Shown here one piece after another: positions 1 to 64,000 of a stretch of DNA of 64,000 bases; position 1 is the stretch's first letter, and each line of letters opens with the position of its first letter. A program made the position numbers and the translations under genes. The stretch is taken from contig OX485808.1 in the NCBI GenBank assembly GCA_950295325.1, forward strand, positions 30,402,527 to 30,466,526, written 5' to 3'. The notes under the pieces are model-generated. The model was not told the origin of the DNA. It did not search any database and saw nothing but the letters and a program-made list of their open reading frames with translations. Origin of the DNA: Polytrichum commune. Its lineage: Eukaryota > Streptophyta > Polytrichopsida > Polytrichales > Polytrichaceae.

Positions 1-119
1 TTAGTCAATGCTTCAATAAGAAATTATAAAGACTTAGGGTCTTTCTCACATGCTCTTCTCCATGGGATATTTCCGTGCATCAATTGAGTCTTGGACGTAG
101 TACGATTGAAGAAGATATC

Positions 120-345
120 TAGGGCCCCCACTTCCATTGGAGATAGACCACCCACTTTGTTGAAAATAAATTATGAAGGGGGCTCCAATCGAAAGAACAT
201 CATTGTCATTGGGTTTCCTCTTAAAACGACATCCGCATACTTCACTGTAGTATCACCTCAAATGCCCAAAGTTTGTTCACTCTCACAACTAACAATAAAA
301 TGAGTTTCATCGACATTCTCTACGTAGTCTTCGTGCATGCCTTCT
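120..345 (-). pseudogene. DDE-superfamily transposase fragment, decayed
   Basis: Read on the minus strand, this stretch gives a peptide with the block VDETHF, then a TLG-x-x-GD stretch, then KYADVV and MTMM. That order resembles the central part of the DDE endonuclease family related to pogo/CENP-B-type transposases, where the D of VDET is a catalytic acidic residue. An in-frame stop interrupts the stretch between TLGI and GD, and the reading beyond MTMM is not convincingly alignable. No terminal repeats were found. It is an old fragment of a DNA transposon. The assignment rests on recalled motif similarity, not a search, so a different DDE family is possible. Confidence 0.45.
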
Positions 346-564
346 AGGTAATCTAATGTATGATTCAAAAAACCACATTTAAAGAAAAAAATTATTATAG
401 ACAAACAAATGAGAGGTACTCATCATGGAAATAAGAATACCACATTTATTTATCATGGCCTTTTTATTTTCATCCATTATCTACAACTTCCAGGTGCGTT
501 TGGTACAGCCCAACATAGATTTTGCCCCTTGCAAGCATTGGAAAACATTCCTCCAAATATCAAG

Positions 565-1585
565 TAAACAATTTATCATTGGCTAGAGCTAGTGTCGCAG
601 CCCATGCTAGCGCCCCATCACTTTTTATCACCGTTTTGCAACTCTACCAAGTATCACAAGCGCTAACATGCACATCCCACACACGTGCATGGTTAGCTCC
701 CATACCTTGGACCTCCACGCTCACAAACCAACCCTCCTATACATGCATTCGGGACTCTTCCCTTAGTAGGTAGCCAATAGTTAGTTATGGACTTCCATCC
801 ATGGAAGTCCACTCTTGAGTTGATCATCGCGTTGCCAGAGCAACACTATAACAACCCAAGTCATACTTGGCCACTATGCCCCACGTTGGGCCAACACCCT
901 TGGATGCCATGCCTTTTTGCATTGGGTCGGGTCGGTCACACCACCTCATCCATATAAGCCTTTAGGATTTTGGGTAGGGCCCCTATCCCACCGTCAAGAA
1001 ACCTTTTGTCTCTCTTCTAAGAGATGGGGCCAAGTAGACATTTTCCCTTGACCGTTGGGGCTAGAGTCCCCTAGCAGCTTCGGACCTTCATAACTTCATT
1101 GTGTGATATTTGATTCTATCAAATGACCATTCCATCAACATTTTCTCTTTTTTAAGATGCCGATGGACTCCTCACTTGCACCATTTGGCAAAGTGTTGAA
1201 GGAGTTATGTTTGTTTTAACCTTGGCAGTTTGAGGCACCACTCTTAGGTCAATGTTGTCCCAAGGCGTTGTCCCAAGGTAGTGCCCCACTCAAATTGCCA
1301 TATCTCCTAGCTCACACCTTCGATCGGGGTTTTCTTGAGCATTCTAGAATTTGGACATCATAAAATACTCATTGCTCATAGCCTTACCCTCATGACTCCT
1401 AGTCTCTGTGGGTGGGAGGCGTTTTCAACGCCCATGGCCTCACCCACACTAGGATCACTTGGACCCTCTCACTTATGGCACCACAAGTCCCGGGTGTCAC
1501 TCCGGGGTCCCCCTTGTGCCCATGGTGTTGCAGAGACTCCTCATGGAGAGGTGCGTGATAGCTAGGGCTAGACACCGGAGGGAGG
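565..1585 (+). repeat. Left arm of a ~1 kb inverted repeat pair (dispersed repeat family A)
   Basis: The sequence from about 565 to 1,585 reappears as reverse complement at about 2,070-3,080. Anchors include GTTGCCAGAGCAACACTATA at 831 against TATAGTGTTGCTCCGGCAAC near 2,780, the block CCGTCAAGAAACCTTTTGTC, and the stretch around CTCCTCATGGAGAGGTGCG near 1,530. Divergence is substantial, with many substitutions and small indels. The same family recurs in direct orientation at 57.7-59.19 kb. No protein-coding content was recognised. It may be a retroelement long terminal repeat or another non-coding transposon part. Confidence 0.75.
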
Positions 1586-2069
1586 GTATTATCATAGACA
1601 AGTGTACCCTTCATCCATCCAACATATAATCTTGACCTCCTACAAGTTTGTTGCCAATTCATTTCAAATGACCTCCAATAGAGTGATTTGGGGTCCCTAA
1701 AACTAATTCCAATGTCAAATCAACTTTAAAAAGTAGCCTCTGGGATGCGTACTATTTCAAGGCTTTTATGTTGGGTGAATGAGAGGTACGCCCGTATATG
1801 ATAACTCTTTCTTTCCCTAGACACCCATCTCTTGGAATTGGGCCCTTACCACTATTACCAAGTAAAGGGGGTCTAGTAAAAACATGTCCCCATAGGCTTG
1901 TGGTTGATTCATCCCAAGTGGGACCCTCTAGACTAATTCAAGTTTCCGTGACTAGTTTTGGGGTAATAATTTCAATACATACATATATATATACACATAT
2001 ACATGCTATAGTAATGTTATTTACATTGTGACCTCCAAGTAATAATGGTAGGGGCAAACCTCAAAAATG
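1586..2069. other. Spacer between the two inverted arms; no gene seen
   Basis: This AT-rich spacer separates the family A arms and holds a short TA/CA microsatellite-like tract near 1,978-2,005. Only short unsupported reading frames are present. Confidence 0.6.
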
Positions 2070-3080
2070 TGGGTGTCTAACTTAGCCTTGGGTTACTCGC
2101 GCACCTCTCCATGAGGAATGCCCGAAACACCATAGGCACAAGGGGGACCCGGGAGTGATACCCATGACTTGTGACGCCATTGGTGAGAGGGCCCAAGTGA
2201 TCCTAGTACGTGTGAGAGCCCTAGGCGTTGGGAACGCCTCCCACCCATAAAGACTAGGAGTCATGAGGGTAAGGCCACAAGCTATGCGTAGCTCATGGCG
2301 TGCGGATTCTAGAATGCTCAACAACACCTTAATCGAAGGTGTGAGCTAGGAGATATGGCAATTTGAGTGGGGCGTTGTCCCGAGACAACACCTTGGTATG
2401 GCTGTGGCCTTGGAGTGGCTCCAGGAACTGCCAAGGTTTGAACAAGCATAACTCTCTCAATACTTGCCCGAATGGGGCAAGCAAGGAGTCCATCGGCATC
2501 TTTGTGAAACGTAACCTACGATGAAGTGGTCAGATGTGAGCATCAAATATCAATCAAGTTATGTTGTTGTAAAGTTACTAAGGGAAAATGTCTACTTGGC
2601 CCAACTCTTGGTAGGGAGACAAAAGGTTTCTTGACGGTGGGGTAGGGGCCTTGCCAAAAGTCCTAGAGGCTTATATGGGTGAGGCGGTGGGCTGCCAAAC
2701 CCACCCGAGGCCGAACAACACGGCCTCCACGGGCATTGGCCCAACATGGGGGGATAGTTGCCTAGTATGGTTTGGGTTATTATAGTGTTGCTCCGGCAAC
2801 ACAATGATGAACTAAAGATTCGACTTTCATGAATGAAAGTCCACATCTAAGCATTGGTTATTGATTAAGGGGAGTGTCCCGAATGCAAAAGTAGGAGGGT
2901 TGGTCCCCCTCCTATGAAGTAAGAGGTCCGCGGTATGGGGAGTTAACCATTAGCATGGCGGAATGCAACGGATTAATGCTTGTGACCCCTGCTAGAATTA
3001 AAAAATACCCAAGATAGTTAAGGGGAGCTAGCAAGGGTTGCAACAAAGTTGGTATTATGTTCAACCAATTACAATATTTG
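2070..3080 (-). repeat. Right arm of the ~1 kb inverted repeat pair (family A)
   Basis: This is the reverse-complement partner of 565-1,585. Matching continues outward through CCCGAATGC and GGTTGGTCCCCCTCC (near 2,880-2,915), the GGTATGGGGAGTTAACCAT block near 2,933, and the GGAGCTAGCAAGGGTTGCAAC block near 3,023. The arms could form a very long hairpin if transcribed together. Confidence 0.75.
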
Positions 3081-3924
3081 AATTTGATATGGAACAATCA
3101 ACTTGTCGTTGTTCATTCCACAATTAGGGCCACTTTACACTACGTCTTGATTCCTAAGTCACAATATCCTACATAGCGGCAACAAGTTGGGATTTGCCCT
3201 AGAATGTGGGTTGGCCAAATGTGGTGACTTAACTCTAAGGGTAAGTCTTCACTCAAGTCCCAAATAAAAACTTCATTATAATAATCAAACACTTAAGCCT
3301 TACATGATGGAACATCCCAAAATGGGAGTTTCAACTTCAAATTGATAAATCTTTCTTAAAAAAAAAGAGGTACTTTTTAGCAGATGACTTCTTCATATGT
3401 AGAGATTAGACTTATCTATCACTTATGAAGCTCGATATTTTTTTAAAAATCAATTCTTATCTGGAATGCCTTATAATGTGTTTACATTTAACAACAAATT
3501 TTGACCAATCTATAAAAAAAAAATTGCAATTTCCCATCCCTATGTGGTATTTAGGATTTTAACCCTTTATTTTTATTTTTTATTAAGAAATACATTTATG
3601 TTTAAGACGTATTTTAAAAGTACTTACTTCTAAACACAATATGGGATGATGAAAAGATGATTTATAACCATAAATAATGATCCTATCTCATTATAATATT
3701 TTGTGGCAATTGTCATAAGGCCCTTGGAAATATAGTTTTATATCCAAAAAAAATTTGATTAATGGCTTGCCTTGATATGGAATGTCTGAACTTTCTCGTT
3801 ATATTGATCATGGGTAACCATGATGCAATACATGGTTTATTTTCATTATGGGCTATATGAAAGCATATCCAAATATAAAGAATAGCAATCCATGCCTATG
3901 GTGCTATCAATGATTGTCAACGGT
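3081..3924. other. AT-rich intergenic stretch; nothing recognised
   Basis: No credible coding region, RNA gene or repeat partner was found. It contains A-runs and T-runs. Confidence 0.5.
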
Positions 3925-4680
3925 CTAGTTTTCTTTCATTTAATACAACGATTGTGAAGTAATTCATGGCATTTTGGTGTATGGACTTCCTTAGAGGTTG
4001 TTGAACTTTACTATTGATTGTTCATGTCCAACGCTTCTCACCTTGGAAGTGATTTTGATTAGAGGGTTTACTTTCCATCCGTTAGTTTTTAAGGTGTTTA
4101 TTAATGAGACATGTTTGTTGTGCTTAGTTGCGAGCGGCATTTTTGGATATCATTCATGGTAGTTGGTGAATTCTATGAATTGTATGGTGAGTGATGGGGA
4201 GGGGGTTAGTGGTGTTTGGTTTTGGTTGGGAGAACCTATTATGCATAGGATGACATTGTGGTGTGGCGAGTGTTTGGGAATAGCCATCATGGTATGGTCG
4301 AGTCCAGGGGTGTGGCGTTGACTAATGTACTTGACTAATGGATTTATTGGCATGTAGTATTTGTGCTATTAGGTGGATGGCTTTATTTTGTCAAGCTATA
4401 CACAACCCTTTCATGTGTTGGTTTGCGCAGGTAGAGAGGAAGTGGGACCATGTGTCTCTATCGTTGTTTGTGCATAGCATACAATTGGGCTTGGTGTGTA
4501 AAGAGATGTAGTGTTGGCATTGTGTTCCCCCATGTTAATGGGCATAAGATTCAAATACTAGGAGTGTGTTGTGCGAAAAATTCTATGAGAAATTTCATAA
4601 TTGTGGGGTTTAGTGTGGTGTTGATTGGTTGTTTATTGGCACTTATGGCAATAATAATATGCCAAAGATGATATGTTTCA
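3925..4680 (-). pseudogene. 3' part of an A/C-rich retroelement ORF (second copy of the family at 21.9-25.9 kb)
   Basis: Minus-strand translation gives, in order: a zinc-finger-like segment with KPNCMLC, DRDTWSHFLSTC and HMKGL; then ILCIIGSPNQNQTP and SPSLTIQFIEFT; then NGWKVNPLIKIT; and finally IHQNAM and LNERKL. Each block matches the corresponding block of the element at 24.75-25.8 kb (KPNCTLC, DKDTWPHLLSTC, YLKGL; ILCIIGIPNHTQIP, SPTLTIQLIEFT; NGWKTNFLIIIT; IHQNAI, LNTRKLE). Frameshifts and stops separate the blocks, so it is a dead 5'-truncated copy. The C-x2-C ... H-x4-C spacing is like the terminal zinc finger of LINE-type proteins. The plus-strand frame over 4,450-4,671 is an antisense shadow of it. 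Confidence 0.75.
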
Positions 4681-6332
4681 CAACCATGAAGAAAGCAAGA
4701 ATGTGTTTACTTCCCATAACCATGCCAAAGAATCTTTAAAAAAAAAAAGTAAATTCTAAGATTGAAGGATATGTGGATAAGTGTAGGCTTGGGATTTGAC
4801 AAAAAGCATGAGCCTTGGGAATTTTCCCCTCACATATGGCACCCCAAGTCCCATAAATTGCATTTCATGTTCCATTTTATATTCACTTCTAAGGCCCATG
4901 AAGTTGGCACTTTCACCTCCGAGTGGGACTTTGCAAAGTGGAATTTGGGACATAATGTAAAGCAATCTTTACTTATAGCCACACAAAAGACGGGACATGA
5001 TGTAAATGGGTAGGACAAACCCGTACCCTATATGCCCTATGTAGATTTTGAAACATTTTAACCTAGAAGTCCCATATGAAAATGAGATGTAATTCAAGTA
5101 TTTTGAATTGCTTGGATCCTAAGTCCACTTTGAAAGGCTAAGCCAACAACATATATTAGCACACAAATCAAACAGATCATGCCAAGTACTTGCATCAAAC
5201 AAAATGTCGGAAACATGTGCAACTACCTCAATGTAATTTCCATAACAAAAAATAAAAAATAGTCCTTTCATAGAATAAGTTGTTTAATGAGATTTTTTAT
5301 ATAAAAATAGCAATTAAAAGCTAAATTACATGTCCCGGTTTGGAAATAGTTTCGTTTTGAAGAGCAACCAACTATGATGATATTGTCCTCAAATGGATGC
5401 GAGAATAAATGACCTTGTATGTCTCAACTCAAATTTGTACAATGATTAGTCTTGAAGAAATATACAACACTAGGAAAGTAGCAAATTCAAGAGGACCTAC
5501 AACAATAGTTAAATTCACATAATTAAAGCTCCAATGGATAGACTCAAAAATCAATCATGTAACATACACCCAATGGATAGACTTCAAAGATTCATACCAT
5601 GTTGAGAACAAGAAAATCAACTTGTTGAATACAAACTGTAGTTTAGTTTTTGGTTACAAAAAAACCTATGGAAACACTCAAGGAAGACTTAAAAGGTGAT
5701 TTTTATATCATCTAGGTGTCTTGGGTAAGGTTTATTAGGGAAAATATAGGGTTATTTCACTTTATTTCCAAGTAAAACTAACAATTAGATATGAATAAGA
5801 GGTAAAAACTTGAAAATCTCTCCATGTCAATACATACAATTGTGACGGTCATTCACCTCAATCAAATCACCCAAGTAATAGTATGGCAGTGAGTTCATTT
5901 TGATTGGACCAAGTGCGGTGCACAACCATAGGCACAACCATAGGCTATAGTCTTACAACAGTATCCCATTTGAGTATTTCTTATCCAAACCGAGGGCACT
6001 CTAATATGGGTAATGGTCTTGAGTCCATTTGCATACAAAACAAAGTTCTCTTATTATATCAAATAATTTAACTTGGCTCAATAATTCTTACTTATGGGGC
6101 ATGGCTATTATCTTGAGACATTTAGATTTAATATATACAATCTCCATGATTTACTCGTTTCTTATTACCATCCAATTATATTATGAGAGCTTGATTACTC
6201 TTACTCCTAAACAAAGTCTCATCAGAATGATCTATGAGGAAACTTACCTAACCAAGGAATGCTCTATCTTTTCAGCTCTTTTTAGTTCACCGGTTCATAG
6301 ACTATGGCCTTTGTGCAATCTCTTTTCCTCTT
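4681..6332. other. AT-rich intergenic stretch; no gene recognised
   Basis: Several short frames lie on both strands (for example around 4,760-5,018 and 6,029-6,352), but none has recognisable motifs or a convincing coding character. The part from about 5,880 repeats the words CTATAG/CATAG often without forming a regular array. Confidence 0.45.
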
Positions 6333-6386
6333 CCCCTAAACCTAAACCCTAAACCTAAACCCTAAACCCTAAACCCCTAAACCCCT
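6333..6386 (-). repeat. Interstitial telomere-like tract (CCCTAAA type)
   Basis: About seven tandem or near-tandem CCCTAAA/CCTAAA/CCCCTAAA units lie in a row here. This is the plant TTTAGGG telomeric repeat read from the C-rich strand. It sits inside ordinary AT-rich sequence, so it is interstitial rather than a chromosome end. Confidence 0.85.
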
Positions 6387-7603
6387 ATCATCTTTTCAAA
6401 TTCTTCTGAATTGAATATAATTATTTTAACCCCCACAACAATCATGCAAGCTACAACTTATCTCATGGTAATCCCTTAGTACTCCCTTGGATCCTCAAAT
6501 TTCCTAGGTCATAGACTATAGCATCAATTTCTGTTATTAGTTCTTCATTCTCATTGTCACACAAATTATTCTTCATCATCAACAAAACCTTAATCAAAGT
6601 CTTACTGCTCCATCATTCATTGATGATATCATTCCAAAAGTGATTTATTACTTTGAACATGTATGTTTATGCTATAGGGGTAATGCATCTCAACATGTAA
6701 ATATCCTTACTGTAATTATTTCAGGATTAGGTATCATCAATTCATTCATTTACTGGTCAAACATATATGAGATATCCCAAACACTTCTAGATCTTCAGTT
6801 TATGTGAAAGTTTCCCTCGTTTTTTACCAAGACTATAGACTCAACATATTATAACCAAATGAAGAAATCTCAGCATCTTGTGATCATATGCAAGTAAATT
6901 CACAGGCCATAGTCTTTAACTACTACTGCAAATTATGATCAAAACATGTACATGTATTTTTCTTAAAGTTGGTGTCTCTTCAAAAACCTCACTTGAAAAC
7001 TTTAAGGACATAGCATGGTTATAACATGTAATTTGATCTTTTATCAAACCCCAAAACTATAGTCAAGGCTTATGTTATTTCTACAAAGCACTCATTAGGA
7101 AGAGTCTGAGGATATTCAAAATGCTTCACAATCCAGTACATACTCCTTAGAAGCGGCTTACTTAATAAATCACCAGGCAGTAGCCTGAAGAGATAGATCA
7201 ATTTTCTTACACTTCAAAATTTCACACAATCCACATGCTTTACTTTTGATTACCAAGTTAAAAAACATGTGCAGTTTTATAACTCCTAACAACTTTTGCC
7301 CACTACCACAATTTTGTAGATAGCACGCATAACAATTTGTGGCCTATTTTAGTTTATCATGTTCATGATCATTGACCTTGCAAACAAACCTAAAGAATTG
7401 GAATATTTTTACTGTTCATTTCCCTCGACATGCCAAAGAAGAGTGCATTTCTTCACACACCCTCTTTGGTGGTCTCAGCAATTATCAAAGATGGATGCTG
7501 CCAAGAATGAATCCATGTCACGACCTTAACTACGGAATTGAACTTGAGATTGTGGCATTGTTGTTGTGTTTACTCGTTAAAACGACGGTGCGGGAACGTG
7601 TGT
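6387..7603. other. AT-rich intergenic stretch; no gene recognised
   Basis: Nothing supportable was found except that its right end abuts the last exon-like block of the ferroportin relic. Short frames at 7,372-7,623 have no recognised motif. Confidence 0.45.
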
Positions 7604-7901
7604 CTACAAACTCCATTGTGTGACCTTCTCAAAGTCATTGAAATGCGGGCCATGGGGAGAAAGTCGGCTTTGATCTTCGGTAGGGTTTGCAAGCTAGTGC
7701 CGGTAGAAAGCCGCGGCTTTTGACCACGGACACCACCGAGAGTGTTGCTGAACCGCCAAAGTATTTGACGTCGTTGGCCACGATGCCCATGCCCAACATC
7801 ACGAGTTTTGCGAGGCTCATGAGTGACACTTCCGTTGTTCCCACAAGGTTCGCTTGCGTCGCGGGTATCACAATTTGGAAGATTTGCGCGTCCACCATAT
7901 C
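7604..7901 (-). pseudogene. Ferroportin relic, last exon-like block
   Basis: An acceptor GTAG precedes a frame reading DMVDAQIFQIVIPATQANL, then VGTTEVSLMSLAKLVMLG and VANDVKYFGG. These are hallmarks of the C-terminal membrane region of the IREG3/MAR1 branch. Near 7,700-7,715 the frame is lost. The family's C-terminal signature LANPTEDQSRL then appears in another frame, preceded by TAG, and runs to a stop at 7,604. The phase does not fit directly to the previous block, so a small exon is missing or lost. Confidence 0.7.
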
Positions 7902-8599
7902 CTACGCCCAATAACCAAGTTGTGAAATAACTTGCACATTAATTTTAATTACCCAAAAGCCCTCAAGAGGTGAGAGATCATGTGATATGAAATATGTAGT
8001 TCCAAGAAATTTGCATCCCCAGAAGCTATAAAGTGTGCTCGAGCCATTATCCAATTGAGTGACGTGCTTGTGTACGCTTAGGTAGGTGCCCCTATTTTGA
8101 TTTGTGACCTATTATGGACAATCATAATTAGGAGCATACTCGACACAAAGCATATTATGTTACGTGGTTTTTCGTCCAAAAACTAAAACCTTGTAGGCTT
8201 GAAATGACCTCTGTTCATATACGGCAACATAGGTAGAGTCGCGGATTTGCAAAATAATGCACTTTTAGAAGCAAGTGTGCCACTGTACGTAAGGCATCAG
8301 AAGCAAGTGTGTGCCATGTCACTTATGGTGCCACATTCTCAGTGTCACGAGATATTGGGCAACGTCATAATACATTATCCACGAATTGATCAATAAATTT
8401 GTGCCCATTACTAGGTGTCCACAAACAATTGCCAATTACAAATTCGTTCACACTTATCTAATTGACGATGTGAGAACAAGGCCAACATAATGAGATAACT
8501 ACCATATGGCCAACTAATTTATGATGATGCACAACAGCAGAGGGAACCGTGTGTCTCCCTTTCATTCATGAGATGTGCAAGGAGGGTCAAATTACTTAC

Positions 8600-8739
8600 C
8601 ATTAAGAACAGAAAACCATATAACTGAACCCTGTTGTCCTAAAGAGTTACTCAAGTACACGAGCACTGCCGCGGCTAGCACTGCAGCTTGAAATACTAAT
8701 GCACCCGCCTGCCCACAACAACATAACCAAATCCTTAAC
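8600..8739 (-). pseudogene. Ferroportin relic exon with membrane helix
   Basis: The block is bounded by an acceptor (TTTTCACAG) and a consensus donor (GTAAGT). It reads GQAGALVFQAAVLAAAVLVY followed by LSNSLGQQGSVIWFSVLNG, a hydrophobic segment typical of the family's C-terminal half. No internal stop is present. It has no counterpart in copy 2, which is truncated before this point. Confidence 0.65.
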
Positions 8740-10033
8740 CTGTGAAAATAAGGTGATCCGCATTAAAGATCTGGTCTGACAATCATGAGATAATTTTTCA
8801 AGATAGACGAGAAGATTCATGAAGAATGCAAGTTGTTTCATATTTTTCTGCCCTATGCAAAAAATGCTACAATTTTTCAAAGTGGAAAGTTGTCCAAACC
8901 CCTACTTGTTCACTAGATTCTCCCTACACCAAACACGGTAATCCGCATTTCCATACGGAACATTGCCTAAATCGGTTACCTCATGAGTACATTAACACTT
9001 GACTCTCATTGGCTACAGTGAGTGTACACGCATTGAAGTTGTTGCCGAGCCATGATCAGTTTTAGAAATGGCACTTCACCATTATGATGGCGGTCTAGTG
9101 CACGGCTAGAGGGTGGTTTATGGGTTATGGTATTTCTACCTTACACTAGAAATCCTATCACTTACTAATGTTATGATCCAAAGTACACAGCCTCCCTAAT
9201 AATCCAAAAATTGATAATCCATCTAAGAATGCAATGGAGACTATTGCACATTACTACCTTCAAGACCCCAAGTTTGCTGATGATGGGAGCTGACAGGAAA
9301 AGTTGTAGAGAATGGCATCAAAGCACACATTCCTTGGAAGAGTCCCATCAGTGAAGCATTCATCCTTGGTCATTTACAAATTTATTTAAAAGAAATGACG
9401 CCTTGCACTGTGACAAGCTAAACTGCTTAATCAAAGGAACATGAACTAAGAAAATGTCATAAGTCAGAAGGATTGTTTTGGCATCGGCCACAATACACAT
9501 TTCCAGTACTATGGGCCACTCTACACTGTGACCATGAAATTGTGAGGCCCTTTAGAACTCATCCAAAGGCCATACCATGGAAATTGAATATTGTGGCTCA
9601 CCGGCCTTCAGGTGTAGTGTGAAGACATACACGATCGGATCTCAACCAAATGCTATTTCATCACCATCTTATTCATGTGGTCCATTCTACAAAATAATAT
9701 ATAATAGAGCAAGGATTGTGAGATTTTGAAGGTTCATGGTCTCTCAGTTTTGTATTAGGCCCACCTTTTTGAGGTGGGTTTTGACGCAAAATATAGTAGA
9801 CCATGAAACAATATCCCCTGTGTGTCACGTAGGACTCCCTGTACGTTCTGCATCCATTCAAACTTCCTTAGGCCCTCTAGCCCAAAGTGGAAATTAAAGT
9901 GGAGGTGTCTTCGTAATTTCAACCAATGAGAGATTTTAGATTTCAATGGTCATGGGCAATCAAGCTTCAGTGTTGAAGTGCCCCTAACTTGTAAATATTT
10001 CCAAAGACAAAATAAATAAATAAATGCACATAT

Positions 10034-10176
10034 CTTGTTGAGTGAGGTAGGTTGTCATTAATCCTCCGGGTGCTAACATTGCGTTGAAGTACAAAAGAAC
10101 ATATGCTAAACTTGCCGGAAAATAGGTTGAGCCAACAACTGCTTCCATCCCCGAATCATAGCTTGTAATCCACCCT
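10034..10176 (-). pseudogene. Ferroportin relic exon (WKQ block), frameshifted, donor lost
   Basis: It reads GGLQAMIRGWKQ ... AQPI, then, after a 1-bp deletion, ASLAYVLLYFNAMLAPGG and LMTTYLTQQ. The same exon at 59,203-59,346 lacks the deletion. The donor, GTATGT in copy 2, is ATATGT here. Either change would disable the transcript. The 5' boundary is approximate. Confidence 0.75.
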
Positions 10177-10408
10177 CAATTGCATATAGGACCACAAAAA
10201 CTAGCTTAGAATACTACTATCAAAATGGGTGCTCAATCTTACAACTTTGGTCGCCATTTTGAGCAAAAGTATGATTTGAAGGTTAATTGGAACAATAATA
10301 TCAAATTTCATAAATTATTCCTTGGGGCTTACATGATTTTAACAAGCATATCAATAGACGTATGTTTTTCTCTCATTTTACAACAAATTATTTATGGCAA
10401 GACTATAC

Positions 10409-10517
10409 CTAGCTGTTCATGTTGAGCATCAGAAGTAATGTCCTTGCTCTTGTCTGAATGCTTCGGATGTTGTAATGTGCCTTTGGATAGTTTATTAGTA
10501 AGCTCCACTAGAGTCAA
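10409..10517 (-). pseudogene. Ferroportin relic exon (LTNKLSKG block)
   Basis: After acceptor TAATGCAG the frame reads LTLVELTNKLSKGTLQHPKH and continues polar to HEQL, where a donor GTATAG follows. It corresponds to the cytosolic loop that follows the LLLSKY helix in IREG3/MAR1 proteins. The exon is open in this copy. In copy 2 the acceptor AG is AA and CAG has become TAG. Confidence 0.7.
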
Positions 10518-10798
10518 CTGCATTAAAATAACAATTCCAATCAATACATTGTGCTTGTAAATACTCATAACATGACCAATATGCACAAATGTGGAATATT
10601 TTATGCAAATTATTGTATTTAAAAGCAAGTGATGGCCTGCAATGCCATAAAATGCCAATCTAAGGTGGGTTTACCTTAGGGTCTAGGTTCAAGACACTTG
10701 GGTTCCAAACTAACCTTCAATATATGGACCTTACTTTTAGACTCAAGACAGGACCTAAGCTAGAGTTGAAGATTAGAGTTATCCTTATAGTATCTATG

Positions 10799-11133
10799 AA
10801 ACTCTTGGTTTGGTAGGGAGTTTTGGCCCACTTTTGACATTCTATAATGTTTAAGGAGTGTTCAAATGGTGTCGGAACCCCTGATTTGAGTGAAATAAAG
10901 GGGTGGCATTTAACTTTGACCGAAAGATGGTTATATAAAAACAGATTTCATGACAAACCTTTAAAGGCACCTAAACCGGTGCTTTTAAAGTTTAGTAATG
11001 AGTTCTTTTGGCCAAAGTCAAGTACTCCCCGCCCACCCCCCCTTCATTGCACTAAATTGGGGGTTTTGACCCACTTCAACATTCTAAAATGTCAATAAGT
11101 GGACTAAATCTCTCTACCAAACCATGGGTTTTT
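10799..11133. mobile_element. Foldback MITE inside a ferroportin intron (copy 1)
   Basis: The left end CTCTTGGTTTGGTAGGGAG, followed by the TTTTGACATTCTATAATG block, is mirrored at the right end by ACATTCTAAAATGTCAA and CTCTCTACCAAACCATGGG. The arms are ~55 bp and imperfect, and the interior includes a C-rich tract. The same element is at ~59,966-60,305 in copy 2, so it inserted before the segmental duplication. Confidence 0.6.
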
Positions 11134-11371
11134 GAGAGACTTTGAAGATGAGTCTATTAGTCCGTCAAACTAGGAGCATTTTCGTGAGTGGGCACCATCG
11201 AGATATAGTGGGAAAGTGATGCCACATTAGCAGCACTTCATTTTTTCATACCTCGGATGCGGACCCTAATGTAAAGTCTTGGGGTCCAAGATTCTACGCT
11301 TGACCAATAGTATCAATCGATTTTGGAGTTTCTTTGGTCTTGGACCACCCAGAAGGGTCATAAGCACTTAC

Positions 11372-11473
11372 CAGCAAAGGAAGGGTAATGACCATTGCTC
11401 CCACAGCCAGCTTCACACAAAGCTTTGGAACATATTTTGACAGCAACAGACCAAACACAAATGGGCCTGCTAT
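11372..11473 (-). pseudogene. Ferroportin relic exon (IAGPFVFGLLLSKY block)
   Basis: This is a 102-nt exon between acceptor TGCGCAG and donor GTAAGT. It reads IAGPFVFGLLLSKYVPKLCV and then KLAVGAMVITLPLL, very close to the conserved LCEIAGxxLFGxLLSKYxPxTCxK region of the plant plastid ferroportin branch. It is open and correctly spliced at both ends. Copy 2 carries the same exon at 60,534-60,635 with G-to-S and V-to-N changes. Confidence 0.8.
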
Positions 11474-12410
11474 CTGCGCATATATTAACAATTCAAAAAA
11501 ACCAAAAACATCATGAGACCCCTAGTTTGGAGGTTGGTATGGTGTGATATGAAGCCAATATAGAATGCTCTTCTTTGCTCAAACCTCCACACTACTACTC
11601 CCAAGCATGCACCAAAGACTTACCAAATATGGAAGGTGTTGTATGCAAACCCAGCAACTCCCGACCATAACCCATGTTGAATTCATGGATAATTGTTATC
11701 ATTATTATAGCAGTCATTATTTGAGATTTTGTCTATTCTATTGATGTTATGATGAAGATTGTCGTTCAAGTTCTAGAATTGGAGTTGAGATCTAGAAGTT
11801 ATAAGAGGTCAAATGAAGATGACTCTCTTTCTCTTTTAGTGATTACATAGGCTATGCTCCCAAGGGGCTCCCAAATGTGATGTTGTTCACTATTCAACCT
11901 AGAGTGGTATTGAAAATGAGGACATAGTCCAATCTCATCGTACACATGTAACCTTTTGGATGTCCATTCATAACTACAAGCCTTGCCACATACCAATCAA
12001 ATATAGGTTTATTGGTCACCTATAAAGCCTCAACCTATCAAGAAGAGGCATCCCATCTTTGACATGTTCAATACCATTGTAACGATATCTTATGACAAGG
12101 TAGAGAATGTAATATCAATATAACAAGTTAAAGAAATTTCTTACACAAACACCCACTTTAGGTGTGGTGATATGGTTACTCTTCTCCTAAGACAAACACT
12201 TCTAGGTGTATTCTAAGGATTGTTACGATGGCCCATTAACTCATATGGTTGGCCAAAAAGTTAATCACAAACAACCGCTCAACATTGACCACTTTGTGCA
12301 TACTTATATAATCACTTGTTAAGAAGATTGCAAAACAATCAAAAAAACTCACGACCAAACGTCAAGTTGAAACAAAGGATAACCGTATTAGGTATCTTGC
12401 AATGATATTT
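11474..12410. other. Non-coding part of the segmental duplication
   Basis: This is collinear with 60,636-61,660. No exon continuing the ferroportin N-terminus was recognised here, and short frames on both strands have no motifs. Confidence 0.5.
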
Positions 12411-12412
12411 TT

Positions 12413-12870
12413 TTAATGAGAGAAACAAAATTGGAGACAATTGGAGACCCATGAACCAACTTTAATTCTTTTCCCAAAACAAAGGAGGCCACCAAGTCTT
12501 GGAGAAAAGAGTGGCAACTCTCTTGATTGCATACTATGAAACCACTGAATCTTTGGAAGAGAAACCAACCTAAGCATGATCAGCATAGCCCACATGAGGT
12601 GCCCTAGGAATCCAAATCACTTTCCTAGTGTTCTCCCTAGAATAGAGAAGGTCGTTGCGACCCCATCTTGGCATGTCAATGTTGGCAAGTGCCTCATCAT
12701 AGATGGCAACCCTCCCTACATCTTGGAGAACTTTTTGTCAATCAATTTTAGTATAGTCAAGTAAGGCTTGCCAAATTGTTTGATGAATCTTCTTGATGTC
12801 CTACCTAGTGTTGTTAAAGGTAAGGTCATTCCTTTCAACCCAAAGGGTCCATAAAGTGATTGGCCTATAC
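12413..12870 (-). pseudogene. LINE-like ORF C-terminal fragment (copy 1)
   Basis: Minus-strand translation gives a run with NDLTFNN, a stop, DIKKIHQTIWQALLDYTKI, KVLQDVGRVAIYDEALAN, IDMPRWGRNDLLYSREN and VIWIPRAPHVGYADHA. The WVERND/LTFNN and IWQALLDY pattern resembles the tail that follows the reverse-transcriptase zinc-binding region in plant LINE proteins. The duplicate at 62.2-62.6 kb reads WTIWVERNDLTFNNTRWDIK with the Trp that is TAG here. Stops elsewhere show it is dead. The family assignment is tentative. Confidence 0.4.
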
Positions 12871-13001
12871 CCAAGTCTCTAACAAAGCAAGGAATTCATG
12901 CTTAATGATTATCTTAGAAATGACAATTGTATATTAATATCGCCTTTGGGCATGGATGTTTCAGGGAGTTTGAATAGACTTAGAAAATATGACCATGCTA
13001 G

Positions 13002-13427
13002 ATTGTGGGCACGGGTAGATCACTCCATTGTCAAGTTGAACACCACGTGCGACCAAAAACAATCTTCTTTTGGTAAGTTGCACCACCAAAATGGGTCAAA
13101 ATTTTATCAAATTTTTTTCATGAGTAGATATACACAATACCTATGACATAGTTAAAAGTGGTAACTAATTTTGATGATTTGTTTTCTTCATAAAACATAC
13201 CATTTCTAACTAGAATGACACAAAATTGAACTAAAACAATTACTAAAGAAAATAAAGATGACTAAAAATTTCAAAAAAGTATACAAAAGATACTATCAAT
13301 GGTTATGTATATGTAGAAAAAATATCATAAATTTTAAAATTATATATGGCATGTAATATAGGGGTAGCAAACTTTGTCCGCACGTGGTGTCAACTTGACA
13401 ATGAAGTGACCTCCCCGTGATTGTGGG
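13002..13427. mobile_element. Non-autonomous hAT-like element, 410 bp, with 8-bp target-site duplication
   Basis: The element proper is 13,010-13,419. Its termini start CACGGGTAGATCACTCCATT and end with the imperfect reverse complement (TIR ~41 bp). It is flanked on both sides by ATTGTGGG (13,002-13,009 and 13,420-13,427). The duplicate locus near 62,698 has a single ATTGTGGG and no insertion, a natural empty site. No coding sequence lies inside. An 8-bp duplication is typical of hAT elements, although the terminal bases are not a perfect hAT consensus. Confidence 0.9.
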
Positions 13428-13628
13428 AAGGTATCATTTGAGAGGTGAACTTTGGTTACAAAGTTTCTAGGTGCACATTCACCTACCTTTAGAAAATCCC
13501 CTTTAAAATATCATATGAATGTTAAAGAAAGAAAAGTCTGTAGGGGTGCCATATCATTCGAAAGTTGACTACATATTGTCTAACAAAACCCAAGTAGTTT
13601 CTACCTCCCTTCCTTCATCTCCTAATCC

Positions 13629-13663
13629 TTCCTTCCTTCCTTCCTTCCTTCCTTCCTTCCTTC
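13629..13663 (+). repeat. TTCC microsatellite
   Basis: About eight to nine CCTT/TTCC units lie in a row. The shorter, interrupted counterpart in the second segmental copy is at about 62,940-62,970. Confidence 0.9.
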
Positions 13664-13926
13664 ACTAATAGTTATGCCATTCGTGGATTTTCCGTTGCTT
13701 TCATATAAAATATCCTCATTGACGCTCCAATAAGTTTCAAGATTTTGACTGTGTTTAATGAAAAAAGTAGATGCATGCAAGGAGCGATGAAATAATCAAA
13801 GGAATATAAAACACATGCAACTATTAGTCAACACAAGAATGTTCATGATTATAGTTGTTAAAACAATGATCATGAGGTCAAGTTGCTTTCATAGGCCATG
13901 AACAATGGATATGAATCTAAAGTGGT

Positions 13927-14154
13927 ACACCGTTTATGGTATTGAATGTCACTTGCTATTTGGAATTGCATAACGCTATAACTTCTTACTATACATTTCA
14001 ATTTTCACCAACATAGATTGAAGAGGTTATACGAACATTATACAACCTACTTACATAAATGACTTTACTTGGTAAAACATCTACATTATTAGCAAAAAGT
14101 TATAGCGGTGATGAACTCCAAATAGAAAGTGACACTAAATACCATAAATGGTGT
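13927..14154. mobile_element. Foldback MITE ~228 bp (copy 1)
   Basis: The left end ACACCGTTTATGGTATTGAA, followed by the TGTCACTTGCTATTTGGA block, is mirrored by the right end TCCAAATAGAAAGTGACA and ACTAAATACCATAAATGGTGT. The inner part continues the palindrome through CGCTATAACTT. The corresponding element at about 63,232-63,455 shows that it predates the segmental duplication. Confidence 0.7.
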
Positions 14155-14694
14155 AGTTGAACTCAACCTTGAGATCATTTCCCCAACCTTGCTTGTCTGC
14201 TAGTCCCTTCTAATTCCTTCTTCTACTTTCTACCATTGGCCATTCCAATTAAATTTCTTAACATTTGTGGTGCCCCAGCCCTCCGCCCCCAACCAATAGC
14301 GTTACATAAATCAAGGCATGTATATAGGAGAGCCTTATGTTCAGCACAACAACTGCACAATAACCTTCTCTAGTTTCACATAAACATGCTCCTTCAAGGC
14401 ACTTGAATGAAACCATCCATTCTTTTTACAAAAACCTGAATTCATTTTAGCGATTCTTAAGCATGTGCAAGGACGCTCTCTTTCTACTGTAATGTAAGCG
14501 GGTCTTAAAACGGACACTTGTTGTAGGATATGCCACACGCAATCAATGCGAAATGATTAGCAATTCCAAATCGTGTTTTTGGATTATCTTAAGACGAAAA
14601 CCCTATTCATTGTGAATGTGAAGATTTTTTGGTTTAATAATTTGTTGAATAGGGCCCCCTCAATTATCTTGATTGTTACGTCTAGAATGGTGAA

Positions 14695-16938
14695 CAGGTT
14701 TTTAATACATAGTCCAATCTTTTTTTAACACATGTGTTTTTGGTGTCCGTTCTTAGATTCACACACAACCCTACACCACTCAAATATGTTATAGGTGTTT
14801 GTTTTAAGATTAGAGATTGTTTAGGCACATCCAACTTAGATGCTTGAATAAATATGCTCAAGAATCAAGGTTTTCATTGGACATGAAGCTTTCTTCCATC
14901 TACCACAAATTAATTGAAGAGGTGTGTCCCCAATGAATCATTCTTAGGTTATCTGGATTACCAAAGAATCATTCCAATTGCATTGCAACCTAACTTGGCT
15001 ACTCAAGAATGTTATTTACCCAAGTTCACAAGATGCTCGACATGCCAATCGCCACTTGAATGTAGCCCAATATTCGGCACACAAGGGATTTTAGAACACG
15101 CATCGCACACCACAATAAGGTAAGTGGGTGTAATTTGGTTTGTTTTTCATGTTCCCCAACTTCTACCAATTTGATGTTAATAACAATAAAAATTCGTGTT
15201 GCATTAGCAAACCTACAATGAAACATATGCAAAAATAAGATTGAAAATCAAGTCTCCCTTGATTTAGTTATGATTGTTAGAAGTGGATATTTGTTGATTT
15301 CTTAACTGGATACATAGGTCCTCCCAATTGTGTTCACTATGGAGTGTAAAGTAGTTATTAAAATTTTGAAGACGTGGTCCAATCTCTTTTGAACATGTGT
15401 CTTTATGATGTTTGATCTTTGATCCTCACTGAACCACATGCCAATCAAACCTAGGGGTTCAATGAACAGAACGAGCCTCTTAAGACCCATCTCCCTTACA
15501 TATCACATGAATTTTTTGGTCAGTACTTTTCTACAATTCAAGTGGCTGTAGAGTTTTGTATCAAAGTTTCTTATCATAAAAATTCTATTCTTAAAAAGTG
15601 GCTCAAATACAAGGCCAGAAATACAAGAATTGGATCCTAAGCCATGCAAATTGCAAGCACTTTGTATGTAATGGGTGAAATTTGAGGATGAGATCCCAAC
15701 TTGGAAGATCTCATAATGTGACTTGGGTCAAATCTTGAGTATCAAGTTTCAAGGTGGTGGATGTTCTTCTAAATTGGTGACGGGTTCCAAGTTGATGTTC
15801 CACTAAGGAAACACAAATTTTAAGTGCATTTCGTCCCATGGACACTTCACTTTTTCTTCTATCTAGTGTGGGTTTCATTATTTCAAAGCTTTTGCACTAC
15901 TTTAGTTATCTTGATCTAATGTGGTACACACTATAGTACGTTGTCACATTATTAAGAAAAATAAAGAAATTAATGTAGTGTGCAAGACATTACATTTCAT
16001 GATTTAATGTGTCAAGCTTACATTTACACGCCTTAATCTCAAAAAAATCTAAAACACACTAAAAATCTAAAACACACTATTCACATCAGCCTAGTGTTGA
16101 TACTTTATGAAGGAAACATGTCAAGTTTCATGCACACTTTTGTGAGCTGGAAATGGTATGTGATAAAAATGATAGGTTCTTTTATTCTTCATGGAGTTTT
16201 CTAATCATAGATTTCACATGCTTTAACACATGAAGATCATTTTTTGTTTTTATCATAAAAAAATTTAATTCATTTTTTTTCTTGATAAAGCTTGCATCAC
16301 CTTTATTGAAATTTGATTTGAAAATACATGTCAACGATTGTTTTAGTGGACCTTGAAACTATCTCCAACTCATATGTTATATATTTAACTAAGTTATGAG
16401 TTGGACCCCCTGCTCCCATGCATTTTGGGACTTAACTAAACATGTTCAACCTCACAAACAATGTAGCCAATAATTGCAGCAACTTAATGATAAAATTGAA
16501 GAAAGTACCAAACATTTGATCTATCAAAAAAATGTACAATTGTAACAAACTATCTGACCCAATATTTTCAAATACTTACTAGTTGACTTGGAGTTTATTA
16601 TTGAGCACCAAACAACTTACTAGCTAGTACCCCACCCCCAACTCTCATCATTCTCTTTAAAATGATTTTCAAGAATGATTTGCGTCAAACACCAAATGAG
16701 TTGACTTTCGAACCTTACAAGAATTTCAATACAAGTTTAATCAAACGTTAAAAGAATCAGATTCATTGCACTTTTGTACAAGATGAACACCATCACAAGC
16801 AACGCCACTGAAAGGAAAGGGGAGGCAAAGGTCACTCAACGACCTCAGTAATGATTGTTGTTCAATAAGCTAGGAGAGTAGATTCATTGGACAAATAATG
16901 ACATACTATTATATTAATTCAAGAAGAAAAATTATGGT
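14695..16938. other. AT-rich intergenic stretch; no gene recognised
   Basis: Short frames at 14,914-15,123 and 15,302-15,490 have no recognised domain. No tRNA or rRNA-like sequence was noticed. Confidence 0.45.
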
Positions 16939-17775
16939 GGACGTTAAGTTCCCCCACGAACTTTTCGGGGGAGGAATATTCGGGCAGGGGCAGCCGTCTG
17001 TCCAGAAAATCAAGATTTTCAGGACCCGACCGAAAATTGTTGTCCGCCCGCCTGTCTTCGAAAAAACCATTGTCCTTGCATTCTTGAAGGTCACTTATCC
17101 ACAAATCCCATATTGAGAGAACTTCATTTTCAAGGTTCCAAATCCAATATATATGTTCACTTCCATTCAGTAAGTAAGCAATTCACAGGGATTTCATTTT
17201 CAAAGTGAAAATGCCAATTGAAGCATTTACTTAACTTGGAAGTCAAAAATATTACAAAATCCTCATTAGCACTGAGGTTATCATTTTTGTGACTTACCAC
17301 TGAAAGGGTCTTTGTTGTTCTAAAATTGAATTAAAGTAAGTGATTTATTTTCAATATTTGTAATAGTCTAAAATTTAATATTCTATAATAATGTAGTTAA
17401 TACCTTCTACTATCACAAAATTTCCATACGCATTTAAGTAATTAAGTGTGATTGTGATTGAATATAACTAAGTCCAATGAATTCTGATTAATCCTGCTTA
17501 ATTCTAATTAAGTCCAATTAAATCACAAAGCATGCTTACCAAATTCATGAAGCCTAATTAATTATAATCATTACTTACTTGATTTAAATCCAGTACATAT
17601 AAATTAAGATCAATTATGCTTAACTAATTTGGTAAGCATATTTTCTGACGTAATTAGGCTTAACTAGGATTAATCAGAATTAATTGGACTTAGTTATATT
17701 CAATCACACTTAATTACTTTAAATGCATATGTATACTTTGTGAAAGTAGAAGATATTAACTAGACTATAATATTA
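16939..17775. mobile_element. Foldback element (copy A), right outer arm missing
   Basis: It starts with a GC-rich end (GGACGTTAAGTTCCCCCACG) followed by an arm whose mirror image is found in copy B at 57.3-57.69 kb. The inner palindrome at about 17,398-17,585 and 17,590-17,770 pairs TTAATACCTTCTACTATCAC with GTGAAAGTAGAAGATATTAA. Its arms continue through AACTAAGTCCAAT and GCTTACCAAATT. The right outer arm and GC-rich end are absent, so the copy is truncated. No coding sequence was recognised. Confidence 0.75.
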
Positions 17776-19374
17776 AAGATAATAAAAACTAATCACTCGG
17801 GGGAGAATGATTAGTTTTTATTAGTTTTTGATTGTAATGAGAATGGTTGTTGTTCGCTCGGGGGGGGGGGGTCACTCCCTCTCATATTAATGCATACACG
17901 TGCGCTCAAGACTTGTTTATCGGGGGGCTATTTATCTTGTAGAAATGATTATAAGGCATGATATTTCTTAATAAAGGTAAATGCTTGTATTTTAATACAC
18001 CCTATCAGTAATTATAATTTTTTAAGGGAATCATTCAAAAATACCTGATTTTACTTAAACTGCCAAAAAAATTTGGAAAGAAGATTGCAATTCAAACAAC
18101 GCACAAAAATTCTCCCTCCCAGCACGTAGGTAGAGAACAATAACTCCACATTGGATACGTTGGTTCAGTAATGTTCAAGCCAACCAGCCTGCAGAGTCAT
18201 CTATCCAAGCTTTTTAAACAGAAAATTACCTCTTTTCATCCACTAGCACAAACCATACGCTAGACCTGCTACCCCTAGTAATTGTCTCCACACGATTTTA
18301 CATATACTAATTAGATAAAAGAGGCCATCATATGTGATGGTATTTTACATGTAAACATGTTTCATTATTTTAAAACCCCCTATATAATATGTACATTTTT
18401 TGCAAAATTTATCTACAATGAATATATTAGACCCTATTTTTTATCGCACGTTGTTTCTACAATTTTTGCCAGTGACCCCGCTAAGTTTATCTTGGGTAAA
18501 CTTTTGTAAGACCACACAAGGGCATGGGTGTGCACATACAAATTAATGGTCACTTTAAGGGAGTTAATTCAAAACGGCCTAATCAAACAATTTTCCCATT
18601 TAAAATTTTGGCGATCAAGGAGAATTTGAAATCTAGTATTGAAATTTACAACACCATGGATATACATTCATAATACCCAACTGCCACTATAAAATTCAAT
18701 GATGTTTTTTTAATACTATACTCAGTACTTGGGTCAATAATGATTATGCCATGTTCAATTTTATGTTATCTAGCACAGTGTCCAGGGAGATTTTTGGGCA
18801 TAATCAGTCAAAATCCGAGTGCTTTCAAGTCCAACCGGTTACATTCTTGTGATCTTTCGGTTTTTATTTATTAATGTCGGGTATATTCCATAGATTCCCC
18901 TAAAGTGATGGATAATTTTCCTTGAAGACTTGAACTTTGACCGGTTTTGTCTCATTGAACTCAACCGGTTCATTTGTAACTAGCGGTCAGTTTTCCCCGT
19001 CCATTGATCTAGCATGCACTTACCGAAAGCAAAATGTAATTTGAAATATGGGCACCCAAATAATAAAAATGAAAAAGATAGAAAATCTTGATGATTTAGA
19101 GTTGGTTTGTATTGAATATGTTGGGACCCGCACACAAGCAATGCCTACATAGCAACACACCTATTGTTGTAAAGAATTCTAACTTGCACCATTCACATGT
19201 AATTCACACAATGATGTCCAAAGTATGTGATTTGAATTGCACTATGTAGTCTCCTTGAGAACTCGCTAATCACTCAAAATTTAATTTGCATTTATATTCC
19301 AGTCTTTTGAAAACATTCAACTCTTTCCCCAAGTCTAATTAGTCTACCTCATTTAAGAGAGACTTTGCAACATA
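17776..19374. other. Intergenic stretch with a G13 tract; no gene recognised
   Basis: Two CTCGGGGG words (near 17,797 and 17,857, the second a long G run) resemble the termini of the element at 24,860-25,203, but a bounded element could not be defined. Between 18,830 and 18,980 the word AACCGGTT or ACCGGTT recurs. Confidence 0.4.
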
Positions 19375-19523
19375 CCGTAGAGGTCTCTCTCATTCATCTA
19401 TACTTGTGTTGGCATGTAGTTTCAAGGTGGGATACTAGTAGGTCTTACCGAATGTGAGCATGACACATGGCAAGCTTGAAGGGAAAATCAATATTTTGTG
19501 TCGGAATAGAGAGCCCTCTATGG
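19375..19523. mobile_element. Short MITE with ATAGAGGGCTCCCT-type termini (copy 1)
   Basis: The ends CCGTAGAGGTCTCTCTC and GAGAGCCCTCTATGG are imperfect inverted repeats. The body matches, in reverse orientation, the element at 27,185-27,338 (for example GAATGTGAGCAT and the AGGGAGCCCTCTAT ends). It is about 150 bp and non-coding. Confidence 0.65.
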
Positions 19524-20965
19524 TGCTACCAATGGAGGTGCCTTACTAGCACGACCACCACATGTGGAAGTACACTATTTTTTTGTTAGTTATGTTAGCA
19601 TTTGGTTCCCAATGGATTTGTTGGCTCCATCTTACTTTTCACATCATAAAATCTTGGATACCCAAGACATGCAACAATCAACCCACATAACATTATTGAG
19701 CCATGTGGGTCGGTTCCATGACCTTGGAATATGCCAAGGCCCTCGAACAAACTAGAAATATTTGTTACTATTCGTACATTCAGGCTGAACTTGGAAATTT
19801 GGGTGGAGTTATACTCCTAGCACTATGCGCACGAATTACTAGTCATGCCAAGAATATTTGCAAAAAAGATTGTTCATCCCAACATTATATCATATAAAAT
19901 TTGTTAATAGCACACTATCGTTGAAAATACCAACACTCTGCACAATACTCTTACTATTCAAACTGACACTATTCATTATTCTTATCGGCATCAATTTCCA
20001 AGTTTCATCCCATGAAGGTAGGATAGTGGCGGCCCATGACATATGCTAAATATAGAATGAGGCACAACCATGCAGTTGAATAATGTTATGCATGTTTTGG
20101 AACGCTATGATTGCATTGCCCTCCGTAATAAATGTGCTAATCATTAAAAAAAACTAAACATAATTGATGCCAAGATGAATCAAAATCCATTGACCTTTAT
20201 TACGATTGGCTAAAAGTGTGACTTTCATACTTGATGGACAAGGTGAAGAACAATCATCAGAAGGACCTTCTCACCTACCCAAATAGTGAATTAATTAGGA
20301 AAGGAAGAAAAAAAATGCTAACCACGTCAAGATCCAAATATTAAAGTCCTTAATAGATCATTCCAAGCCATTTGGTCTAGATGATGTGCAACTTTATTAA
20401 TCCAAAGTACAAGATACACAATTATAAATAAATAACAAAAATAACAAAAATGCCTTGAAAAATATACAGTTGAAAACGCTCACACCCACTTTTTGGCTTC
20501 ATAAGAATTTGGGATATTTTAGTTGATATATAGTTGAGTGGCGGAGCCGGTGGAAGGTTGTTTCAATGCACCCTGGCTATGGACTACAGGTATAACTCCA
20601 TCGGGGTTCTGAGTTTTTTTCGCTGGCTGCGGCCTTGCTGATCTCCGTTGTTGTGGTGCAAAGGAAGAAGAGCTGCATGGGATGTATGATACTTTGAACA
20701 TCGAGCCCACCATGATCTGTAGCTGCCTGTTGTTGCAACGCCGACTCCATCACAATTCGCAGCAAGTGAGGAGGAAGCTGCCATATATCAACAGTCGGCC
20801 TGTGGCAATAGCTCTTCCAGTTGGTCTCATGAGAGCTTTCCGGGCCAGCATCACGTGGGGGTGCTTCTAACGCTCATGCGGTGATTGCTGTTGCAGGTTT
20901 AACCAGTCCTCCTTCCCCACATGCTGGAAGCTGCTCCTGTTGGTTGCTCATGTGTCTATATGGGT
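19524..20965. other. Intergenic stretch, slightly GC-richer from 20,520; no gene recognised
   Basis: Around 20,520-20,880 both strands carry overlapping open frames of 60-66 codons. On the minus strand one frame reads VMESALQQQAATDHGGLD and continues, but nothing identifiable emerges. It may be an old coding fragment. Confidence 0.4.
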
Positions 20966-21012
20966 CACGGGTAGATCACTCTAAGGCATTTTTGTGCACC
21001 ACGTGCGGTTCG

Positions 21013-21045
<33 letters not shown>

Positions 21046-21484
21046 GTTATTTACCTCCAAGGGGCCAAGGGCTTAATTAAAGCCTCCCTATAATTACTTA
21101 AATTTCAAAAAAGGCCCATTTGTTTGCACCCTTCCATTACTTATTTTATGTACTCTATATTCCTTTTAAGTAATAAACGGGCGTGGGGAAGACGACCCCA
21201 ACAACGGCGTGTTCCCTTTTCATTCATTTTTGGACAGACGGAAATCCCAATTATCATCCATCCCCGTGAGTCCTATCTTCAACCCCTATATTAATTTTAC
21301 AAAAAAATAATGGCCCACGTTTTAGGTCCATCTAACTTACTTATAATGGGATTGTCTACATTTAATGGCCCCTTCATTATTTGGAATTCCTTTATAATTT
21401 TTATTTCAAATGATTTTAATCCTCTCTATATTATGCCGCACATCGTTTTTAAAATGCACTAAGTGATCTACCCGTGATATGGGT
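20958..21484. mobile_element. Second hAT-like non-autonomous element, 511 bp, with 8-bp target-site duplication
   Basis: The element proper is 20,966-21,476. It begins CACGGGTAGATCACTCTAAG and ends AGTGATCTACCCGTG, and the terminal homology extends inward through GCATTTT and GTGCGG. It is flanked by ATATGGGT on both sides (20,958-20,965 and 21,477-21,484). The termini are shared with the 13,010 element but the interior is unrelated and contains a T34-like homopolymer near 21,009. No coding sequence was seen. Confidence 0.9.
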
Positions 21485-21868
21485 GTTGTTTTTTGTAGGA
21501 CGTTTGTAGTTCATGTGGGGTTTGTAAATTTGATGGGAGGTGTATGCATATTATTGTTAGCAATGGTTCTACTCATAAAAAGTAATGACATAAACAATAC
21601 TTCATACCAAATTTGGAAATTTGAAATTAATTCTCTATTGGAAAATTTGTTGGCATGAACCACCCAACCACAAGACAAGATTAAAGACCTTTACTCTTGC
21701 TCAAGAGCCCTTTACATAACTCCCCACCATGCCCGGTTGTCTTAATTTTAATCAAAGTAAAAGCATGTTCATTATTAGCAAATATAATGAACTGTGTTTT
21801 TACTTTAAACTCATTCTAGACTACCATTATCTTAGTTCTAGTCAACATGTACCAATAATCGCCCGTAT
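21485..21868. other. Short intergenic stretch; nothing recognised
   Basis: AT-rich sequence between the hAT-like element and the retroelement relic. No supportable feature was found. Confidence 0.4.
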
Positions 21869-24800
21869 TACATATATAAATAAAAACATTCCATGACAAC
21901 AAAATCATATACAACAACTCTAACAACACACAAACACAAACATAGCTGATACTCCGAACCCACCTCAGCTAGCATACTAGCAATGATACCCAAATTTATA
22001 CACACAAATGAAAACCTTACCGAAGTCCCAACCCCCAACTCAATATTGCCATAGCTCCAAGCAATTGTAATCAACAACAAACCCATAACATCCATACTCA
22101 TTTTAAATATGTACATGCCAACACAACTCCAAGATACACACCTCATACAAGAAATCCAAAGTCATATCGAAACATTGGTAAATCAACACCCAAAACACCA
22201 AACTATCCTAACATGTGATTTAATCGGGACATACTACTAAAGGGTAGATCATCCAACGGCATACCATCTCCCCAAACTTAAACAACAAGCCTGCACAAGA
22301 TCACCCATCGCCATAAGACTCTTCCTACTTTCGAGTATACAAAATACACACCACCACTACAAACCGCGCATTCCCCATCAAAAAGACCCCACTAGAGCAA
22401 GCATGGAGATCCAATTCGACATACGCCAACTTCACAAATAATGCAAAGACAAAATTCCAGCCATAACTTGATAAATTATACACATACGGTATCACAATGC
22501 TACCACAAATCCAAAACAAATAGACTATAGCCATACTAGCCCCGGAGTAATTCCGAACCACATACAAACACGCACCCAAAATCATAAAAGATGCATTACA
22601 ACAAGCCCATTCACTATTCCCTCCCCTGCCAACACTCAAACCCAATCGGAACCACCCACAAACAACACAACGCACACTTGCAACCATCGCACATGACATA
22701 AAGACCCCACCACAACCTATACTAGGGCAAACAATCCACACCATAATTAATGAAAAAACCACCACCAAAGAAGATAAGTGGGGGGCAAGCCATCAAAAAA
22801 AACGTACCTATGCCAATGGCAAACCCCAAGAGGAGCCACATAACAATGGAGCATAGAGGACGACCTCCTGCAGCCAGACAACATACTACTAGACCATAAT
22901 TTACTACTTATAACACAATACCATATGAAGGCTCTAAAACAAAAAACCACCCAAACCTACACTACATACCTCAACCATACCCAAACAAAGGTCAACAAAT
23001 TCATACATCCCCCACTAAAAATCACCAACCTCAAGTTATCCACACAAGAGTGCAACCCGGACAAGGACATCCTCACAAATAAACCAACCCTACAAATACA
23101 AGACGCAAAGTCCCACATATACAACCAAGGCAAAAACTACATGGCCACCATCACTACAAAAAAACTCCATTAACTATGGAACCGATACTCCCATATTAAC
23201 CTCCCGCACCTAACCAACTTCCTAAAACCCCAACCACAAGCCTTTGAAACCGAAATCCTATGGCTTATACAAAGATACATAACTATATTCCCCAAGGAAA
23301 AACCAAAAAATATACAACCCAACAACAACCACCATACGCTACATCTGGAAATCACCAAACTGCTAATAGATCCCTTTAAAAGCACGCGTTCATACTACTC
23401 CTCCCCACTTACTTGCCCCATCCAACTCACACAATACAATTCACCCCACCACCATGACATAATATTCGGCTTCTTGGGCCACGTAAAATCCTCCAGATGG
23501 GAAGGAATAGGCCTAGCGTATCCCACATACCACAACGCATCCCTAAAAGCCATCCACTGGGCTAGAATGGCAGCCAAAGAAGACGCCCACACAATCACCA
23601 TCCTAATAATCAACCGCAACGACTAGACATCACAAAAACTCCCAATCACCACACACGTAGACATACATATAATAGCAACCACCCCACCCCACGCTATACA
23701 TTATGACCCCACACCATAATGGACAAAATACTACAAACGCATAGAACCATCCTTGACATCAATAATATATGCATACATAACCAAGTAAACCTCACAACAA
23801 ACTTACAAACCCCACACGAACTACAACAAGTCCTAAAGACCACAATTAACATACACGTAGACAAATACCCCATTAAACCAAACCCCTCACACACCCATGT
23901 TAAATTCTCCGAAGCATGGAAAGATGCCACCAAAACAAACGCCCCCATCCCAATAAACACCTACTAGCCAAATACAACCACATCCGTCCCCTTAAATACC
24001 ACCCACAACATTGCATTTACACATATGACACATTTATCCCACCCACCATAAACTTTGAAGGCCAAATAGAGGGCAATACAACCATATCAAGAATCTATAA
24101 CCCCAACAACAACACACAAATAACAGAGTGATTCCCAAGCTACCAAAACATCTTGCAAGCATGACTTCACACAATACTCATTGCTATCAAAACCTTACAA
24201 ACCACTCAACTAAACATACACATATTTACAAACAACCTAAATATCATATTCTTAATCAACAATCACATACAACACCCGACATCCCAACATCATCACCCCA
24301 AAAAACTATTAATAGCAACAATTGTACACAAAATATACTAGACCCCACACACAATTCACATCCATAACGTACGCGCACACTCGGGCAACACTGGAAATGA
24401 AATAGCTGACACACTAGCCAACAAAGGAATACTTAAAGAAAAATTGACCACCACCCCACACATACACACGGCTCCCTACTAGCTAGTAAGTTGCCCAACA
24501 ACTACACATGACGGAGCCATTCGCAACCTTTGCACATTCATAGCAAAAGAACACGGAAACTGTGAAACTAAAACAACCAAAACCAAATTCCCATACATGG
24601 ACAAATGGTTATCCGACACTCAAATAAACCAAAAACTCTCCAACCACTTTTGGAAAAATGAAAACGTAACAGATGCCCAAATCACCCAAAAGTTCAAATT
24701 CGGATACGCACAATACGTGGGTAGCCACATGATGAATATCTTCTGGCCCCCTTACACATCAAAACCCAATTGCACATTGTGTCAACACAATGACAAAGAC

Positions 24801-25870
24801 ACCTGGCCCCACCTTCTATCAACATGTGAACACCCATACTTAAAAGGCCTAAGAATCGCCTCGGGGGGGGGGGGGTAGTCATTGGTTGGAGTAGCAATAT
24901 ACGTGCGAACAAATGATAGGGTATTTTAAAAATATGGGGGCAAAAAATTATAAATGGACTTAAGAGTAATATAGGGTATCAAAAATGACACTGGACATCT
25001 TTAAAGTACTATAGGGTATGGAATAATAGGTGATTTGGAATTATAAGTAATGCAAGCCATTTTTCTATTAACCCAAAGTAGAAATTTACATAATGATAGC
25101 ATGTGAAAAAAAAAAAAAATTGAAAGTAATACCCCCCTATAAAATAGTGGTTGTTCGCACCTATATCCTTAATTTTTTAACACACTGCCCCCCCCCCCCC
25201 GAGAGAATCGCACGACACAATAAAGGAGTACACCTCATTACCCAAACACTATAAGCTAACAAAAACACCTGGTTCTTCACACTAACCAATGCAGGCAACC
25301 TTAACAACAAACCACCCAAACAAACAATCCTAGACTAGCTCTTTAAATGTACATGTTCCCAAATAATATGCCTATGCTAGCCAAATTACGACCAAACATT
25401 CTATGCATAATCGGCATCCCGAACCACACACAAATACCAATATCACCCTCCCCCACACTCACAATCCAACTCATTGAATTCACATATAGCCACGATAGAT
25501 ACCCCGATCATGCCGTCACACACAAACACACTAAATACAACCCTCTAATCAAAACCTTACAAAACAATGGATGGAAAACCAACTTCCTCATTATCATCAC
25601 AACTGGAGTTAGAGGCACCATACACAAACACTCCATTAACAAACTTAACAATTTAAAACTCCCAAAACCAACCATTAAAACCCTCATGAAGAAAATACAC
25701 CAGAATGCCATCAAATACCTTACAAATCTCGTCCTAAACACAAGAAAACTTGAAAACAAACAAGCACCCGTTGCCCCCCACCCCCACCCCCAAACACGCA
25801 CACAATGAAATGGGAAAACATATACAAACACATGAGCCCACTCACGGACAACCGTGATCAACACTAGGTT
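21869..25870 (+). pseudogene. Degenerate A/C-rich retroelement ORF(s): endonuclease-like, RNase H, zinc-finger, C-terminal domain
   Basis: The plus strand is strikingly A/C-rich for 4 kb and encodes interrupted protein blocks in consistent order. Near 22,100-22,230 lies HLIQEIQSHIETLVNQHP with TCDLIG, resembling the GDFN region of an AP-type endonuclease. At 23,440-23,625 comes a conserved block (FGFLGHVKSSRWEGIGLAYP, AIHWARMAAKED). At ~24,010-24,430 is an RNase H-like domain ending VRAHSGNTGNEIADTLANKG. At 24,760-24,850 a zinc finger-like C-x2-C ... H-x4-C follows. At 25,347-25,808 is an open 153-codon C-terminal segment. Stops and frameshifts break the rest, and a catalytic Asp of RNase H looks changed (IFTNNLN). 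No YxDD reverse-transcriptase motif was seen. A 344-bp element interrupts it at 24,860. Confidence 0.75.
24852..25211. mobile_element. Poly-G-ended inverted-repeat element, 344 bp, inserted in the retroelement, 8-bp target-site duplication
   Basis: The element proper is 24,860-25,203. It starts CTCGGGGGG (G13) and ends (C14)GAG, with further inverted homology inside (GTGCGAACAA against TTGTTCGCAC). AGAATCGC flanks it on both sides (24,852-24,859 and 25,204-25,211). Removing it rejoins the retroelement reading KGLRIA to ARHNKG. No coding sequence lies inside. Confidence 0.88.
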
Positions 25871-26231
25871 TACGGGCTCACATTCATGCCAACACCTAGC
25901 TACGGGCGTTACTTTTTCTTTTTCTTTTTGTGTTGTTGAATTTGGAATATGTGCGTAGTATATAGAGATCTTTAGATGCTTTGTAATGTACACAATTAAG
26001 AGGGCCTATGTGATCCCTTAAAATGAAAAATAAATTTCACTTTGATCTTTGATAAGTTTCTCTTCTCAACCCCGCTTTTGAAACTTTAAATGATAATGCT
26101 TGTGATAACGCAATTGTTAACTGGATGAGATAGTTCCCATTTGATCCAACGGCCAAACTTGCATGTGGATTGCAAAGTGCCCACACTAGGGCCACTTTTC
26201 CTTGGGACCACTACACCAATTAAGAAATCTA

Positions 26232-27007
26232 GTGTCACATGCTATTTAGAGTTACTCGACGCTCTAAGTTGTTACAAAGAGTGGATGATTTTCGCAGGTA
26301 AAGTCGTTTATGTTTAGCATTGTCCAAACAACTTAGTTGAGCTTTGCTACATAGATTATCCCAATTAGTGCGTGTTATTATTTGAAATCACGCAGTGCAA
26401 TAACAACTTACTCATGAATTTGATATTCACTAACGAAAGTTCAATACTGTTGTTCAGATAGAATATTGCAATCTCATTAAATTATTATGGCATTACGTAA
26501 CTCCGCATAGGGACCCACACTAATTGGGATAACTAGTGTGGTAGGAAAGGAATTGTATCGTAAACATTTAATAGCCTGCATGACTCTGAATAGTATGGGA
26601 CATTAAAAAAATTCATAAAGGGTGCAGGGACTCCAACAAGGCGAAGCCGCGTTTATTCCATTTGCATAAGTTAAGGATTGGAACCTTCTTCCGAATTGGC
26701 TTGGTGGGTTTGAGTGCGCAAGGTAACAAGGGCACTTGCTTGGCCCTGCTTCATCGGCGCTCGTGTCCCCAATTTTTTCCTGATGGGGGAGGTTATATAT
26801 TATATAAGCACCGAATTCCAATGCACCTCAAGTGGGTATCTTCTATTGTCCGTATCTTCTATTGTCCCGGTGTTGCACCAATTGTGCTACCTTGTGATCT
26901 TGCTTTCGGGTGCTAATAAGTTCCGACAATTTCATCGTGCTGGGGAGAAGGTGTCAAGGGTGGTTAAAAATATGTGGAGGACGGGGTCCACCCAACCACA
27001 TCGTCAA
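26232..27007 (+). repeat. Dispersed ~780-bp repeat family B, copy 1 (contains a nested MITE)
   Basis: It matches 31,849-32,660 in the same orientation through GTTACAAAGAGTGGA, GCTTTGCTACATAGATTATC, CATTTGCATAAGT, GCTTGGTGGGTTTGAGTG, CGGCGCTCGTGTCCCC and GGGTCCACCCAA. The two copies are clearly diverged, with indels. No protein-coding content was recognised. Confidence 0.75.
26356..26532. mobile_element. MITE family C, copy 1 (~177 bp)
   Basis: The terminal inverted repeat pairs TTATCCCAATTAGTGCGTGT with ACCCACACTAATTGGGATAA. Inner palindromic parts include the GTCACGCA/TGCATTACG words. The copies at 29,425 and 31,976 share the same ends. Confidence 0.75.
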
Positions 27008-27184
27008 CTTGTGCACATCTGGCTGTCTTGAAAGTTGTGACTTTTCAAGTGGAGTGTAATACATTAGCGTAACCCTTAAGGTATGCATCGTGCAATGTCT
27101 AGGGAACACCAAAGTAAAACCGGCGTCCATGATTTAAGAATAATCTAATATTCAAGAACATAGTTATATCTCTAGGTAACCGTA

Positions 27185-27338
27185 CATAGAGGGCTCCCTA
27201 TTCTGACAGAAGTTCATTAATTTCCTTCAAAATTTGCCGGGTATAGTATGATGCTCACATTCAACACGGCCCACTTGTATCCCACGTGGTAACTACATTC
27301 CGGCACATGTAAAGATGAAAGAGGGAGCCCTCTATAGT
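27185..27338. mobile_element. Short MITE with ATAGAGGGCTCCCT termini (copy 2, inverted)
   Basis: The ends CATAGAGGGCTCCCTATTCT and AGAGGGAGCCCTCTATAG are near-perfect inverted repeats. The whole element is the reverse complement of 19,375-19,523 with moderate divergence. Confidence 0.7.
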
Positions 27339-29424
27339 ATGTGTGACAATATTGGGCACCTTGCTTTGTTGTTCATTGTATTTGAGTTTCTTCCTTGTTT
27401 TAGAATGTAGTACTACGTAGTCTCGAGTTTTTCTTCCAACTGGACCATCAAGTGGATATTAACTTCCGTCAATCATAAGCCATCATAGTCCGTTACTTTG
27501 GTTGTATTATAATTTATAAACTCCATTCATTGGGTGGAAACTCTTACGAAGACAAAGAATAATGAAACCCTGACATATAAACAGTTGGGGGTGATGATTT
27601 TACAACTGACTTCAATTATTCTTGAATTCTTCATGTAAATTCAATAATTATACATCCATTATTCTTTACTAAAATGCAAGGTATGTGAATAGTCATATCT
27701 ACTCCCCTTATTTCCATGATATTTTATATATACCACTTACGTAATTTGATGATGTTATGTCAAATACTACATTACATGCATAAATGTTTCACACACCTAG
27801 AGCACTATTTTACGTTTTTTTACCCTTAATTAATATACAAAATCCTATATTTTATCACACGTAGTTTGTACTTTATTTTTTTGCTAGTGCCCCCCTACTT
27901 TGAACTACGTGCTTTCAATATTTGATTGATGTTGTCAAAAGCAATGCTATGTAAAAGTTATGCATTGTTTTGATAGTTTCACAATGATAGAAAATTTGGA
28001 ATTAGTTATAATTTGGGTTAAAAGACACAAATTGGGTGCCCTTGGATACAAACACATACCTTGTATTTTGATCATTTATGTCAAATGTGAGATTTGATAA
28101 AAAAATCAAGATAAAAAATTATCCCTTCCCCGTGGAATACAATAGTTTACAAAAGCAAAGCACATAAACCAAACGTATTTGGTGAGGTTTGTAGAATTTG
28201 TGTATTTGGCCATATATTTTGCCCTAAGTTCTTCATCATGACCACGTGATCACACCTCGGTCGATGTTAAACACAAGCAACAAACATTACAAATAATGTG
28301 GAAAATTCTTCAAAGTAATAATTCTCCAAAAATCATTCTACGAGATTTCTCATTTAAAAAAATCCAAGGCTTTGAATTGTGAAAAAAGAAATAAAATCCT
28401 ACATGATAAGAAAAAGCTCTTCAAATTTGGAGATCATTCTCCAACCCACATTACATTTTCCAACCACTAATTCCTCCCTACTCACTTGACCTAAGTCATG
28501 TCCATAAGATAGTAGCCATTCACCCTAACTACATGGACACTTCTTAGTCACCGCTGGGCGTTTTCCGAATCTATGATGTCTACTTTACCAAAATGGACAC
28601 ATCAATAGGTGAGGTCAGCCTTGCGTTGTGCTACACGACAATTTTGACAAGGCTTTATTCTAAGCAGTTGCCTTCCGTAATGGCAAACAACATATCTTGC
28701 AAAAAGAATGGGAATCATGTCAAAGGAAGTTGCCCGCACTTAATCTACAAATAATTTATTTTTCATTTATCAAGTGTGAATCTTTAAATCGTGAATAATC
28801 GATCAATAAATACCTTCAAAATTTGTAGAATTTTGTTCAACCCACTATAGGGTGATGTTCCGGAGCATCTACCAAAGTGGAGGGTGAAAACACTGATTGC
28901 TATATAGAGCTTGAGTGTTTCTATATTTAGTCAAATCAATGCCTACATCACACATAGAGACTCCAAATTAACATGAATACATTAATGTAGGATGAAGCAA
29001 CATCAAATTTGTAGAAAGTAAGTTTTTATCAATGTCTAGTCCGTATCATTCGGGTATCTAAGGTAGACATGCCTAATTCAATTACTTATGCTAATCAAAC
29101 ACTTGTATTTCAATAGTACATGGTTTGGTGTGATTTTCTGAACATATACCAAAAAGAGGTATGTATGAATGGGACTGATGTTCAAAATATGATATCCATT
29201 TTAGGCTCCAAAACTAAACATAATTTTGGGGAAGGGGATACATATGATCATTTAGGAGCCATTTAACAAGTGCAAAAATCCTCACTTTGATAATAAATAA
29301 GATATTCACACAAGCTCCAAATATTACGAGGAAAGTGGTCCATGGCCTTGATTTAGACTTGCTAAACCATCTCATAGGTACTAATCGCGTGTTTCATATC
29401 CTAGGAGAAGTGGGCTAGACTGAT
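27339..29424. other. AT-rich intergenic stretch; no gene recognised
   Basis: The segment 27,790-27,905 is loosely similar to 18,370-18,490 (TTTTATCRCACGT-x-GTTT, TTTTTGCYAGTG-x-CCCC), probably another short dispersed repeat. Otherwise nothing supportable was found. Confidence 0.4.
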
Positions 29425-29616
29425 TCATCCCAATTAGTGCGTGTTATTATTCGGAGTCACGCATTACTTAATGAGAACGTAGCATTTTACCAAGCAAAGT
29501 CATTTATATAGCCTATAATATCCAATTGAACTTTCGTTAAGGAACATTGAACTCCCGAGTAAGACGTTATTGCACCGTGTAACTCCCCGAGTAGTGACAC
29601 GCACTAGTTGGGATAA
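29425..29616. mobile_element. MITE family C, copy 2 (~192 bp)
   Basis: The ends TCATCCCAATTAGTGCGTG and CACGCACTAGTTGGGATAA are inverted repeats shared with the copies at 26,356 and 31,976. The interior is palindromic. Confidence 0.75.
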
Positions 29617-29789
29617 TCAAGTGTGGTTGGAAAAAAGTAAGCATTTAAAGCCCACCTATCTTAATTAGTGTGACACTTAAGTCCCTCCGCACTCAACTAA
29701 TAACCTAAGTCATGTCGATGATTATTACTAAGTAGCTGACTACGTGGCCACTCCCCAGTCGCCGTTGGGCGCAAGCAACAACAAAGGTC

Positions 29790-30054
29790 CTAGAAAGTAA
29801 CGGATGAACTACACGTCCCCCACCCCGCTGACGTCATCCGGCGCCCGGCTCCCCCTTCCTCCCACCTTCCTTCCCGACGTACCACTTGACCTCCCCGTGC
29901 CCGGGCCGCGCCGCCCGACCCGCTCCTCTGCGTCCCCGTCGTCTCCCACCCGGCCCGGCCCGTCCCTGGCGTCCTTCCTCCACAACACCCACACAGGGAA
30001 GCACAAGCCCAGCAGCTTCCATAGCCCCCGTCGCCTCTCAACTTGGAGCCCTCT
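29790..30054 (+). promoter_or_regulatory. GC-rich block with a TGACGTCA site; possible promoter or 5' end region
   Basis: A sharp rise in G+C from about 29,810 contrasts with the AT-rich surroundings. A perfect TGACGTCA palindrome (bZIP/CRE-type core) lies at 29,829-29,836, and C-rich CCTTCC stretches follow. A pyrimidine CTCTCT tract, common in plant 5' leaders, follows at 30,067-30,088. Long open frames exist on both strands because of the composition and have no recognisable motif. A promoter role is inferred from composition only. No convincing downstream coding sequence was found. Confidence 0.35.
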
Positions 30055-30728
30055 CGCAGAACCATTTCTCTCTCTCTCTCTCTCTCGTGCTCGTGTGTCC
30101 GCCATTTGCAGTGGAGCCCAGTTGAATCACAACTTGTTCCCACCTCCCCCGCATCAACGTTTCAAGCTTTTCGGGCAGGAATTTGGTGTCTTGTGGAGGT
30201 TGGGGCGCTCCTTGGAAGTGGAGGGAAGTGGAGGGGAGGGATATGTTGTGGTGGCGATGTCGTGGTCAGTGATCGACAATGGGAGCGTTTGGAGTGGTGG
30301 TGAGTGATCCCACCCTTGGAGACAGAAAGAATGTTTGCAGATTTGAACGTGTGGAAGGTTTGGGATGTGTTGATGGTTTTCTGTGGAGTTTGGAGTGCTG
30401 TTGGCTTGTGTTTGAGTTGCGATCAGTTGAGAGTTTAGCTTTAAAATTCAATTTTAGATTTGGGTGTGTGGGCTTCGCGGCCTTTTGGGCTGATTCTTTG
30501 TTGTTGAGATGGGGAGGACATCCTCTGGGCCGGTCTTCAGCTTTCTCTGTTTTGTGTTGTTTTGTGTTGTTTTGTTTTATTTTGTTTTGTTTCATGTTAG
30601 TTTAGCGAAGGTGTCTTCGTTTTCGGTACGTTGTTGCATTTCTGGGTGTCCAAAGGGTTCCATCTCGAGTTCACAGTAGTTATGTGATGTGTGAGTGGTT
30701 GTTGTTGTTGTTAATGGGATGTTGCAGA
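30055..30728 (+). repeat. Tandem duplication, unit 1 (~670 bp)
   Basis: It begins ACCATTTCTCTCTCTCTC and runs through TTTGCAGTGGAGCCCAGTTG, GATCGACAATGGGAGCGTTT, a GTTTTG-rich stretch and GGTGTCTTCGTTTTCGGTAC. The next unit repeats all of this in the same order. A GTGAGT following GGTG near 30,299 could be a splice donor of a leader exon. Confidence 0.9.
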
Positions 30729-31378
30729 ACACCATTTCTCTCTCTCTCTCGTGCTCGTGTGTACGCTATTTGCAGTGGAGCCCAGTTGAATCACATTTTG
30801 TTCCCACCTCCCCCGCATCAACGTTTCAAGATTTTGGGGCAGGAATTTGGTGTTTTGTACAGGTTGGGGCGCTCCTTGGAAGGGGAGGGAAGTGGAGGGG
30901 AGGGATATGTTGCGGTGGCGATGTTGTGGTCAGTTATCGACAGTGGGAGCGTTTGGGAGTTGTGGTGAGTGATCCCACCTTGGAGACAGAAAGAATGTTT
31001 GCAGATTTCAACGTGTCGAAGGTTTGGGATGTGTTGATGGTTGTCTGTGGAGTTTGAAGTGTTGTTGGCTTGTGTTTGAGTTGCGATCAGTTGAGGGTTT
31101 AGCTTTAAAATTCAATTTCAGATTTGGGTGTGTGGGCTTCGCGGCCTTTTGGGCTGATTCTTTGTTGTTGAGATGGGGAGGATATCCTCTGGGCCGGTCT
31201 TTAGCTTTCTCTGTTTTGTGTTGTTTTGTTTTGTTTTGTTATGTTTTGGTTCATGTGAGTTTAGCGAAGGTGTCTTCGTTTTCGGTACGTTGTTGCATTT
31301 CTGGGTGTCCAAAGGGTTCCATCTCGAGTTCACAGTTATGTGATGTGTGAGTTGTTGTTGATGTTGATGGAATGTTGC
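30729..31378 (+). repeat. Tandem duplication, unit 2 (~650 bp)
   Basis: This is a direct head-to-tail copy of the preceding unit with about 5 percent difference and small indels, ending near GTGATGTGTGAGTTGTTGTTG. No open frame is conserved in phase between the two units, which argues against a coding role. Confidence 0.9.
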
Positions 31379-31848
31379 TAATGTATTGTTGAAATTGTAC
31401 TGATGGTTAACAACTTTTCCAACCAGCCAGAGGATATGAAACACATAATTTGTATAAAATCCTGATGGAGGCCACAGTCACTTTTCTCGTAGGTTTTGGA
31501 GTTCTTATGAATATTTCATCCATTACGGAAGTGAAGATTCTTGTACTCATTAAATGGCCATATGGGATGTCTGACATCTATCTAACCTAGAATCTGTTTT
31601 TAATTCATTCTTCATGAATGTTCCAATTGGTTTCATGTATATGAAGAATGGGTTTAACTTCATAAATAGTCAACTTTGATTTTTATTTATTTTTTGCTGA
31701 AAAGGCCATCCAAATTTCTCAATCCCTATCGATGACATCCAGAGGCTCAAAAAATGGGATCTCTTACACGTATAAGGGTCAAGGGAAGTGGGCTTACTTC
31801 AATTACGTATCTTAATCGAACATTCAATCAAACTTTTCCTTGGGAAAA

Positions 31849-32660
31849 TGGTGTCACTTGCCATTCAGAACTACTCATTGCTCTAAATTGTTACAAAGAG
31901 TGGAAGGTTTCCGCAAGTAAAGTCGTTAATGTTTTTACATTGTGCAAACACCTTATTTGAGCTTTGCTACATAGATTATCCCCAATCAGTGCATGCGACT
32001 ATTCGAAATTACACAGTGCAATTACATCTTACTCGGGAGTTTACTTTTTACTAAAGAAAGTTCAATACAATAAGTTGTTCAAACATTATAGAACATAAAT
32101 GACTTTGCTCAGTAGAATATTGCAATCGCATTAAATAGTTATAGCATTACGTAATTCCGCATACTAACACACAGTAATTGCGATAACCAGTGTGGTAAGA
32201 AAGGAATTATATTTTGAACATTTTATAGCCTTGCATGACTCTGAATAGTATGGTACACTTAAAAACCCATAAACGGTGCAGGGACCACCAAGCCGCATTT
32301 GTTCCATTTGCATAAGTGAAGGAACGTGATCTTCTTCCGCAGTGGCTTGGTGGGTTTGAGTGGGCAAGGTAGCAGGGGCGCTTGCTTGGCCCTACTTCGT
32401 CGGCGCTCGTGTCCCCAAAATTTTCCTAATGGGGGGAGGTTATAGATTCTATAAGCTAAGAATTTCGACACACTCAAAGCGGGTCCTGCCACTCTTGTGT
32501 TATCCTGGTATTGCACTACTAATTGTGCTACCTTGTGAGCTTGCTTTCCGGTGCGAATAAGCTTAATAAGTACCGACAATTTCATTGTGTGTTGGGAGAA
32601 GGTGTCAAGGGTTGTTAAAACTATGTGGCGGACGAGGGTCCACCCAAGCACATTGTCAAC
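31849..32660 (+). repeat. Dispersed repeat family B, copy 2 (contains a nested MITE)
   Basis: It is collinear with 26,232-27,007. It carries the same family C MITE at the equivalent position, so the MITE was in place before the family B sequence was copied. Confidence 0.75.
31976..32186. mobile_element. MITE family C, copy 3 (~211 bp)
   Basis: Degenerate ends TTATCCCCAATCAGTGCATG and ACACAGTAATTGCGATAAC correspond to the family C termini. It lies at the same place within repeat B as copy 1. Confidence 0.6.
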
Positions 32661-33637
32661 CAAGGAGCCCTCGGCCCAAGTCGTGGGGCCCCACGATGAA
32701 TAATAAAAACCCCCCAAAAAATGGTGGTCTATGAATGACACACTTCAAAACTTTAAAACATTAATCACTTTGATTCCAAAATTAACAAGGCGAACTCTAA
32801 TGGTTGTTAGATTGAATTTGGCCAGATTTAGTTATTATTATACACAGAAGCAGATTGGTGATATAAAGAAACCCAATGATGTAAAGAAACCCATTCAAGA
32901 TCAAGTCCATCTTATGGCAACCAAATAAACAATTTGGCCAGTTGTTGTACAAGAATGTTCTACTAGGTGTAAGACAGAAATACAAAGAACGGTGGAATTA
33001 AACTGATTTGGCCAGAAAGTGTGGCTTGAAATTTGTGCAAGATTTCTTCAATGATGGAGTAGAGGAAATGACGAGGAATGCAAGTTGTTCGTAATTTTAT
33101 TCCCTTTAAATAATTAGTTAGATTTTTTCAAAGAGGCAAGCAAATCAAACTCCGTACTTGTATAATAGGGTCTCCCCAATTTGAGCATCAAAATTTGGTC
33201 TATGTTGTTGTTGGGTTGCATTTGTCAACATTTGTGATCTTCAGGATTTGAGTTATATGTGAAGTCGAAGATCATTTGTTGTGGTTTGGTTGATTTGGTT
33301 GTGGTGCGGTGCGGTGATCAATCTTTAGAGTTGGACTTGTACATGGAGGTGAGTGTGGAAAGGAAAGCGCATTGTGTTGGCAAGGTTGGAGAGGACTGCC
33401 AATGTGCTCTCGACCGGAACGGGGGTGGATGTGTAGGTTGTTGTGCTCTACACGAGTTGACGGTCTCATGCACTTATATGTCTCAAATGGTTGTGGTTAC
33501 ATGTATTGTTACAAACGTTGAATTTCTTCGAGCATCGGGTGGGGGATGGGGTCCTTAGAAGTTGCTTGTTGATGATGTGCGTCTGTTTCTAATGGAGTTG
33601 GCATGTCAAGGTTTATGAACCAATATGAGGAAGTTTT
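32661..33637. other. Intergenic stretch; no gene recognised
   Basis: A G/T-rich open frame of 99 codons at 33,259-33,558 has no recognisable motif and is not called as a gene. Confidence 0.4.
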
Positions 33638-34270
33638 AGGGTTCTTTGAGTGGAAGTGGATGTGCCAAGATCCTTGTATGACATGACTTAGGGGGGGGTT
33701 TCATCTCTGTTTTTTAAAACCGTAGTTACTCTTGCCTTTGAGTATATGTGATACTCTTCTTTCTCTCTATTATGGCAGTACAAAAGTGTCCGAGGGGGTT
33801 TAGATCATTTCATGCGAGGACAAAGACCTAGTCTTCCCAAAGTTGTAAGGGGAGCGAGGAAACGGGCTCCCCTACTTTTTTACTCACATGTAGATGATTC
33901 GAAATTATTCCATGATTTGAACACTCAAATTGTATACTTCAAGTCTGCTTCCACACACCTAAGCGAGGACTTCAAGCCTGGAGGACAATTCCTATAGAAA
34001 ATGTCATATCTCGAAATCATCGCACTGCAGTCACTTTAAAAATTAGTAGTGATGAGGACATGGTTCACAAGGCTATAGATAGAGTAGCGTGTCGATGGGA
34101 AGATTGTATTGCTTTTCTTATAGAATGATTGATTGCAATGATTGAGGCTATGTAAATTTGTTTTTAATGTCTTCCTGATGTGGGTTTCACAAATCCTTCT
34201 TTGGTTTATTGAATTCGTGATGGCTGACATGTACTTTCAAGAGCTGATATCATTGGTTGTGCAGGAAGCC
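33638..34270 (+). pseudogene. Unrecognised duplicated pseudogene fragment, copy 1
   Basis: It shares with 35,467-36,100 the DNA stretch AGGGTTCTTTGAGTGGAAG and the frame blocks KRAPLLF, DLNTQIVYFKSASTHLSE, DFKPGGQF and YLEIIAL. Stops and indels interrupt the frame (for example after GGQF). The presence of the same peptide blocks in two diverged copies suggests a former coding sequence. The protein family was not recognised. Confidence 0.5.
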
Positions 34271-35466
34271 AACAATGAAATAGCATGAATTGAAATGGTC
34301 CAAGTTTGAAGCAATTTGATACTTTCTTGCGTTTAGTGAAAAGGGATTTCTTTTGATTACATAAGAGACTACTCGTGAGGCCTTTTCCGTCGAGCAACGC
34401 TGGTCATGACCACGGGTTAAAGTGACTAGTTTGGATTGCCTCTCAGGTTGATGATGATGGTTTGGCAACCTGCAAAAATATAGAGAAAAATCTGTTCTTG
34501 TACGATGTTTAATCGGAAATCTACTATCGGAGCACTTTGTTTGTCATCGGTGCGGGTGGCCTTGGAAATGCAGTTTGGGCTACAACTCGTGGGCTCAGGT
34601 GGGTTTTGTTCTTGTGTGGATTTAGTGTAGCTTGGTGAGGGCTGTGGAGTAAGCAAATATGAATCTGGGGTTGGTGTGTTTTGTTATGTGGTCGGGTTGG
34701 GGTGGAGCTTCTATAGGGATGAATGAAGGAAAGGTCGTATCTAATGGGGTTTTGGTCAACGCCAAGAAAAATGTTTTGTAAGTGTCTTGAAAAAGTTGGG
34801 ATCTACTTGGTTTCTTGTTAATTGTTTAGACATTTGTAGAGAGGATGTATGCTTTGTTGGTAGAAATTTGCATTCTAAACGCCTACTCGCTATAATCATG
34901 CGTTGAGTCCATTTTCTTTGCCCAAAGGCAGACTTTTCAAATTGTTTTTTGTTCTTGCTTACAGTAATGTGACAGTTCCCTGGGGCCATTCATCGTAGCA
35001 ACGCCTAGTCAATACCTATCTGTTTTAAAGCTTTCCTCGCAAGTGACTGCAAGCGTGTATGTAGGAAGTTCAAAGCGGATTGCAGACTCCTGAAGAAAGT
35101 GATTTTATGGACATTTGTGAATTTTGTGTCTCCCTAATTTTGTTACTTCATCTAATGCTCGTAACTTAATTGTGTTCTTGATTGAGTTGTGGCCATGGCC
35201 AGTCAGTGACACGTGGAGTATGAAGCATGTTGTTGAGTAGACTTGATTCGATTGAATGTATTTGAATCCACTGCACTGTGAATTGTGTAAGATAGGACAC
35301 TGATTTGTTACAAGGATCTTCGAAATTGTACAATCCATAGCATGTTTGGAAGCTCACACCTCTACAATTTAGTTTGTTCCTCTCAACCTTGAACCGTTTA
35401 TTGTTCACTTGGTTTTTTTTTATAAGTGTGTTGTATTGACATGAAATCAATCAACTCTAGGGCGTT
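34271..35466. other. Degenerate duplicated sequence; no gene recognised
   Basis: The part near 34,815-34,985 (TTTAGACATTTGTAGAGA, AATTTGCATTCT, GCCCAAAGGCA) is similar to 37,738-37,890, so it belongs to the same duplicated degenerate tract as the flanking fragments. Confidence 0.45.
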
Positions 35467-36180
35467 TAGGGTTCTTTGAGTGGAAGTGGATGTGCCAAAA
35501 TCCTCGTATGACATGACTTATCTGCAAACTGTTTCTCGGTTTCTTAGAACAGTTGGTACCCTTGCCTTCAAATATGCGATACTCTTCGTTCTCTCTAGTA
35601 TTCAGGTGGTACAAAAGTGTCCGAGGGGGTTTAGACCATTACACGACCTCCTCTTACCGAAGTTGTCGGGATAGTGAGGAAATGAGCTCCCTTGCTTTTT
35701 GTACTCACTCATGCAGATGACTGGAAATTTTTGCACAGTTTGAACACTCAAAATGCATACTTTTAAGTTTGCTTCCACACATTTGAGTGAGAAAGACTTC
35801 AAGCCCGGAGGATAGTTCATGTAGAAAGTGTTATATCTCGAAATCATCGCACTGTTGTCACTCGAAAAAATTAGTAGTGATGATGACATGGTTCACGAGG
35901 CTCTAGATAGAATAGGGTGTGGATGGGAAGTTTGTATTGCTCTTCTTACAGAAGGATCGACTGCAATGATTGAAGATGCGCAAATTCGTTTCAAATATCT
36001 CCCCGATGTGGATTTCATAGATCCTTGTCGGGAATATTGAAGTTGTGATTGCTGATGTGTATTTTCAGGGGTTAGGATCATTGGTTGTTGAGGAAGCCAA
36101 CAATGAATGTTGGAATAGGGGTGTTCCAACTTTGAAGCAACTTGATACTTTCTTGTATTTAGCAAAAGGGTACTTCTCTT
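35467..36180 (+). pseudogene. Unrecognised duplicated pseudogene fragment, copy 2
   Basis: This is the better preserved copy. Successive blocks read SSYDMTYLQTVSRFLRTVG, VVQKCPRGFRPLHDLLLPK, then KRAPLLF, then KISSDDDMVHEALDRIGCGW, IALLTEGSTAMIEDAQIRF, KYLPDVDFIDPCREY. After a frame shift come VVIADVYFQGLGSLVVEEAN and TLKQLDTFLYLAKGYFS. No known domain was recognised. In-frame stops at several points and the shift after CREY indicate decay. Confidence 0.5.
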
Positions 36181-39100
36181 GATCAGGTGAGAGCCTATTC
36201 ATGGGGTCCTTTTAATGGAGATATAAATTTCAACGTACATTCACAGGTGATTGTTCATCGTCGTATGAGTATCAATAATGGAGGCATTTACTATATGCTA
36301 GCCGAATGTTGCAACTAAATTTTTTTGCATCTAATGATGTCTTCCAGGTATACATTTTCAGTCATCACGGTTGTGAACATCATTGTACATCCCAAGGGTC
36401 GTACGCTTCTTTGGGAAGGGAGCAAAGTTGTCGCAAACAATTATACTCTTGTAAGTGGTGTTGAAGGAGATGGCGCCGGACTACAAGGTGAGCATTTCTA
36501 GACCTCAAGACTTATGACGTGTTTGTTAGTTCCAAATCATTTGAAACGTATGTAACCATTTTGGTTCAATCGTTTACTCGTCAGGTTCGTGCTTTGGTTG
36601 ATGCTCACAAACAAGTTATGGAGTAAGGAAATCGTTGGTGGTACTTCATGCAATGTTGTGACGGTGCACAACTATAACAAATGCTTGTCGGCTAGTTGCG
36701 CAACAATATGTAATAATGCTATTGCTTGTAGAAACCATTATGTATCAATGTCATAGGTTGGAAAACTTCCTCATAGATGCTCGATGAAATAGGCTCACTA
36801 GTGCAATCTTTTGAATACTGTGATTTGTTTTGTTCATTTGGGGTTTGAAGTCATTGGGAAAGCATCAAGCTCAACTATTTGAACAACTTTATGTGTATTC
36901 TCCATGTGAGGATATCCTATATTGTAGATAATAGGGTTTAATATGCTAAGCATGAATTTAAATAGTAATCTTCTTGCTTATATCCCTCGTAATTCATTGT
37001 ATGGGATGGTTTCATCTACCATTACATTCATTATTACAATAATAGTATTGGTTTTGAACATTTATGAAAAGTTTGGAAGTTGATGATGGTCAAATTGATT
37101 AGCCATTTATTGCAGTGGAAAGATCCACAAGCCTTGTTGAGGGGAGATTTTGCATTGTGCATGAATTGAATTTCTAGGCAAGGAGATGGGACAAGTCAAA
37201 CGGTAGGAAGATCATTCCACCATGCAATAAGGTCATTGATAACCAATAATATATTATATGTTGAGCTTGTGCAAGAGTGAACCCAATTGTAGAAGTTTGA
37301 TGTTTTGGCACATACATTTCCAGAGAGCACACCATTGTGTTGTCTCCTATAATTTTGTTGAAAGTTAGAGTGGTGCTCATGCTAATAGGAGTTTGTAATG
37401 TCGGTATTCTAGGAAATGAATATGTGGTCATGTTGTTGTCACTTGTCCCTTGAAGGTGTGGTAGAAAATGATATATTAAGTTATTGGAATTGTGCATTCC
37501 AACATTCCTAGACATGGTCACTAGGCGTTATCAACAAGAATGTGTGCTCATCGTTTTTGGACATTCATGTCTTGAGAATGCGGACACTAGAAGCTCTTTG
37601 TGCTCTATCTTCACTTCTTTGTCTTTGACAATTTGTTTGAATTGTGTTGAAGTTAAATCATTTTGGTATGATATTCTCTTATGTGTATATTATATTCGGG
37701 ATCTATGTGGGTTGTGCACCTTTGTTTGTCCTAGGTAGTTTAGACATTTGTGGAGATGACAGGTGTTCTTGGTGAGTGCAAATTTGCATTCTTAGTTGCG
37801 AGAATGTTGCTCGAGTCAGGTTTTTTGGCCCAAAGGCAAACCTATCGGTTTTAAGTTGTTCATGGGCATAGTTTTGTTACAAATTCTCTAGGGTTGGTCA
37901 TCGTAATATCTTTGATACCCTCACAGTCAAGCTCTTCTCATGTTGTAAACTCATGTTGCCCTCAAACAAGCTAGGAATACGGATCTTGTAACGTTGTTAT
38001 CTTCATGCAATGTTGTGATGTTGGAAAAGCAAAATCGAATAGTTGTCATCTAGATGGGGAATTACCTATAATTATGTTATTGCTTGAAAAATATGTATCA
38101 TCGAAAGTGGTTGTAAGATGGAGTCCCAAACCAATTGTAAGTAGGAGTTTGCAAGTGTAGATGTTTAAAATTCTTGAATGGGTGAATCAAATCCAATGTG
38201 TTTTAACCCTTAAAGGACGAAGGGGGATTGATGTACGACCTATATGCATAATGTTTTTTTGTTTCTCTTGGAATATGAAACATAATATCATTTTTATCTT
38301 TAGTGGTTTGAAACTTTACATAGCAATTATCTAATGCAAGAGAAGAAAAAGAATAATTTTTAAATGCAACATTGATGATTAGCATATGTATTATATATAT
38401 GCTGCCACAATGTGTATTTGAATCAATTTCATCACAACATACTTCAAAAGTGCATTTGAAGAGAGAATTACATAGGATTGTTTTTAAAACAATCGTCCAA
38501 AAATGCATGTATGTAGCCTAAACATACGTTTTTGTGCACGGTGGTTGAGGTGTGGACTTGCGATACCAAGTCACTATGGTAAAGTGAAATTTCACTTCAA
38601 CAAGTGGATCTAGGTAAGTGTACATGCTATTGTGAAGACTAGGATGTAAGATGTTTTTTTAATATTACTAACAATGATCTTGTTTCTTATTTACCAATAG
38701 AATATTTTCTTGTAGCAATTTTAGTCCAATATGACATTCAATATTACAATATTTGTAATATATTCATGACATGTTGGGGGATTAATATTGTCACATTGAT
38801 GAGCCAATTTAGTGTAGTTGAAATCCTAAGCTAGAAATGTTCTTAGGAAGTTAGAGGAAGTCATCTGGTAGGATGATCGTTCCACCTTGCAACATGTTCT
38901 CCTTGAACTAAGAATTCAAGATTTGTCGAGCAAATACAAACTATAGAATAAACAACACTAGGTAGACATTGTGCAAAGCTAGCCAGTGATGACCAACTTG
39001 ATAATCTACAATAATAGTGTCTTTGAGACATAGATATATACACATTGTGACATAGTGGGCGAACATTTAGAGGTAGGCATGTGTATATTGCAAGAAGAGG

Positions 39101-39714
39101 GATTTATTGATAGAATCAAATAGAGTGCACATTATGCTTGTTGAAGTTGAATTGCTATCTCAACGACAATGGTTTGTCTTAACCATTCATGCTAAGTGCC
39201 TCTTGTTTGACATGTTTGGTTTGGCTTAAATGTCTATGTATGGCCTAAATTAATAACTTATGTTTCGTCATTAAACGTTGTCAGGGAAGGAATAATATGC
39301 ATCAATAGTTGTAAATCTTTGATTATGTTTGTTGATTACATTGTTGTAGTTCTTGAAGAAAAGGTGAATTGTGTAGTTCACCTCTCAGTTTTGAAATTTT
39401 GTTCATTGAGTTGTGTACATTGTGTCTTGTCAAGGTTAACAATGTGAGTTGTTATGTGGAAGCGGCTAAAGCTTTAAAGGAGAATTGTCATTGTAGAATG
39501 AACTATAATTGTATGTGTTCATTTGAGCATATTGTATTGATTTCAATTTGAAGAGGTTGTGGTTGGTACGTTGAATATCATTCACTAGCTTTTTTGTAAA
39601 TATGAACATTTGAGGTTCTAGTTTTGCTTAGCTTGAGGACGCTTGTAGTTTTATTCTCGTCAAAGAATGAAAATAATATTCCTTTTGGTCTTGCTTATTG
39701 GAATATTAAATATT
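36181..39714. other. Degenerate, partly self-similar sequence upstream of the receptor gene; no intact gene
   Basis: Segments around 36,900-37,260 and 38,620-38,910 are distantly similar to each other (GGTAGGAAGATCATTCCACC against GGTAGGATGATCGTTCCACC). The tract looks like layered remnants of duplicated sequence. Open frames at 37,484-37,738 and 38,203-38,508 have no identifiable domain. Confidence 0.4.
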
Positions 39715-39870
39715 TTATTGATTTGTGATGTTTTGTGTATAATTTAGTAGAAATATATGCAAAGTATGTTTTGATGGAAAACGGACAAAGAGCGATTCCT
39801 TTATGAAAATGACAAATATACAAGGCTTACTGGAGGAAGTTACAAACTTCCCTAAGGTTTTGTGTTTTGC
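39715..39870 (+). pseudogene. Partial duplicate of the receptor gene's first coding stretch
   Basis: GTGATGTTTTGTGTATAATT and, further on, ACAAGGCTTACTGGAGGAAG and TTACAAACTTCC repeat what is found at 39,901-39,984 (GTGATGTTTTGTGTATGATT, ACAAGGCTTACTAGAGGAAG, TTACAAACTTCC). The duplicate breaks off and its frame is closed. It may mark the edge of an earlier duplication of the gene's 5' end. Confidence 0.6.
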
Positions 39871-39914
39871 ATATCGGTATATGACATAATTATGTTGATT
39901 GTGATGTTTTGTGT

Positions 39915-41567
39915 ATGATTTTCCAGGAACATATGCAAATTATGACAAACATACAAGGCTTACTAGAGGAAGTTACAAACTTCCGTAAAATAGAGGAGAA
40001 TCCAAAGGTTTTGAATAGTAGGCAATGCAAGAATTTGTTGGTGAATATTCAAAATGGTTTGAAAACAATTCAAAGGATGATCGATGGTTCCTATGGCGCA
40101 GATGTGTTCCACCAAGTAGAGCAAGAGATGCTTGGTATTATGAAGAAAACAAGGCATATGGTTGAAGAATGTTGCAAGGTCGGTGATTGGTGTCGAGTGG
40201 TGGTCATGCAATTGAATAACAAAGAATCCTTCAGAGAACTTCTCTTGGACTTTGAGTATTGTTTCCACACAATGTGCGAAATATTTTGCCAATCTTTTCC
40301 TAGTCGTGAAGTTGAAATCCGAGATATGGAAAAGTCTGCAACATTCTACCCGACAACCATTGATGAAGTTGAGCAAGACCAAAATGCAATATTTGAAAGA
40401 CTTTCCAAGGAAGTTGATTTGTGCACAACTGACAATTGCCACGATCATTGCATGCTTTTGCGATATTTGATGGAACGAATAAGGGGGTTGCAAAAGGCCA
40501 CGGGTGGTGAATTAGATAGCATCATCTTTCCAGATAACTTTGAACCCCCTGACTATGGGAGGGCACCTAAGCTTTTGGGTAAGGGGGGGTTTGGGAGTGT
40601 GTACTCAACCCAATGGTTTGGATTTGAAACTGCTACAAAGATTTTCAAAGTTGAGAACCTTGAGCATGAAACAATTGTTCGCAAGGAGGCTAGTATTTTG
40701 GGCGGATTGGATCATCCCAACATCATCAAGTTTTTTGGTTGTGGCTTATCAACGGAATGTGACGCACGTGCAAGAGAAAGTAAAAGATTTGAAATCGTCA
40801 TGGAACAAGGAATTTTGAGCTTATCAAGGTTTTTGGAAGGAGATATGTTGACAGAAGCCATGGGAGTTGACATTTTGATACAAATTGCAAGTGGAATGTG
40901 TTATCTTCATGACATGAAAGTGGCGCATCGTGATTTGAAGCCCGATAATGTGATATTGACTTCAACGGGTGGCTCAACATTGGAACATGTGCATGTGAAG
41001 ATACTTGATTTTGGGATTTCCAAGATTGAAGTGAAAAACTCGCCACAAGTGCCTACAAATGAAGGTTGTTTTGGTACTCGCGGATATATGGCACCTGAAG
41101 CTCATAAAAAACGAACATCAGAGGTGGATGCATTCAAAACGGATGTATTTAGTTTTGGCATGATGTGCTACGAGATTCTTTCGAACAAGAGACCGGAGTT
41201 ACCCAAAACTTGGTCTAAAGATTTGAAATCATTGATACATGAATGTCGGTCTTTGGAGCCTTTGAATAGGCCCACATTCCTTGATATCTTTGAGAGGTTG
41301 AGAAAAGTCAAAAGTGATGCAATGCTCAAGGTTGCTAGTGATGTGAGAGTGGCTAAAATTTTGCACGAATCCACAACTCCTAGCAGTTCTATGGAATATC
41401 CAAAGCGATGTTGGACAATGGTGAAACATAAATTCCATGCATTCAATATATGGGCAATTCTTCTTTTGTGGCAAATGTTTATCACCTTTGCTCAATGGTT
41501 GTCACGTTACATATCAAATTTTTTAAAGGCAATTTCCATTTCGTCATCAAATAAAATAGATGACGAG
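39915..41567 (+). CDS. Exon 1: N-terminal helical domain, kinase domain and hydrophobic segment
   Basis: The exon is open from 39,909 to its donor GAG|GTAAGC at 41,568. The N-terminal ~200 residues are charged and leucine-rich, with heptad-like spacing (LLEEVTNFRKIEENP and onward). They are reminiscent of the four-helix bundles that precede kinases in plant MLKL-like or DUF1221-type proteins, which is inference only. The kinase motifs are complete. Near the C-terminal end, AFNIWAILLLWQMFITFAQW is a possible membrane segment between kinase and NB-ARC, unusual for an NLR. Confidence 0.85.
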
Positions 41568-44500
41568 GTAAGCATTGAATGAGGTCTACCTTCATTGTCA
41601 ACTTTTAGTAGGGGTCTAAAGATTGTGCATTGTGACTTTATTGGTAAAATTTGGAATTTAGTGGTATTTTTCTAGTGAGGTTTGTTAGATGGCAATGAAA
41701 GTTTTCATTTGGCATTTTATGTAGGTCACTAAGGAAACAAAGCGAATCTCCAAATTGATCGGACTCGAAGGAAAGATATTGGAATTGGAGAAGCAACTTC
41801 ACGACCTTGGTAGTTTGGGGATTGTTGGCATGGGAGGAATTGGCAAATCAACTTTGGCAAATGCTGTAAGCGACCATGTTTCCCACAAATATGGTGCGAC
41901 ATGCTTCGTGGGTGACTTTACATGTGAAAGTTGTACCATTCACGTGAAATACAAACTACAAGATGTGAAAGAGCCACCTCAAAGCAAAACATTGAAAGAA
42001 GGGCACACATTTTTGAAACAATTGCAAGAGACCAAAAAAATCCTTATTGTTTTGGACAATGTGGGCAACGCAAGGCAACTGGAAGAACTATTGGGTGATT
42101 GCACATGTCTTGATGTTCATGGTAGCCAACTTATTGCTACTTCCCGTAATTGGGAGTCTTTGAAACGACACATACCCATAGTTGGTAAAGTAGATATGGA
42201 GACCCTTGATAAAGAGCAATCTAAAGAATTATTTTCTCTCCATGCATTTGCGACCAACCAACCATGTTTGCCATATTTGGAACATGTAGTTGAGAAGATT
42301 GTAAAGGCTTGTGATGGGCTTCCTTTAAGTTTGGAGGTGATGGGTAGTTATTTGCATGGAGAAAGAAGGTTGAGAATATGGGAGCGAACTTTACAAAGGT
42401 TGTTGAGGGCAAGACACGATGGAAGCATAGATGGGAAAATATGGGAAACATTGAGGATTAGCTTTGATGAACTCGGTGAGAAAGAAAAAAGTATGTTTTT
42501 AGACATAAGTTGTTTCTTTTCCAAGGGCTCCTCAATTGGTGACTGGGTGTTTACAAAAGCAACACTAGTTCGAATGTTTCATGATGACATCAAGAATACC
42601 CATCACATATTGGAAAGTCTACAAGGCAAATCGATGGTGAAATTTGACAAGAACGACAATTTGGATATACATGATCAATTGCAGGATATGGGACGCATGA
42701 TTGTTGAAAAAGAATTACAACAAACTCGAGTTTGGAATTTATCTTTGACAACATTCCTCGAATATTGGAATGACAAGGTATGATACATAATGCAAATGAA
42801 ATTGTAGATTCTTTGCTACTTTGTTAGAATATTGTATTAATTATACTAGAGAATTAATTGCATGTGGTGTTGTACTTGCAGGGCATAGAACTTGTGGAAG
42901 GCCTTTCATTCACTACGTTTGAAAGGAATAATTCGGCAATTCAAACAAATGTAGGTGTGAACACTATGAAAAACCTACGATTTTTGAGTATTAAGAATTG
43001 TGAACACATCGACATGCTTTTAGCTATCATTACCAAAACAGTGACATTGAAATGGTTGAGGATCCATTTCTCAACTCTAAATGACAACATTTTACAGCAG
43101 CATACATATTTTATGAAGGAATTCATGAAGGTTGGTGAAGATCATCTTCAACAATTGGGTGTACTTGAACTATTTGAAATCATAATTTGCACACCTGCTA
43201 TATTCCAAAATTTCCAACCTAAATTCTTGAAAGAAATATCTTTCATCAAGTGCACGTTCCCACAAGGGGAATTTCCAATTGGCCTTGGAAAGATAGAATT
43301 GGAAGAACTCAACATTTCTGACTGTGAACAACTGAAAACACTACCCAAAGACTTTATCCATTTGACATCTATACTCAAATTGGACATCTCAAAATGTACG
43401 AGCTTGGAGGAGTTCCCTTCCGGAATATGCACTCTCAAGACTTTGGAGAAATTATCATTCAGAGGATGCAAATCTTTGAGGAGAATACCGGAAGGGTTGG
43501 GGGGGTTGACTTCTTTGAAGAAATTGATAATGTGGGATTGCGAGGCCTTGGAGGAGTTCCCTTCCGGAATATGCACTCTCAAGGCTTTGGAGGAATTACA
43601 TTTCAATGGATGCAAATCATTGAGGAAAATACCAGAAGGGTTGGGGGGGTTGATTTGTTTGAAGAAATTGTACATGTGGGATTGCGAGGCCTTGGAGGAG
43701 TTCCCTTCCGGAATATGCACTCTCAAGGCTTTGGAGGAATTACATTTCAATGGATGCAAATCATTGAGGAAAATACCGGAAGGGTTGGGGGGGTTGATTT
43801 GTTTGAAGCAATTGTACATGTGGGATTGCGAGGCCTTGGAGGAGTTCCCTTCCGGAATATGCACTCTCAAGGCTTTGGAGGAATTATCATTTAGAGGATG
43901 CAAATCTTTGAGGAAAATACCAGAAGGGTTGGGGGGGTTGGTTTGTTTGAAGAAATTGATGATGTGGGATTGCGAGGCCTTGAAGGAATTCCCTTCCGGA
44001 ATATGCACTCTCAAGGCTTTGGAGGAATTAAATTTCAGAGGATGCAAATCTTTGAGGAAAATACCGGAAGGGTTGGGTGGGTTGACTTGTTTGAAGAAAT
44101 TGATGATGTGGGATTGCGAGGCCTTGGAGGAGTTCCCTTCCGGAATATGCACTCTCAAGACTTTGGAGGAATTATATTTCAATGGTTGCAAATCTTTGAT
44201 GAAAATACCGGAAGGGTTGGGGGGGTTGACTTGTTTGAAGAAATTGATGATGTGGGATTGCGAGGCCTTGGAGGAGTTCCCTTCCGGAATATGCACTCTC
44301 AAGACTTTGGAGGAATTATATTTCAATGGTTGCAAATCTTTGATGAAAATACCGGAAGGGTTGGGGGGGTTGACTTGTTTGAAGAAATTGTACATGTGGA
44401 ATTGCGAGGCCTTGGAGGAGTTCCCTTCCGGAATATGCACTCTCAAGGCTTCGGAGGAATTACATCTCAATGGATGCAAATCTTTGAGGAAAATACCTGA

Positions 44501-45182
44501 AGGGTTGGGGGGGTTGACTTGTTTGAAGAAATTGATGATGTGGGATTGCGAGGCCTTGGAGGAGTTCCCTACCGGAATATGCACTCTCAAGGCTTTGGAG
44601 GAATTCTATTTCTATAACTGCAAATCATTGAGGAAAATACCGGAAGGGTTGGGGGGGTTGACTTGTTTGAAGAAATTGTACATGTGGAATTGCGAGGCCT
44701 TGGAGGAGTTCCCTTCCGGAATATGCACTCTCAAGGCTTTGGAGGAATTACATCTCAATGGATGCAAATCTTTGAGGAAAATACCGGAAGGGTTGGGGGG
44801 GTTGACTTGTTTGAAGAAATTGATGATGTGGGATTGCGAGGCCTTGGAGGAGTTCCCTTCCGGAATATGCACTCTCAAGACTTTGGAGGAATTATATTTC
44901 AATGGTTGCAAATCTTTGATGAAAATACCGGAAGGGTTGGGGGGGTTGAGTTGTTTGAAGAAATTGTACATGTGGAATTGCGAGGCCTTGGAGGAGTTCC
45001 CTTCCGGAATATGCACTCTCAAGGCTTTGGAGGAATTACATCTCAATGGATGCAAATCTTTGAGGAAAATACCGGAAGGGTTGGGGGGGTTGACTTGTTT
45101 GAAAAAATTGATGATGTGGGATTGCGAGGCCTTGGAGGAGTTCCCTTCCGGAATATGCACTCTCAAGGCTTTGGAGGAATAA
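39915..45182 (+). CDS. Protein kinase-NB-ARC-LRR immune receptor (moss PNL class), three exons
   Basis: This is an intracellular NLR-type receptor. Coding exons are 39,915-41,567, 41,725-42,777 and 42,882-45,182, joined by two phase-0 GT-AG introns (GTAAGC...TATGTAG and GTATGA...TTGCAG), giving about 1,668 residues. Residues ~1-200 are helical. ~218-465 form a TKL-like kinase with GKGGFGSV, the ATK lysine, HRDLKPDN, DFG and APE, all apparently catalytically competent. ~511-534 are strongly hydrophobic. ~570-900 form the NB-ARC with P-loop GMGGIGKST, kinase-2 ILIVLDNV, GLPL and an MHD-like IHDQLQDMGR. The rest is LRR. Kinase-NBS-LRR fusions are a moss NLR class. The end is a TAA where sister units have TTA, so the LRR domain is shortened. 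The start is uncertain: an acceptor-like TTTTCCAG at 39,926 could mean an upstream exon, and the next ATG is 39,933. Confidence 0.85.
41725..42777 (+). CDS. Exon 2: NB-ARC nucleotide-binding switch
   Basis: It starts after TATGTAG in phase 0 (VTKETKRISKLIGLEGK) and ends AAG|GTATGA in phase 0, giving 351 codons. Visible motifs are P-loop GMGGIGKSTLANAV, RNBS-A-like CFVGDF, kinase-2 LIVLDNV, RNBS-B GSQLIATSRNW, GLPL in CDGLPLSLEVMG, FLDISCFF (RNBS-D-like, typical of the TIR-type lineage) and the MHD-equivalent DIHDQLQDMGR. The domain is uninterrupted and of normal length, consistent with a working ATP/ADP switch. Confidence 0.9.
42882..45182 (+). CDS. Exon 3: LRR domain, ending at an in-frame TAA
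   Basis: It opens after TTGCAG in phase 0 (GIELVEGLSFTTF). The first ~170 codons are degenerate LRR and linker. From about 43,404 the sequence becomes the regular pair of 24-residue LRRs, CEALEEFPSGICTLKALEEL and GCKSLRKIPEGLGGL with variable LYMWD, LMMWD, HFNG, SFRG or YFNG positions. About 12 units (24-25 LRRs) are read before GAG GAA TAA at 45,180. The homologous codon in sister units is TTA, so the end is a nonsense change rather than a natural terminus. Confidence 0.8.
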   Translation, partial: GIELVEGLSFTTFERNNSAIQTNVGVNTMKNLRFLSIKNCEHIDMLLAIITKTVTLKWLRIHFSTLNDNILQQHTYFMKEFMKVGEDHLQQLGVLELFEIIICTPAIFQNFQPKFLKEISFIKCTFPQGEFPIGLGKIELEELNISDCEQLKTLPKDFIHLTSILKLDISKCTSLEEFPSGICTLKTLEKLSFRGCKSLRRIPEGLGGLTSLKKLIMWDCEALEEFPSGICTLKALEELHFNGCKSLRKIPEGLGGLICLKKLYMWDCEALEEFPSGICTLKALEELHFNGCKSLRKIPEGLGGLICLKQLYMWDCEALEEFPSGICTLKALEELSFRGCKSLRKIPEGLGGLVCLKKLMMWDCEALKEFPSGICTLKALEELNFRGCKSLRKIPEGLGGLTCLKKLMMWDCEALEEFPSGICTLKTLEELYFNGCKSLMKIPEGLGGLTCLKKLMMWDCEALEEFPSGICTLKTLEELYFNGCKSLMKIPEGLGGLTCLKKLYMWNCEALEEFPSGICTLKASEELHLNGCKSLRKIPEGLGGLTCLKKLMMWDCEALEEFPTGICTLKALEEFYFYNCKSLRKIPEGLGGLTCLKKLYMWNCEALEEFPSGICTLKALEELHLNGCKSLRKIPEGLGGLTCLKKLMMWDCEALEEFPSGICTLKTLEELYFNGCKSLMKIPEGLGGLSCLKKLYMWNCEALEEFPSGICTLKALEELHLNGCKSLRKIPEGLGGLTCLKKLMMWDCEALEEFPSGICTLKALEE

Positions 45183-48100
45183 TCATTCCAAGGATGCAAA
45201 TCTTTACGGGAAATACCGGAAGGGTTGGGGGGGTTGACTTGTTTGAAGGAATTGTACATGTGGGATTGCGAGGCCTTGGAGGAGTTCCCTTCCGGAATAT
45301 GCACTCTCAAGGCTTTGGAGGAATTAGATTTCAATGGATGCAAATATTTACGGAAATTACCGGAAGGGTTGGGGGGATTGATTTGTTTGAAGGAACTGAT
45401 GATGTGGGATTGCGAGGCCTTGGAAGAGTTCCCTTCCGGAATATGCACTCTCAAGACTTTGGAGGAATTAGATTTCAATGGATGCAAATCTTTACGGAAA
45501 ATACCGGAAGGGTTGGGGGGATTGACTTGTTTGAAGGAATTGATGATGTCGGAGTGCGAGGCCTTGGAGGAGTTCCCTTCCGGAATATGCACTCTCAAGG
45601 CTTTGGAGGAATTAGATTTCAATGGATGCAAATCTTTACGGAAAATACCGGAAGGGTTGGGGGGGTTGAGTTGTTTGAAGAAATTGATGATGTGGGATTG
45701 CGAGGCCTTGGAGGAGTTCCCTTCCGGAATATGCACTCTCAAGGCTTTGGAGGAATTACATCTCAATGGATGCAAATCTTTACGGAAAATACCGGAAGGG
45801 TTGGGGGGGTTGACTTGTTTGAAGAAATTGATGATGTGGGATTGCGAGGCCTTGGAGGAGTTCCCTTCCGGAATATGCACTCTCAAGGCTTTGGAGGAAT
45901 TATCATTCCAAGGATGCAAATCTTTACGGGAAATACCGGAAGGGTTGGGGGGGTTGACTTGTTTGAAGGAATTGTACATGTGGGATTGCGAGGCCTTGGA
46001 GGAGTTCCCTTCCGGAATATGCACTCTCAAGGCTTTGGAGGAATTACAATTCAATGGATGCAAATCTTTGAGGAAAATACCGGAAGGGTTGGGGGGGTTG
46101 ACTTGTTTGAAGGAATTGTACATGTGGGATTGCGAGGCCTTGGAGGAGTTCCCTTCCGGAATATGCACTCTCAAGGCTTTGGAGGAATTATCATTCAGAG
46201 GATGCAAATCTTTGAGGAAAATACCGGAAGGGTTGGGGGGGTTGACTTGTTTGAAGAAATTGATGATGTGGGATTGCGAGGCCTTGGAGGAGTTCCCCTC
46301 CGGAATATGCACTTTCAAGGTGTTGGAGGAATTACATTTCAATGGATGCAAATCTTTGAGGAAAATACCGGAAGGGTTGGGGGGGTTGACTTGTTTGAAG
46401 AAATTGATGATGTGGGATTGCGAGGCCTTGGAGGAGTTCCCTTCCGGAATATGCACTCTCAAGGCTTTGGAGGAATTCTATTTCTATAACCGCAAATCAT
46501 TGAGGAAAATACCGGAAGGGTTGGGGGGGTTGACTTGTTTGAAGAAATTGTACATGTGGAATTGCGAGGCCTTGGAGGAGTTCCGTTCCGGAATATGCAC
46601 TCTCAAGGCTTTGGAGGAATTACATCTCAATGGATGCAAATCTTTGAGGAAAATACCGGAAGGGTTGGGGGGGTTGAGTTGTTTGAAGAAATTGTACATG
46701 TGGAATTGCGAGGCCTTGGAGGAGTTCCCTTCCGGAATATGCACTCTCAAGGCTTTGGAGGAATTACATCTCAATGGATGCAAATCTTTGAGGAAAATAC
46801 CGGAAGGGTTGGGGGGTTGACTTGTTTGAAGAAATTGATGATGTGGGATTGCGAGGCCTTGGAGGAGTTCCCTTCCGGAATATGCACTCTCAAGGCTTTG
46901 GAGGAATAATCATTCCAAGGATGCAAATCTTTACGGGAAATACCGGAAGGGTTGGGGGGGTTGACTTGTTTGAAGGAATTGTACATGTGGGATTGCGAGG
47001 CCTTGGAGGAGTTCCCTTCCGGAATATGCACTCTCAAGGCTTTGGAGGAATTACATTTCAATGGATGCAAATCTTTGAGGAAAATACCGGAAGGGTTGGG
47101 GGGGTTGACTTGTTTGAAGGAATTGTACATGTGGGATTGCGAGGCCTTGGAGGAGTTCCCTTCCGGAATATGCACTCTCAAGGCTTTGGAGGAATTACAT
47201 TTCAATGGATGCAAATCTTTGAGGAAAATACCGGAAGGGTTGGGGGGGTTGACTTGTTTGAAGGAATTGTACATGTGGGATTGCGAGGCCTTGGAGGAGT
47301 TCCCTTCCGGAATATGCACTCTCAAGGCTTTGGAGGAATTATCATGCAGAGGATGCAAATCTTTGAGGAAAATACCGGAAGGGTTGGGTGGTTGACTTGT
47401 TTGAAGAAATTGATGATGTGGGATTGCGAGGCCTTGGAGGAGTTCCCTTCCGGAATATGCACTCTCAAGACTTTGGAGGAATTATATTTCAATGGTTGCA
47501 AATCTTTGATGAAAATACCGGAAGGGTTGGGGGGGTTGACTTGTTTGAAGAAATTGTACATGTGGAATTGCGAGGCCTTGGAGGAGTTCCCTTCCGGAAT
47601 ATGCACTCTCAAGGCTTCGGAGGAATTACATCTCAATGGATGCAAATCTTTGAGGAAAATACCTGAAGGGTTGGGGGGGTTGACTTGTTTGAAGAAATTG
47701 ATGATGTGGGATTGCGAGGCCTTGGAGGAGTTCCCTACCGGAATATGCACTCTCAAGGCTTTGGAGGAATTCTATTTCTATAACTGCAAATCATTGAGGA
47801 AAATACCGGAAGGGTTGGGGGGGTTGACTTGTTTGAAGAAATTGTACATGTGGAATTGCGAGGCCTTGGAGGAGTTCCCTTCCGGAATATGCACTCTCAA
47901 GGCTTTGGAGGAATTACATCTCAATGGATGCAAATCTTTGAGGAAAATACCGGAAGGGTTGGGGGGGTTGACTTGTTTGAAGAAATTGATGATGTGGGAT
48001 TGCGAGGCCTTGGAGGAGTTCCCTTCCGGAATATGCACTCTCAAGACTTTGGAGGAATTATATTTCAATGGTTGCAAATCTTTGATGAAAATACCGGAAG

Positions 48101-51100
48101 GGTTGGGGGGGTTGACTTGTTTGAAGAAATTGTACATGTGGAATTGCGAGGCCTTGGAGGAGTTCCCTTCCGGAATATGCACTCTCAAGGCTTTGGAGGA
48201 ATTACATCTCAATGGATGCAAATCTTTGAGGAAAATACCGGAAGGGTTGGGGGGGTTGACTTGTTTGAAGAAATTGATGATGTGGGATTGCGAGGCCTTG
48301 GAGGAGTTCCCTTCCGGAATATGCACTCTCAAGGCTTTGGAGGAATTAGATTTCAATGGATGCAAATATTTACGGAAAATACCGGAAGGGTTGGGGGGAT
48401 TGATTTGTTTGAAGGAACTGATGATGTGGGATTGCGAGGCCTTGGAAGAGTTCCCTTCCGGAATATGCACTCTCAAGGCTTTGGAGGAATGAGATTTCAA
48501 TGGATGCAAATCTTTACGGAAAATACCGGAAGGGTTGGGGGGATTGACTTGTTTGAAGGAATTGATGATGTCGGAGTGCGAGGCCTTGGAGGAGTTCCCT
48601 TCCGGAATATGCACTCTCAAGGCTTTGGAGGAATTAGATTTCAATGGATGCAAATCTTTACGGAAAATACCGGAAGGGTTGGGGGGGTTGACTTGTTTGA
48701 AGGAATTGTACATGTGGGATTGCGAGGCCTTGGAGGAGTTCCCTTCCGGAATATGCACTCTCAAGGCTTTGGAGGAATTACAATTCAATGGATGCAAATC
48801 TTTGATGAAAATACCGGAAGGGTTGGGGGGGTTGACTTGTTTGAAGGAATTGTACATGTGGGATTGCGAGGCCTTGGAGGAGTTCCCTTCCGGAATATGC
48901 ACTCTCAAGGCTTTGGAGGAATTATCATTCAGAGGATGCAAATCTTTGAGGAAAATACCGGAAGGGTTGGGGGGGTTGACTTGTTTGAAGAAATTGATGA
49001 TGTGGGATTGCGAGGCCTTGGAGGAGTTCCCCTCCGGAATATGCACTTTCAAGGTGTTGGAGGAATTACATTTCAATGGATGCAAATCTTTGAGGAAAAT
49101 ACCGGAAGGGTTGGGGGGGTTGACTTGTTTGAAGAAATTGATGATGTGGGATTGCGAGGCCTTGGAGGAGTTCCCTTCCGGAATATGCACTCTCAAGGCT
49201 TTGGAGGAATTCTATTTCTATAACCGCAAATCATTGAGGAAAATACCGGAAGGGTTGGGGGGGTTGACTTGTTTGAAGAAATTGTACATGTGGAATTGCG
49301 AGGCCTTGGAGGAGTTCCGTTCCGGAATATGCACTCTCAAGGCTTTGGAGGAATTACATCTCAATGGATGCAAATCTTTGAGGAAAATACCGGAAGGGTT
49401 GGGGGGGTTGAGTTGTTTGAAGAAATTGTACATGTGGAATTGCGAGGCCTTGGAGGAGTTCCCTTCCGGAATATGCACTCTCAAGGCTTTGGAGGAATTA
49501 CATCTCAATGGATGCAAATCTTTGAGGAAAATACCGGAAGGGTTGGGGGGTTGACTTGTTTGAAGAAATTGATGATGTGGGATTGCGAGGCCTTGGAGGA
49601 GTTCCCTTCCGGAATATGCACTCTCAAGGCTTTGGAGGAATAATCATTCCAAGGATGCAAATCTTTACGGGAAATACCGGAAGGGTTGGGGGGGTTGACT
49701 TGTTTGAAGGAATTGTACATGTGGGATTGCGAGGCCTTGGAGGAGTTCCCTTCCGGAATATGCACTCTCAAGGCTTTGGAGGAATTACATTTCAATGGAT
49801 GCAAATCTTTGAGGAAAATACCGGAAGGGTTGGGGGGGTTGACTTGTTTGAAGGAATTGTACATGTGGGATTGCGAGGCCTTGGAGGAGTTCCCTTCCGG
49901 AATATGCACTCTCAAGGCTTTGGAGGAATTACATTTCAATGGATGTAAATCTTTGAGGAAAATACCGGAAGGGTTGGGGGGGTTGACTTGTTTGAAGGAA
50001 TTGTACATGTGGGATTGCGAGGCCTTGGAGGAGTTCCCTTCCGGAATATGCACTCTCAAGGCTTTGGAGGAATTATCATGCAGAGGATGCAAATCTTTGA
50101 GGAAAATACCGGAAGGGTTGGGTGGTTGACTTGTTTGAAGAAATTGATGATGTGGGATTGCGAGGCCTTGGAGGAGTTCCCTTCCGGAATATGCACTCTC
50201 AAGACTTTGGAGGAATTATATTTCAATGGTTGCAAATCTTTGATGAAAATACCGGAAGGGTTGGGGGGGTTGACTTGTTTGAAGAAATTGTACATGTGGA
50301 ATTGCGAGGCCTTGGAGGAGTTCCCTTCCGGAATATGCACTCTCAAGGCTTCGGAGGAATTACATCTCAATGGATGCAAATCTTTGAGGAAAATACCTGA
50401 AGGGTTGGGGGGGTTGACTTGTTTGAAGAAATTGATGATGTGGGATTGCGAGGCCTTGGAGGAGTTCCCTACCGGAATATGCACTCTCAAGGCTTTGGAG
50501 GAATTCTATTTCTATAACTGCAAATCATTGAGGAAAATACCGGAAGGGTTGGGGGGGTTGACTTGTTTGAAGAAATTGTACATGTGGAATTGCGAGGCCT
50601 TGGAGGAGTTCCCTTCCGGAATATGCACTCTCAAGGCTTTGGAGGAATTACATCTCAATGGATGCAAATCTTTGAGGAAAATACCGGAAGGGTTGGGGGG
50701 GTTGACTTGTTTGAAGAAATTGATGATGTGGGATTGCGAGGCCTTGGAGGAGTTCCCCTCCGGAATATGCACTTTCAAGGTGTTGGAGGAATTACATTTC
50801 AATGGATGCAAATCTTTGAGGAAAATACCGGAAGGGTTGGGGGGGTTGACTTGTTTGAAGAAATTGATGATGTGGGATTGCGAGGCCTTGGAGGAGTTCC
50901 CTTCCGGAATATGCACTCTCAAGGCTTTGGAGGAATTCTATTTCTATAACCGCAAATCATTGAGGAAAATACCGGAAGGGTTGGGGGGGTTGACTTGTTT
51001 GAAGAAATTGTACATGTGGAATTGCGAGGCCTTGGAGGAGTTCCGTTCCGGAATATGCACTCTCAAGGCTTTGGAGGAATTACATCTCAATGGATGCAAA

Positions 51101-54100
51101 TCTTTGAGGAAAATACCGGAAGGGTTGGGGGGGTTGAGTTGTTTGAAGAAATTGTACATGTGGAATTGCGAGGCCTTGGAGGAGTTCCCTTCCGGAATAT
51201 GCACTCTCAAGGCTTTGGAGGAATTACATCTCAATGGATGCAAATCTTTGAGGAAAATACCGGAAGGGTTGGGGGGTTGACTTGTTTGAAGAAATTGATG
51301 ATGTGGGATTGCGAGGCCTTGGAGGAGTTCCCTTCCGGAATATGCACTCTCAAGGCTTTGGAGGAATAATCATTCCAAGGATGCAAATCTTTACGGGAAA
51401 TACCGGAAGGGTTGGGGGGGTTGACTTGTTTGAAGGAATTGTACATGTGGGATTGCGAGGCCTTGGAGGAGTTCCCTTCCGGAATATGCACTCTCAAGGC
51501 TTTGGAGGAATTACATTTCAATGGATGCAAATCTTTGAGGAAAATACCGGAAGGGTTGGGGGGGTTGACTTGTTTGAAGGAATTGTACATGTGGGATTGC
51601 GAGGCCTTGGAGGAGTTCCCTTCCGGAATATGCACTCTCAAGGCTTTGGAGGAATTACATTTCAATGGATGTAAATCTTTGAGGAAAATACCGGAAGGGT
51701 TGGGGGGGTTGACTTGTTTGAAGGAATTGTACATGTGGGATTGCGAGGCCTTGGAGGAGTTCCCTTCCGGAATATGCACTCTCAAGGCTTTGGAGGAATT
51801 AGATTTCTCTAAATGCAAATCTATGAGGAAAATACCGGAAGGGTTGGGGGGGTTGACTTGTTTGAAGAAATTGATGATGTGGGATTGCGAGGCCTTGGAG
51901 GAGTTCCCTTCCGGAATATGCACTCTCAAGGCTTTGGAGGAATTAAATTTCAGAGGATGCAAATCTTTGAGGAAAATACCGGAAGGGTTGGGTGGGTTGA
52001 CTTGTTTGAAGAAATTGATGATGTGGGATTGCGAGGCCTTGGAGGAGTTCCCTTCCGGAATATGCACTCTCAAGACTTTGGAGGAATTATATTTCAATGG
52101 TTGCAAATCTTTGATGAAAATACCGGAAGGGTTGGGGGGGTTGACTTGTTTGAAGAAATTGTACATGTGGAATTGCGAGGCCTTGGAGGAGTTCCCTTCC
52201 GGAATATGCACTCTCAAGGCTTCGGAGGAATTACATCTCAATGGATGCAAATCTTTGAGGAAAATACCTGAAGGGTTGGGGGGGTTGACTTGTTTGAAGA
52301 AATTGATGATGTGGGATTGCGAGGCCTTGGAGGAGTTCCCTACCGGAATATGCACTCTCAAGGCTTTGGAGGAATTCTATTTCTATAACTGCAAATCATT
52401 GAGGAAAATACCGGAAGGGTTGGGGGGGTTGACTTGTTTGAAGAAATTGTACATGTGGAATTGCGAGGCCTTGGAGGAGTTCCCTTCCGGAATATGCACT
52501 CTCAAGGCTTTGGAGGAATTACATCTCAATGGATGCAAATCTTTGAGGAAAATACCGGAAGGGTTGGGGGGGTTGACTTGTTTGAAGAAATTGATGATGT
52601 GGGATTGCGAGGCCTTGGAGGAGTTCCCTACCGGAATATGCACTCTCAAGGCTTTGGAGGAATTCTATTTCTATAACTGCAAATCATTGAGGAAAATACC
52701 GGAAGGGTTGGGGGGGTTGACTTGTTTGAAGAAATTGTACATGTGGAATTGCGAGGCCTTGGAGGAGTTCCCTTCCGGAATATGCACTCTCAAGGCTTTG
52801 GAGGAATTACAATTCAATGGATGCAAATCTTTGATGAAAATACCGGAAGGGTTGGGGGGGTTGACTTGTTTGAAGGAATTGTACATGTGGGATTGCGAGG
52901 CCTTGGAGGAGTTCCCTTCCGGAATATGCACTCTCAAGACTTTGGAGGAATTATATTTCAATGGTTGCAAATCTTTGATGAAAATACCGGAAGGGTTGGG
53001 GGGGTTGACTTGTTTGAAGAAATTGTACATGTGGGATTGCGAGGCCTTGGAGGAGTTCCCTTCCGGAATATGCACTCTCAAGGCTTTGGAGGAATTAGAT
53101 TTCAATGGATGCAAATATTTACGGAAAATACCGGAAGGGTTGGGGGGATTGATTTGTTTGAAGGAACTGATGATGTGGGATTGCGAGGCCTTGGAAGAGT
53201 TCCCTTCCGGAATATGCACTCTCAAGGCTTTGGAGGAATGAGATTTCAATGGATGCAAATCTTTACGGAAAATACCGGAAGGGTTGGGGGGATTGACTTG
53301 TTTGAAGGAATTGATGATGTCGGAGTGCGAGGCCTTGGAGGAGTTCCCTTCCGGAATATGCACTCTCAAGGCTTTGGAGGAATTAGATTTCAATGGATGC
53401 AAATCTTTACGGAAAATACCGGAAGGGTTGGGGGGGTTGACTTGTTTGAAGAAATTGATGATGTGGGATTGCGAGGCCTTGGAGGAGTTCCCTTCCGGAA
53501 TATGCACTCTCAAGGCTTTGGAGGAATTATCATTCCAAGGATGCAAATCTTTACGGGAAATACCGGAAGGGTTGGGGGGGTTGACTTGTTTGAAGAAATT
53601 GTACATGTGGGATTGCGAGGCCTTGGAGGAGTTCCCTTCCGGAATATGCACTCTCAAGGCTTTGGAGGAATTACAATTCAATGGATGCAAATCTTTGATG
53701 AAAATACCGGAAGGGTTGGGGGGGTTGACTTGTTTGAAGGAATTGTACATGTGGGATTGCGAGGCCTTGGAGGAGTTCCCTTCCGGAATATGCACTCTCA
53801 AGACTTTGGAGGAATTCTATTTCTATAACTGCAAATCATTGAGGAAAATACCGGAAGGGTTGGGGGGGTTGACTTGTTTGAAGAAATTGTACATGTGGAA
53901 TTGCGAGGCCTTGGAGGAGTTCCCTTCCGGAATATGCACTCTCAAGGCTTTGGAGGAATTACAATTCAATGGATGCAAATCTTTGATGAAAATACCGGAA
54001 GGGTTGGGGGGGTTGACTTGTTTGAAGGAATTGTACATGTGGGATTGCGAGGCCTTGGAGGAGTTCCCTTCCGGAATATGCACTCTCAAGGCTTTGGAGG

Positions 54101-55560
54101 AATTATCATTCAGAGGATGCAAATCTTTGAGGAAAATACCGGAAGGGTTGGGGGGGTTGACTTGTTTGAAGAAATTGATGATGTGGGATTGCGAGGCCTT
54201 GGAGGAGTTCCCCTCCGGAATATGCACTTTCAAGGTGTTGGAGGAATTACATTTCAATGGATGCAAATCTTTGAGGAAAATACCGGAAGGGTTGGGGGGG
54301 TTGACTTGTTTGAAGAAATTGATGATGTGGGATTGCGAGGCCTTGGAGGAGTTCCCTTCCGGAATATGCACTCTCAAGGCTTTGGAGGAATAATCATTCC
54401 AAGGATGCAAATCTTTACGGGAAATACCGGAAGGGTTGGGGGGGTTGACTTGTTTGAAGGAATTGTACATGTGGGATTGCGAGGCCTTGGAGGAGTTCCC
54501 TACCGGAATATGCACTCTCAAGGCTTTGGAGGAATTACAATTCAATGGATGCAAATCTTTGAGGAAAATACCGGAAGGGTTGGGGGGGTTGACTTGTTTG
54601 AAGAAATTGTACATGTGGAATTGCGAGGCCTTGGAGGAGTTCCCTTCCGGAATATGCACTCTCAAGGCTTTGGAGGAATTACATCTCAATGGATGCAAAT
54701 CTTTGAGGAAAATACCGGAAGGGTTGGGGGGTTGACTTGTTTGAAGAAATTGATGATGTGGGATTGCGAGGCCTTGGAGGAGTTCCCTTCCGGAATATGC
54801 ACTCTCAAGGCTTTGGAGGAATAATCATTCCAAGGATGCAAATCTTTACGGGAAATACCGGAAGGGTTGGGGGGGTTGACTTGTTTGAAGGAATTGTACA
54901 TGTGGGATTGCGAGGCCTTGGAGGAGTTCCCTTCCGGAATATGCACTCTCAAGGCTTTGGAGGAATTACATTTCAATGGATGCAAATCTTTGAGGAAAAT
55001 ACCGGAAGGGTTGGGGGGGTTGACTTGTTTGAAGGAATTGTACATGTGGGATTGCGAGGCCTTGGAGGAGTTCCCTTCCGGAATATGCACTCTCAAGGCT
55101 TTGGAGGAATTACATTTCAATGGATGTAAATCTTTGAGGAAAATACCGGAAGGGTTGGGGGGGTTGACTTGTTTGAAGGAATTGTACATGTGGGATTGCG
55201 AGGCCTTGGAGGAGTTCCCTTCCGGAATATGCACTCTCAAGGCTTTGGAGGAATTATCATTCAGAGGATGCAAATCTTTGAGGAAAATACCGGAAGGGTT
55301 GGGGGGGTTGACTTGTTTGAAGAAATTATACATGTCACGTTGCGAGGCCTTCGAGGAGTTCCTTCCGGAATATGCACTCTCAAGGCTTTGGAGGAATTAT
55401 CATTCCAAGGATGCAAATCTTTACGGGAAATACCGGAAGGGTTGGGGGGGTTGACTTGTTTGAAGGAATTATATATGTCGGATTGCGAGGTCTTGGAGGA
55501 GTTCCCGTCCACAATATGCACTCTCAAAGCTTTGGAGGAATTATCATTCAGAGGATGCAA
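43404..55560 (+). repeat. LRR-coding tandem array: ~84 units of 144 bp, with higher-order repeats
   Basis: The unit is 144 bp (48 codons, two LRRs), marked by GAGTTCCCTTCCGGAATATG and GGAAGGGTTGGGGGGGTTGA. Variation is concentrated in a few positions after GAGGAATTA and after GATGTGG/CATGTGG, the predicted variable surface residues. Blocks repeat at larger offsets: 2,734 bp (19 units minus 2 bp) and 1,726 bp (12 units minus 2 bp). The region 46.5-47.4 kb recurs near 49.3-50.1 kb and, as far as its GGGTGG junction, near 51.0-51.7 kb. Units at both array ends are diverged and the middle is nearly uniform. Intact in one frame it would encode about 4,000 residues. Confidence 0.95.
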
Positions 55561-56290
55561 AATCTTTGAGGGAAATACCAGAAGGGTTGGGGGGTTAAGT
55601 TGTTTGAAGCAATTGGCATGAGGGATTGTGAGGTCTTGGAGGAGTTGCCTTCTCGAGTATGCACTGTTAAGGGTTTGGAGGTATAAGTTTTCAAAGGGTG
55701 CAAATCTTTGAGAGAAATACCGGAAGGGTGGGAGGGGTTGAATTATTTGAAAGAATTTGGCATGAGGGATTACGAGGCCTTGGAGAAGTTCCGTTCCGGA
55801 ATATACACTCTCAAGGCTTTGGAGGAATTAGATTTGGATGGATGCAAAAGTTTGTGGAAAATACTTGAAGGGTTGGGGGGGTTGACTTGTTGGAAGAAAT
55901 TGATCATTTGGGAATGCGAGGCTCCGACGGAGTTCCCTACAAGAATATGCATTGTGAAGGCTTTGGACAAACTATCAATTCGTGAATGCATATGTTTGAA
56001 GAAATTGTACATAGGTGATTGCGAGGCCTTGGAAGAGTTCCTTTCTGGAATATGCACTCTAAGGCTTTAAAGGAATCATCATTCAATGAATGCAACTTTT
56101 AGAGGAAAGTAACAGAAGTGTTGGGGGATTTGACTTGTTTGAAGAAATTGAGATGGTGAGGTGGTGGAGGAGTTTCGTATTGAGCTATGGACTTAAGGAG
56201 TTTGGAGGCATTATCATTGTACTGTAGGATATCTTTGAGGTATGTACGGGATGGATTTGAAGGTTTTTGGTGTTTGAAGGAATTGTCCAT
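45183..56290 (+). pseudogene. Disrupted continuation of the receptor's LRR coding region
   Basis: Downstream of the first TAA the same LRR frame resumes at once (from 45,183, with a Met at 45,225). It is then broken repeatedly. G7-to-G6 deletions, each giving TGA, end frames at 46,820, 49,554, 51,280 and 54,735. TTA-to-TAA changes end them at 46,909, 49,643, 51,369, 54,393 and 54,824. GGGTGG junction deletions end them at 47,395 and 50,129. TGA ends them at 48,492 and 53,241. The final units (55,340-56,290) are diverged and indel-rich, with one last open LRR stretch at 55,708-56,070. If transcribed, this would be 3' untranslated sequence of the receptor. The open frames on the other strand and in other phases are periodicity shadows. 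Confidence 0.85.
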
Positions 56291-56745
56291 GGCTTGATAT
56301 AAACTGACTTTATTTGTTCAATGATTTGTTTGTAAGATATGTTGCACAATTTGTGACTTTTCAACTTGGCATACAATTTTGACCAATGGATCTTATTGGG
56401 CATTGTGCCATTCCTGTTGTATGTTGTGTATCATGCAGTTTGTTATTTCAAGTTCAAATTGGGAGTTTTGATGTCAAAGTTAAAGTTGGTCAAAGCAAGG
56501 ATTTTATTTTCCTTTAGATAGTGCCAATTGAGGATGCAAGGCAGGATGTTGGAAAACATGCCTCCATGAATTGTGAGGAGGATGAATGGGGTTGTTCAAG
56601 ACATGACAATGGCTGAAGTAAATTTTATTTGGTTTTGCATGTGGACATTCCTATATGAGAGTTTATGTTTTGCATCCTATTGTGGGCTTGAACTATTCTG
56701 CATATATATATAAAATTTGTGATGTTGAAATCCCCGTTTAAATTA
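56291..56745. other. Intergenic stretch after the array; nothing recognised
   Basis: AT-rich sequence with no gene or repeat partner identified. A polyadenylation region of the receptor could lie here but no diagnostic signal was found. Confidence 0.4.
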
Positions 56746-57689
56746 AGGTTGAATCCCATATTGAGTGCACTTCATTTTCAAGGTCTCAAATCCAATATAT
56801 ATGTTCACTTCCATTGACTAAATAAGTATTTGGCTACATTTCATTTTCAAAGTGAAACCGTCAATAAAGCTTGTAATTAACTTGGAAGTCAAAAATATTA
56901 CAAAATCCTCATTACCACTGAGGTTATAATTTTTGTCACTTACAATTGAAATGGACTTTGTCATTCTAAAATGAAACTAAAATTTATGATTTATTTTTAT
57001 ATTTTAAATATATTATATATTTATTATATCCTATATATCCTATATTAAATTAGGCTTAATTAATTTGGTAAGCATATTTTCTGATTTAATTGGGTTTAAT
57101 TAGGATTAATCAGAATATATTAGACTTAGTTGCATTCAATCTTACTTTAACTAGTTTAAATGCGTATGAAAACTTTGTGATTGTAGAAGGTATTAAATAT
57201 ATATTATATAGTATAGTATAGTATACTATATTATAGTATATATTTTCTATAATATATAATACTATATAATATATAATACTATATATAAAATCTATATAAA
57301 AATAAAAATAAATCATAAATTTTAGTTTCATTTTAGAATGACAAAGTCCCTTCCAATTGTAAGTGACAAAAATTATAACCTCAGTGGTAATGAGGATTTT
57401 GTAATATTTTTGACTTCCAAGTTAATGACATGCTTTATTGACGGTTTCACTTTGAAAATGAAATGTAGCCAATTGCTTATGTACTCAATGGAAGTGAACA
57501 TATATATTGGATTTGAGACCTTGAAAATGAAGTGCACTCAATATGGGATTTGTGGACAAGTAGCCTTCAAAATACAAGTACACTAGTTTTTTCGAAATCG
57601 GGCGGGTGCAAAAAAAATGTCGGGGGCTGCCCCATGACAGAATATTCCCCCCCCCCCCCGAAAAGTTCATGGGGGGGTACTTAATGTCC
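56746..57689. mobile_element. Foldback element (copy B), left GC-rich end missing
   Basis: Left arm 56,752-57,000 (CCCATATTGAGTGCACTTCA onward) pairs with right arm 57,310-57,556 (TGAAGTGCACTCAATATGGG). The right arm is followed by a GC-rich end that finishes GGGGGTACTTAATGTCC at 57,689, the mirror image of the start of copy A at 16,939. The spacer holds one inner arm (GGTAAGCATATTTTCTGA) and an AT-only tract at 57,194-57,320. Each copy lacks a different part, and together they define the full symmetric element. Confidence 0.8.
57194..57320. repeat. TA-rich low-complexity tract
   Basis: TATAGTATAGTATAC-like and ATATAATACTATA-like repeats with almost no G or C lie within the foldback element's spacer. 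Confidence 0.85.
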
Positions 57690-58359
57690 TCATTGACCAA
57701 GTATTGAGGAAGTTATGCCTGTTCAAACCTTGGCAGTCCCGGGAATCACTCCGAGGCACTGCTGTACCAGGGTGTTGTCCGGGGACAACGCCCCACTCAA
57801 ATTGCCATAACTCTTAGCTCACACCTCCGATTGAGGTGATCTTGAGCATTCTAGAATCACCACGCGATGAGCTACACATAGCTCATGGCCTTACCCTTGT
57901 GCATTGTGAGGCCAAACCACCCACCCTTATGCGTCGTAGTCCGGGTGGGGGCATGGGCTCACATTCCTGCTTGTCTATCTCCAATTCTTTTTACGTCATT
58001 GAACTCCCTTGCATTCCACATCAATCTTGGCACACCAATTCATTCCACGATAAGATTACAAGTGTTAAAGAACACTCTTCTCTATGATGGCACTATTAGC
58101 CCACTCTATTTCAACCCCACACAACTCGACCGCAAGTTCAACCTCCCCTAATGCCACCTTCTAACACCTTGTGGCCTTCACTCCTTAATTGAGATAATTC
58201 TCTAGTTTAACACTCCATATTAAGCCCACTTAACTAGCCTACAATCTAACTTAGTCTAAATACTCCTAGCCCTTACCCCCGTTCGATCTCTATCCCTCCT
58301 TCTCGGTACTCCAGGCTTGGTATTGAGTTGTCATCCCTGGTTTGGCGACCTTGCCTTCG

Positions 58360-58525
58360 GCCAGCTCGACAGCCTTCAAGCATTCAACCTTCAAGCACTC
58401 AGCTGCTTCGGCAGCCTTCAAACAATCCGCTAGTTCGGCAGCCTTCAAACATTCAGCCTTCAAGCATTCAGCTGCTTCGGCAGCCTTCAAACATTCATCC
58501 TTCAAGCATTCAGCTGCTTCGGAGT
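58360..58525 (+). repeat. Minisatellite (CCTTCAARCATTCAGC units)
   Basis: Repeated CCTTCAAACATTCA, CCTTCAAGCATTCAGC and TGCTTCGGCAG words form an irregular array. Minus-strand frames read it as repeated ECLKAAEAA. It lies inside the 1.1-kb insertion. A coding role is doubtful. Confidence 0.7.
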
Positions 58526-59019
58526 AAAAACTCAACCCCCTCCGTCTCCCGGCAGTCGGCCCCCTCCTCTTCCGAAGTTGAGAGAGAGAAAAATCTGTGG
58601 TGAGAGCTGCTCTTGGATGCCTCGCAGTTGATCCCTCCGAGGATCCAGCGTTGCCCGAATTGTAAGGCCTACCCCCCCCCCCCCGATTCTAACAAAGCTA
58701 CCACCCAATTCCACCAGCCCCCGGTCCCAATGTGGGCAGCCTCTAAGCCCTATTCGGGCACATAACCCAGCCTTAAGCCTCAAGCTCCCATTCCCCTTCC
58801 TAATAACAAAAGTACTAACTACAATCCTTTTAACTAAATCTAATTAACACTAACCCTCTCTCAACACACAAATGACGTAAATCCCTTGTTAACACAAAAA
58901 CACACCAAACCCACGGGTTACACTCTTTTTAGTTTTTTAAAAAGTAATCACAATAAAAAGGGACAATTCCCAATAACTTTTGATGTTAAACACACATGTG
59001 GGCACCGTTTTGGGCTCAC
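58526..59019. other. Rest of the insertion; C14 tract, nothing recognised
   Basis: The segment is GC-richer than average to about 58,780 and includes a C homopolymer near 58,671-58,684. No domain or repeat termini were identified. Confidence 0.4.
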
Positions 59020-59202
59020 ATGCATCCTAGTCTCCGTGGGTGGGAGGCGTTCCCAACACCCAGGGCCCTCGCCCACACTAGGATCACTTGGGCCCTCTCA
59101 CCAACGGCGCCACAAGTCCCGGGTGTCACTCCGGGGTCCCCCTTGTGCCCATGGTGTTTCAGGCACTCCTCATGGAGAGATGCGCGACATAAATGCACAT
59201 AC

Positions 59203-60635
59203 CTTGTTGAGTGAGGTAGGTTGTCATTAATCCTCCGGATGCTAACATTGCGTTGAAGCACAAAAGAACATATGCTAAACTTGCCGGCAAAATAGGTTGA
59301 GCCAAGTACTGCTTCCATCCCCGAATCACAACTTGTAATCCACCCTCAATTGCATATAGGACCACAAAAACTAGCTTAGAATACTACTATCAAAATGGGT
59401 GCTCAATCTTACAACTTTGGTCGCCATTTTGAGCAAAAGTATGATTTGAAGGTTAATTGGAACAATAATATCAAATTTCATAAACCATTCCTTGGGGCCT
59501 ACATGATTTTAACAAGCATATTAACAGTGCATATTTTTTCTCTCATTTTACAAGAAATTATTCATGGCAAGACTATACCTAGCTATTCATGTTGAGCATC
59601 GGAAGTAGTGCTCTTGCTCTTGTCTGAATGCTTCGGATATTGTAATGTGCCTTTGGATAGTTTATTAGTAAGCTCCACTAGAGTCAATTGCATTAAAATA
59701 GCAATTCCAATCAATACATCATGCTTGTAAATACTCATAACATGACCAATATGCACAAATGTGGAATATTTTATGCAAATTATTGTAATTAAAAGAAAGT
59801 GATGGCTTGCAATGCCATAAAATGCCAATCTAAAATGGGTTTACCTTAGGGTCCAGGTTCAAGACACTCGGGTTCCAAACTAACCCTCAATGGACCTTAC
59901 TTTTAGACTCAAGAGTGGACCTAAGCTAGAGTTGAAGATTAGAGTTATCCTTATAGTCTCTACGAAACTCTTGGTTTGGTAGGGAGTTTTGGCCCACTTT
60001 TGACATTCTAGGATGTTTAAGGAGTGTTCAAATGGTGTCGGAACCCCCAATTCAAGCGAAATAAAGGGGTGGCATTTAACTTTGACCGAAAGATGGTTAT
60101 ATAAAAACGGATTTCATGACAAACTTTTAAAGGCACCTAAACCGGTGCTTTTAAAGTTTAGTAATGAGTTCTTTTGGCCAAAGTCAAGTACCCCCCCCCC
60201 GCCCCCCCCCCCCCCCCTTCATTGCACTAAATTGGGGGTTTTGACCCACTTCAACATTCTAAAATGTCAATAGGTGGACTAAATCTCTCTACCAAACCAT
60301 GGGTGTCTCAGAGACTTTGAAAATGAGTCTATCAGTCCGTCAAACCATTTTCGTGAGTGGACACCATCGAGATATAGTGGGAAAGTGATTAGTGGCACTT
60401 CATTTTTTCATACCTCGGACGCGGACCCTACTGTAAACTCTTGGGGTCCAAGATTCTACTCTCGACCAATAGTATCAATTGATTTTGGAGTTTTCTTGGT
60501 CTTGGACCACCCAGAAGGATCATAAGCACTTACCAGCAAAGGAAGGGTAATGACCATTGCTCCCACAGCCAGCTTCACACAAAGCTTTGGATTATATTTT
60601 GAAAGCAACAGACTAAACACAAATGGGCCTGCTAT
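59203..60635 (-). pseudogene. IREG3/MAR1-like ferroportin pseudogene (copy 2, 3' truncated)
   Basis: Three exons correspond to copy 1. 60,635-60,534 reads IAGPFVFSLLLSKYNPKLCV and is intact with acceptor and GTAAGT donor. 59,687-59,579 reads LTNKLSKGTLQYPKH, but its acceptor AG has become AA (TGCAATTGAC) and CAG has become TAG at 59,583-59,585. 59,346-59,203 reads GWKQYLAQPILPASLAYVLL and then GGLMTTYLTQQ, intact with donor GTATGT. The 3' exons are replaced by repeat family A. The disabling changes differ from those in copy 1, so at least some arose after the duplication. Confidence 0.75.
59966..60305. mobile_element. Foldback MITE inside a ferroportin intron (copy 2)
   Basis: This is the counterpart of 10,799-11,133 with the same inverted ends (CTTGGTTTGGTAGGGAG and CTCTCTACCAAACCATGGG). 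The C-rich interior has expanded to a long C tract near 60,190-60,218. Confidence 0.6.
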
Positions 60636-61660
60636 CTGCGCATATTAACAATTCACAAAACAAAACAAAAACATCATGAGACCCCTTGTTTGTAGGCTGG
60701 TATGGTGTGATATGAAGTCTGTTGTTATAAAGCAACTAGAAAATAAATAGCATATATTCTTTGAACAAAGGGGAACAAGGAACACATGCCTCACAAACAA
60801 CTTCAACTCAGACAATATAGAATGCTCTTCTTTGTTCAAACCTCCACACTACTACCTCCAAGCTTGCACCAAAGACTTACCAAATATGGAAGGTGTTGTA
60901 TGCAAACCGAGCAACTCCTGACCATAACCCATGTTGAATTCATGGATAATTATTATCATTATTATAGCAGCCATTTTTTGAGATTTTGTCTATTCTATTG
61001 ATGTTATGATGAAGATTGTCGTTCAAGTTCTAGAATTGGAGTTGAGATCTAGAAGTTATAAGAGGTCAAATGAAGATGACTCTCTTTCTCTTTTAGTGAT
61101 TACATAGGCTATGCTCCCAAGGGGCTCCCAAATGTGATGTTGTTCACTATTGAACCTACAGTGGTAATGAAAATGAGCACATAGTCCATCTCATCGTACA
61201 CATGTAACCTTTTGGATGTCCATTCATAACTACAAGCCTTGCCACATACCAATCAAATATAGGTTTATTGGTCACCTATAAAGCCTCAACCTATCCAGAA
61301 GAGACATCCTATCTTTGACATGTTCAATACCATTGTAACGATATCTTATGACAAGGTAGAGAATGTAATATCAATATAACAAGTTAAAGAAATTTCTTAC
61401 ACAAACACCCACTTTAGGTGTGGTGATATGGTTACTCTTCTCCTAAGACAAACACTTCTAGGTGTCTTCTAAGGATTGTTACGATGGCCCATTAACTCAT
61501 ATGGTTGGCCAAAAAGTTAATGACAAACAACCGCTCAACATTGACCACTTTGTGCATACCTATATAATCATTTGTTAAGAAGATTGCAAAACAATCAAAA
61601 CAACTCACGACCAAAAGTCACGTTGAAATAAAGTATAATTGTATTAGGTATCTTGCAATG
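60636..61660. other. Non-coding part of segmental copy 2
   Basis: Collinear with 11,474-12,400. A ~70-bp stretch near 60,720-60,810 (GTTGTTATAAAGCAACTAG) is present here and missing from copy 1. No gene was recognised. Confidence 0.45.
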
Positions 61661-62600
61661 AATTTCCTTTGTGGATTGCTGACAATTTATGTGATTCGAT
61701 GGTAGTAGGAGGGACCTACCTGGCTGACGAAGCTAATGACAACCTCACGGAGAAAGGTATGATGCATGACAACAATGACAGCTTGCAAGGCAAAACTCCA
61801 GATGTGTTCCACAAAGCAAGAGGAGAAGTAGCTGCCATACACAACTGAACTATGCAAAACAACAACAACACAACCACCACCATTGTAAGGAAAAAAGAAG
61901 GGAAGGAAAGAACATGGAAATGTCTGACCAACAAAGCTAATCATAGCAACATGAAGTAGGGATTTGTACATCTGGGCTACCACAAAGGATAATGCAAAGC
62001 GCTGAACTCACTCCATAAAACATGATGCAACAAACATGGGATACATTGTTGGCATGGCAACATTCCAACCCCCGTCCCCTCACATAAGCCCAATGTTGAC
62101 CCCATCCTTTTTACTTTCGAGAAACAAAATTTGAGACAATTTGAGACCAACGAACCAAGTTTAATTCTTCTCCCAAAACAAAGGAGGCCACCAATTCTTC
62201 GACAAAAGTCTGGCAACTCTCTTGATTGCATACTATGAAACCACTAAATCCTTGGAAGAGAAACCAACCTAAGCATGATCAACATAGTCCACATGAGGTG
62301 TCCTAGGAATCCAAATCACTTTCCTAGTGTTCTCCCTGGGATAAAGAAGGTTGTTGCCACCCCATCTTGGCATGTCAACGTTGGCAAGTGCCTCATCATA
62401 GATGGCAACCCTCCCTACATCTTGGAGAACTTTTTGTCAATAAATCTTAGTATAGTCAAGTAGAGCTTGCCAAATTGTTTGATGAATCTTCTTGATGTCC
62501 CATCTAGTGTTGTTAAAGGTAAGGTCATTCCTTTCAACCCAAATGGTCCATAAAGTGATTGGCCTATACCCAAGTCTCTAACAAAGCAAGGAATTCATGC
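61661..62600 (-). pseudogene. LINE-like ORF C-terminal fragment (copy 2)
   Basis: It reads TLWTIWVERNDLTFNNTRWD, KKIHQTIWQALLDYTKI, DEALANVDMPRWGG and VIWIPRTPHV on the minus strand, matching 12,413-12,870, with stops elsewhere. A further ~450 bp at 61,661-62,110 is absent from copy 1. That segment has no clear target-site duplication, so a deletion in copy 1 is as likely as an insertion here. The LINE assignment is tentative. Confidence 0.4.
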
Positions 62601-62939
62601 TTAATGGTTATCTTAGAAATGACAGTTGTATATTAATATCGCCTTTGGGCATGGATGTTTTAGGGAGTTTGAATAGACTTAGAAAATATGACCATGATAG
62701 ATTGTGGGAAGGTATCATTTGAGAGGTGAACTTTGGATACAAAGTTTCTAGGTGCACATTCACCTACCTTTAGAAAATCCCCTTTAAAATATCATATGAA
62801 TGTTAAAAAAAGAAAAGTCTGTAGGGGTGCCATATCATTGACTACATATTGTCTAACAAAACCCAAGTAGTTTCTACCTCCCACGTGACCCCCCTATCTC
62901 CCTACCTCCCTTCCTTCGTCTCCTAATTATCTCCTTCTC

Positions 62940-62970
62940 ACTTCCTTCCTTCCTTCCTACCTTCCTTCCT
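62940..62970 (+). repeat. TTCC microsatellite (copy 2)
   Basis: Interrupted CTTCCTTCCTTCCTACC units are equivalent to the perfect tract at 13,629-13,663. Confidence 0.8.
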
Positions 62971-63231
62971 TCACTAATAGTTATGCCATTCGTGGATTTT
63001 CCCTTGCTTTCATATAAAATATCCTCATTGAAGCTCCAACAAGTTTCAAGATTATGATTGTGTTCAATGAAAAAAGTAGATGCATGCAAGGAGCGATGAA
63101 ATAATCAAAGGAATATAAAACACATGCAACTATTAGTCAACACAAGAATGTTCATGATTATAGTTGTTAAAACAATAATCATGAGATCAAGTTGCTTTCA
63201 CAGGCCATGAGCAATGGATATGAATCTAAAG

Positions 63232-63455
63232 TGGTACACCGTTTAATTGAATGTCACTTGCTATTTAATACTGCATAACGCTATAACTTCTTACTATACA
63301 TTTCAATTTTTACCAACATAGATTGAATAGGTTATACAAACATTATGCAACCTACATACATAAATGACTTTACTTGATAAAACATTTACATTATTAGCAA
63401 AAATTTATAGTGGTGATGAACTCCAAATAGTAAGTGACACTAAATACCATAAATG
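63232..63455. mobile_element. Foldback MITE (copy 2)
   Basis: Counterpart of 13,927-14,154. The left end has a small deletion (CACCGTTTAATTGAATGTCA), and the right end CACTAAATACCATAAATGGTG is intact. Confidence 0.6.
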
Positions 63456-64000
63456 GTGTAGTTGAACTCAACCTTGAGATCATTTCCCCAACCTTGCTTG
63501 CCTGCTAGTCCCTTCTAATTCCTTCTTCTACTTTCTACCATTGGCCATTCCAATTAAATTTCTTAATATTTGTGGTGCCCCAGCCCTCCGCCCCCAACCA
63601 ATAGCGTTACATGAATCAAGGCATGTATATAGGAGAGCCTTATGTTCAACACAACAACTGCACAATAACCTTCTCTAGTTTCACATAAACATGCTCCTTC
63701 GAGGCACTTGAATGAAACCATCCATTTTTTTTTTTTACAAAAACCCGAATTCATTTTAGCGATTCTTAAGCATGTGTAAGGACGCTCTCTTTCTACTGTA
63801 ATGTAAGCATGTCTTAAAACGGACACTTGTTGTACGATATGCCACACACAATCAGTGCAAAATGATTAGCAATTCCAAATCGTGTTTTTGGAATTTCTTA
63901 AGAAGAAAACCCTATTCATTGTGAATGTGAAGATTTTTTGGGATAATAATTTGTTGAATAGGGCCCTCTCAATTATCTTGAGTGTTACGTCTAGAATGGT

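Follow-up and report, generated by a model that had tools for sequence, protein, structure and literature searches.

Block Copying of Broken Units in the LRR Array of a PNL-Type Immune Receptor Gene of the Moss Polytrichum commune

Results

A Predicted PNL-Type Receptor Gene with a Long LRR Array

The window, i.e., the whole stretch of 64,000 nt that was analysed, covers positions 30,402,527-30,466,526 of contig C6 (OX485808.1) of Polytrichum commune. All results are based on the sequence of one genome assembly, which comprised 407.8 Mb in 64 contigs and was searched for related genes. Three open frames of the window, 39,885-41,582, 41,725-42,783, and 42,858-45,182, matched protein kinase, NB-ARC, and LRR entries of Pfam, respectively, with an E value of 7.6e-81 for LRR_14 in the LRR part (other values in Table 1). 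A Pfam search of six further open frames of the window resulted in a single match, which was below the cut-off. Putative phase-0 introns with in-frame GT...AG borders (41,568-41,724 and 42,778-42,881) were read by hand from the sequence. The end of the kinase exon before a GTAAGC donor was likewise derived from the sequence, and position 39,885 marks the beginning of the open frame and not an assigned start codon. Both the splice sites and the end of translation at 45,180 are predicted.

The window gene has an N-terminal protein kinase domain followed by NB-ARC and LRR, and the predicted phase-0 introns lie at the kinase/NBS and NBS/LRR borders. The PNL class (protein kinase-NBS-LRR) was described from the moss Physcomitrella, and both the domain order and the introns agree with the available parts of that account, which make no mention of copied lesions or of near-identical LRR doublets repeated dozens of times as in the window gene (PMC3352924). 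Judged from domain order and predicted introns, the gene is a PNL-type (kinase-NB-ARC-LRR) immune receptor gene with many close paralogues. According to the available part of another report, a Physcomitrium kinase domain elicited cell death to a modest and variable degree (PMC11218826), which suggests that kinase-type NLR heads are able to act in immunity. The product of the window gene would be a receptor that ends at 45,180 with 12 LRR doublets; its two sister genes (see below) would have 9 and 18 intact doublets.

Table 1. Features of the receptor gene and its array (positions in the window; exon borders are predictions).
Feature	Position	Strand	Evidence or further copies
Exon with protein kinase domain	39,885-41,567	+	PF00069, E=3.3e-37 (in 39,885-41,582); open from 39,885
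Exon with NB-ARC and winged helix	41,725-42,777	+	PF00931, E=6.2e-26; PF23282, E=7.1e-10
LRR exon, 766 aa up to the first stop (TAA 45,180-45,182), with array units 1-12	42,882-45,182	+	
Array with 89 units, each about 144 bp long and coding for 48 aa (two LRRs of 24 aa)	43,403-56,171	+	Unit table; TRF
Translated stretch identical (726 bp) to silent 47,390-48,115	44,224-44,949	+	Exact-match listing
TAA unit, codon 17 (unit 13)	45,131-45,274	+	Identical: 46,858-47,001, 49,592-49,735, 51,318-51,461, 54,342-54,485, 54,773-54,916
Unit 18, TAA unit without the stop	45,851-45,994	+	Exact copy in paralogue L002
Block with G6, TAA, and GGGTGG	46,073-48,023	+	Recurs at 48,807-50,757 with one mismatch (47,212/49,946), up to 1,951 bp
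G7-to-G6 unit (unit 24)	46,715-46,857	+	Identical: 49,449-49,591, 51,175-51,317, 54,630-54,772
GGGTGG unit, one base short (unit 28; copy, unit 47)	47,290-47,432	+	Identical: 50,024-50,166
TGA unit (unit 36; copy, unit 69), TGA ends at 48,492	48,441-48,584	+	Identical: 53,190-53,333, TGA ends at 53,241
Block with G6 and TAA	48,934-50,075	+	Recurs exactly at 50,660-51,801 (1,142 bp, 12x144-2)
Single-copy broken unit 83, one base short	55,205-55,347	+	

The array, which TRF reported as 87.6 copies at 43,403-56,004, has 45 distinct sequences among its 89 units. The LRR frame closes at the TAA at 45,180, past 12 whole units, and most units 3' of this first stop are individually intact. The last five units form a degenerate 3' end, which is mostly common to the two sister genes, and were left out to give 84 core units.

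Broken Units Are Repeated within Long Copied Blocks

Fifteen of the 84 core units were broken, and these comprised five distinct broken sequences. Four lesions were repeated and occupied 14 units: TAA in six, a G7-to-G6 deletion in four, TGA in two, and the GGGTGG deletion in two. All copies of any one lesion were identical across the whole unit. The TAA units are numbers 13, 25, 44, 56, 77, and 80; the TAA ends at 46,909, 49,643, 51,369, and 54,824 in four of them, and the remaining copies are at 45,180-45,182 and 54,391-54,393. The G6 units are numbers 24, 43, 55, and 79 (frame ends 46,820, 49,554, 51,280, and 54,735, respectively), and their counterparts with G7 persist in the array as units 10, 32, 34, 51, and 64. 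Every G6 unit (4/4) lies immediately 5' of one of the six TAA units, an arrangement that has a probability of about 8e-6 under random placement among the core units. The two TGA units are spaced by 33x144-3.

A first, sequence-only reading of the window had described G6, TAA, and GGGTGG as lesions that are not scattered and recur at +2,734 and +1,726 bp. The positions agreed with our unit table and both offsets were exact, and the long exact copies together with the pairing of G6 and TAA confirmed that the lesions are not scattered. The list of lesions was incomplete: the TAA at 54,391, the TGA pair, and unit 83 were absent, and 45,180 was named merely as a boundary.

Inside the array, we found 15 maximal exact matches of at least 290 bp, and every offset was 1 to 5 bases short of a multiple of 144. 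Such offsets are expected if single-base deletions were already present in the spanned stretch. The lesion repeats sit within exact copies of 1,142, 1,139, 1,012, 811, 726, and 667 bp. The segment 46,073-47,211 is identical to 48,807-49,945 (1,139 bp, 19x144-2), and past one mismatch another 811 bp are identical. The spacing of the lesions at 19x144-2 and 12x144-2 results from the copying of long blocks, and the exact block matches uphold the earlier proposal that blocks already carrying 1-bp deletions had been copied.

Falsely duplicated segments and homopolymer miscalls could in principle produce a similar picture, since the assembly of near-identical repeats is difficult (short-read assemblies were unsuccessful for the analogous Podospora genes, according to the available part of PMC12222747) and most frame-shifts fall into a homopolymer tract. 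However, the block copies lie in differing unit contexts and have differing breakpoints, the G6 of the window is limited to one haplotype that always precedes a TAA unit, and nonsense substitutions were copied as well. We consider an artefact of assembly or consensus very unlikely.

Sister Genes and Paralogous Arrays

A search of the genome with the NB-ARC exon yielded at least 27 places at ≥81% identity, the window included, and 12 of the 27 places listed lie at C6:29.87-30.80 Mb. We examined 18 of the 26 other places listed (there are at least 26), which gives 19 arrays together with the window. These arrays have 10-89 units each, and 16 of them have at least one internal lesion. The window array is the longest, and its stop is early (unit 13 of 89). 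For 0.426 of 394 units the nearest relative was found in the same array, compared to a maximum of 0.115 in 500 shuffles, as is typical of concerted evolution; 43 of the 471 distinct units occurred in more than one array.

Two paralogues, L001 and L002, are sister genes of the window gene. Their flanks were compared in three-way alignments, with 87 gapped columns set aside. L001 differed from the window in 21 of 14,409 gap-free columns (99.85% identity) and L002 in 78 of 14,409, and the match of both to the window reaches at least from 34,000 to 62,500. The unit counts were 89 for the window, 14 for L001, and 23 for L002. In L001 and L002, no lesion was found before the last five units. The kinase and NB-ARC exons of the window and L001 showed one difference in all, too few for a test of purifying selection since the split. 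When the window was compared with the 16 paralogues other than L001 and L002, pN/pS was 0.44-0.88 for NB-ARC and 0.34-0.72 for the compared part of the kinase. As a point against the main explanation given in the Discussion, one large deletion could have shortened L001, and a second one L002, which would account for some of the difference in length.

None of the five broken unit sequences of the window occurred in the 18 paralogous arrays examined. L012 has TGA at the same codon as the TGA unit of the window in two units, the sequence of which is otherwise different. The absence of the broken units from the paralogues and the 0-1 bases that separate the block copies bear out the earlier claim that the array expanded after units had lost coding capacity. 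That the two closest paralogues, L001 and L002, lack an internal lesion also argues for copying after the lesions arose.

One unit type is single and identical in L001 and L002, and for this type the window has five copies of a T17A form, three copies of a T65C form, and one other change. Multiple derived copies in the window of a unit type that is single in both sisters favour growth in the window lineage. Most simply, the window array grew after a very recent duplication, the split from L001, and copying continued after the lesions arose.

Alternatively, gene conversion may have spread the lesions among pre-existing units with little net growth, and the shorter sister arrays would then be derived and contracted. 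Contraction needs one step, and the unit order of L001 partly equals that of window units 31-34. On the other hand, blocks of up to 1,951 bp keep their order at one offset with one mismatch, and derived forms of the unit type that is single in both sisters are present in eight window copies. We regard conversion with contraction as improbable as a full explanation; contraction in L001 may have contributed to the length difference.

Repeated lesion-bearing units were also found elsewhere, with three pairs in L018 and one pair in L004. An identical broken unit is common to L004 (units 23 and 30) and L006 (unit 16), and close variants of it exist in both arrays. This lesion may predate the separation of L004 and L006. 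Lesions are copied repeatedly as a by-product of the turnover of arrays.

Most Frame-Shifts Map to One Homopolymer Tract

In all, we counted 41 distinct units with an indel and 13 with a nonsense change in the 19 arrays. Among frame-shifted units of 140-148 bp, 31 of 36 distinct sequences, from 12 of the 19 arrays, were altered in a T/G tract at unit positions 95-104. Eight of these 31 units, from L004 and L006, belong to one haplotype family, and the 31 units thus do not represent 31 independent events. Intact units in L004 and L006 read T3G5A at the tract, and the base lost in this family may be a T. One-base insertions (G8) were present in L006, L007, and L009. Since the slip-prone tract is present in every unit, longer arrays would be more likely to break.

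Variation Is Concentrated at Predicted Exposed Codons

We analysed 364 distinct 144-bp units for variation at ten strand codons, which were chosen as exposed from the LRR consensus. Amino-acid diversity was 0.388 at these predicted exposed codons and 0.079 elsewhere (permutation p = 1e-5). For 200 units sampled from the 364, pN/pS was 1.22 at six core exposed codons, which is only slightly above 1. The value was 0.99 for the full set of ten and 0.25 for the remaining 37 codons. A single-sequence structure model of the LRR part had low confidence (mean pLDDT 60) and predicted a strand every 24 residues. The modelled strands correspond to unit codons 16-20 and 40-44 (numbered by hand), in agreement with the codons chosen as exposed. 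The concentration of variation at the predicted exposed codons indicates that the units were shaped as a binding surface.

In the window, pN at exposed codons and elsewhere was 0.185 and 0.034 for the 12 distinct units before the stop and 0.212 and 0.029 for the 29 distinct units after it. Outside the exposed codons, pN/pS was 0.60 before the stop and 0.30 after it. The pN/pS pattern of the silent window units gave no sign of long decay, and the lesions look young.

Is Amplification Linked to Broken Units?

To compare amplification on both sides of a lesion, the core units of each array were split at the first lesion, and a twin was defined as an identical unit in the same array. Over all 19 arrays, a twin was present for 63 of the 217 units that precede the first lesion and for 121 of the 343 that follow it (p = 0.14). 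Without the window the numbers were 59/205 and 65/271 (p = 0.25). When only twins on the same side were counted, they were commoner after the lesion with the window included (51/217 vs. 113/343, p = 0.017), but not in the 18 other arrays (51/205 vs. 57/271, p = 0.32). For the window alone, 56 of 72 units after the stop and 4 of 12 before it had a twin (p = 0.004, with units that are not independent). None of the other arrays with at least ten core units on each side showed an excess of twins after the lesion (before and after: L004, 9/17 and 10/22; L009, 15/19 and 13/24; L012, 15/26 and 15/40). The mean copy number in the window was 3.00 for lesion types and 1.97 for other types (p = 0.12).

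The earlier claim that disrupted units keep being amplified applies to the tail of the window array; as a general or preferential process it was not supported (p = 0.14, 0.25, and 0.12 in the tests above). We dropped preferential amplification of broken units in general, as the excess was confined to the window array. A variant of the twin test that counted the G8-shifted open-frame units of L007 and L009 as coding gave p = 0.79, and p = 0.0047 in the opposite direction without the window; this variant was replaced. The stronger amplification of the window tail compared to the head is not required by pure passenger turnover and is a point against the explanation that we prefer.

Loss of coding capacity could itself permit an array to expand, if growth of the protein in frame is selected against. 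The length of the window array with its early stop, the twin excess behind this stop, and the same-side excess in the 19 arrays would fit this idea. However, the excess comes from the window, the 18 other arrays show none, and the frequency of twins in L004, L009, and L012 is, if anything, higher before the lesion. Relaxed constraint is in our view an unlikely cause of the expansion.

We also tested whether the 5' units are protected from lesions. The intact prefixes of the 16 arrays with lesions added up to 171 units, with 138 expected (p = 0.14; 0.11 without the window). As this test was not significant, selection that keeps the 5' part open was not demonstrated.

Exchange across the First Stop

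The first reading had proposed a check for gene conversion between units before and after 45,180. Exact sharing over 726 bp was indeed found between the translated and the silent part (Table 1), and the direction of copying is unreadable. Four whole unit types are common to both sides of the first lesion in the window, nine in L009, three in L004, and three in L012. In the other 15 arrays, of which three lack an internal lesion altogether, no whole unit type was found on both sides of the first lesion. Going by these identities, translated and silent parts exchange sequence.

The silent units may serve as a reservoir: gene conversion would return LRR variants from them to the translated 5' units, and keeping and enlarging the store would be advantageous. 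The sharing across the first lesion in the window and in L004, L009, and L012 is in line with this, as is the exposed-site pattern retained by the silent units (pN 0.212 and pS 0.101 at exposed codons, pN/pS 0.30 elsewhere). Against it, the sharing does not reveal a direction and is missing from most arrays, and the 18 other arrays are amplified to the same extent on both sides of the first lesion. Moreover, the lesions are too young for the pattern to be lost, and the exposed-site pattern needs no present function. A reservoir seems rather doubtful to us, although not far-fetched, and between the two roles suggested by the first reading the neutral passenger is the better-supported alternative.

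Discussion

Blocks of the window array were copied, the broken units of the window occur in this gene alone among the 19 examined, and a gap of 75 units separates the array from that of a near-identical sister. These observations are probably best explained by turnover of the PNL LRR array through out-of-register block exchange, with lesions copied as passengers. The array would grow and shrink through out-of-register exchange, by unequal crossing-over or equivalent repair, and each exchange would copy blocks of many units together. Point lesions would start in single units, mostly as one-base slips in the homopolymer tract carried by every unit, and would then be copied within blocks. We infer that the change was mostly growth here and not loss in the sister; the molecular route may have been crossing-over or break repair.

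Exchange of LRR blocks by unequal exchange, by which blocks are duplicated or lost, is known from resistance genes of flowering plants such as flax L/M, Arabidopsis RPP5, and tomato Hcr2, which have far fewer repeats than the window array. In the lamprey, VLR genes are assembled somatically from separate LRR cassettes into an incomplete germline gene. The window locus resembles this system in that LRR modules which are not translated lie next to a gene for an LRR receptor. It differs in that its LRR exon is already continuous, and the one assembly gives no indication of somatic assembly. Among the titles and opening lines of abstracts listed in our literature search, none referred to long arrays of near-identical LRRs or to the copying of broken units in an NLR of a moss, which is no proof of absence.

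The HNWD genes of Podospora anserina, the NWD genes het-d, het-e, and het-r, are described in three reports, the available parts of which are used here (PMC1805685, PMC2873952, PMC12222747). Their repeats show concerted evolution within and between genes, with a few surface codons under diversifying selection (PMC1805685), and most spontaneous mutants with altered specificity carry rearrangements of the repeat array (PMC2873952). As far as these descriptions go, the window gene is similar in having an NLR-type sensor of near-identical tandem repeats, variation at a few surface codons, exchange of units within and between genes, and gain or loss of blocks. Near-identical tandem sensor repeats with concerted evolution (0.426 vs. 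0.115) and diversifying variation at predicted interaction-surface codons (pN/pS 1.22, 0.99, and 0.25) were found in the window family as well. WD40 repeats with HET/NACHT were not found in the window gene, which has LRR, NB-ARC, and kinase domains instead. The HNWD genes are fungal WD40 genes, usually with 11 conserved repeats in functional het-d/het-e alleles, whereas the window gene carries LRRs on a plant PNL scaffold and the arrays are longer. In two HNWD pseudogenes the repeats stay almost free of stops and the rest of the gene decays (PMC1805685). These pseudogenes were inactivated by RIP, whereas the lesions of the window arose within the array, as slips and nonsense changes, and act as visible tracers. 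By analogy, the window gene works like the HNWD receptors without being a member of that family, and HNWD is its nearest working analogue.

A more speculative idea, to which we give a low probability, is a cycle of expansion and truncation. Each added doublet would bring a further slip-prone tract, and a growing receptor would truncate itself at some point. The silent tail would keep expanding and exchanging units with the short translated head, and could be a workshop, heritable and uncensored, in which recognition modules of a plant NLR are made.

Plant immune receptors are thought to diversify their sensor repeats via exchange of LRR blocks, the steps of which are usually erased. In the window array, lesions confined to one gene are tracers of which blocks were copied. 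The sister gene with flanks that differ by 0.15% means that a change of 75 units (about 10.8 kb) is possible in that short time. The family of at least 19 such arrays allows asking whether silent tails feed variants to working receptors.

Open frames across the array

The minus strand of the LRR array carries long open frames (Table), which are probably a by-product of the repeat composition. On the forward strand, the 144-bp unit of the array at 43,403-56,171 and of the paralogous arrays has, besides the LRR frame, a second frame that is stop-free in the consensus. In the LRR exon of the paralogue L009, a one-base insertion in the homopolymer tract of the unit (G8) shifts reading into this second frame, resulting in a nominal open frame of 2,167 residues. 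Unit 14 of the arrays in two further paralogues, L008 and L010, is interrupted in each case by an insertion of about 1.35 kb.

Table. Features of the window within and outside the array
Feature	Position	Strand	Details
Interstitial plant telomere-type repeat CCCTAAA	6,334-6,384		~7 copies in run
Strongly strand-asymmetric segment	22,001-26,000		GC skew to -0.56, AT skew to 0.41
Long antisense open frames across the array	44,612-46,477 and others	minus	up to 621 aa
Short minisatellite	58,373-58,522		2.2 kb 3' of the array; units of 15/27/42 bp

One open frame in the strand-asymmetric segment showed a weak likeness to PCIF1_WW that was below the cut-off (E=3.8e-6).

The 3' flank of the array

The sequence 3' of the array was compared with the 18 paralogues. 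Directly 3' of the array (56,172-56,706), 350-600 bp matched 13 of them with 91-98% identity, and L001 and L002, the two closest to the window gene, matched over the full length of the 3 kb 3' of the array (98.6-99.8%). The search gave no match in L014, L015 and L016. The stretch at 56,172-56,706 may be what is left of the C-terminus or 3' UTR that was originally present.
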